This document shows positions 1-33,159 of a stretch of DNA of 33,159 bases, piece after piece (within the stretch, counting starts at the first letter, position 1; each line of letters starts with the position of its first letter). The stretch spans positions 1 to 33,159 of the forward strand of contig PWHJ01000206.1 in NCBI GenBank assembly GCA_003554865.1, read 5' to 3'. The stretch comes from Bacteroidota bacterium. GTDB lineage: Bacteria; Bacteroidota; Bacteroidia; Bacteroidales; PUMT01. The translations under genes and the position numbers were made by a program. The notes under the pieces were generated by a model that saw only the letters and a program-made list of their open reading frames with translations, ran no database searches and was not told the DNA's origin.

Positions 1-546
1 AAGATAGTATTAATCATCCTGGGGCTGGTTGTGGTAATTGCATCATCCCTGTTCATCTATTACGGTGGTTTGAAAAAGGTCGACTTCTACATAGCTAAAC
101 AGGGTGGGGAAACCCTTGTATATGTGGAGCAGACCGGCGATTACAGCAAAAGTGCAGGCCCGATTGACAAAATGTATTACTCGTTGCTTAATGAGGAGGG
201 GATTGAAACATTCAGGGGATTCGGGATATACTATGACAATCCTCAAAAGGTTGAGAAAAGCAGGCTCAGGTCGGAGGTTGGCAATATTCTTGAAGATCCT
301 GACCCGGCGATACTTAAAAAGCTGGAGGGCAAATACAACATAAAAACTCTCCCTGAGAAGGAGTATATTGTTACAGAGTTTCCTTACCGCGGGAAACTAT
401 CGGTAATGATGGGCATAATGAAAGTTTACCCCGCCATGAACAGATTTTTAAAGAAGAACGGATTTGATGAAGATGGATGGGTGATGGAGATTTACGATAT
501 ACCGGGCAAAAAAATTGTCTACAGAAAAGAGATTGTGAAAAGGTAA
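1..546 (+). CDS. GyrI-like effector-binding domain protein, 5' end outside window
   Basis: The reading frame is open from base 1, so the gene starts upstream of the window; the GTG at 31 is probably an internal codon. The first residues are very hydrophobic (an ILGLVVVIASSLFIYY stretch) and look like a membrane anchor. The rest, about 150 residues, resembles the GyrI-like/AraC effector-binding fold: a YVEQTGDYSKSAGPIDKMY segment, a FRGFGIYYDNP segment and a late strand with EFPYRGKLSVMMG. Such domains bind small molecules or regulate partner proteins; the ligand here is unknown. Its stop lies 7 bp before the next start, so it is probably co-transcribed with the alpha/beta hydrolase. The family assignment comes from sequence character only. 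Confidence 0.7.
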   Translation, partial: KIVLIILGLVVVIASSLFIYYGGLKKVDFYIAKQGGETLVYVEQTGDYSKSAGPIDKMYYSLLNEEGIETFRGFGIYYDNPQKVEKSRLRSEVGNILEDPDPAILKKLEGKYNIKTLPEKEYIVTEFPYRGKLSVMMGIMKVYPAMNRFLKKNGFDEDGWVMEIYDIPGKKIVYRKEIVKR

Positions 547-553
547 CCGGCAG

Positions 554-1435
554 ATGGCAAAAGACACCATATACAAAAGCCCTGAGGGTGAGGAAGTCCT
601 GACGAATATTTATGACAGGCAGCTGGAATCATTGAATATCGAATATGATTCCGGTATGATCAAGACAAGGTTTGGACATACACATGTGATATCTACCGGC
701 AACAAGAAGGGGAGGCCGGTTGTTATATTTCACGGGGGCAACTCCACGAATCCTTACAATCTGAAGGCTTTCCTGCATTTGCAGAAAAAATTCAGGATCT
801 ATGCTCCCGACACGATCGGTCATCCGGGCAGAAGTGCCCAGAGGGTGCTTTCTTCCCGCGACAACAGTTATGGTGAGTGGGCAGCTGATGTTATCGGGGG
901 TATCGGACTTAAGCAGGTTGGCTGCATAGGTGTCTCCTATGGAGGGGGCATACTTGCAAGACTGGCTGCGGTCAGGCCTGAGTACATAGAAAAGGCTGCA
1001 TTTATCGTGCCATCTGGTATTGCCAATAACTCACTGCTGAGCATAATTGTGAAGCTTGGTTTACCTATGATCAGATATCGTATGTTCCCCTGTAAGGGAA
1101 ACCTCGTTAAAGCTGTCAGGCCAATGCTTCAAACCGGAGATATTGATGAAGATACCCTGGAGATGGTTGAAGCGGTATTTAAACATGTTGATGTAAAAGC
1201 CGAAATGCCGCGCAATGCTTTAAGGTATGAGCTTTCCCAATTTAACGCCCCGGTTATGGTAATAGCTGCCGGCAGGGACGTGTTATTTCCCGGGAGAAAA
1301 GTTCTTAAAAGCGCTGAAGAAATATTTGTAAATCTTGAGAAACCGGTACTTCTCGATGAGAGCTCCCATATGTACTATAATTGTAAATCTGACAGGAACA
1401 AGGTTAACCGGTTTCTGGAGGAGTTTTTTAATTGA
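554..1435 (+). CDS. alpha/beta hydrolase
   Basis: A 293-residue cytoplasmic alpha/beta-hydrolase-fold enzyme with no signal peptide. Visible elements are the oxyanion-loop HGGNS (about residues 60-64), the nucleophile elbow G-V-S-Y-G with Ser128, a putative acid Asp242 in AAGRD, and catalytic His272 in DESSHMYY, so the triad is complete and correctly ordered. The length matches the core family with a small cap. The substrate cannot be told from sequence; esterase, lactonase or C-C hydrolase activity are all possible. It starts 7 bp after the GyrI-like gene, which suggests translational coupling. Confidence 0.9.
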   Translation: MAKDTIYKSPEGEEVLTNIYDRQLESLNIEYDSGMIKTRFGHTHVISTGNKKGRPVVIFHGGNSTNPYNLKAFLHLQKKFRIYAPDTIGHPGRSAQRVLSSRDNSYGEWAADVIGGIGLKQVGCIGVSYGGGILARLAAVRPEYIEKAAFIVPSGIANNSLLSIIVKLGLPMIRYRMFPCKGNLVKAVRPMLQTGDIDEDTLEMVEAVFKHVDVKAEMPRNALRYELSQFNAPVMVIAAGRDVLFPGRKVLKSAEEIFVNLEKPVLLDESSHMYYNCKSDRNKVNRFLEEFFN

Positions 1436-1441
1436 TATGTT

Positions 1442-1671
1442 ATGAAAAGAAATGATAAATCGACTATAAGAGCTGTAGCCGGAGTTATGGCCAGGTTGAA
1501 TTTGAACTGTTTGCTTTGCTGGTTACAGGTATACTTATGGTCACTCTGGTTCCTTTGGTAATTTTATGGACACATTGGTCACAAAAATACGCCTACAAGA
1601 GTGATCTGACAGAACTAAAGACTTTGATAAATGAGTTGAATGAAGATACACCGGCCAATGACCCTGATTGA
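1442..1671 (+). pseudogene. small membrane protein, frame-disrupted or starting internally
   Basis: An ATG at 1442, 6 bp after the hydrolase stop, opens a frame that dies after 39 codons. The adjacent frame then reads a convincing small membrane protein ending at 1671: a hydrophobic segment (ELFALLVTGILMVTLVPLVI), then a charged tail with KSDLTELKTLINELNED. Used alone, that frame has its first ATG at 1537, which gives only 44 residues and cuts into the membrane segment. The simplest reading is a roughly 75-residue single-pass protein with one indel between about 1455 and 1500; a short real protein from 1537 is the alternative. The family is not recognised. Confidence 0.4.
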
Positions 1672-1818
1672 AAATTTTGAATATTATTGGATTTATCAGG
1701 TATTATTTAAAATTTGTTTAGTATAAAAATGGAAAAAACTAATTAAGGTTTCCGGAATTTTTAACAATTCCCAAAATTATCCTTCCAGTTAACTGTAAAC
1801 TGCCTAATTAATCATTAC

Positions 1819-3090
1819 ATGAACATGCAAACAACAGGGAAAATTTTTGACTCCGGCACATTGTTTCAACCCCTGGAGCAAAATAAGCGAATTGTAATAC
1901 TTGATGTTTTAAGGGGGTTTGCCTTGTTAGGCATACTGATGGTGAATATGCAGTTTTTTAACGTTCCCTTTACAGTTACCATGGGAGAGGGCAGATTGTG
2001 GACTGACCCTTTAAATTCAGGCGCCAACTGGTTTATTGATTTTTTCTTCCATGGCAAGTTCTATGTCCTGTTCTCTTTACTTTTCGGGATGGGATTCTTT
2101 CTTTTTCTGCGGAAGACCGATGAAGCCGGAGGGGCTATTGTGGCAATTTTCCGCCGGAGGCTCCTGGTTTTATTGATGTTCGGAGTATTGCACGTGCTGC
2201 TGCTCTGGTACGGGGACATCCTTGTGGTTTATGCATTATTCGGCTTTGTTCTGGTATGGTTCAGGCGGAAGTCCGATCGCAGTGTCCTGTTATGGGCAGG
2301 GGTATTCATGTTACTGCCGGTATTTTTTACTGCATTTATGGTCGGGTTAATCAATTTGGCACTTTCAGTTCCTGAGGCCGCAGCCGAGATGCAGGCTGTA
2401 TTTGCCGGACAGGAAGCCCAAATGAACCAGTTGACCCGGCAGGCATTACTTACTTATGCGCAGGGTAGTTTCCCGGAAATCCTTTCCATGCGCCTGACTG
2501 AGTATTCCTTTATATTAGGAGGTATATTTTTCCATTTCCCTTTTGTGATGGGCATGTTCCTTGTCGGCATGTTTTTTGGCAGGAAGGGATATCTTTCAGA
2601 TATTGGAAAAAATACCGGATTTTTCAAAAAACTCCTCTTTATCAGTCTACCGATAGCTCTTATAGCCAATTATTTTCTTGCTCAAAATATTCCCAGGGCA
2701 GATCAGACTATGCCCGATCTGGAATTGTTAATAGTTAACGCCGGATTTGCCATTGGCGGTCCATCGATGACTTTCGTTTATATATCGCTAATTGTATTAT
2801 GCATTCACAGGGGGTGGTTCTCATGGCTTTCGGAAAGGATTGCCTTAACAGGCCGCATGGCTCTTACCAATTACCTTACACAGTCAATAATTGCAACTAC
2901 TGTTTTTTTTAGTTACGGGTTAGGGTTGTATGGGCAGGTGAATGTCTGGCAGGGTATTATCCTGACAGTTTGTATTTATGTTATACAGATCATCTGGAGC
3001 CAGTACTGGTTGAAATATTACAGGTTCGGTCCATTTGAATGGGCCTGGCGCTCTCTTACATACTGGAAAATGCAGCCCATGAGGAAATAA
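1819..3090 (+). CDS. DUF418 family multipass membrane protein (YeiB-like)
   Basis: A 423-residue integral membrane protein with about 9-10 hydrophobic segments. The N-terminal signature ILDVLRGFALLGILMVNMQ is typical of the acyltransferase-3/YeiB-like clan to which DUF418 proteins belong. The C-terminal half has the DUF418 features GRMALTNYLTQSI and a closing FGPFEWAWRSLTYWK. The role of the family is uncertain; transport or modification at the membrane has been suggested. It stands alone, with about 150 bp of AT-rich sequence upstream. ATG 1819 is chosen; ATG 1825 is equally possible and changes only two residues. Confidence 0.9.
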   Translation: MNMQTTGKIFDSGTLFQPLEQNKRIVILDVLRGFALLGILMVNMQFFNVPFTVTMGEGRLWTDPLNSGANWFIDFFFHGKFYVLFSLLFGMGFFLFLRKTDEAGGAIVAIFRRRLLVLLMFGVLHVLLLWYGDILVVYALFGFVLVWFRRKSDRSVLLWAGVFMLLPVFFTAFMVGLINLALSVPEAAAEMQAVFAGQEAQMNQLTRQALLTYAQGSFPEILSMRLTEYSFILGGIFFHFPFVMGMFLVGMFFGRKGYLSDIGKNTGFFKKLLFISLPIALIANYFLAQNIPRADQTMPDLELLIVNAGFAIGGPSMTFVYISLIVLCIHRGWFSWLSERIALTGRMALTNYLTQSIIATTVFFSYGLGLYGQVNVWQGIILTVCIYVIQIIWSQYWLKYYRFGPFEWAWRSLTYWKMQPMRK

Positions 3091-3103
3091 GTTGTCCACC
3101 AAT

Positions 3104-3352
3104 TCACAGGAACTGCTGCCTGTTGAACAGGATGTAGCCAAAGTTTATCATGAACACCCAGGTGTCGGCTTTCCGGCCAAGGTATGATGCACTGATGCTC
3201 ACGGGGCCGGGGGAGAGGTGGCGGACAAGGGCAAAATTTGCAATATATGACGGACTGAAGCTGACATTTTCAAAATGTGTGTTGTTATCCACTCCCGGCT
3301 CAATAATGTCACTGGCGGCAACAGCATCCGTTCTGCTCAGTTGCCATCTTCT
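3104..3352 (-). pseudogene. C-terminal remnant of an outer-membrane beta-barrel protein
   Basis: Downstream of the ABC ATPase stop, and overlapping its last 44 bases in another frame, an 82-codon frame opens right after a stop and has no ATG; a GTG at 3292 is the only candidate start. The product has alternating hydrophobic/polar strands (SFSPSYIANFALVRHL, PVSISASYLG, DTWVFMINFGYILF), like the last strands of a barrel. PF17131/FtsX operons in Bacteroidota can include an outer-membrane protein gene. The likely story is an internal deletion that removed most of this gene and left its tail fused near the ATPase end. This is inference from sequence character. Confidence 0.4.
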
Positions 3353-4052
3353 TTACCTCTTCTCTTTCAAAATGTTCATCGCTGTCTACTGCGCCGTCAA
3401 CGAGCGTTATTACACGGCGGGCCCTTTCGATAACCCTCTGGTCGTGCGTTGAGAAGATAAGGGTGATATTTTCTTCCCTGTTCAGCCTGGCCATTATATC
3501 CAGCAGGTTGAAAGCTGACTCGGTATCTAGGTTCGCGGTGGGCTCATCTGCCAGCACAAAGTCCGGTTTAGAAGCCAGAGCCCTTGCCACTGCAACACGC
3601 TGCTGCTGTCCGCCACTCAGTTTGCCCGGCCTTACATCAAGCTTGTCGCCTAGTCCCACCTGTTCAAGCATCTCTTTCGCACGCTCTTCCATTTCGGCTT
3701 TGGGCCTGTTTTGAAGCAGCATTATGAATGATACGTTTTCCACTGCCGTGAGCACCGGTATCAGGTTGTAGGCCTGGAAAACAAAACCGATGTGTCTGAG
3801 GCGGAAATCGAACAGCTTGCTCTCTTTCATCGTTGCGATATCCACTTCGTCTATCACCACATGCCCGCCTGTTGGTTTGTCGAGACCGCCGATAACATTC
3901 AGTAAGGTGGTCTTGCCGCTTCCCGAGGGCCCGACTATGGCTGTGAACTCACCCTGCTTGAACTCAAGGTTTACATTTTTAAGGGCATGTACCGGAACCG
4001 CGGTTTCTGTATATACTTTGGAAAGATTGGTTGTTTTGATTACGGTCTTCAT
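3309..4052 (-). CDS. ABC transporter ATP-binding protein, LolD/MacB type
   Basis: A 247-residue nucleotide-binding subunit with every catalytic motif: Walker A GPSGSGKTT (41-49), Q-loop Gln93, signature LSGGQQQR (145-152), Walker B FVLADE (165-170) and H-loop His203. It would power the two FtsX-type permeases encoded upstream in the same direction, an arrangement of the LolCDE/MacB class that moves lipoproteins or other envelope substrates without transporting them through the membrane core. The last residues (about 236-247, with CCC) do not look like the usual end of the family. They overlap the outer-membrane protein remnant, so the native C-terminus may have been altered by the same deletion. 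A 134-bp gap separates it from the permease gene. Confidence 0.92.
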   Translation of the reverse strand: MKTVIKTTNLSKVYTETAVPVHALKNVNLEFKQGEFTAIVGPSGSGKTTLLNVIGGLDKPTGGHVVIDEVDIATMKESKLFDFRLRHIGFVFQAYNLIPVLTAVENVSFIMLLQNRPKAEMEERAKEMLEQVGLGDKLDVRPGKLSGGQQQRVAVARALASKPDFVLADEPTANLDTESAFNLLDIMARLNREENITLIFSTHDQRVIERARRVITLVDGAVDSDEHFEREEVKKMATEQNGCCCRQ

Positions 4053-4186
4053 CTCTTTAAATTTTATGATTGTTATAATTTATTCTCTTTAGTTTTAGTT
4101 CCCGGCTTTACGGGTTCTGAGATACAATTTCCGGGTTTTTTCCTTACTGGTCAGCTTCAGTTAGGCCGGCAATCGGTTTCCGTTTT

Positions 4187-5407
4187 CTACTCCTGTCTGA
4201 CAGCTACGGCCGGCTGTAGCCGGATCGCTTTCCAGGCCGGGTAAATAGAAGCCAGCACTGCAAAGATCACCAGCACTACGGCTATCTCAAAATAGAATGC
4301 AGTCTCTATTCTCGGGTAAAGAACCGATGCATAGCCAAAATCCTCTAACCCTTCTGCACCCGGTATCGGAACTCCCGTATTGCCAAGGATTGTTATCATG
4401 CCCCATGACATAAACAGACCTGTAGTTCCCCCGATAAGGGCGATAATGGTTGTCTCGGCAACAATCATAGAGAATACTTTCCTTTTTTTCATGCCTACTG
4501 CCAGTAGTACTCCAAGCTCCCTTACCCTTTCGAGTATCGACATAAGAATTGTGTTCAGCAAACCGAAAGAGACGGCCATTATAATGATTATCAATATCCA
4601 GATCAGGGCTTCTCCCAGAAATTCGAGCGAATAAAAAAGTGCTGGTTCCAGATCCGCCCAATGCCTTACCTCAGTGTCAGTGAAAAGGCCGCTTATTATA
4701 GAGGCAACATCCCTGTAGTCATCAGGATTTTCTATAACCACGGCTATCTCAGTTATCACATCGTTTTCTCCGATAATCCTGTTCAGATCTGAGGTATTGA
4801 CAAAGACTGTCCTCTCCTCAAAGTTTTTGGAGGTGAGCTTATATATCCCCTCAACCCGGAATGACGAACTCACCATTTCGCCCTCAATATCCTGGAAGGT
4901 TAGTACAAGGCGGGAACCTGCAGAGGAGTTAAGTTTGGTTGCAAGTGCCTGTCCTATAACTATTGACGGCAGCCTGCCATTCTCAGAAAAGTATGTCCCT
5001 TCTGTAATGAGTCTATCCAGTCCGGTCGTCCTTGCTTCAATTTCAGGGTCAATTCCTTTTATCCTTACACCCGAGTTCATGTTGGCAGAGGCTATCATAC
5101 CGTCAATAACCGTACGGGGCGATGCAACTGTGATATCATCTCTTTTTGAAAGCTCAGATGCAATTTCAAGTCCCCCTCCAATATAGTGCTGAGCTTCAGG
5201 ATTTGCGATAAAATCGGGATGATGTAACTGTATATGGGAAACCTGGTTGTCAATGGTATCTTCGAATTGCTGTTGCTCCAGGGCCAGTCGCATTGCCGCT
5301 GAAAATACCCCACCCAAAAGTCCGAGAACCAAAGCCATGATAATGGTGGCGGACCGGGACCTGTTCCTCCAGATATTCCTCCATGATATTTTTATAAGTG
5401 TCTTCAT
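4187..5407 (-). CDS. FtsX-like/MacB-type ABC transporter permease (second)
   Basis: A 406-residue membrane protein with the classic FtsX layout. The N-terminus KISWRNIWRNRSRS is followed by TM1 (about 20-42), then an extracytoplasmic MacB-PCD-like domain to about residue 265, and then three C-terminal TM segments starting at ALIWILIIIIMAVSFGLLNT. The cytosolic coupling stretch ERVRELGVLLAVGMKKRKV is characteristic. It presumably forms a heterodimer with the permease encoded 27 bp upstream and uses the ATPase downstream. The putative role is lipoprotein extraction or envelope export; there is no LolC/LolE-specific motif I can point to. Confidence 0.9.
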   Translation of the reverse strand: MKTLIKISWRNIWRNRSRSATIIMALVLGLLGGVFSAAMRLALEQQQFEDTIDNQVSHIQLHHPDFIANPEAQHYIGGGLEIASELSKRDDITVASPRTVIDGMIASANMNSGVRIKGIDPEIEARTTGLDRLITEGTYFSENGRLPSIVIGQALATKLNSSAGSRLVLTFQDIEGEMVSSSFRVEGIYKLTSKNFEERTVFVNTSDLNRIIGENDVITEIAVVIENPDDYRDVASIISGLFTDTEVRHWADLEPALFYSLEFLGEALIWILIIIIMAVSFGLLNTILMSILERVRELGVLLAVGMKKRKVFSMIVAETTIIALIGGTTGLFMSWGMITILGNTGVPIPGAEGLEDFGYASVLYPRIETAFYFEIAVVLVIFAVLASIYPAWKAIRLQPAVAVRQE

Positions 5408-5434
5408 GGTATATGTATTATTTTTTTTATTTAT

Positions 5435-6661
5435 CTATTTTCTTGCAGCACTGATCATTTCCAGCCTGAAAACCTTCTTTACCGGATAGAGGCTTACAAC
5501 AAGGGCAATTATGAATATCGTGATACCCTGGTATATAAATATATTCGGTGCCACCGAAAAGGGCAGTACGGGCTCAAAGCCCATATCCAGCATAACCTCG
5601 GCAAGTTCATCTCCCAGCCGTATAGGATTCCTGTTCAGCCACGACATTATGGGATAGCCTACTGCCACACCGCATAATACCCCCATCAGGCTCATGAATA
5701 CTGTTTCCAGGAGACATATTGCAGACAGCTGCGTACGTTTCAGTCCGATTGACAGTAATATCCCGAACTCCCTTAGCCGCTCATACATCATGGTTATAAT
5801 GGTTCCGAATATGCCAAAGCCGGCCACAATGTACAGGACCCATGCAAATACCTTAACCTGGGCATCGCGGGCCTCGAGTGCTGCAACAGCGTCGGGAAGA
5901 AGCTCTTCCCAGGTTTTAACAGCATACCATTCATCATCCAGTTTTGCTCTTAGATTCTCAGCCAGGTCATCCACAAACCTTTCATCTTCAACCATAAGGA
6001 CAAGGCTGTTAAGCCTTTCGGGTGCAGCAAAGAAGAACTGTGCCTCCTTAAGGGGAAGATATACCATAGTATTATTCTGCTCGGGCATATTGAATTCTAC
6101 AATCCCACCGACCCTGTATATCCCGGCAGCAGTCATACCCTGAAAGCCCTGGCCCATAAGCACCATAGAATCTCCTACCGACAGCTCAAGAAGATCGGCC
6201 ACACCTCTTGCAATAACTGCAAACTGATCTTCACCGGTGAACATTTCACCCTCAACCAGTTTCGAAGAGAGGTCGTTCATCCTGTCCTCCTTTTCAGGTA
6301 CGATACCCATAACATATACTCCCCGGGTGCCAATTTCCTTTGCGCCAAGACAGAACCCCTGAATTCTGGGAACTGTATAGCTGATAACTCCGGAATACTC
6401 TTCAAGGGCCCTCTTTATCTCTTCGCCGTATTCGAGGGTATGGTCAATCGAGGGTTCGTCATGGTAGAGTGCATCCTGCACCTGCAGATGACCGGTCGAA
6501 TTGGTGACAATCGTTTCTGTCATCACCTCCCTTGTCCCTTCGATAAGAGACATCAGTGAAATTGCCAGAACCACGGCAAACAGCACAGAGCTTACAGTAA
6601 TAAAAGTCCGCCGTTTCTTTCGCCAAAGGTTTCTCCAGGCCAGCATTATTAATAGTTTCAT
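5435..6661 (-). CDS. FtsX-like/MacB-type ABC transporter permease (first)
   Basis: A 408-residue paralogue of the next gene in the operon, with the same architecture: LAWRNLWRKKRRTF start, TM1 (about 20-40), a periplasmic domain of about 230 residues, then three TM segments. The motif ERLREFGILLSIGLKRTQL lies between TM2 and TM3. Its start lies 42 bp after the stop of the LolA-like gene, and its stop lies 27 bp before the next permease, so this is one transcription unit. Divergence between the two permeases suggests an obligate LolC/LolE-like heterodimer (inference). Confidence 0.9.
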   Translation of the reverse strand: MKLLIMLAWRNLWRKKRRTFITVSSVLFAVVLAISLMSLIEGTREVMTETIVTNSTGHLQVQDALYHDEPSIDHTLEYGEEIKRALEEYSGVISYTVPRIQGFCLGAKEIGTRGVYVMGIVPEKEDRMNDLSSKLVEGEMFTGEDQFAVIARGVADLLELSVGDSMVLMGQGFQGMTAAGIYRVGGIVEFNMPEQNNTMVYLPLKEAQFFFAAPERLNSLVLMVEDERFVDDLAENLRAKLDDEWYAVKTWEELLPDAVAALEARDAQVKVFAWVLYIVAGFGIFGTIITMMYERLREFGILLSIGLKRTQLSAICLLETVFMSLMGVLCGVAVGYPIMSWLNRNPIRLGDELAEVMLDMGFEPVLPFSVAPNIFIYQGITIFIIALVVSLYPVKKVFRLEMISAARK

Positions 6662-6703
6662 ATAGGGTGATTTATTGGTTAGAATTTTATTTATATCCCG
6701 ATT

Positions 6704-7456
6704 TTATCTGATTGAAGTCAGGTTCTGTATTGAGAAAAAGCCTTCTGATACATCAATGTTAAAATCAGCTTCATGGTAAGTCAGCACAGTCCTGTGCCCG
6801 CGCTTGTCCTCCGGTATCATCTCCATTACAGATGGCATAGGCCTGCCACCAATGGTTTTTATATCCCTGAAGTGAATTGTGCTTACCAGGGCTCCCCCCT
6901 CATCGTAGTTTTCAACCTTCACCGGCAGGTAATACTTCTTGCTTACCCAGTAAATGACCTTTTCATATAACACCGGCGTTTCGGGGTGGGGCACCATCTC
7001 TATTTTGTAACACTCCATTTTATCAATGACCTCGCTTTCTGCCAGTTCGTGATTATAGTCATCAATAACCGAAGCACCCCTTACAAGGTCATCGTTGGAG
7101 AAGTCTGATCCCATCCACGACTGCGACATCATCGAGGGTGGCATTCTGACCGTCCTGTCGATATTGGGAACATAGTTCCAGATCTCATTTTTACGCTTGA
7201 GGAAAGCCGTTCCCTGATCCCTTGCAGGTGCGGTTACATAAATAAGGGCAAAGTCATCTCCCAGGCTCCAGGACCTCATAGATATTTCCCTTGTATAGCG
7301 GGGCCTCACTGTCTCCATCGTCATTTCGGCGTAGGAGGCGTCACCCCTCATGTTGTATTCCATCAGGCGAAGTATTTCCTTTGCATCCTTTCCGTTTGCA
7401 GCCAATGATGCAACTGCCAGAAAAATTGCTATTAGAATGGTTCCTTTGGTTTTCAT
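6704..7456 (-). CDS. outer membrane lipoprotein-sorting protein (LolA-like, PF17131 type)
   Basis: A 250-residue exported protein. The signal peptide is clear (MKTKGTILIAIFLAVASLAANG), with cleavage near residues 20-22 and no lipobox Cys. The mature part has the LolA/LolB-like beta-sheet family features of PF17131: EMTMETVRPRYTREISMRSW, KRKNEIWNYVPNIDRTVRMPPSMM, SQSWMGSDFSNDDLV and a terminal LTYHEADFNI strand. Such proteins are thought to carry a hydrophobic ligand across the periplasm for a cognate FtsX/LolD-type transporter, which is exactly what follows. It is the first gene of the operon and sits behind the promoter and direct repeats described at 7532-7602. Confidence 0.88.
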   Translation of the reverse strand: MKTKGTILIAIFLAVASLAANGKDAKEILRLMEYNMRGDASYAEMTMETVRPRYTREISMRSWSLGDDFALIYVTAPARDQGTAFLKRKNEIWNYVPNIDRTVRMPPSMMSQSWMGSDFSNDDLVRGASVIDDYNHELAESEVIDKMECYKIEMVPHPETPVLYEKVIYWVSKKYYLPVKVENYDEGGALVSTIHFRDIKTIGGRPMPSVMEMIPEDKRGHRTVLTYHEADFNIDVSEGFFSIQNLTSIR

Positions 7457-7531
7457 ATGATTTGGTTTTAATAGTTTAAAAACTTATACATATAAGTTGA
7501 TTGAAATGGTGTTTTTTACTTTTTTTTAAAG

Positions 7532-7562
7532 CAAAAGTACCGCAAGAGCAATTCTTCGGCAA
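7532..7562 (-). promoter_or_regulatory. Bacteroidota-type promoter of the LolA-like/ABC operon
   Basis: On the minus strand, TACTTTTG (7539-7532) matches the -7 consensus TAnnTTTG. A TTG (7562-7560) lies 20 bp upstream as the -33 element. Transcription would start about 70 nt before the ATG at 7456. The -33 half is weaker than consensus (TTG rather than TTTG), as expected for a promoter that needs an activator. Confidence 0.5.
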
Positions 7563-7571
7563 TTAAATCTC

Positions 7572-7602
7572 GTTGAATGACAGGAAGTTTTTGTTGAATG
7601 AC
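7572..7602. promoter_or_regulatory. tandem direct repeat, probable LytTR-type operator
   Basis: Two exact copies of GTTGAATGAC (7572-7581 and 7593-7602; GTCATTCAAC on the transcribed strand) are separated by 11 bp, so they repeat every 21 bp, two helical turns. They lie just upstream of the -33 box. Two 9-10-bp direct repeats about 21-22 bp apart are the hallmark of LytTR-domain binding; the E. coli YpdB site has the same 10-N11-10 geometry. A LytTR regulator is encoded at 9102-9869. Which protein binds here is inference. Confidence 0.5.
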
Positions 7603-7714
7603 TGAGTGGAAGTTATGGATACTAACAGGTTACACTTTCGCACAAATTAGTTAACTGGGATACACTTGTCCCTGGAATACTTGTGATGGAACACAAGTTT
7701 AATGTATTTTTCCT

Positions 7715-8806
7715 CTACTTCCGTGTGATATTCCTGACGATTGAATTGAACTTTTCAACCTCTTCCATAACAGGGCTGTGAGCAGAGTTCTCAAAGGTGA
7801 AGAATTCTTTTTCAGGTGCTTTTAGCTGGTCATAAAATTCTTTGGCAATACAATACGGGGTTGTAAAATCATACTTTCCGTGAAAAATATAGACAGGTAC
7901 CTGCATACTTTCTATTTCGCTGAAAAGATTTGTATGGATCACCTCATTCCACATATGCTCGAGTGAAAACATGCCCCCATTCATGAAATTGAGTTTGTCG
8001 CCAATTGTATATTCCCTGGCTTTAAACACTAATTTAACCAGTGGCCACATTCCCCTGATATCCCGGGTGGTTCCGCCGCCGAATTTATTCACATATATTC
8101 TTTGTTTCGTCATATAATCAATCCACTCCTTGCCGCTGGCATTCAAGTCAGGAAGATTTAATCCGGCCAGTGCTTCAGCAGCTTTCTTATCATTACGCTC
8201 ACGGGCCTCTTTTTTTGCCCATTCAAATGAGATTTGCTCTCCCCTGAACTGATCTGCTACCTGTCCGATCCCAAAATAGGCCTGATAAAGCTCAGGATGT
8301 TGGTATGCGGTCAATATTCCCAATAATGAACCCCATGAATGGCCCATAATATATATCCTGTCCTGGTTAAATCTTTCTGAGAGGTATTCACTCAGTTTGC
8401 GGGTGTCTGAAATAAACTGCTCCATATTCATGCTTTCAACCGGAATATCTTTTGACCAGGATTTGCCCGCCCCTCGCTGTTCCCAGTAAACCATTACAAA
8501 GTCCTTTTCTATATTGGTATTGAAATGTTTCATGAAGGCAACTTGCGGACTTCCGGGTCCGCCATGCAGGAAAAGCATTACAGGTTTGGTGGAGTCTGCG
8601 CCCCTTATTATGACATACTGATCAAGTCCCCCCAGGTTGATCTTTTCAATAGCAGAAATACTGCCCTCCAGCGGGTTTCCGTCGGGGCAGGTGAGGGGTT
8701 CGGCTTTTCCGGGACTGATAATCCATAGCGCAATGAAAAGTCCCAGAACTAATGTTAATATCCCTAATATGATGTATAGGCTTACTTTGATTATTCTTTT
8801 TCCCAT
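7715..8806 (-). CDS. alpha/beta hydrolase, prolyl-iminopeptidase-like, membrane-anchored
   Basis: A 363-residue alpha/beta hydrolase with an N-terminal membrane anchor (residues about 8-30), so the enzyme is probably tethered and faces the periplasm. The family signature is strong: HGGPG (81-85), YWEQRGAGKS (107-116), nucleophile elbow G-H-S-W-G with Ser157, Asp313 in HGKYDF and His343 in ENSAHSP. HGGPG plus DxRGxGxS-like motifs are typical of the prolyl aminopeptidase family, but many homologues are general esterases or peptidases. It lies downstream of the LytTR regulator in the same direction, with a possible small ORF between. Confidence 0.9.
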   Translation of the reverse strand: MGKRIIKVSLYIILGILTLVLGLFIALWIISPGKAEPLTCPDGNPLEGSISAIEKINLGGLDQYVIIRGADSTKPVMLFLHGGPGSPQVAFMKHFNTNIEKDFVMVYWEQRGAGKSWSKDIPVESMNMEQFISDTRKLSEYLSERFNQDRIYIMGHSWGSLLGILTAYQHPELYQAYFGIGQVADQFRGEQISFEWAKKEARERNDKKAAEALAGLNLPDLNASGKEWIDYMTKQRIYVNKFGGGTTRDIRGMWPLVKLVFKAREYTIGDKLNFMNGGMFSLEHMWNEVIHTNLFSEIESMQVPVYIFHGKYDFTTPYCIAKEFYDQLKAPEKEFFTFENSAHSPVMEEVEKFNSIVRNITRK

Positions 8807-8826
8807 TGTTGGAAATTTTAATTTAG

Positions 8827-9012
8827 TTAACCCCTTTCCGGGGAATAGTTATAGGCGTTTTCAGTTTTTTTGGAATTTTGTAAAACCCCGAGTATGTGGT
8901 CTCTTAATGCAACAGTATTCAATGAGCCAGGTAACATGTCAGTTGTCAATGGTTTTGACAGGGCATCCTTCATAGCTTTTTTTCTGAATGATCCCCCATG
9001 TTTGTTCATCAT
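8827..9012 (-). CDS. possible small protein, unrecognised
   Basis: A 61-residue frame starting with tandem ATG codons and ending 20 bp before the hydrolase start. The frame is open without stops from the end of the LytTR gene (about 9101), and its codon choice resembles neighbouring genes. The product is basic and polar (RKKAMKDALSKPLTTDML, SLNTVALRDHILGVL), with no signal peptide or membrane segment. It could be a real small gene in the operon, the tail of a decayed gene or a chance frame. I do not recognise a family. Confidence 0.3.
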   Translation of the reverse strand: MMNKHGGSFRKKAMKDALSKPLTTDMLPGSLNTVALRDHILGVLQNSKKTENAYNYSPERG

Positions 9013-9101
9013 GTTTTGTCTGCCAAAGTCTGATGGGGGTTTATCATTTAAATCTCTGGGTGAATTCCTGACATTAAAACCAGGGCTGAGCTGACCTTAT
9101 G

Positions 9102-9869
9102 CTATTCCTGCCCTTCCAGCCACTTCTTGAATGGCGTTACCTTGTCTATGCTAACAAGTGCGTCATTATCGGTTTTAGGTTCAAGGTCCAGTTTAAGCCT
9201 GCTTGTTGAAAGTATATGAACCTCTTTTATCGAATCGAGTGATACGAGCATCTGCCTGTTTATTCTGAAAAACCTGCCGGGGTCAACCTCCTTTGACAGT
9301 GCATCCAGGCTCTGGTCGAGACAGTAGTGCTTGTTATCCCTCAGGCAGGCTGTTGTGAAACCTCCTTCACTTCTAAAGTAGCTGATATCAGATACGGTGA
9401 ATGTCTTTATCTTCTGACCTACCCTGACCGAGAACCTTTCGCGGTATCCTTCATCCTTCTTTACTATAAGTTCATAAAGCTTGTGGATATCTGCCGATTT
9501 ATCGCCGCCTGATGTCATTTCGCGGTATTTTTTCAGGGCCGAATTAAGCTCTTCCTGCACTATGGGTTTCAGAAGATAGTCAATACTCCTAAGCTTGAAG
9601 GCCTTTATTGCATATTCATCAAAGGCGGTTGTGAAGATAATGGAGCTTGATATATCCACTTTTTCGAATATGGCGAAGCTGAGGTCGTCTTCCAGGTGTA
9701 TGTCAAGAAAGATCAGGTCGGGATGAGTATTCTCCCTGAACCACTCAACCGAGTCCTCTACCGACTCAAGCTGGGCGATTATCTCAATATCCTTGTCGTA
9801 TGAAAGGATCATCTTCTTCAGACGCTCAGAAGCAAGCGTTTCATCTTCAATTATTACTACTCTCATCAC
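9102..9869 (-). CDS. LytTR-family response regulator
   Basis: A 255-residue two-domain regulator. The receiver domain (1 to about 120) has the acidic pocket IIEDE (6-10), the phosphorylation site Asp56 in FLDIHLED, the Thr/Ser in IIFTTAFDEYA and the conserved Lys in DYLLKP. The C-terminal LytTR DNA-binding domain (about 145-245) shows SYFRSEGGFTTACL, RFFRINRQMLVSLDSIKEVH and a closing PFKKWLEG. It is encoded downstream of the LytS-type kinase, its expected partner. A matching tandem-repeat operator is seen at 7572-7602. A 116-bp gap separates it from the kinase gene. Confidence 0.95.
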   Translation of the reverse strand: MMRVVIIEDETLASERLKKMILSYDKDIEIIAQLESVEDSVEWFRENTHPDLIFLDIHLEDDLSFAIFEKVDISSSIIFTTAFDEYAIKAFKLRSIDYLLKPIVQEELNSALKKYREMTSGGDKSADIHKLYELIVKKDEGYRERFSVRVGQKIKTFTVSDISYFRSEGGFTTACLRDNKHYCLDQSLDALSKEVDPGRFFRINRQMLVSLDSIKEVHILSTSRLKLDLEPKTDNDALVSIDKVTPFKKWLEGQE

Positions 9870-9985
9870 ATTGTTTTTATATTAATATTCGTGCGTTTGT
9901 ATTTTATCATTCCAGGGCAACTTGAGGCCCCCATGCTATAATTATTTTCCTTCATCGGTATTTTAATTGCTGCATGAGCTTAACT

Positions 9986-12259
9986 TTACGTATGGCTCTT
10001 TTCATCTTTGATATAATCATGATCCAGTAAAGGTATCTTTGCGATAAACTGTTTGCCGGTTATTTCGAATACCGGCTGCACATCAGAGAGCAGTGAGTAT
10101 CTTTTACTTATGTTTACCAGTCCCACCCCTGTTGATGCCATTTGTGTCTTCCGGTTCTGCAGGTTGTTTATAACTGTAAGATAGCCGGATCCATCAGTCG
10201 ACAACTCAATATTCAGGGGATTTTTGCTTGAAAAGGTGTTGTGCTTTATAGCATTTTCAATAAGCAGCTGCAGGGCCATCGGAACCACCTGCTTATCAGT
10301 TTCGGCGTCTGCAACATCGGTTTTCACCTTCACTTTTCCGGCAAACCTGATATTAAGCATAAACAGGTATGAATTAATAAAGTCAAGTTCAGTACCAAGT
10401 GTCACCAGGTCCTTTTCTTTATTCTCCAGCACATAGCGATAGACTTTTGCCAGCTTTTCAGTGAACATCTCAGCCAGGTCAGGGTCCACCTTGATCAGCG
10501 ATGTAAGGACGTTTAGGCTGTTAAAGAGAAAATGAGGATTGACCTGTTGTTTAAGTACCTGGAACTGCGACTGAAGATTCTCTTTCTGGAGCTTGAGTAA
10601 CTGGGTGTTTGCTTTGGTAAGCTTTGCCGTTCTTTCCTCAACTGTTTTTTCCAGTTGACGGTTAAGTTTCTCCATTTCCTGCTTGGCCTCCAAAAGAGCC
10701 TGTTCTGCATTTTTTTTATCCGTTATTTCCGTTGTAATGCCATCAAGGTAGATTGTGTCGTTGACCTCGTCGAACACCGGCCGGCCGTTTTCCTGCACCC
10801 AGGTAATGGTTCCGTTCTTATGGACTATCCTGAACTCCAGAGAGTATGGTGTATTGTTATTAACACTTTTGCGTATATGTTCGCGGACCGTTTTAATGTC
10901 TTTATAATAAATGATATCGGTAAACCGTACATTCTTGTTGTCAATAAAATCCTGCGCGCTGTAGCCGGTTATGTCAAAAATCTTATCACCGTAGTATATT
11001 GTTGTAAAATGTTCATCATACAAACATCTTGAAACCGCCCCGTTCAGGTTTGATGTGAGGGTTTTGACAAGACTCTGGGTTTCCCGCAGCTTATCCTCTG
11101 CTCTTTTTTTATCACTTATATCTGTTATAATGCCGTCAATGAACAACATTTTACCCTCATTATCGTAAACACCCCGTCCGGCTTCATACACCCAGACAAT
11201 TTCACCGCTTTTTTTCACCAGCCTGTAATTGAGGTCAAATTTTTTCTTTCCGGCTAATGCTTCAGATATCTTTGCCCTTAAAATTTCAAGATCACCTGTA
11301 TGGACGATAGAAGAGAACGACCTTCCTTTTCCGGTGAAATCTTCAGATCTGTAACCAGTAATATCTTCCACCTGGTCGGTAATGAAAAGCATTGTCCACT
11401 TCTCATCGGGAAGACATCTGTAGGTGAACCCTATAAGGTTGGATATTATACTTTTGATTTGTTCCTTGTTTGCCTTCAGCTGTGCGGCAATTACATCCCT
11501 GGCCTTTATCTCTTCTTCCAGCTTTGCATTAAGTGCTTTTTCCTTTTCTATGAGACTGGAAGCAAATTTGTTCTTTTCCTGCTCCAGTTTTATTTCAGCA
11601 TCAAGCCTGTTTTTATGGGCAGCTTCCGCAAACTGTTTTTCAATGAACCGGGTAATTGAGTTTTGCATGTATATGCAGAGCAAACCTATAAATATTATAT
11701 ATACCGATTTGAAAATGTGTGAGATAGGCGAAAGTGATATGTTTTCCGAAAGCAGTCCGGGGGTTTGGCTGTACTGCAAAAAATATATAAGGTTAAAACC
11801 TATGGCAGATATTATGATCAGATATAGGAGAAGCATCCTGTCGAGGCGGAATGTATATATCATGAATACAATGGGGATCAGGAGTATAGTTGCTGTGGCC
11901 GTTGCGGCAGCCGGATCGAAAAATACTGTCAATCCGTATATGTGATAGCTGATTACTGCAATATCTACGGTACCTCCGATATAGCCGAGGTAGGTAGGAT
12001 TGTATTTTTTTTCTGCCGCATACCAGAAAATAAGATTTGTTAAAAAGTACACAGCAATCAGCGTAAACCCGTGCCTGGAAACCTCAGTGTAACCCAGTAA
12101 AAGCTGTATTGTGAGAAGGGTGCCAGCCAGCAAGATGAAAAACCATCTGTAGGTAACCGACAAACGGGTACCCTTAAGCCGCTCCTCCTCCAGCAGCTCT
12201 TCAGACAACTTCTGTTCCGGAAGAGGGCTTAATGTAGATATTATGTAATTTCCTGTCAT
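9986..12259 (-). CDS. LytS-type sensor histidine kinase with N-terminal membrane domain and two PAS domains
   Basis: A 757-residue sensor. The order is a cytoplasmic N-tail, about six TM helices (residues about 35-205), a coiled coil (about 205-265), PAS/PAC 1 (about 268-392), PAS/PAC 2 (about 398-520, ending in ITDKKNAEQ), a second coiled coil, then a His_kinase (PF06580) domain. The phosphoacceptor is His576 in QVNPHFLFNSLN. The ATP-binding N-box is LLIENAIKHN (about 665-674) and the G-box is TGVGLVNI. Two tandem PAS domains next to a membrane module suggest sensing of a small or redox ligand, but the signal is unknown. It is paired with the LytTR regulator downstream. Confidence 0.95.
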   Translation of the reverse strand: MTGNYIISTLSPLPEQKLSEELLEEERLKGTRLSVTYRWFFILLAGTLLTIQLLLGYTEVSRHGFTLIAVYFLTNLIFWYAAEKKYNPTYLGYIGGTVDIAVISYHIYGLTVFFDPAAATATATILLIPIVFMIYTFRLDRMLLLYLIIISAIGFNLIYFLQYSQTPGLLSENISLSPISHIFKSVYIIFIGLLCIYMQNSITRFIEKQFAEAAHKNRLDAEIKLEQEKNKFASSLIEKEKALNAKLEEEIKARDVIAAQLKANKEQIKSIISNLIGFTYRCLPDEKWTMLFITDQVEDITGYRSEDFTGKGRSFSSIVHTGDLEILRAKISEALAGKKKFDLNYRLVKKSGEIVWVYEAGRGVYDNEGKMLFIDGIITDISDKKRAEDKLRETQSLVKTLTSNLNGAVSRCLYDEHFTTIYYGDKIFDITGYSAQDFIDNKNVRFTDIIYYKDIKTVREHIRKSVNNNTPYSLEFRIVHKNGTITWVQENGRPVFDEVNDTIYLDGITTEITDKKNAEQALLEAKQEMEKLNRQLEKTVEERTAKLTKANTQLLKLQKENLQSQFQVLKQQVNPHFLFNSLNVLTSLIKVDPDLAEMFTEKLAKVYRYVLENKEKDLVTLGTELDFINSYLFMLNIRFAGKVKVKTDVADAETDKQVVPMALQLLIENAIKHNTFSSKNPLNIELSTDGSGYLTVINNLQNRKTQMASTGVGLVNISKRYSLLSDVQPVFEITGKQFIAKIPLLDHDYIKDEKSHT

Positions 12260-12290
12260 ACAACAAATGTCTCAAAAAAGAAATTTATTT

Positions 12291-12587
12291 TCAATTATTT
12301 TCTCCTGAATGGTCATTTTGGGAATTTGAATTAGTTTTTCCTTGCTCATCCTCAAGCATCCCCAGTTCTCTCCACACGCAATCATAGCCGGTACCGCTGC
12401 TGGTGCCTACCAGCCAGTGTATACAATAATCAAATATATAGTCACCCCTTTTCCAGGAAGTGCATACACCACCCGGCCTGGTATGTGCCTCAAATATTTC
12501 GGTATCATAACCATTGCGAACCAGATAGGAGCCTGCCGACAGTCCGGCAATCCCACCGCCGATTATCAATACTTTTCTTTTTTTCAT
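12291..12587 (-). pseudogene. truncated FAD-dependent oxidoreductase (phytoene-desaturase-like N-terminus)
   Basis: Only the N-terminal part of a family whose members are about 500 residues long remains. The dinucleotide-binding motif GGGIAGLSAG (about 10-19) is intact, followed by EIFEAHTRPGGVCTSWKRG and DYCIHWLVGT, as in CrtI-like NAD(P)/FAD oxidoreductases. After LGML the sequence jumps to a polar tail (EDEQGKTNSNSQND) and stops at residue 98. This suggests internal deletion and frame loss. It lacks the substrate and C-terminal FAD regions, so it cannot be a working enzyme. It lies 47 bp after an alpha/beta hydrolase gene. A second relic of the same 5' end is at 20793-20829. Confidence 0.75.
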
Positions 12588-12634
12588 ACTATGTTATTAT
12601 TTTGTCCACCAAAGGATGATGCGGGATTCAGGTG

Positions 12635-13429
12635 TCATTGATTTATACTTTCCAGGAAGTTCTTCAAAGCCTCATTGAACCGGTCTGGATTATCCTGGTT
12701 GGCGATGTGATTAGCACCCTTAATCTCCACAAGAACGCTACCTGGTGTTTTTTCATGCCATTTAACTGAGTTTTTGCGGATAAAAGATAATTCTTTTTCT
12801 CCAAAGGAGATCATAAGATGGCGGTATTCCGGTTCAGGAATTCCTTCAATAATTTCATGCAGCATATCTTTTGTTATGGCAGCTATCAGCTTCCTCCCTG
12901 TATTTTTTGTTGCTTCAATAAGATATTCCTGTGTTTCTACAGAGTCAGCCTTATGCCTGCCAAAGGCATTGTAGAATGTTTTTTTTGGCATGATGTGTAT
13001 CATACCCATTGTAATCGGGATAAAAGCCTTCGCCCAGCTACCTGTATAGCTCTTAAACTCAGTGCCACCAATATGTGCTGTGGCAATAACCCTTTCAGGG
13101 CTTTTAAGCAGGAATCTTTGACTGATGAAACTGCCAAGTGACTGTCCGACAAGCACTGCTTTATCTATACCTTCCTTATCCATCAGACCCTCAAGACACT
13201 CGGCCGTAAGAATTGAGTACCGTTTGTCATAATTCTCAATGGATGAACTGCCATGCCCCGGCAGGTCAATCAGGAGAATCCTATATTGATCATGGAGGCT
13301 CTCTTTTTGTTTCTCAAACGTCCTGTGATCCATTCCAACGCCATGAAGAAATATAACAACAGGTGCGTCTTCAGGTCCCGATAAATCATAATATACATTT
13401 CCATATTTACTTTTATAAAATTTTTCCAT
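12635..13429 (-). CDS. alpha/beta hydrolase
   Basis: A 264-residue soluble alpha/beta hydrolase. It shows FLHGVGMDHRTF (28-38), IDLPGHGSS (54-62), the nucleophile elbow G-Q-S-L-G with Ser97 and His241 in KGANHIANQDNP, as in esterase/BioH/MhpC-like enzymes. The usual catalytic Asp after the fifth main strand is replaced: the segment reads ISFGEKELSF, so Glu211 or Glu213 would have to serve as the acid. It precedes the truncated oxidoreductase in the same direction. A degenerate copy of its N-terminal region is found at 18154-18261. Confidence 0.9.
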   Translation of the reverse strand: MEKFYKSKYGNVYYDLSGPEDAPVVIFLHGVGMDHRTFEKQKESLHDQYRILLIDLPGHGSSSIENYDKRYSILTAECLEGLMDKEGIDKAVLVGQSLGSFISQRFLLKSPERVIATAHIGGTEFKSYTGSWAKAFIPITMGMIHIMPKKTFYNAFGRHKADSVETQEYLIEATKNTGRKLIAAITKDMLHEIIEGIPEPEYRHLMISFGEKELSFIRKNSVKWHEKTPGSVLVEIKGANHIANQDNPDRFNEALKNFLESINQ

Positions 13430-13987
13430 AATTGATTATTGGCTTTGGGCTTCATATTATTGAAAGAATTATTTATAGTATTGGTGTTTGAAAATTATTC
13501 ACTAAGGTCAGATTTTTAAAACCACCGGAGAAACAATTATCAATGAATGGATGTTTTTAACTGGTAAATGGCGCAGATTTCACCTTAAACGGAATTAAAA
13601 GATAATCTTCAATTTACTCTATGGAGAAAAGCTTCTTCCGGAAAGCATTCTCAACCTAACTTTATAAGGTCAGCCTGATAGCAGTTGTGCTCTATTGGGA
13701 AAAAATATACCTTGCAGTTCTCTCCCCAGCAGTCTTTATATTCAGGATGGGTAAGTGTTGGAAAGTTTATCCTTTTATAGTCAATAAAATTCATGTAATT
13801 TTATACTGGAAAAGACCGATTTTAACTTACAAGGTGGACCGTTTCACTTTGCATATGATAATATGTTCATTTTGCCTGTGTGTAACTCTAGCGTGACAGG
13901 ATACAGGTGAAGAGGGATAACGACTTCGAGGATATAAAAAAAGTGATTTCTAAAATGGGTTAAAGCTTTACGTTTATTTTGATTTGA
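13430..13987. other. 558-bp intergenic region with a possible gene tail
   Basis: No convincing gene. A frame at 13892-13963 (+) reads a coding-like tail, KRDNDFEDIKKVISKMG, but has no start and follows a stop. It shares the 12-mer TGACAGGATACA with another debris region near 24843. The stretch must also hold the divergent promoters for the hydrolase (minus) and the AraC regulator (plus). I see no clear TAnnTTTG box for either. Confidence 0.4.
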
Positions 13988-15121
13988 ATGATTGGGTTAC
14001 TTATTATAGGAGTTTTTCAGGCTGTATTGTTAGTGCTTCTCCTGCTCACCAAACGAAATAAGAGTGTTTCCGACTACATTCTTGCATGCTATCTAGTGCT
14101 TTCAGGACTGCTGATATTCTTAACATACCTTGAGATATGGAACAGGAATAACGATCTTCAGCATCTCTGGCTGATCAACCTGCGAACCCCCTTTATTCTT
14201 CTGATCGGACCGGTTTTATGGCTGTATGTCAAATCGGTTACCGAACAGCATTTCAGGTTTAAGCTCAAATACCTGCTTACGTTGATTCCTTTTCTTGTTG
14301 TTTTGACAATGTTTACGGCACGAAATTATTTCCAGCCTGAAATGGCCATCACCGCTGCCCGGAACTCAGAGGCCTCAACTAATCGTTTCAGCTTCTTTTT
14401 TATAACAGGGTTAATTGCCATATCAAATGTGGGGTACACTTCCTGGGGACTTGTGCTTATCAGCCGTTACAAAAAGGTACTGAAAGCCTTCTTTTCTTCA
14501 ACAGAAAAAATCAACCTTGACTGGCTTCAGTTTATACACATATCTGCGCTGATTGCCTATACAGGCATCAGTGGAATGTATATAGTTAACGGGTTCTTTC
14601 AGATTATGAGTTATCAAGTGCTTCAGCAGGCGGGATATAGCATTGCAGCTTTGCTTGTGCTGGTGATAGGATTTTTTGGACTCAGAAAGGGAAGCATTTT
14701 TACCTCATCGAATATAGATTTTGATATCGAAAAAGCCATCGAAACTGAAGAAACGGCCCCTAATCTCACCAGCGAAGAAGAGGTCTTTGTACACAGGCTT
14801 TTGGAGTTCATGAAAGCAGAAAAACCTCATCTGAATCCCGCTATCAACCTGGAACTTCTGAGCAGGAAACTGAAAGTCAGCCCCGAGTATTTGTCAGCGA
14901 TACTGAATTCCAGGTTGAATCAAAGCTTTTTCGATTTTATCAACCACTACAGGGTTGAGGAGTTTAAGCGACTTTCCAAAGATCCTGGTAAAAAAAATCT
15001 TACCCTTATCAGCCTTGCCTATGATAGCGGTTTCAATTCCAAGGCTACTTTTAACCGAGTATTTAAAAGAGAGATGAACTGCACACCCAGTGAGTATTAC
15101 AGCAGGGTCTCAGGAAACTGA
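13988..15121 (+). CDS. membrane-anchored AraC-family transcriptional regulator
   Basis: A 377-residue protein with about seven TM helices in the first 240 residues (starting LLIIGVFQAVLLVLLLL) and a cytosolic AraC/XylS DNA-binding domain at about 275-377. The recognition region is textbook: LLSRKLKVSPEYLSAILNSR (first HTH) and LISLAYDSGFNSKATFNRVFKREMNCTPSEYY (second HTH and signature). This fusion is common in Bacteroidota and is presumed to respond to membrane or envelope signals. It is followed in the same direction by outer-membrane protein remnants, which may have been its targets (inference). Confidence 0.92.
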   Translation: MIGLLIIGVFQAVLLVLLLLTKRNKSVSDYILACYLVLSGLLIFLTYLEIWNRNNDLQHLWLINLRTPFILLIGPVLWLYVKSVTEQHFRFKLKYLLTLIPFLVVLTMFTARNYFQPEMAITAARNSEASTNRFSFFFITGLIAISNVGYTSWGLVLISRYKKVLKAFFSSTEKINLDWLQFIHISALIAYTGISGMYIVNGFFQIMSYQVLQQAGYSIAALLVLVIGFFGLRKGSIFTSSNIDFDIEKAIETEETAPNLTSEEEVFVHRLLEFMKAEKPHLNPAINLELLSRKLKVSPEYLSAILNSRLNQSFFDFINHYRVEEFKRLSKDPGKKNLTLISLAYDSGFNSKATFNRVFKREMNCTPSEYYSRVSGN

Positions 15122-15187
15122 GACCTGTTATTCTGTAAGTTGAGACCTCAAAAAGATAACCTGATACCTTTATGAAATGAGTTAGCA

Positions 15188-15240
15188 TTTTCTTTGCATC
15201 ATAAATGATCACCAAAAATTTTGAAATGATGCAAAGAAAA
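15188..15240 (+). promoter_or_regulatory. 15-bp perfect inverted repeat overlapping a start codon
   Basis: Arms 15188-15202 (TTTTCTTTGCATCAT) and 15226-15240 (ATGATGCAAAGAAAA) are exact reverse complements with a 23-nt spacer. The right arm contains the ATG ATG start of the following lipoprotein gene. A shorter overlapping repeat, ATCAT-AA-ATGAT, lies in the left arm and spacer. In RNA the long hairpin would bury the start codon; in DNA it could be a dimeric operator. Confidence 0.6.
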
Positions 15241-15570
15241 ATTATTACAACAGGAGTTTTCTCAGCTTTTCTGTTGATGGGCTGCGCAAGCCAGCAGGCA
15301 ATCCAGGATGACAAAAAATGGTCTCCCATATACCGCATTCAGGCGGGAGCTAACAAGGGAGGAATAGTTGAGAATACGGATATGACCTTTGTCGATAATG
15401 CAGAGGTGGATGCCTTTTCCGGAGCTACCCTCTGCTTTTCCACAACACCCTTCAGGTTGAATAATGGTGCAAGGCTTGGCTTATTTGTGGATGGCTACCG
15501 TGGCACAAGGGGTTACGAGGACTTTTATAATCGTGCCGAATTTGAAATACCGGGCACTTCCTATAATTAA
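15226..15570 (+). CDS. lipoprotein, probably a shortened outer-membrane protein
   Basis: From ATG 15226 or 15229 the protein begins with a lipoprotein signal, KIITTGVFSAFLLMGC, with the lipobox Cys in LLMGC; the in-frame ATG at 15205 would only add seven residues. The mature part, about 95 residues, shows IYRIQAGANKGGIVENTDM and VDAFSGATLCF, like the N-terminal strands of Bacteroidota outer-membrane barrel proteins of about 200 residues or more. It ends early at FEIPGTSYN. It is therefore probably truncated or carries an internal deletion, though a small lipoprotein cannot be excluded. Confidence 0.6.
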   Translation: MMQRKIITTGVFSAFLLMGCASQQAIQDDKKWSPIYRIQAGANKGGIVENTDMTFVDNAEVDAFSGATLCFSTTPFRLNNGARLGLFVDGYRGTRGYEDFYNRAEFEIPGTSYN

Positions 15571-15608
15571 ATATGGAATAATTTATCAATTTTAAAATAC
15601 TGACAATC

Positions 15609-16245
15609 ATGAAGAATTTATTATTGATGTTAATCTGCCTTGTTTTATCGGGTTTGCAGGCTAATGCCGGAACGGATCCGATAAAAGCAGAATATTACTA
15701 TTTTACCTCCAAAGCACATCATACTGTTCAGTTTGATGAATTTCCCGGTAATAATGGAGAAGCACGGCAAAGCCTCTGGTCTGCAGAAAACAGCCTGACC
15801 TTCCACATGGCAAGGATTTATATGCTGAAGTTCTCCTATAATTATTCCGACAGGGTTGAACTGGGTATTGGGCCTGCTTTTCAGAACTGGAAAAACGAAG
15901 ACGGGTCTTTTATCGGACGGGCAAATGCATACACATTGCTTCTGTCATGCAGGTACTATTTCTGGAATAAATTCCATGTGGAACCGGATTTTTGGCCAGC
16001 ATGGAATCGCTTTGAATTTTTTATTGACAATAATACATACATAGGTCTTGAGCTCTGGGTGGAATAAAAGCCGGGCTATTACTTCGACACAGAGCGGCAT
16101 TTTTTCCCTGAATATGCGGCCTGGTATAGGCATTCCTTTTGGATGCAAAACAATTGGCCGGGGGTGGAGGAATATGATTACTTTATTGAGCTTATTCGCA
16201 AAGAAACGTTTTTTGCCCCAGGTATTATTGGGGTTCATGTTTTAA
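15609..16245 (+). pseudogene. outer-membrane beta-barrel protein broken by a nonsense codon and three frameshifts
   Basis: The intact part (15609-16067, 152 codons) has a signal peptide (KNLLLMLICLVLSGLQANAG) and barrel strands (RIYMLKFSYNYSDRVELGIG, YTLLLSCRYYFWNKF). It stops at a TAA at 16065 in the same frame as its obvious continuation KPGYYFDTERHFF, so TAT>TAA is the simplest cause. Then the +1 frame gives LNMRPGIGIPF (about 16103-16138), the first frame gives WMQNNWPGVEEYDYFIELIRK (about 16139-16202), and the +1 frame ends with FLPQVLLGFMF and a stop at 16245, a typical barrel C-terminus. Each switch falls in a T/C run: TTTTTTCCC, TTTT, TTTTTT. The full protein would be about 210 residues. 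Confidence 0.7.
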
Positions 16246-16259
16246 ATAATATGACATTC

Positions 16260-16739
16260 ATGAAAACAGCAATTATTTACGCAAGCAGTCACGGAACTAC
16301 TGAAAAAGTTGCCAGGCAAATACAGGACGGGCTGGGTGCTGACAGTGCCAGTCTCATCAATCTGAAAGAAACCAGAACAGTAGACCTTAGCCTGTTCGAC
16401 ACTCTGATAATAGGAGGATCTATTCATGCCGGACAAATGCAGGGCAGGGTAAGAACCTTCTGTAAAAAGAACATGGTTGAATTACTCCAGAAGCGTGTGG
16501 GGCTTTTCATGGTGGGGATGAACGAACCGGAATTTGAAACCGAGTTTAATAACGCTTTCCCCGAGTTGCTTCGCAATCATGCCATCACCTCAAAATGTGT
16601 AGGAGGTGAGTTTCTCTTCGAAAAGATGAATTTTATTGAAAAGCTTATTGTGAGAAAGGTTTCAGGCATTAATACGAGTATATCAAAGATTAATGAAGAC
16701 AAAATTGCAGAACTGGTAAATGATGTCAAAGGCAAATAA
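16260..16739 (+). CDS. flavodoxin-domain protein (HemG-like fold)
   Basis: About 159 residues beginning MKTAIIYASSHGTTEKVARQI, the FMN phosphate-binding loop of the Flavodoxin_5/HemG-like family. It continues with TLIIGGSIHAGQMQGRVRTF and VGLFMVGMNEPEFETEF, also typical. It probably carries FMN and acts in electron transfer or as a menaquinone-dependent protoporphyrinogen oxidase; the residues that would prove HemG function are not distinguishable here. ATG 16260 is chosen for its fit to the family N-terminus; ATG 16251 is nine bases earlier. The frame runs on upstream into the broken outer-membrane gene, which is accidental. Confidence 0.85.
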   Translation: MKTAIIYASSHGTTEKVARQIQDGLGADSASLINLKETRTVDLSLFDTLIIGGSIHAGQMQGRVRTFCKKNMVELLQKRVGLFMVGMNEPEFETEFNNAFPELLRNHAITSKCVGGEFLFEKMNFIEKLIVRKVSGINTSISKINEDKIAELVNDVKGK

Positions 16740-16759
16740 AAATTTAATGAATAACGATC

Positions 16760-16822
16760 ATGCAAAAAATTATAGTGCTTATTCATTTAATAATTCCGAT
16801 GATGCTTATTTCGTGCCACTAG
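16760..16822 (+). pseudogene. lipoprotein leader remnant
   Basis: A 20-codon frame reads a complete lipoprotein-type signal, KIIVLIHLIIPMMLISC, with the lipobox Cys in LISC. It stops at TAG one codon after the following His. The same frame then gives only PKKLYENEIGI before TAA at 16858. It looks like the start of a lost lipoprotein gene lying between the flavodoxin gene and the secreted protein at 16875. Confidence 0.4.
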
Positions 16823-16874
16823 CCTAAAAAACTATATGAAAATGAGATAGGAATATAAGTTAAACTATATAAAT

Positions 16875-18053
16875 ATGAAAAGAAACACTTTATTAATATT
16901 GATATTATTGTTAATTATGAATGATTCGATTTCACAAAACACTACTGCTGACAGTAAATCCGGCAAAGTTATTTTTCCATTTTCGATAGAGATCGACCCG
17001 ATGGAAAGATTACTTCTCGTAAATTTTGAGAAAGATCCGGACTCAATTTATGTAGGCTTTGAACCACAGGTGTTCAATGATGAGATCAATGGGGCAGGGC
17101 ATCTTGTAATTGGATGGAGAACAGATAAAAAGATTGATGTTTACCATGAAAAATCGCTGGATCCGGATACTTCAAAGTATGACATAGCTGGCGCCGGATT
17201 GAACAGGATGATTGCAGTTGATATGGAGAAGGCATTTTTCCAGGTTAATGATTTTGGTGTGCAAGCCCATTACAAATTTGCAGATATGTCGGGAAGGGGA
17301 GTTGAAATTGTGATCAATGAGAACAATCCACGGAAAAGAAAACCATTCGGCTTGCTGGCTCCAATGGGTGATGCCGCAACCAACCCATCATCACTTCCGC
17401 TTGTGATGCTGCAGGATTTCTATTTCGTCAGAAAAAACCACACCGACATTAAAGTTAAAATCAACAACAGGTCGCATAAACCGGATGATCTTCCAATTCG
17501 GATGGACAGGGAAAAAATGACTTTTGCCCGGTACAGTCCCAAACCATTGATTGCAAAAATAAATCCGGCACACGATGGAGAGTTGCATCCTTTTGAACTG
17601 GAAACGGGTCAGAGGACCTTTGAAAAAGGTGATTATGTCTACGAAATTGACTGGAGCAACAACTCACCTTCAATAAGGTCATTCAGCGTTAAAAATAATA
17701 TCCATTTGCTTACAATGAGTTTCAGCCCCTCTTTCCCATGTTTGAATTCATATCCTGCAAATACCAAAAAGAAGGGCCGCTTTATAATCTCCGGGCATGA
17801 GTCAGCCGGCACTATATCGGGTGAATATCACATTCAATCAGACCATGAATCAGTTACCATCAGGGTAGTACCGTCAAAAGGCTGGAAACCGGAAGCGACC
17901 AAATTCTCCACAAGGTTTTTATTTGCTGTTGCCAGGGTTTTCAGGAAATGGCCAGCCACTTACCAGTGGGATGCTGATTTGCATAAGGATCCGGAAGGTG
18001 CTTGGCACATGCAATCGAAGTGGATCCGTACAGGAAGAATTTTGAAAGACTAA
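16875..18053 (+). CDS. secreted protein of unknown function
   Basis: A 392-residue protein with a Sec signal peptide (KRNTLLILILLLIMNDSIS, cleavage near SQN) and no further membrane segment. The mature part is rich in beta-type sequence and has no motif I can assign. Recognisable stretches are GAGHLVIGWRTDKKIDVYHE, GLNRMIAVDMEKAFFQVNDF, a central PFGLLAPMGDAATNPSSLPL and a C-terminal RFLFAVARVFRKWPATYQW. The phrase ADMSGRGVEIVINENN and the overall all-beta character recall lipocalin- or carotenoid-hydratase-like barrels, but that is only an impression. It has its own 135-bp upstream region holding a lipoprotein-leader relic. Confidence 0.75.
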   Translation: MKRNTLLILILLLIMNDSISQNTTADSKSGKVIFPFSIEIDPMERLLLVNFEKDPDSIYVGFEPQVFNDEINGAGHLVIGWRTDKKIDVYHEKSLDPDTSKYDIAGAGLNRMIAVDMEKAFFQVNDFGVQAHYKFADMSGRGVEIVINENNPRKRKPFGLLAPMGDAATNPSSLPLVMLQDFYFVRKNHTDIKVKINNRSHKPDDLPIRMDREKMTFARYSPKPLIAKINPAHDGELHPFELETGQRTFEKGDYVYEIDWSNNSPSIRSFSVKNNIHLLTMSFSPSFPCLNSYPANTKKKGRFIISGHESAGTISGEYHIQSDHESVTIRVVPSKGWKPEATKFSTRFLFAVARVFRKWPATYQWDADLHKDPEGAWHMQSKWIRTGRILKD

Positions 18054-18153
18054 ATAAGCAGCTAATGATATTTTACTATTTAACAGGTCAGCAATGTTTT
18101 TAAGTGCTGCCAGGAAATCGCGGCCTGCGTGGCTTTATAAGGAGAGGCCGATA

Positions 18154-18261
18154 CTGATAAAGGAGGGCTCCTTTTTGTTTTTCAAAGGTTCTGTGAGTCA
18201 TCCCAGGCCAGGGATAAAACAGAACAACAGATGCGTCTTCACTTCCTGGCAGAGCATAATT
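18154..18261 (-). pseudogene. relic of an alpha/beta hydrolase N-terminal region
   Basis: Read on the minus strand, 36 codons give YALPGSEDASVVLFYPWPGM followed by THRTFEKQKGALLYQ. This aligns directly with residues about 14-50 of the hydrolase at 12635-13429 (YDLSGPEDAPVVIFLHGVGM, DHRTFEKQKESL). The HG of the oxyanion motif has become PW. There is no start and no C-terminal part, so it is a dead fragment of a paralogous gene. Confidence 0.7.
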
Positions 18262-18313
18262 CTATGTAATTGATGCGGAGGCATATAAATATAAAACAAA
18301 TAAATAACCTACT

Positions 18314-19531
18314 CTAATACAAAAATCCAAACAGCCAGAGGGGGAGTCTGTTAAATACCCCATTTTCTATATCATCCAATACCAGCCAGCCATTTTTTAA
18401 ATCTTTGATTTGCTGCGCTGATTTGGTTTTTCCGCCTATTTCAAAGGTATATTTATTATTCACCAGGAAATCTCCCCTCGATGGAAGTTTTAGTTCGTGT
18501 CTGACACCTACCTGCGACCCAAAGAATGTCTCCCGTATGGTTCCCGGTTCATCACACGAAATATTTAACCCATAAATATAGTTGGTATTGCCAGGATAAA
18601 TTTTACCCGGTTTTTGTAATATCTTGTTTCCCTTAGCTTTCTGGCTGAGTGTATTAATTACCTCCGCTTTTTCAAGGAAGTTGAGGTATCTTAAGAGAGT
18701 GCGCTGATCCGAAATAAATAGTTCCCGTCTAAGATTTAACAGGTTGGGAACATAAGGTACAGTAGAAGAAATAACTGCAAGGAGCTTTTTCAATTTAAGC
18801 GAGGTTTCAAAGGTAATTTCAGAAACTGCCGGAATATCCGTTTCTATAATTACGTTCAAAATACTGTTCAACCTGTTATAATAGGATTCTGGGTCCTCAT
18901 TGTAAAATGGGAAGTATCCGGTTTTCAGATATTCTTTAAAGTGCGGTATAATTTTTATCCTGCCCGTGATCTCATTGGAAATATCCTGGTGATTTGAAAC
19001 TAAATCATTTATTGTGATGCTTTTATAGGATATTATTCCATTCAGCACCAAATATTCACGGAATGACAAACCGGGCAGGCGATAAGAGCTTTTCCGGCGA
19101 CTAAGATCCCCATGCCCTTTATATATTTTTAGTACCGACGATCCTGAATATACTATGCTTAACCCTGGAAATCTGTCATAAGTGTTTTTTATCTCTGCAG
19201 ACCAGTCGTAATCCTTTAATTTAGGAGGGTATTTGTGCACCTCATCTAAAAACAAGTATTGAACGCCATACTTAACTAATTCTTCGGCCAAACCAACAAT
19301 AGAGTTTTTGTACATCAGTTTGTCGTCAAGTGAAATATAAATAGCCTGATTTGGTTTTCCTGAATTTAGTATTTTTGCCTTTTGAAGCATTAGCGTTGTC
19401 TTTCCTACGCCCCTGCTGCCAAGTATCTCAATTAATCTAGAATCCCAATTAATTTCACTGTGCAGGTACCGCTTGAAATCCAGATTAACTTTTTCTATAA
19501 TAGAATTGCTGTAGTTAAAAATCTCTTCCAT
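18314..19531 (-). CDS. AAA_14/DUF4143 ATP-binding protein
   Basis: A 405-residue ATPase. The P-loop is GSRGVGKTT (38-46), the Walker B region YLFLDEVHKY and a sensor-like SIVYSGSSVLKI follow, then FREYLVL. The C-terminal DUF4143 domain (about 215-360) contains RTLLRYLNFLEKAEVI and the nuclease-fold-like strand DFLVNNKYTFEIGGKTK. The family is widespread in Bacteroidota and archaea as stand-alone ATPases of unclear function, perhaps linked to mobile elements or defence. The length is normal and the gene appears intact. AT-rich sequence upstream contains TATTTTTG (19568-19561, minus) as a possible -7 box. Confidence 0.9.
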   Translation of the reverse strand: MEEIFNYSNSIIEKVNLDFKRYLHSEINWDSRLIEILGSRGVGKTTLMLQKAKILNSGKPNQAIYISLDDKLMYKNSIVGLAEELVKYGVQYLFLDEVHKYPPKLKDYDWSAEIKNTYDRFPGLSIVYSGSSVLKIYKGHGDLSRRKSSYRLPGLSFREYLVLNGIISYKSITINDLVSNHQDISNEITGRIKIIPHFKEYLKTGYFPFYNEDPESYYNRLNSILNVIIETDIPAVSEITFETSLKLKKLLAVISSTVPYVPNLLNLRRELFISDQRTLLRYLNFLEKAEVINTLSQKAKGNKILQKPGKIYPGNTNYIYGLNISCDEPGTIRETFFGSQVGVRHELKLPSRGDFLVNNKYTFEIGGKTKSAQQIKDLKNGWLVLDDIENGVFNRLPLWLFGFLY

Positions 19532-19632
19532 TCCATATAATATATGTTTGTGATTAATTACAAAAATAACTAATAAAATTTGTAATAAAAAACAAACAAT
19601 AGATAATTTATTTTGTGATCCAATACAATAGG

Positions 19633-19776
19633 CTATTGATTATTGAATTTATCTAACCATCCCTTCCATAACAGAGCTGTTGACAGGGTTAATAATTCCA
19701 GCACGTTCTTATGAAGATTTGGCAGTTCTTTAAATGTTGGTATGAGTCTGAGTAATATCCATGATAATTTTATTTT
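19633..19776 (-). pseudogene. coding-like relic, possibly an alpha/beta hydrolase C-terminus
   Basis: A 47-codon frame without a start codon reads TFKELPNLHKNVLELLTLST and ends WLDKFNNQ. In the adjacent frame NPVNSSVMEGMV resembles the NSAHSPVMEEV region around the catalytic His of the hydrolase at 7715-8806, and the DNA shares CTTCCATAACAG and flanking bases with it (7762-7773). A frameshifted relic of that family is my best guess, with low certainty. Confidence 0.3.
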
Positions 19777-19792
19777 CTATTTCTTGATTGTT

Positions 19793-20692
19793 TTAATCCA
19801 TAATACATCTTATTGAAAAGTAGTATTCTTCGCTGCTGGTTGTGCTATGGATGACCATATTACCGTTTTTTCTGCTTAGTGACACAGACCAAACATGTTC
19901 ATCGTCAGACCCGGTTTGAGTCCAGAATGTTGCACTTTCATACATTCCGAAGAATTCAAGATGTTCCGGCTTATATCCGCCTGAACCCACAGCCGAGAAG
20001 CCGCTCTCATTTGTGCCAAATTCATTGGGTGACAACCAGTATTCTGTACCGGACTTCTTTAGCTTACCCCCGGCTTCATTTTCCCCGCCCAGGTAATCCT
20101 TGATCATTTCGTATTCGTTTCTTGTAGGCAGTCTCCAGCCTGCCTGGCAAGCATCAGGAGCTGTTTCCCATTTGTAAAGCAGTCCGTAATCCTCTTCATA
20201 TCCCGGGTCATTGTCGTAGTAAAATGCATCACCGGTCATATATCGCAGATTCTCAGCCATAATACTAATATTCCCGATTTGAATTGTTTTGTATTCCTTC
20301 CCGTCTCGAACATCGGTGAGAGTTTCAGAATTATGCTCATATTCACTTACCTCAATAAAATTTTCCAACTCCTTAATACTTTCACCTTTTTCATTTGTAA
20401 CAGTCAGTTTAACTGCGAATTTGCCGGCTTCTTTGTAATTATCCCAACCAATATGGTTACACCGGACAAAACCATCTACCTCGCTGAGATTAACCTTTGC
20501 CCCGAACTCAACGTTAGCATTATCCTTGCCACGTACCATAGGGCGAACCCAGGGCTGGTAGAGATTAACTATCCGGCCCATCAGCCTTTCTGTCTCCTCA
20601 CGACTGCGATTTACTAATTTCAAATCCCCCGGATACGTGATATACTGATCAAACTTCTCAGATCCCATACACTTGCGAATGTCAACAAACAA
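19793..20692 (-). CDS. chimeric ORF: transposase fragment fused to PKD-like/FISUMP domain protein
   Basis: A 299-codon frame in which the N-terminus and C-terminus come from different genes. Residues 1 to about 88 are an IS5/IS1182-type transposase piece (FVDIRKCMGSEKFD, YQPWVRPMVRGK, VEFGAKVNLSEVDGF, GWDNY). From about residue 88 it becomes the end of a PKD-like domain (EAGKFAVKLTVTNEKGES), followed at about 130-299 by a FISUMP (Fibrobacter succinogenes major paralogous) domain: IQIGNISIMAENLRYM, WRLPTRNEYEMIKDYLGG, SGFSAVGSGGY, FSIRCIMD. FISUMP proteins are normally secreted, but this one has lost its signal peptide. The apparent start is TTG inside transposase sequence, so the ORF is probably not a functional gene. 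Confidence 0.75.
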   Translation of the reverse strand: MFVDIRKCMGSEKFDQYITYPGDLKLVNRSREETERLMGRIVNLYQPWVRPMVRGKDNANVEFGAKVNLSEVDGFVRCNHIGWDNYKEAGKFAVKLTVTNEKGESIKELENFIEVSEYEHNSETLTDVRDGKEYKTIQIGNISIMAENLRYMTGDAFYYDNDPGYEEDYGLLYKWETAPDACQAGWRLPTRNEYEMIKDYLGGENEAGGKLKKSGTEYWLSPNEFGTNESGFSAVGSGGYKPEHLEFFGMYESATFWTQTGSDDEHVWSVSLSRKNGNMVIHSTTSSEEYYFSIRCIMD

Positions 20693-20757
20693 AGAGGAAT
20701 CAAAGGGTAATTCACTTTGAAAGCTTTTTAAACCGCAAAATATTGCATGTACTCATT
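20425..20757 (-). mobile_element. remnant of an IS5/IS1182-type DDE transposase
   Basis: Reading on the minus strand from 20757, one frame gives NEYMQYF. After a one-base shift in a TTTT run (about 20741) the next frame gives GLKSFQSELPFDSSLFVDIR, the conserved N-terminal region of this transposase type. It then runs through YPGDLKLVNRSREETERL straight into IVNLYQPWVRPMVRGK. In complete transposases about 100 residues separate those two blocks, so there is an internal deletion besides the frameshift and the lost 3' part. No terminal inverted repeats are visible. Confidence 0.7.
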
Positions 20758-20792
20758 TTATCAACAATATAGGCTCTGTTTTATAGAAAATC

Positions 20793-20829
20793 AGCAGACC
20801 CCAATTATCAATACTTTTCTTTTTTTCAT
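20793..20829 (-). pseudogene. 5' relic of an FAD-dependent oxidoreductase gene
   Basis: The minus strand reads MKKRKVLIIG, then VC and a stop. The first 26 bases are identical to the start of the truncated oxidoreductase at 12587-12562, and short upstream context (TTATTTTGTC on the plus strand) is similar too. The frame breaks exactly where the GGGIAG motif should be, and the transposase remnant follows about 35 bp later. The gene seems to have been lost through the insertion. Confidence 0.65.
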
Positions 20830-20861
20830 GTTATTTTGTCTGCATATAATAAAGTATTAAT

Positions 20862-22076
20862 CTAAGCATTGTTTATCAGCTCACCCAACGCAGTTGCTGT
20901 TTCTGTAAGTTTCCCGCAATCAACAATCCCGATATTGTCTTTGGGGGTATGTGTAATATCCTGGTTATTGATATTTTCAATAAACCATTCTGAGGAAACT
21001 GCAATAGCCGGCCTGCCATACTGAAGAAAAATGCTGTGATCACCCTGCGGCCAGGGTATTCCTTCGCTGATTCCAGGATAATTCTCAACAACCCGGCAGG
21101 CAATTTCCCTAAGCTGATCAGGCAGGTCATAATATGAAAATGAGGTTTTACCCTCTTTATACCCTGCACCGTCAATATTTATATTGAAAAGGATGTTCTC
21201 AAATTTGCCCTGGTTTGCTGTAATCCATGCAATCTGGCCGGGAACCGAATAGTAATCTTCACCGTTGAAAGCTACGATCTCAATCATTTTCCCCCCCCAA
21301 TAATCCTTCATAAGTTCGGCAAGGAGCAGCAGGACAACCACACCTGTTGCGTTGTCTGTTGCTCCGGGAGAGCCTTTTTTTGAATCAATATGCGCGGTTA
21401 TTACTATCCTTTTGTCTCCCGGCTGCCCTTTTTTACCAATTACATTAAATCCCTTACCGGGTATTCTTTCCGAATTTGAATTAAGTATAACCTCCTTTCC
21501 GGCGAAAGATGATAGTTTGCTGCCCTCTTCTTCGGTCATATATACAGATGGAATGTTGAAGTCGCCATCCTCAATCAGGGGAAAAGGATATACACCTCCT
21601 GCCAGTGCAGCGTTTCTGCCTGTGGCACAAATTATTGCCAAGGCTCCTGAATTTTCAAGAAGAGAGATGATCTTTCGGTGACTTTCGGGGTTATAGAAAA
21701 CGAAATTCTTTGGCATAAGCTGTTCGCTCGCGATCTCACCATGCAGCAGGATGATTCTGCCTCTGAAGTCGCCCTTTTCCAGTTCGCTTGCGGAAGATAC
21801 TCTTTCCAGTAAAGCCTTAACCGAACACCCCTTTGACCATGGACTGACCAGAACATTAAACTCTATATTGTCTGCATAAAGGGATGCCCCTCCATCAATC
21901 CAGTCGATTGCCCCGAATTCCTGTGTTTCCGTTTCCCAGTTCAGCCCCTCCATTTGTTCTTTGAAGAAGCGGGTGGCGTCTCTGTTACCCTGGCTTCCGG
22001 TGGTTCTCTCCTTAATGTCCACACATAATGTCTTAAGCCATTGGCGGCATTTTTTATTTATATGACTGTTGTCCAT
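20862..22076 (-). CDS. M28-family zinc aminopeptidase
   Basis: A 404-residue metallopeptidase. The metal-ligand pattern is present: His229 in TAHIDSKKG, Asp241 in GATDNATGV, Glu273-Asp274 in FNGEDYYSV (catalytic Glu plus ligand), Asp302 in NIDGAGY and His376 in DITHTPKD. Residues about 90-200 form the usual PA-like insert. There is no signal peptide, so it appears cytoplasmic, unlike many secreted M28 enzymes. It is first in a minus-strand series followed by the oxidoreductase relic, much as the hydrolase at 12635 is followed by the oxidoreductase fragment. Confidence 0.9.
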   Translation of the reverse strand: MDNSHINKKCRQWLKTLCVDIKERTTGSQGNRDATRFFKEQMEGLNWETETQEFGAIDWIDGGASLYADNIEFNVLVSPWSKGCSVKALLERVSSASELEKGDFRGRIILLHGEIASEQLMPKNFVFYNPESHRKIISLLENSGALAIICATGRNAALAGGVYPFPLIEDGDFNIPSVYMTEEEGSKLSSFAGKEVILNSNSERIPGKGFNVIGKKGQPGDKRIVITAHIDSKKGSPGATDNATGVVVLLLLAELMKDYWGGKMIEIVAFNGEDYYSVPGQIAWITANQGKFENILFNINIDGAGYKEGKTSFSYYDLPDQLREIACRVVENYPGISEGIPWPQGDHSIFLQYGRPAIAVSSEWFIENINNQDITHTPKDNIGIVDCGKLTETATALGELINNA

Positions 22077-22184
22077 TATGATAATCAGTTATTCGGTTAA
22101 GCTATTTGAAGTGTCTATAGCAATAATACATAATATTTATTGTTCATCATAAATATGCTTACCTAAGGTACAAAAATTTGTTGG

Positions 22185-22242
22185 CCAATAATTATGTAAC
22201 TAACTAACTTGTGAGTTACATAATAATTACATATATTATTGG
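22185..22242. repeat. 58-bp nested inverted repeat
   Basis: The outer arms CCAATAAT (22185-22192) and ATTATTGG (22235-22242) enclose inner perfect 11-bp arms ATTATGTAACT (22191-22201) and AGTTACATAAT (22214-22224). It sits between the M28 gene start and an ATPase gene fragment. It could be a cruciform-forming regulatory site or the footprint of a small palindromic mobile element. Confidence 0.55.
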
Positions 22243-22254
22243 GAATCATTTATA

Positions 22255-22473
22255 ATGGGGCGTTTTTCTGCGACGGGCAAGAGCATTTCACCGGACTATT
22301 CAGTTCTGATAGCAGAGCTTGTTGATGACCACCCCTATTATGTTCAGCAACTTGCTCAACAGGTATGGCTGAGAACCAATAAATCTGTAAATAAAGAAGA
22401 TGTCATTTGTCTGTTCCCCGTAACGGGATTAACTGGGCATGAAGATAGCAGCAGGGTGAAGTTCAGTATTTAA
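22255..22473 (+). pseudogene. C-terminal fragment of an archaeal-type AAA ATPase
   Basis: A 72-codon frame reads FSATGKSISPDYSVLIAELV and then DDHPYYVQQLAQQVWLRT. This matches the helical lid region of archaeal-type AAA ATPases (the 'dgHPYYVQ.LaqqvW' motif) that lies after the P-loop and Walker B domains. Those domains are absent; the sequence upstream is the AT-rich inverted repeat. It is therefore a truncated gene, with an ATG that happens to open the remaining part. Confidence 0.6.
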
Positions 22474-22480
22474 TTTGGCT

Positions 22481-22502
22481 TGCCATACAGTTTTTTATGG
22501 CA
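22481..22502 (+). terminator. weak hairpin followed by a T run
   Basis: TGCCATA (22481-22487) and TATGGCA (22496-22502) form a 7-bp stem with an 8-nt T-rich loop. GAC and seven T residues follow on the plus strand. It would end transcription from the ATPase fragment and overlaps the 3' end of the opposing radical SAM gene. The stem is AT-rich, so it is only a candidate. Confidence 0.35.
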
Positions 22503-23724
22503 GACTTTTTTTGACAACCCGGAGAAGGGAGCCGTATTGAATAACCTCATCAAGCCTGCAGGATTGTACAAGTTTTCCTTCATAAACGCACATATCCGGA
22601 CAGCTTTCGCACATATCTATTGACCCGTCAGGCAGCAGATCGGGTGCCTGCACGATCCCGATATTCAAAATGTTTATTTTGTAGAACAGACGCATAGGAT
22701 TAACCAGGATGTAACCAATGAATTTGCGCAGGGCTTTTCTTGCCGGCTTGTCAAACAGTGCCAATATGAAAACCTTTTTTCCGATTTTCCTTTTCCTGAG
22801 GTGCACAATATATGTCCCGAATAGTAAATGGTAAAAGGTCTGAACAATTTCCATGCTTTTCTTCCCGTAAGAGCCAAACATTTTTGACCGGGAATTCAGT
22901 ATGATATTCCCCAGCAGCCATTTGAATGAAGTATGGTCAACTGTTCCTCCCAGGTATGAATTTGCATCATATTCCGGAAAATGCTTCTTTAAGGTTTTAT
23001 AGATATCCTTTGAGGTAATACTGATCTTTTCTTTTTCATCTGCACTGATTGTATAACCCAGGCTACCGGGTTTGAGGTCAACTTTTTTCCCATTGGCAAA
23101 ATACTCCAGGCCATTCCCAACCGGCAACCCCCTGTAAGTTATAAATGTTATGCTGTTGATTACCCGGGAATTGTTTGCCGCCCATTGAACAAATTCCGGT
23201 ATATTCTCAAAATTGTTGTCATCTGCCGTTATTCCAAAATTTGTTGTCAGTTCCCCAACTCTGTCAACCATATGGGCATATCTCAACCTCACCTCATTCA
23301 GTCTTTCACTGCTTACATTCTCCATTCCCTCGAATTCAGGCCTCTCCTGTGTGGAATCAATATGAAAGCTTACCCCCGTAAGTCCAGACGACTTCATTTC
23401 TGCCAGTTTTTCTTCATTTAATCCACAGCCGTTCGTGATGAGAATAGACTTCATCCCATTATCCTTTATGAAACTAATAAGTCCGATAATAGAAGGATGG
23501 AGGATTGCTTCTCCGCCTGCCAGTGAAATGGAATTGCAGTTTCTCCACTTCTTTAAAAAAAGTATCTCCTCCTTAAGCTGCTGAAGAGGTTTATGGCCGG
23601 TTCTGCCCGACCTGTAACACCCCTTGCAGGAGATATTGCAAATGTCTGTCACTTCGAGCCATCCGATGGGGCTTTCGTTAATCGACCATGGCAGCCTGTA
23701 GAGTTTCTTTTTATCCGGGTCCAT
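22495..23724 (-). CDS. radical SAM protein with C-terminal Cys cluster
   Basis: A 409-residue radical SAM enzyme. The [4Fe-4S] motif C-x3-C-x2-C is at Cys29, Cys33 and Cys36 (EVTDICNISCKGCYRSG). It is followed by the SAM-binding GGE in ISLAGGEAILHP and SILITNGCGLNEEKL. A C-terminal cluster of five Cys (MCESCPDMCVYEGKLVQSC, about 370-390) is SPASM-like and probably binds auxiliary Fe-S clusters, as in peptide-modifying or maturase enzymes. The middle contains hydrophobic helices (KVFILALFDKP, KFIGYILVNPMRLFY). No short precursor-peptide gene is clearly recognisable next to it; the 58-residue ORF at 23923 is divergent. The substrate is unknown. Confidence 0.88.
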   Translation of the reverse strand: MDPDKKKLYRLPWSINESPIGWLEVTDICNISCKGCYRSGRTGHKPLQQLKEEILFLKKWRNCNSISLAGGEAILHPSIIGLISFIKDNGMKSILITNGCGLNEEKLAEMKSSGLTGVSFHIDSTQERPEFEGMENVSSERLNEVRLRYAHMVDRVGELTTNFGITADDNNFENIPEFVQWAANNSRVINSITFITYRGLPVGNGLEYFANGKKVDLKPGSLGYTISADEKEKISITSKDIYKTLKKHFPEYDANSYLGGTVDHTSFKWLLGNIILNSRSKMFGSYGKKSMEIVQTFYHLLFGTYIVHLRKRKIGKKVFILALFDKPARKALRKFIGYILVNPMRLFYKINILNIGIVQAPDLLPDGSIDMCESCPDMCVYEGKLVQSCRLDEVIQYGSLLRVVKKSLP

Positions 23725-23922
23725 GTAGTAATATAAATTGAGGGTATATCCTTTGTTTAAAGACTTTTTAAGCCGGGCCTGAATCCAGGTTTGAGACCTG
23801 CCAGTCAGTTTTTGTGTAAAAATACAAACAGAGTTATGAAAACAATAATAAGAAGAATTATTGCTGCATTTTCATAGGTTCTTTTTTTGTAACTTTCGTA
23901 GCCAACGATTTATTCATCAAAA

Positions 23923-24099
23923 ATGAGAAATTTTTTTGTCATTCCAGCGATGTTCCCTCAGTACTTGATTCGCAGATGCGGCTTAATAGATCCAGATGAC
24001 GAAAACAGACTTGAGGCATACAGCGGATGGGAAAATCTGCCCGCAGTGTTCGATGTGGAGCCAAACAGGGAGTATTATGTCAGGTTGCGCGACCAGTGA
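23923..24099 (+). CDS. possible 58-residue protein
   Basis: An ATG frame of 58 residues, with an aromatic start (MRNFFVIPAMFPQYLI) and an acidic second half (DPDDENRLEAYSGWENLPAV, then EYYVRLRDQ). It resembles a piece of a larger protein more than a complete one, but it has its own start, lies alone in a 470-bp gap between divergent genes, and has normal codon use. There is no recognised family. The rest of that gap (23725-23922 and 24100-24197) is AT-rich, with no gene visible. Confidence 0.35.
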   Translation: MRNFFVIPAMFPQYLIRRCGLIDPDDENRLEAYSGWENLPAVFDVEPNREYYVRLRDQ

Positions 24100-24197
24100 A
24101 ACGATTCAAGTTCGCCCGATCTCTTTATGATAAGTTTTGCTACACACGCAATGAGAATTTATATTATCATATTAACGGCAATCAAAAAATATAACTT

Positions 24198-24806
24198 ATG
24201 AAAACAGGAATTTACATTTCACTTATACTCTTTACCGGTTGTTTGATTTTTCTGCCGGGTTGTGGTGAGCGTGCACAACAAAGAGATGAGGATACCACAC
24301 TTTATGGAAGCCGCCTGACCGATCCCGATGAAAAAGCATTCTTTAACAATCTTGCGCAGTATTGTGGAAAATCTTTCAGCGGTGAACAGGCCTTTATGGC
24401 TGAAGGAAGGGAAAGCTGGGAACATATGGATTTTATAATGCATGTAACGGTATGTGAGGACGACAGGATATATGTCCCTTTTCACCTTGACGACGATCAT
24501 TCACGCACCTGGATGTTCCTGGTTGAGGATGGAAAACTCCGTTTCAGGCACGATCATCGTCATGAGGACGGCACTCCCGAAGAAATAACCATGTATGGAG
24601 GATATGGAAGTGGTGAGGGTTCGGCATTTCTTCAGGATTTCCCTGCCGATGAATACACTTGTGATTTGATACCCACATCATGTTATGCCGTCTGGAGGGT
24701 TGAGCTGACAGAAGAACCCCGATCATTCAGTTATATGCTTTTCAGTTATGATGAACTGTTGTTCAGGGCCCGTTTTGATCTTGAAAATCCCCTCGAAGAT
24801 CAGTGA
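24198..24806 (+). CDS. conserved hypothetical lipoprotein
   Basis: A 202-residue protein with a lipoprotein signal. Two Cys could be lipidated, Cys15 (LFTGC) or, more likely, Cys22 (FLPGC followed by GERAQQRDED). The mature part is a compact domain with FFNNLAQYCGKSFSGEQAF, VPFHLDDDHSRTWMFLVEDG, RHDHRHEDGTPEEITMYGGY and a late VWRVELTEEPRSFSYML. I recognise this as a conserved bacterial secreted family without known function; the HDHRHEDGT segment is its most invariant part and could bind a metal (inference). It has its own upstream region. Confidence 0.8.
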   Translation: MKTGIYISLILFTGCLIFLPGCGERAQQRDEDTTLYGSRLTDPDEKAFFNNLAQYCGKSFSGEQAFMAEGRESWEHMDFIMHVTVCEDDRIYVPFHLDDDHSRTWMFLVEDGKLRFRHDHRHEDGTPEEITMYGGYGSGEGSAFLQDFPADEYTCDLIPTSCYAVWRVELTEEPRSFSYMLFSYDELLFRARFDLENPLEDQ

Positions 24807-24861
24807 TAATAAGTGTCCGGAATTTTACAAAACATTTTTGCCTGACAGGATACAATGATAG

Positions 24862-24963
24862 GGTTTAAAGAATATCCTTGATAATTATACCGATCCCCAA
24901 TTCAAGGTAATGATGCTACGCAACCTGATTCCCGAAGCGACTTTTGAATATGCCGTCATCTAG
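24862..24963 (+). pseudogene. coding-like relic, unrecognised
   Basis: A 33-codon frame without ATG start, following a stop, reads LDNYTDPQFKVMMLRNLIPE and ends ATFEYAVI. Amino-acid composition and codon use look coding, so it may be the tail of a lost gene. The preceding bases contain TGACAGGATACA, also present at 13894-13905. Confidence 0.25.
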
Positions 24964-25018
24964 CACAAACAGAAACCACAAGGCTGTTTAACCATTTATG
25001 TTAAAAACGATAAGATAA

Positions 25019-25047
25019 TTATACATAATATTACTATATTTGTATAA
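25019..25047 (+). promoter_or_regulatory. promoter and possible operator of the HigBA-type module
   Basis: TATATTTG (25035-25042) is a perfect TAnnTTTG -7 box, 17 bp before the toxin ATG. I see no TTG at the expected -33 position. Inverted arms TTATAC (25019-25024) and GTATAA (25042-25047) flank the box, placed where an autorepressing antitoxin would bind. Confidence 0.45.
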
Positions 25048-25059
25048 CATTTAATTTGA

Positions 25060-25362
25060 ATGAACGTTTATATTATCGATAAAGATCTGAAAAACCTTTA
25101 TGAATCCGGAACTTCAAAGAAGCTCAAATTGCGGAAAGATATTATTGATAAGTTCTTTGCCACAGTCCAAAAAATATCGGCCGCAAGCGATATTTATGAT
25201 CTTTGGAAGGATCCTGCATTAAATTTTGAAAAGTATAAAGACCATTATTCCGTAAGATTATCAGGGAAATACCGGCTAGAAATGAGGGTTGAATGGGAAG
25301 GTAACAATAAAAGCAGAGGTGACTTCTATTTATTCAGAATTTCAAGTCATTATGGTGATTAA
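25060..25362 (+). CDS. higB: type II toxin, HigB/RelE superfamily
   Basis: A 100-residue protein with the RelE/HigB fold pattern: an N-terminal strand MNVYIIDKDL, then two helices with KKLKLRKDIIDKFFATVQKI, LWKDPALNFEKYKDHYSVRL (the HigB-type 'dl..pp..l..lkg.y..r' region) and GKYRLEMRVEW. C-terminal FYLFRISSHYGD completes it. HigB toxins cleave mRNA on the ribosome. The order toxin first, antitoxin second, with 13 bp between, is the higBA arrangement. Length and basic character fit. Target specificity is not visible. Confidence 0.82.
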   Translation: MNVYIIDKDLKNLYESGTSKKLKLRKDIIDKFFATVQKISAASDIYDLWKDPALNFEKYKDHYSVRLSGKYRLEMRVEWEGNNKSRGDFYLFRISSHYGD

Positions 25363-25375
25363 AGATTTATAATTT

Positions 25376-26500
25376 ATGACTCATATAAGTGAACTGAGAG
25401 CAGCAAAAAAATTTGGTCCCGGATATTTCATCCGCGAGCAAATGGAAGTACGTGGCTGGGTACAGCAGGAACTTGCCGAAATTCTTGGAATTTCTCTTAA
25501 GCACCTTAATAGTATTTTACTTGACAAACAGCCATTAACCACAGATCTGGCACGGTTGCTTTCCAAAGTCTTTGGAACATCACCACAATATTGGCTCAAT
25601 ATTGACAATGATTACAGGTTGTGGATTGAACAGGGAATGGAAGACAAGGAGAATGCCGTAGCTGAAAAAGCTGCAATTTACAGTCACATGCCCGTACGTG
25701 ATATGGTCAGAAAAGGATGGATTGACAAACCTGCAGATATTGATCAGTTGAAGAAACAGGTTACAGAGTTTTGGGGAATTGAAGAATTTGATGCGGCTTC
25801 AATTAAAAATGTAATTGAATGTTTTTTGAGAAAGTCTGATGCATATAACCAGTTTAATGCTTCATACAGTGCCACATGGTTGCAAATGGCAAGAAAAGTA
25901 GCTTCAGGTTTAGATGTCAATGTATTTGATAAGAAAGCACTGGAATCACTGTATGGTGATATTTATGCTTTAACAAACATTTCAGGAGGGATAGGAGAGT
26001 TCATTACTGAACTGAAAAATTGCGGGGTAAAGTTTTTTGTGCTCCCGCATCTGGAGAAAACATATCTTGATGGGGCAGCCTTTTATGATGGGGAAAATCC
26101 TGTTGTTGTTTTTACTGGCAGGCACAAACGAATTGATAATTTCTGGTTTACTGTTGCACATGAAATTGCACATATATTGCTTCACCTGGATGAGCAAACG
26201 CCTTATATTCTCGATAACCTGAAAGAGGAAAGCGATGATGATATAGAGAATGAAGCTAATCGAACTGCATCAGAAAAGCTCAGGCATCCTGAGATACTTG
26301 AATACCTGAAAGGATCTTTAAAATATCTTCCCAGGACGAAAATTGAAGAATGCTCCCGCCATCTCAATGTTCATCCGGCAATAATTATTGGAGCGCTCGC
26401 ATACAACAAGACCATATCCTATAAGAATATCCACCTTTACAATGACAATGTCCTGGAATTGATACCGGTGAAGTATCTTCATGAATCGGTGGTTGTCTAA
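25376..26500 (+). CDS. higA: HigA-type antitoxin fused to an ImmA/IrrE-like metallopeptidase domain
   Basis: A 374-residue protein, far longer than plain HigA (about 100). Residues about 5-90 form the XRE/HigA helix-turn-helix: GYFIREQMEVRGWVQQELAE, ISLKHLNSILLDKQPLT and GTSPQYWLNIDNDYRL. A linker of about 120 residues follows. The C-terminal domain carries a zinc-peptidase motif His262-Glu263-x2-His266 in FTVAHEIAHILLH, with Glu293 in ENEANRTASEKL as third ligand, as in ImmA/IrrE. The protein should neutralise HigB and repress the operon. Whether the peptidase is active on the antitoxin itself, the toxin or another repressor is unknown. Confidence 0.85.
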   Translation: MTHISELRAAKKFGPGYFIREQMEVRGWVQQELAEILGISLKHLNSILLDKQPLTTDLARLLSKVFGTSPQYWLNIDNDYRLWIEQGMEDKENAVAEKAAIYSHMPVRDMVRKGWIDKPADIDQLKKQVTEFWGIEEFDAASIKNVIECFLRKSDAYNQFNASYSATWLQMARKVASGLDVNVFDKKALESLYGDIYALTNISGGIGEFITELKNCGVKFFVLPHLEKTYLDGAAFYDGENPVVVFTGRHKRIDNFWFTVAHEIAHILLHLDEQTPYILDNLKEESDDDIENEANRTASEKLRHPEILEYLKGSLKYLPRTKIEECSRHLNVHPAIIIGALAYNKTISYKNIHLYNDNVLELIPVKYLHESVVV

Positions 26501-26697
26501 TAACATTTATACAATTGAAGAGGCTATAAAAGCTATTATCGACCGGATACTCGGGCTGATGTGCGATTGGTCTGCTTATTCTGTAAATGCCAGATGAATG
26601 GCTACCGTTCAGCATCAGGATTGATATCCTGGGCATTGAAACATTCGTAAAATTGCCTGCACCCGCTGTGCGAGTTGGTTTTTGGCGGAAGGTTTAG
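26481..26697 (+). pseudogene. two overlapping short frames after the antitoxin
   Basis: ATG 26481 overlaps the antitoxin end and gives 38 residues (SNNIYTIEEAIKAIIDRILG, then LMCDWSAYSVNAR). ATG 26587 overlaps its end in another frame and gives 36 residues (PDEWLPFSIRIDILGIETFV, then KLPAPAVRVGFWRKV). Both read like coding sequence and would join into one protein of about 74 residues with a single frameshift near 26585. They might be a third gene of the module or debris. The following 26698-26983 shows nothing I can support. Confidence 0.3.
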
Positions 26698-26983
26698 TCA
26701 GGATAGAGCATTTCGGTAATTTTTTTATAACTTGTCTTGAATTTTAGAGTATTACTCAATCAGTAACCTCAATCGGGTTAACTGATAAATAAATCCATTG
26801 TCAATAAGTAACTAGTCATTTCTAACGTGACTGACAAGGCGAAGCTGTAAAGACTTGTTGATCAGGATTAAGATTGTCGGAAACTTTACAACTAAGAGTT
26901 AAAATATTGATTTCAATTACAATCAAATATTTATCAGAGATCTCAACCATTCTTTCTCAACTCATCTTCTTAAATCAGGTTAA

Positions 26984-27343
26984 GATATACGAACAATACA
27001 GGAATTTATCGATGGCGGATTGATTCAAGTTAATGTGCAATTCGTTTTGGTAGATGGCGTTATTAGGGAGGCAACCTTCAGGTACTTGCAGGGAGTTGAA
27101 CCACCCTATTACCTGGAAAACGAGGAAGAGCCTTACAAATCAGTGATCCAGCAATATGAGGAGGCACTCCAGTATCTGGTGGGTAAACCTTTATCTGATC
27201 ACCTGGTTCACCTTTACGAACCTGGAGACTTGGTGCAAACGGATGTGGACGGATATACAGCCGCCACCATTCGATCTGCAAAAATCATATCCTCCATTCG
27301 GGATGCACTTTCGCGTGGGGTCTACAGGTATACCGATCTGTAA
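26984..27343 (+). pseudogene. fragment with an FMN-binding-domain-like C-terminus
   Basis: An open frame of 119 codons with no ATG; TTG 27020 is the only candidate start. The C-terminal part, QTDVDGYTAATIRSAKIISS followed by IRDALSRGVYRYTDL, resembles the D-x-x-T-x-A-T motif region of FMN-binding domains, where the Thr carries covalently bound FMN. The start is ragged and follows a stop in AT-rich non-coding sequence, so it is most likely the 3' part of a lost gene. Confidence 0.4.
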
Positions 27344-27611
27344 ACAGGGGTGAGCACCCAATCATTGTGAACGTGTTTGCGAACAATGCCCTGCTGCGTA
27401 CATTGTTAACGCGCCGCCGCTGAGGGTTGACGTTATTAAGCTGATTGAATTATTAATCTTGCACCAAAGTGGTATACTTTTCAAGTGAAATATACGATAA
27501 GCTTATACATGATTATATTGGGGTGGATACTGAGGTTATTTGGAAAACTTATTAAAAAGGATCTTCCTGGTTTAAAAAATATGTTAGAGAACCTTTAGCT
27601 GCCGACTGCAA

Positions 27612-28242
27612 GTGTGGAAGTATGTATATCTTTCCCGCATTCTTGCAGTATTGAAATCCCACAAAGGGAAGGGTAACAATTGCGTGGTGGTAGGAACCCA
27701 TCTGGGGTCAGATGCATTAGGCGGGATCAACATTATCCTGCCGCTGTTTAGCTTCATTTTTGTTTTGGCATTGATTATCGGCATAGGAAGCCAGACCCTG
27801 GTAAGCATGGAGCTGGGGCGAAATAACCCGGAAAAGGCACAGGATGCCATGACAACCGGCTTCCGGTCACTGGCGGTGGTTAGCCTGATTACCACAACAT
27901 TGTTGTTCCTGTTCGACGAACAGTTGACCAAACTGATGGGCGCTGACGAGCGGCTGTTGCCATTCTCGCTGGCCTACCTCAAAGGGCTGGTTCCGTTCAT
28001 CCTGCCGCTTACTTTGTGCTTCTATTCGGACGCTATGCTGAAGGCACTGGGGCATCCCAGGTTTTCGATGATCATCATGTCGCTAAGTGTTGTGCTCAAT
28101 GTGGCGCTCAGCTTGTTTTTTTGGTATTTATGGTGTATGGGCTGCAATCCCGCTTGCGGAGTTTTCGGCGCTGGGAGTAGCACTTTTACTGTTTTTAAGG
28201 ACGAACAGAAAGTTGTTATTGCATGAACAAACTTTTTCCTGA
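27612..28242 (+). pseudogene. MATE-family efflux transporter with internal deletion and frameshift
   Basis: From about 27680 the frame reads VVVGTHLGSDALGGINIILP, LALIIGIGSQTLVSMELGRN and ALGHPRFSMIIMSLSVVLNV, that is, TM1 to about TM5 of a MATE transporter. At a run of seven T (28115-28121) the frame shifts by one base. The new frame gives FGIYGVWAAIPLAEFSALGV, then ALLLFLRTNRK and a stop at 28242, which is the last TM region. A MATE protein has about 450 residues and 12 TM segments, so the middle-to-C-terminal half has been deleted. The N-terminal 25 codons from GTG 27612 are not MATE-like. Confidence 0.7.
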
Positions 28243-28311
28243 CAACAGCTCCAGCCCGGAGGCTTAACTGTACTGGGCACTGTCAGCTTCAAATTACACT
28301 AAGCATTCTAT

Positions 28312-28404
28312 ATGAAAAAACCAATGAAAGACACTTGCCGTCTGTGCACTGACCTGGCCTGGCTGTGGCCTATGCGGGGTGATGCTGCTGATGCATTAAG
28401 TTAA
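28312..28404 (+). pseudogene. N-terminal remnant of a SAM-dependent methyltransferase
   Basis: A 30-codon frame reads CRLCTDLAWLWPMRGDAADA and stops. The pattern 'LYTDLAWLWP.wGD' is the typical start of a class I SAM-dependent methyltransferase family. The glycine-rich SAM loop and everything after it are missing, so this is a fragment only. Confidence 0.5.
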
Positions 28405-28441
28405 CCCTTCTGGATAATAAAACTGTTGCCCGGCCGTTATG

Positions 28442-28464
28442 ATTGTGTTACATTGTAATACAAT
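28442..28464. promoter_or_regulatory. 23-bp palindromic operator before the RHH/PIN module
   Basis: The half-sites are ATTGT-N-TTACA on the left and TGTAA-N-ACAAT on the right around a central T at 28453. All ten arm positions pair; only the N positions do not. It ends 13 bp before the antitoxin ATG at 28478, as expected for autoregulation by a ribbon-helix-helix antitoxin. Confidence 0.6.
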
Positions 28465-28477
28465 TGATCAGACAGCT

Positions 28478-28696
28478 ATGAAATCAACTCTGTCTATACG
28501 TATCGATAAAGACCTAAGTCTACTCCTGGAAAAAGCCGCCAAACGAACAGGTCGTCCCAAAAGTGAATTGGTCAGAGACGCCCTGCGACGTCAATTATCC
28601 ATTGAATCCTTTCAGCAAATTCGCAATCGGATTTTGCCATTTGCTGAATCACAGGGGTTGCTTACTGACGAAGATATATGGCGCGAAATTTCATGA
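28478..28696 (+). CDS. ribbon-helix-helix (CopG-type) antitoxin
   Basis: A 72-residue protein from ATG 28478: KSTLSIRIDKDLSLLLEKAA is the RHH strand and first helix, and KRTGRPKSELVRDALRRQL the second helix. The C-terminal tail (FAESQGLLTDEDIWREIS) would wrap around the toxin. An in-frame ATG at 28439 would add 13 residues but lies upstream of the palindrome that should be the operator, so 28478 is preferred. Its stop overlaps the toxin start (ATGA). Confidence 0.85.
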   Translation: MKSTLSIRIDKDLSLLLEKAAKRTGRPKSELVRDALRRQLSIESFQQIRNRILPFAESQGLLTDEDIWREIS

Positions 28697-29094
28697 AAGT
28701 TTTTGCCGACACCAACTTCCTTGTCGGTGCTTTTGCCACACGCGGATTAAGTGCTGACGTTTTCCAGCTGATTTTGGCAGAGCATCAATTGATGACCGGG
28801 GATTTTGTGCTCAATGAACTTGCACTTGTTCTGAAAGAGAAGCTGAATGTGCCGGAACATATTGTCAGGGATGTAGAAGATTTACTTCGGCGACATCATG
28901 TCGAACCACTTCCCGCACAACCATCCGAAATTCAGTTAAAAGATGAAGATGATCGATGGGTGCTTGAGTCTGCATTAAGAGCTAAGGCCGATGTTTTGAT
29001 TACCGGGGACAGAGATCTGCTGGATATTTCAAAACAAGTACCTAAACTGAAGATTGTATCACCAAGGGAGTTTTGGGAACTTGTACAAAAGTGA
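28693..29094 (+). CDS. PIN-domain toxin (putative VapC-like RNase)
   Basis: A 133-residue PIN domain. The acidic active-site set is present: Asp6 in VFADTNFLV, Glu42 in FVLNELALV, Asp86/Asp87 in DEDDRWVLESA and Asp106/Asp108 in ITGDRDLL. The C-terminus SPREFWELVQK is typical of the PIN_3 type. As a Mg-dependent RNase it would be held inactive by the RHH antitoxin just upstream, with ATGA overlap between the genes. An in-frame ATG at 28678 would overlap the antitoxin by 19 bases and is less likely. The pair appears intact among surrounding gene debris. Confidence 0.88.
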   Translation: MKVFADTNFLVGAFATRGLSADVFQLILAEHQLMTGDFVLNELALVLKEKLNVPEHIVRDVEDLLRRHHVEPLPAQPSEIQLKDEDDRWVLESALRAKADVLITGDRDLLDISKQVPKLKIVSPREFWELVQK

Positions 29095-29222
29095 GACCGT
29101 GCTGATACAAGCGTTTCAATCCGATGCAGCTCGTATCGAACAGACGCCCTGGCTGGAATGGAAAGTTTTACGCCGCTCATACTTGCCATTAGTTTATATG
29201 AATTTCAGAAGAATTGTGATTA

Positions 29223-29708
29223 TCATGACTTAAGAAGCTTCACGATATCCTTTTCCATCTTTTCGGGTTTGAAAGAAGGTGCAAAACGCTTAACAGGTTT
29301 CCCGTTGCGGTCAATTAGAAATTTTGTGAAATTCCATTTAATCCGGCTGCCAAACAGTCCCGAAAGTTTCTTTTTCAAAAACCTGAACAGTGGATGGGCA
29401 TCGGGGCCGTTCACATCTGTCTTTTCAAACATCCGGAAAGAAACCCCGTAGTTTATTAGACAGCCCTCCTCAATTTCCTTTGCATCTCCCGGTTCCTGGT
29501 TCCCGAACTGGTTGCAGGGAAACCCCAGTATCTCAAGACCCTCAGGTTTGTATTTGCGGTACAGATCTTCAAGACCGCTGTATTGACCGGTAAAACCGCA
29601 TTTGCTGGCAGTATTTACAACTACCATCACTTTCCCTTTGTATTCTGAAAGGCTGATGCTCTTACCTTGCAGAGTTTTGGCTTTAATATCATATATAGAT
29701 TGCGCCAT
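29223..29708 (-). CDS. glutathione peroxidase-family thiol peroxidase
   Basis: A 161-residue thioredoxin-fold peroxidase. The peroxidatic Cys37 is in NTASKCGFT, with Gln71 in GFPCNQFGNQEPG and Trp125-Asn126 in KWNFTKFL completing the catalytic tetrad. Cys65 (FPCNQF) is also conserved. It is the Cys-type (not selenocysteine) enzyme, which in bacteria usually uses thioredoxin to reduce peroxides. There is no signal peptide, so it is cytoplasmic. It stands alone, opposed to the PIN gene and divergent from the small HTH gene. Confidence 0.95.
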   Translation of the reverse strand: MAQSIYDIKAKTLQGKSISLSEYKGKVMVVVNTASKCGFTGQYSGLEDLYRKYKPEGLEILGFPCNQFGNQEPGDAKEIEEGCLINYGVSFRMFEKTDVNGPDAHPLFRFLKKKLSGLFGSRIKWNFTKFLIDRNGKPVKRFAPSFKPEKMEKDIVKLLKS

Positions 29709-29806
29709 TTTTTTATTGATTAAACAATGGTTGCAGATTTTTGTTTAAAGAAAAAATAAATATTAAAATTATTTTTACTAAAAACACATTTTAAGGAGAA
29801 TCAATT

Positions 29807-29935
29807 ATGGAAAACTCAGAGATCATTTTGAAAACGCTCAGGGATAACGGCGCACTTAAGTCGGGAGAGATTGCTGAAAAGACAGGAATATCGAAAGCCG
29901 AAGTAGATAAGGTTATCAAGAAACTAAAAAAGTGA
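29807..29935 (+). CDS. 42-residue winged-helix-like small protein
   Basis: The frame ENSEIILKTLRDNGALKSGE, IAEKTGISKAEVDKVIKKLK, K is a complete minimal helix-turn-helix: helix 1 IILKTLRDN, helix 2 KSGEIAEKTG, recognition helix SKAEVDKVIKKL. This is the core of a winged-helix (MarR/TrmB-like) domain. A strong Shine-Dalgarno sequence AGGAG (29794-29798) lies 8 nt before ATG 29807, unusual for Bacteroidota, and a clean intrinsic terminator follows at 30018. It is therefore a real monocistronic gene. It could be a DNA-binding protein working as dimer, but the target is unknown. Confidence 0.8.
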   Translation: MENSEIILKTLRDNGALKSGEIAEKTGISKAEVDKVIKKLKK

Positions 29936-30017
29936 GGATAAGATTTTTTCTCCGAAACGTTGTTTTTATGATGTAAATAAATAATCTGATCTCATTATTG
30001 GCTGTTTAGCTGTAAGA

Positions 30018-30063
30018 AGCCGGAGGGATAAGGTGTTACTGCTGATCCCCCGGCTCTTTTTTT
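30018..30063 (+). terminator. Rho-independent terminator
   Basis: The stem AGCCGG-A-GGGAT (30018-30029) pairs with ATCCC-CCGGCT (30045-30055), 11 base pairs with one bulged A and a 15-nt loop. C and seven T residues follow. It ends the transcript of the small HTH gene; the opposing DUF1295 gene stops 120 bp further on. Confidence 0.85.
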
Positions 30064-30182
30064 ATCCTTTTACATAGTGATCGGACCTAACCCTGGTAGA
30101 AATTTCAACATAGTGAGAATAAAACAATACTTTGCTGAGAAGTGCATCCACATCCACGACTGACTTTTTCTTGCTTTTGAAT

Positions 30183-30983
30183 CTATATCTTTTTGGGGAA
30201 CCAGGGGAGAAACGGACTGGTTTTTCGGATGTATTCCCGGTATTGAGGTTTCTTATCATCTAAAGATTTTTCAAGCAGTGATACCCCCGAAACTTTTATT
30301 ATAATGAAGGTCATCAGTACTGAGCCAACAATTTGCCAGTAATTCCCGGAAGCTAAGCTGAAAATCGCAAAAGACCACCAAACACATGAGTCCCCGAAAT
30401 AGTTGGGGTGCCTTGTATATTTCCAGAATCCGGTGCTTAAAACCTTTCCTTTGTTTTGAGGGTTATTCTTAAACCTTGCCAGCTGAAAATCCCCCCCGGC
30501 TTCAAACATAAACCCGGTAAACCATACTGCAATACCCAGGTAATCTGCCCAGATGAGCTTTTCGGGTTGCGTTCCGGTGTTGGCTCCCAATAACGTGAGG
30601 GAAACAATCATCATCAATATTCCCTGCAAAAGGAAAACCTGGAAATAGCTAAACCACCAGTAGCGATGCTGACCGTACTTTTGCCTGAACTGGCGGTACC
30701 TGAAATCCTCTCCTTTGCCAATGTTCCGCCAGGCAAGGTAAATGGAGAGCCTTAATCCCCATATCGAAACCAGTACCAGCAAAAGTATTTTCCGCACGCT
30801 CATATCACCCGCATCAAGAAAATAAATAAAATTTACTATAACAAAACCCAGCCCCCAAAACAGGTCGACTATACTTACATTTTTTACTATGACACTTATT
30901 ATCCATAAAAGTGTCACCAGTACAAAAATGATGAGTGAGGCTTGCAAAAAAGTAGTAAGCATTTGATTAATATTTAGTTTCAC
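30183..30983 (-). CDS. DUF1295 membrane protein (steroid 5-alpha-reductase-like)
   Basis: A 266-residue integral membrane protein with about seven hydrophobic segments. Family landmarks are the NVSIVDLFWGLGFV region (35-48), FRYRQFRQKYGQHRYWWFSY (94-113), FEAGGDFQLARFKNNP (160-175) and the C-terminal cofactor/substrate motif GFWKYTRHPNYFGD (185-198, with RHPNY), then SLLEKSLDDKKPQYREYIRK. Members of this clan are thought to be NAD(P)H-dependent lipid or steroid double-bond reductases or methyltransferases. The substrate is unknown. The gene looks complete. Confidence 0.92.
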   Translation of the reverse strand: MKLNINQMLTTFLQASLIIFVLVTLLWIISVIVKNVSIVDLFWGLGFVIVNFIYFLDAGDMSVRKILLLVLVSIWGLRLSIYLAWRNIGKGEDFRYRQFRQKYGQHRYWWFSYFQVFLLQGILMMIVSLTLLGANTGTQPEKLIWADYLGIAVWFTGFMFEAGGDFQLARFKNNPQNKGKVLSTGFWKYTRHPNYFGDSCVWWSFAIFSLASGNYWQIVGSVLMTFIIIKVSGVSLLEKSLDDKKPQYREYIRKTSPFLPWFPKKI

Positions 30984-30998
30984 TTAAAAAACCCGTGT

Positions 30999-31076
30999 CT
31001 TTTAGGCGCGGTAATGTCCTGACGGGGCTTTGCCCGAAAGGTATATGCGTTTAATAATTCGCGGTGCTAAATAAAA
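30999..31076. repeat. REP-like palindromic sequence
   Basis: The region contains a compact hairpin CGGGGC-TTT-GCCCG (31023-31036), with GCGC-rich ends (TTAGGCGCGG near 30999 and GCGGTGCTAAAT near 31059). Repeats of this style are frequent between genes in Bacteroidota. It lies between the ends of DUF1295 and DegV-fusion genes, both on the minus strand. Confidence 0.4.
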
Positions 31077-31132
31077 AATCGGTTTTAAAGCCACCTCTTT
31101 CAGTAGTGGGTAGTCCGGTTTTAGCGAATTTT

Positions 31133-32932
31133 TTACTTGTCAAATAACAATGAAATACCAATTGCTCCGTTTCCGGCATGAATTCCAATTACCGGCGAAA
31201 TATCAACCACTGAAACAGGCTTTTTACCGGTAATTTGCAGCATCCTCTCTTCCGACTCCTTAGCTCCCTGAGGGTTATCAGCATGCAGTAAAATGTAGTT
31301 CCAGATAATCCTTCCCCGGCTGATTTTTTCAATATGGGCATAAATTTTTTTTAAACTGGCCCGCTGACTGAAGGTTTTTCCGAACAGAACTGATTTTCCG
31401 TTCTCATTCATAGAAATAACAGGGTTTAAACCAAGCAAAGAGGCTATAAATCCTTTTGGCCGGGAGACCCGTCCTCCTTTTATCATGTATTTTAAATTTC
31501 TTACACTCACGAAAATTTTTGCCTCTGCCACATCGGCTTCAACCGATTTCACTATTGATTCCAGTGGATTCCCTGATTCAATAAGCCGGGCTGTTTTAAG
31601 CACCAGCAAACCAAGTGCTCCTGATAAATTTTTAGAATCAATTACGTGAACCGGCTTGTTAAACTCCTTTTGTATTCTTTCGCCTGCTTTTACACTGTTT
31701 GCAAAGGTTCCGCTAAAATGTCCGGTAAGGTGCAGGGCTATAATAGCATCATAATGAGAGGCCAGGTGTGAATAGAGGTTGGTAAATGCCTGTTCGTTAA
31801 TTTGAGATGTTTTAGGGGATTCTTTGCAGGAATCAAGCAGTTCGTAGAATTGGCCTGGTTGAATAGTAAGCTTGTCCAGATAATGATTGTCCCCGAAATT
31901 CAGGTTTATGGGAACAACGTTGATTTGATAAAAGTCTATCAGCTCCCGGGACAAATCGCAGGTTGAGTCAGTTACCAGGGCTATGCTCCACTTTCTTTTA
32001 GTGATAATTTCCTGCTGGCGTATCATGTCATCGGCTTTCTGATATGTAATTGTTCCAATATCTTTCAGCTGATGAAAAAGTTCTGCAGGATGGTTTGTGT
32101 GCAGATGTATCCTGCAAATGCTCTCAGATCCGGCAATAACAACCGAGTCTCCGCTTTTGCCCAGGATTTCCCCGAGCAGCGATTTATTAACGGTAATGTT
32201 TTTCATGATGGCTTCGGTGCAAAAACGGTGCGTTATTTCCCCGGAAGTAACATCTTCTGAATGAACAAGCGAGACGCTTTCCTGTGATTTGTTTTTCAGA
32301 CTGCGGATGTCCCTGTTTATTATAAAATCAGTAACTCCCTTGATGAACAGGACAAAACCTTTTGCACCGGCATCCACAAAGCCGGTCTTTTTCAGGGTTT
32401 TTAATTTTAAGGTTGTCTCCGCCAGGGATTTTTCCAGCACATCAATTGAGTCGATCATAACGCGCCTGAAATCGTGTATTGCCTCTTTCTGGCTGTTCAG
32501 AAATTCTGACCATTCCTTGATAACAGTCAGCATGGTTCCCTCAACAGGGTTGGCAACGGATTCGTACATATAGGGAACTGATTTTTTTACACTTTCTGCA
32601 AAGTCAGTCAGGGTAATAGCATGTTTGTTCTGTGTTTCAAGATTCAAACCGTGCAAAAACTGCGCTAAAATTACTCCTGAATTTCCTCTTGCCCCAACCA
32701 GGGCAGCTTCTGCAATATTATTTACAGTTTTTTTATAGGAGTTGCTTGGTGTGATAGTGTCAATAACAGAGCGAACAGTAGAGGCAAGATTTGTGCCCGT
32801 ATCTTTATCATCCACGGGGAATACATTTATACTGTTTAAATCTGCCTGATTGCTCAGTATCTGATTTCCTCCTGCAATAAATGCATAGTAAAGAAACTTC
32901 CCGTTTACTTCCTGTGCTTCGGTTTTATACAT
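31133..32932 (-). CDS. DAK2-DegV fusion protein (FakA-like kinase plus FakB-like fatty-acid-binding domain)
   Basis: A 599-residue protein. Residues 1 to about 200 are a DAK2/DhaL-type ATP-binding domain: FPVDDKDTGTNLAST with Asp41/42/44 for Mg-ATP, ARGNSGVILAQFLHGL and DAGAKGFVLF. Residues about 225-315 match the FakA middle domain (FCTEAIM, GDSVVIAG, RIHLHTNHP). From about 320 a complete DegV/FakB domain follows: ALVTDSTCDLS, SPKTSQINEQAF, HLTGHFSGTFANS, IDSKNLSGALG and NLKYMIKGGRVSRPKG. In Firmicutes FakA and FakB are separate and phosphorylate exogenous fatty acids. Here kinase and carrier are one chain, so acyl-phosphate production is the likely role (inference). Confidence 0.9.
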   Translation of the reverse strand: MYKTEAQEVNGKFLYYAFIAGGNQILSNQADLNSINVFPVDDKDTGTNLASTVRSVIDTITPSNSYKKTVNNIAEAALVGARGNSGVILAQFLHGLNLETQNKHAITLTDFAESVKKSVPYMYESVANPVEGTMLTVIKEWSEFLNSQKEAIHDFRRVMIDSIDVLEKSLAETTLKLKTLKKTGFVDAGAKGFVLFIKGVTDFIINRDIRSLKNKSQESVSLVHSEDVTSGEITHRFCTEAIMKNITVNKSLLGEILGKSGDSVVIAGSESICRIHLHTNHPAELFHQLKDIGTITYQKADDMIRQQEIITKRKWSIALVTDSTCDLSRELIDFYQINVVPINLNFGDNHYLDKLTIQPGQFYELLDSCKESPKTSQINEQAFTNLYSHLASHYDAIIALHLTGHFSGTFANSVKAGERIQKEFNKPVHVIDSKNLSGALGLLVLKTARLIESGNPLESIVKSVEADVAEAKIFVSVRNLKYMIKGGRVSRPKGFIASLLGLNPVISMNENGKSVLFGKTFSQRASLKKIYAHIEKISRGRIIWNYILLHADNPQGAKESEERMLQITGKKPVSVVDISPVIGIHAGNGAIGISLLFDK

Positions 32933-32980
32933 AAATTATCAATAAAGTGAATCAATATCTGCATTATTATTGACCACCCA

Positions 32981-32994
32981 TGAGCTAAAGCTCA
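32981..32994. repeat. palindrome TGAGCT-AA-AGCTCA in the leader of the DegV fusion gene
   Basis: A perfect 6-bp inverted repeat with a 2-nt spacer, of the REP-like kind found between Bacteroidota genes (flanked by CCCA and CAAAAT). If the promoter at 33022-33054 is used, it lies in the 5' leader about 50 nt before the start codon. Confidence 0.45.
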
Positions 32995-33021
32995 CAAAAT
33001 AACATACCTGTTAAATTATAT

Positions 33022-33054
33022 TAAAGATAACACAATACTACTTAAAAATCCAAA
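33022..33054 (-). promoter_or_regulatory. candidate promoter of the DegV fusion gene
   Basis: On the minus strand TTTG (33054-33051) is followed after 21 bp by TATCTTTA (33029-33022), one mismatch from TAnnTTTG. Spacing fits the Bacteroidota -33/-7 arrangement, and the start would lie about 85 nt before the ATG at 32932. Confidence 0.4.
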
Positions 33055-33068
33055 TTGAAAATTTAGCG

Positions 33069-33083
33069 CCGGGATTCACCCGG
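33069..33083. repeat. REP-like hairpin CCGGG-ATTCA-CCCGG
   Basis: Perfect 5-bp GC arms with a 5-nt loop, preceded by TTTAGCG. A related end (GGTGCTAAAT) occurs near 31061. The last 75 bases of the window after this hairpin show nothing assignable; a minus-strand ATG at 33159 opens only 27 codons. Confidence 0.4.
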
Positions 33084-33159
33084 TTTTTGAACAAAGGCTA
33101 CTCAATCGTGGCCAATTTGGTTTAACTCCACCCTTGAATACTTTGTATCCTTTGTCCAT

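Follow-up and report, generated by a model that had tools for sequence, protein, structure and literature searches.

LytTR regulators are numerous in Bacteroidota. The operators of LytTR proteins in general are composed of repeats of 9-11 nt separated by spacers of 11-13 bp (PMC4847170), and in the LytTR systems described in PMC6193735 direct repeats lie just upstream of the -35 element and are accompanied by positive autoregulation. The HdrRM and BrsRM systems of S. mutans follow this design, with ACC.CTTA repeats, a 12-bp spacer and a membrane inhibitor that holds the regulator in place of a kinase (PMC6193735). In E. coli, the LytS/LytTR pair YpdA/YpdB acts at PyhjX, where the YpdB repeat GGCATTTCAT has a 10-N11-10 arrangement (PMC4847170). 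The BtsR and YpdB motifs are conserved in γ-proteobacteria (PMC5552118). For Bacteroidota, the only predicted LytTR operator recovered by our literature search, which mostly covered papers available without subscription, was that of the Bacteroides LRS-like operons, in which TCCGGTATTCA-11 bp-ACCGGAAATCA is followed by 11 bp, TGTA, 19 bp and TATCTTTG (B. thetaiotaomicron and B. ovatus; Table 3 of PMC6193735). The same search returned no Bacteroidota kinase/LytTR circuit of the design reported here and none controlling LolA-like/FtsX genes.

We analyzed a 33,159-nt stretch of DNA from a member of the Bacteroidales (contig PWHJ01000206.1; hereafter the window), which carries a tandem repeat between a LytS/LytTR gene pair and a LolA-like/FtsX/FtsX/ATPase cassette. 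The locus shares with YpdA/YpdB the type of regulatory pair and the 10-N11-10 geometry, and differs from it in that the YpdB half-site core is one T longer, the promoter is of another class and the E. coli target is an MFS-type transporter. With the Bacteroides LRS-like operons it shares the GG(T/C)ATTCA core, seen there in the first copy, the 11-bp spacer and, when counted from the end of ATTCA, the distances of 11 bp and 19 bp, which in those operons lead to a TG-rich -33 element and to TATCTTTG. In contrast, the period is 22 in those operons and 21 in the window; in those operons the site faces its own operon, there is no FtsX/LolA-like cassette, and the regulator is a membrane-anchored LytTR protein with an NfeD/DUF2154 membrane partner. 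The window pair is a kinase and a response regulator, not the kinase-free combination of membrane inhibitor and membrane-anchored LytTR protein by which LRS-like systems are recognized. The preliminary description of the window had proposed an unreported two-component circuit. No description of this circuit was found, although its general design has been published for other LytTR systems; in relatives, the circuit also appears wider than proposed, taking in further targets and autoregulation of the kinase.

The tandem repeat, its promoter and its neighbors

Exact 10-mer direct repeats with periods of 12-40 occurred in the whole window at period 21 only, with a tally of two counts that fits one 11-base repeat. 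On the plus strand, 7593..7602 and 7572..7581 are two exact copies of GTTGAATGAC, 21 bp apart from start to start with an 11-bp spacer, as the preliminary description had stated. On the minus strand, the order is GTCATTCAAC-N11-GTCATTCAAC (7602-7572), 9 bp, TTGC, 19 bp and TACTTTTG (to 7532) (Table 1). The claimed LytTR-site geometry likewise agrees with the published definition (PMC4847170), and the repeat stands shortly upstream of the -33 element. TAnnTTTG is the Bacteroidota sigma-A -7 consensus, placed at -12 to -5 (PMC9723704); TTGC-N19-TACTTTTG conforms to it, with a TTG-type element about 19 bp upstream, while a sigma-70 scan is uninformative for promoters of this type. This promoter reads, as described earlier, into the cassette, whose genes were confirmed by Pfam. 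The ATG of the LolA-like gene lies at 7456, 115 nt from the repeat, with 92 nt from TACTTTTG to the ATG side.

Table 1. Features of the operator region in the window, and half-sites upstream of related cassettes
Feature	Position	Strand	Basis
ABC ATPase; best NCBIfam model LolD, below cut-off	3309..4052	-	Pfam, NCBIfam
FtsX/MacB_PCD permease 2	4187..5407	-	Pfam
FtsX/MacB_PCD permease 1	5435..6661	-	Pfam
LolA_like (PF17131), first gene of cassette	6704..7456	-	Pfam
-7 element TACTTTTG, 19 bp past TTGC	7532..7539	-	consensus TAnnTTTG (PMC9723704)
-33 element TTGC, 9 bp past proximal 10-mer	7559..7562	-	same distance in orthologous cassettes
Proximal half-site GTCATTCAAC, 21 bp from distal	7572..7581	-	repeat search; kept in orthologs
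Distal half-site GTCATTCAAC	7593..7602	-	repeat search; kept in orthologs
Alpha/beta hydrolase gene between LytTR gene and operator, absent from the preliminary description	7715..8806	-	Pfam
Response regulator, receiver and LytTR domains, proposed operator ligand	9102..9869	-	Pfam
Histidine kinase of the LytS type, with a hydrophobic N-terminal region, two PAS stretches and a His_kinase domain	9986..12259	-	Pfam
Possible second, weaker site GCCATTTACC-N11-TCCATTCATT	13542..13572	-	upstream of gene 12635-13429, frame leading into kinase and LytTR genes
G003 cassette half-sites GCCATTCAAC/GTCATTCATC
G010 cassette half-sites GTAATTCAAC/GTCATTCACA
L035 cassette half-sites GGCATTCAAA/GGCATTCATG
G005 cassette half-sites CCGGTTCAAC/GCCATTCATA
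G006 cassette half-sites CCGGTTCAAC/GCCATTCATC
G002 cassette half-sites GCTTTTCAAA/CTCTTTCACC, much degraded

At up to three mismatches, the tandem pattern was present once in the window, where 0.01 occurrences were expected (100 shuffles, with a match in one), and once in the 3.2-Mb genome to which the window belongs, where the reversed-pattern control gave none. We also looked for a third half-site another 21 bp upstream; L069 has a clear triple, but the window and L035 show weak matches and the cassettes do not agree. When the repeat alone was scanned against this genome with two mismatches, it matched 28 places, nearly all within open frames, whereas the reversed control matched 16; the regulon proposed for this genome therefore stops at the cassette and, weakly, the 13542-13572 site.

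The LytS/LytTR pair noted earlier at less than 3 kb was confirmed by Pfam: the His_kinase (PF06580) protein adjoins the receiver-LytTR protein in an order kept in relatives, and the LytTR gene lies 1.5 kb from the operator. The listed start of its open reading frame is GTG, directly followed by ATG. A PDB search gave receiver-domain relatives and, among the 60 matches listed, no LytTR-domain match. In six loci (L233, L235, L240, L242, L244 and L251), a separate 115-128-aa receiver-like match, with 57-70% identity to the receiver of the LytTR protein, lies between the kinase and LytTR genes and is possibly an extra stand-alone receiver. Sister-clade LytTR systems (L245, L246, L247 and L248) likewise have relatives (33-40%) of the 7715-8806 hydrolase close to their kinase. 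At 12291-12587 on the minus strand, the similarity of a 98-aa frame to FAD-dependent oxidoreductases (NAD_binding_8, Amino_oxidase and desaturase models) is confined to their N-terminal part; the frame resembles the remnant of a truncated gene within the transcription unit of the kinase.

Conservation of the operator with the cassette and with the regulator

Relatives of the LolA_like gene were collected as 80 loci from a one-genome-per-species scan, plus those found in whole genomes. The closest cassettes keep the operator though the half-sites vary (Table 1), and in G003, G010, L035, G005, G006 and G002 a TTG comes 9 bp after the 10-mer. The full array of operator, 9 bp, TTG, 19 bp and TA-box was found in G003, G010 and L035, and in degenerate form in G002. 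G003, G002 and L035 have a histidine kinase-LytTR pair directly ahead of the cassette; the G010 cassette has a LytTR C-terminus 2.5 kb upstream, separated from it by a gene on the opposite strand. The adjoining LytTR protein of G002 is 77% identical, yet its site carries four mismatches. The refutation test that had been suggested for this locus was therefore passed: the repeat is conserved upstream of orthologous PF17131/FtsX operons near LytTR genes, as seen in G003, G010 and L035 and, degraded, in G002. Module matches were counted over 400 bp ahead of the LolA-like gene in the 80 loci, the window and G003; L042, which starts at the gene, and L067, with only 160 bp upstream, were kept as misses. 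At up to three mismatches, the module was found in 4/5 loci with a LytTR gene upstream versus 4/77 others; at up to four, a limit set after seeing the data, in 5/5 versus 7/77. Where the operator precedes a cassette that has no adjoining LytTR gene, three of the five genomes searched (those of L069/L070, L073, L084, L040 and L076) hold a LytTR ortholog elsewhere (72%, 78% and 85% identity), a level of 72-85% reached in only four genomes of the 393-genome draw. The remaining two contained no LytTR protein above 29% identity.

The same repeat recurs near LytTR orthologs from other families, ahead of different genes. For this comparison we used a fixed model of 21 positions, comprising GNCATTCA twice at period 21, TT 9 bp after the 10-mer and TAnnTTT after 18-21 bp more, and a set of 27 LytTR-ortholog loci (50-100% identity; 357 kb, window included). 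The model gave 17 matches at up to three mismatches in 13 of the 27 loci (4, 4, 5 and 4 matches with 0, 1, 2 and 3 mismatches). The reversed sequence of the same loci gave none at up to four mismatches, and ten Markov-1 controls gave one in all at up to three. There were no matches in 12 loci with LytTR proteins of 34-50% identity, and five in 77 LolA loci without an ortholog in the locus. Period 21 yielded 11 near-perfect repeat pairs, compared with at most three for any other period from 10 to 40. Of 16 repeats picked regardless of promoter, 11 were followed at 32 or 33 bp by a perfect TAnnTTT. When the promoter part was displaced relative to the repeat, the 17 matches fell to 5-9 for displacements of -8 to -4 bp, to 11 for -3 and -2, and to 1-5 for +2 to +15; displacements of -1 and +1, which fall within the spacing tolerance, left 16. 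Because matches persist under these displacements, the repeat by itself accounts for part of the module score. In the fetched DNA of 14/27 loci, no site was found at up to three mismatches, including those of an 86% ortholog (G006) and a 63% ortholog (G173), though the G006 genome has sites elsewhere.

The 13 site-bearing rows among the 40 LytTR proteins of a tree all fell in one 20-row clade (support 97/90) and none among the other 20, with G002 counted as site-bearing despite four mismatches and with long basal branches that are unsafe. Across 393 genomes, the module (up to two mismatches, spacing 23) gave 53 matches versus eight for the reversed pattern and was present in 9/21 genomes with a LytTR ortholog, defined as a best LytTR match of 1e-80 or better by a threshold set afterwards, versus 27/372 without (Fisher p 2.2e-5; related genomes in these counts are not independent). 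Within the 16 genomes of the window's own family, the module (up to three mismatches) occurred in seven, with 17 matches versus four for the control. The repeat is single in the genome of the window and recurs in relatives with the LytTR ortholog, which ties it to the regulator with imperfect co-occurrence. A de novo period-21 search in site-free LytTR loci returned mostly noise and a single lead, CACNTTCA. Near matches to it at period 21 numbered four in six sister-clade loci and zero in the main clade, versus 0 and 10 for the canonical repeat. The variant repeats sit in L245, L246 and L248, and a shift in LytTR specificity of the sister clade is a possible explanation, which we regard as a lead.

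To see which genes the module faces, we compared site positions with kinase matches. The kinase gene was the downstream frame at 7/23 sites listed (L231, the first site of L233, L234, L237, L239, L240 and L251), those of L239, L240 and L251 being weak, with three repeat mismatches. Since the same operator faces the kinase gene in relatives, the circuit likely includes positive autoregulation. The window offers a single weak candidate site for it (13572-13542), which has a poor -7 box and two mismatches in the repeat. It has counterparts in the L298 site and at G010:C385:360, both facing a hydrolase 91% identical to the product of the 12635-13429 gene. If this hydrolase gene, the fragment at 12291-12587, the kinase gene and the LytTR gene form one transcript, the site would mean autoregulation. 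A hydrolase ortholog was also found in part downstream of the L307 site (56% over 64 aa) and was not confirmed downstream of the L302 site. The L294 and L304 sites face TetR-type regulators (Pfam check for L294). The gene after the L236 site was at first guessed to be a CPBP protease, which Pfam did not support.

The cassette and its other regulatory settings

The preliminary description had assigned the cassette to envelope lipoprotein or lipid trafficking. The PF17131 model is matched by the LolA-like protein in Pfam; however, the curated NCBIfam cut-offs for the Lol export system (LolA, LolCDE) were all missed, at 236.5 of 307.75 bits for LolD, 119.2 and 105.6 of 362.45 for LolC/E and 20.4 of 83 for LolA3. 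The cassette resembles Lol and MacB systems, and lipoprotein trafficking, a label drawn from family names below those cut-offs, is a putative function. A paralogous LolA-like/FtsX/FtsX/ATPase cassette of about 64% identity lies in the same genome (G000:C217, locus L173, 2785-7436). It has the same gene content and differs in that it lacks the operator and stands directly behind a small MarR-like gene (MarR_2 24.9 bits, cut-off 27) instead of a LytTR gene. Such MarR-like genes are directly upstream in 36/80 LolA loci (in one of these, L034, the gene scores above the MarR_2 cut-off), and in other LolA loci the cassette follows TetR-type genes. Since homologs stand behind MarR- and TetR-type genes and the paralog has no operator, LytTR control is a minority arrangement of this cassette, and probably a secondary one.

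Alternative explanations and the proposed circuit

Repeats of this kind could arise by chance in AT-rich intergenic DNA, and the repeat without its promoter does match 59/393 genomes, many as tandem arrays. Nevertheless, orthologous cassettes conserve it at a fixed promoter distance, and both the shuffled expectation for the window and the reversed and Markov controls are near zero; we rejected this explanation as highly improbable. It is also unlikely that the repeat is the direct-repeat operator of another regulator, of the OmpR/PhoB type or another LytTR protein, with the neighboring LytTR gene a bystander. Such a regulator would account for the several sites in G155 and G005, where no close LytTR protein was found in these incomplete assemblies, and for the modules in the 27 ortholog-free genomes; other LytTR proteins are common in these genomes, and some of the modules lie in coding or tandem-repeat DNA. 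In contrast, the repeat tracks the LytTR ortholog into loci with unrelated neighbors, the sites map to one clade of the tree, the 21-bp period is that of LytTR operators (PMC4847170) and only two LytTR proteins are encoded in the genome of the window. Among the ortholog-free genomes, G098, G167, G212, G358, G259, G037 and others share an extended CATTCACCG half-site, which is perhaps the operator of other LytTR proteins.

The sign of regulation is invisible in sequence, so that a LytTR protein might bind and repress, or merely tune, the cassette promoter. We consider this unlikely: the repeat stops 9 bp short of the -33 element, with no overlap, in the activating position of LytTR operators (PMC6193735), and from this position we infer activation. 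Taking TAnnTTTG as -12 to -5 (PMC9723704) puts the proximal half-site at about -53 to -44, and the two half-sites are two helical turns apart.

Because the same repeat and promoter distance recur in relatives that carry the regulator, it is very probable that the neighboring regulator docks on the repeat; the site is real, conserved and most likely functional. With good though not full confidence, we propose that it is the operator of the 9102-9869 LytTR regulator, which would activate the cassette promoter upon phosphorylation by the kinase. The membrane kinase (9986-12259), once stimulated by its putative ligand, would phosphorylate the regulator; two regulator molecules would then bind both half-sites on the same helix face, just upstream of the -33 element, and the bound regulator would activate the sigma-A type promoter, leading to transcription of the LolA-like/FtsX/FtsX/ATPase genes. 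The interpretation given in the preliminary description is thus largely supported, with LytTR binding as its predicted step. Tentatively, and with somewhat less than even confidence, we suggest a wider history, in which a Bacteroidales LytS/LytTR lineage uses a portable GNCATTCA module to autoregulate its kinase and has captured the envelope cassette, which in most homologs follows a MarR- or TetR-like gene, while its sister clade shifted its half-site to CACNTTCA. By portable we mean that the GNCATTCA repeat at period 21, with 9 bp, TTG, 19 bp and TAnnTTTG, can be placed before new genes.

A conserved operator with fixed promoter spacing can serve directly as a search pattern for LytTR regulons across the phylum. 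In this organism, the operator connects a kinase and its putative ligand with an uncharacterised cassette for envelope export, and through this link both kinase and cassette become testable.
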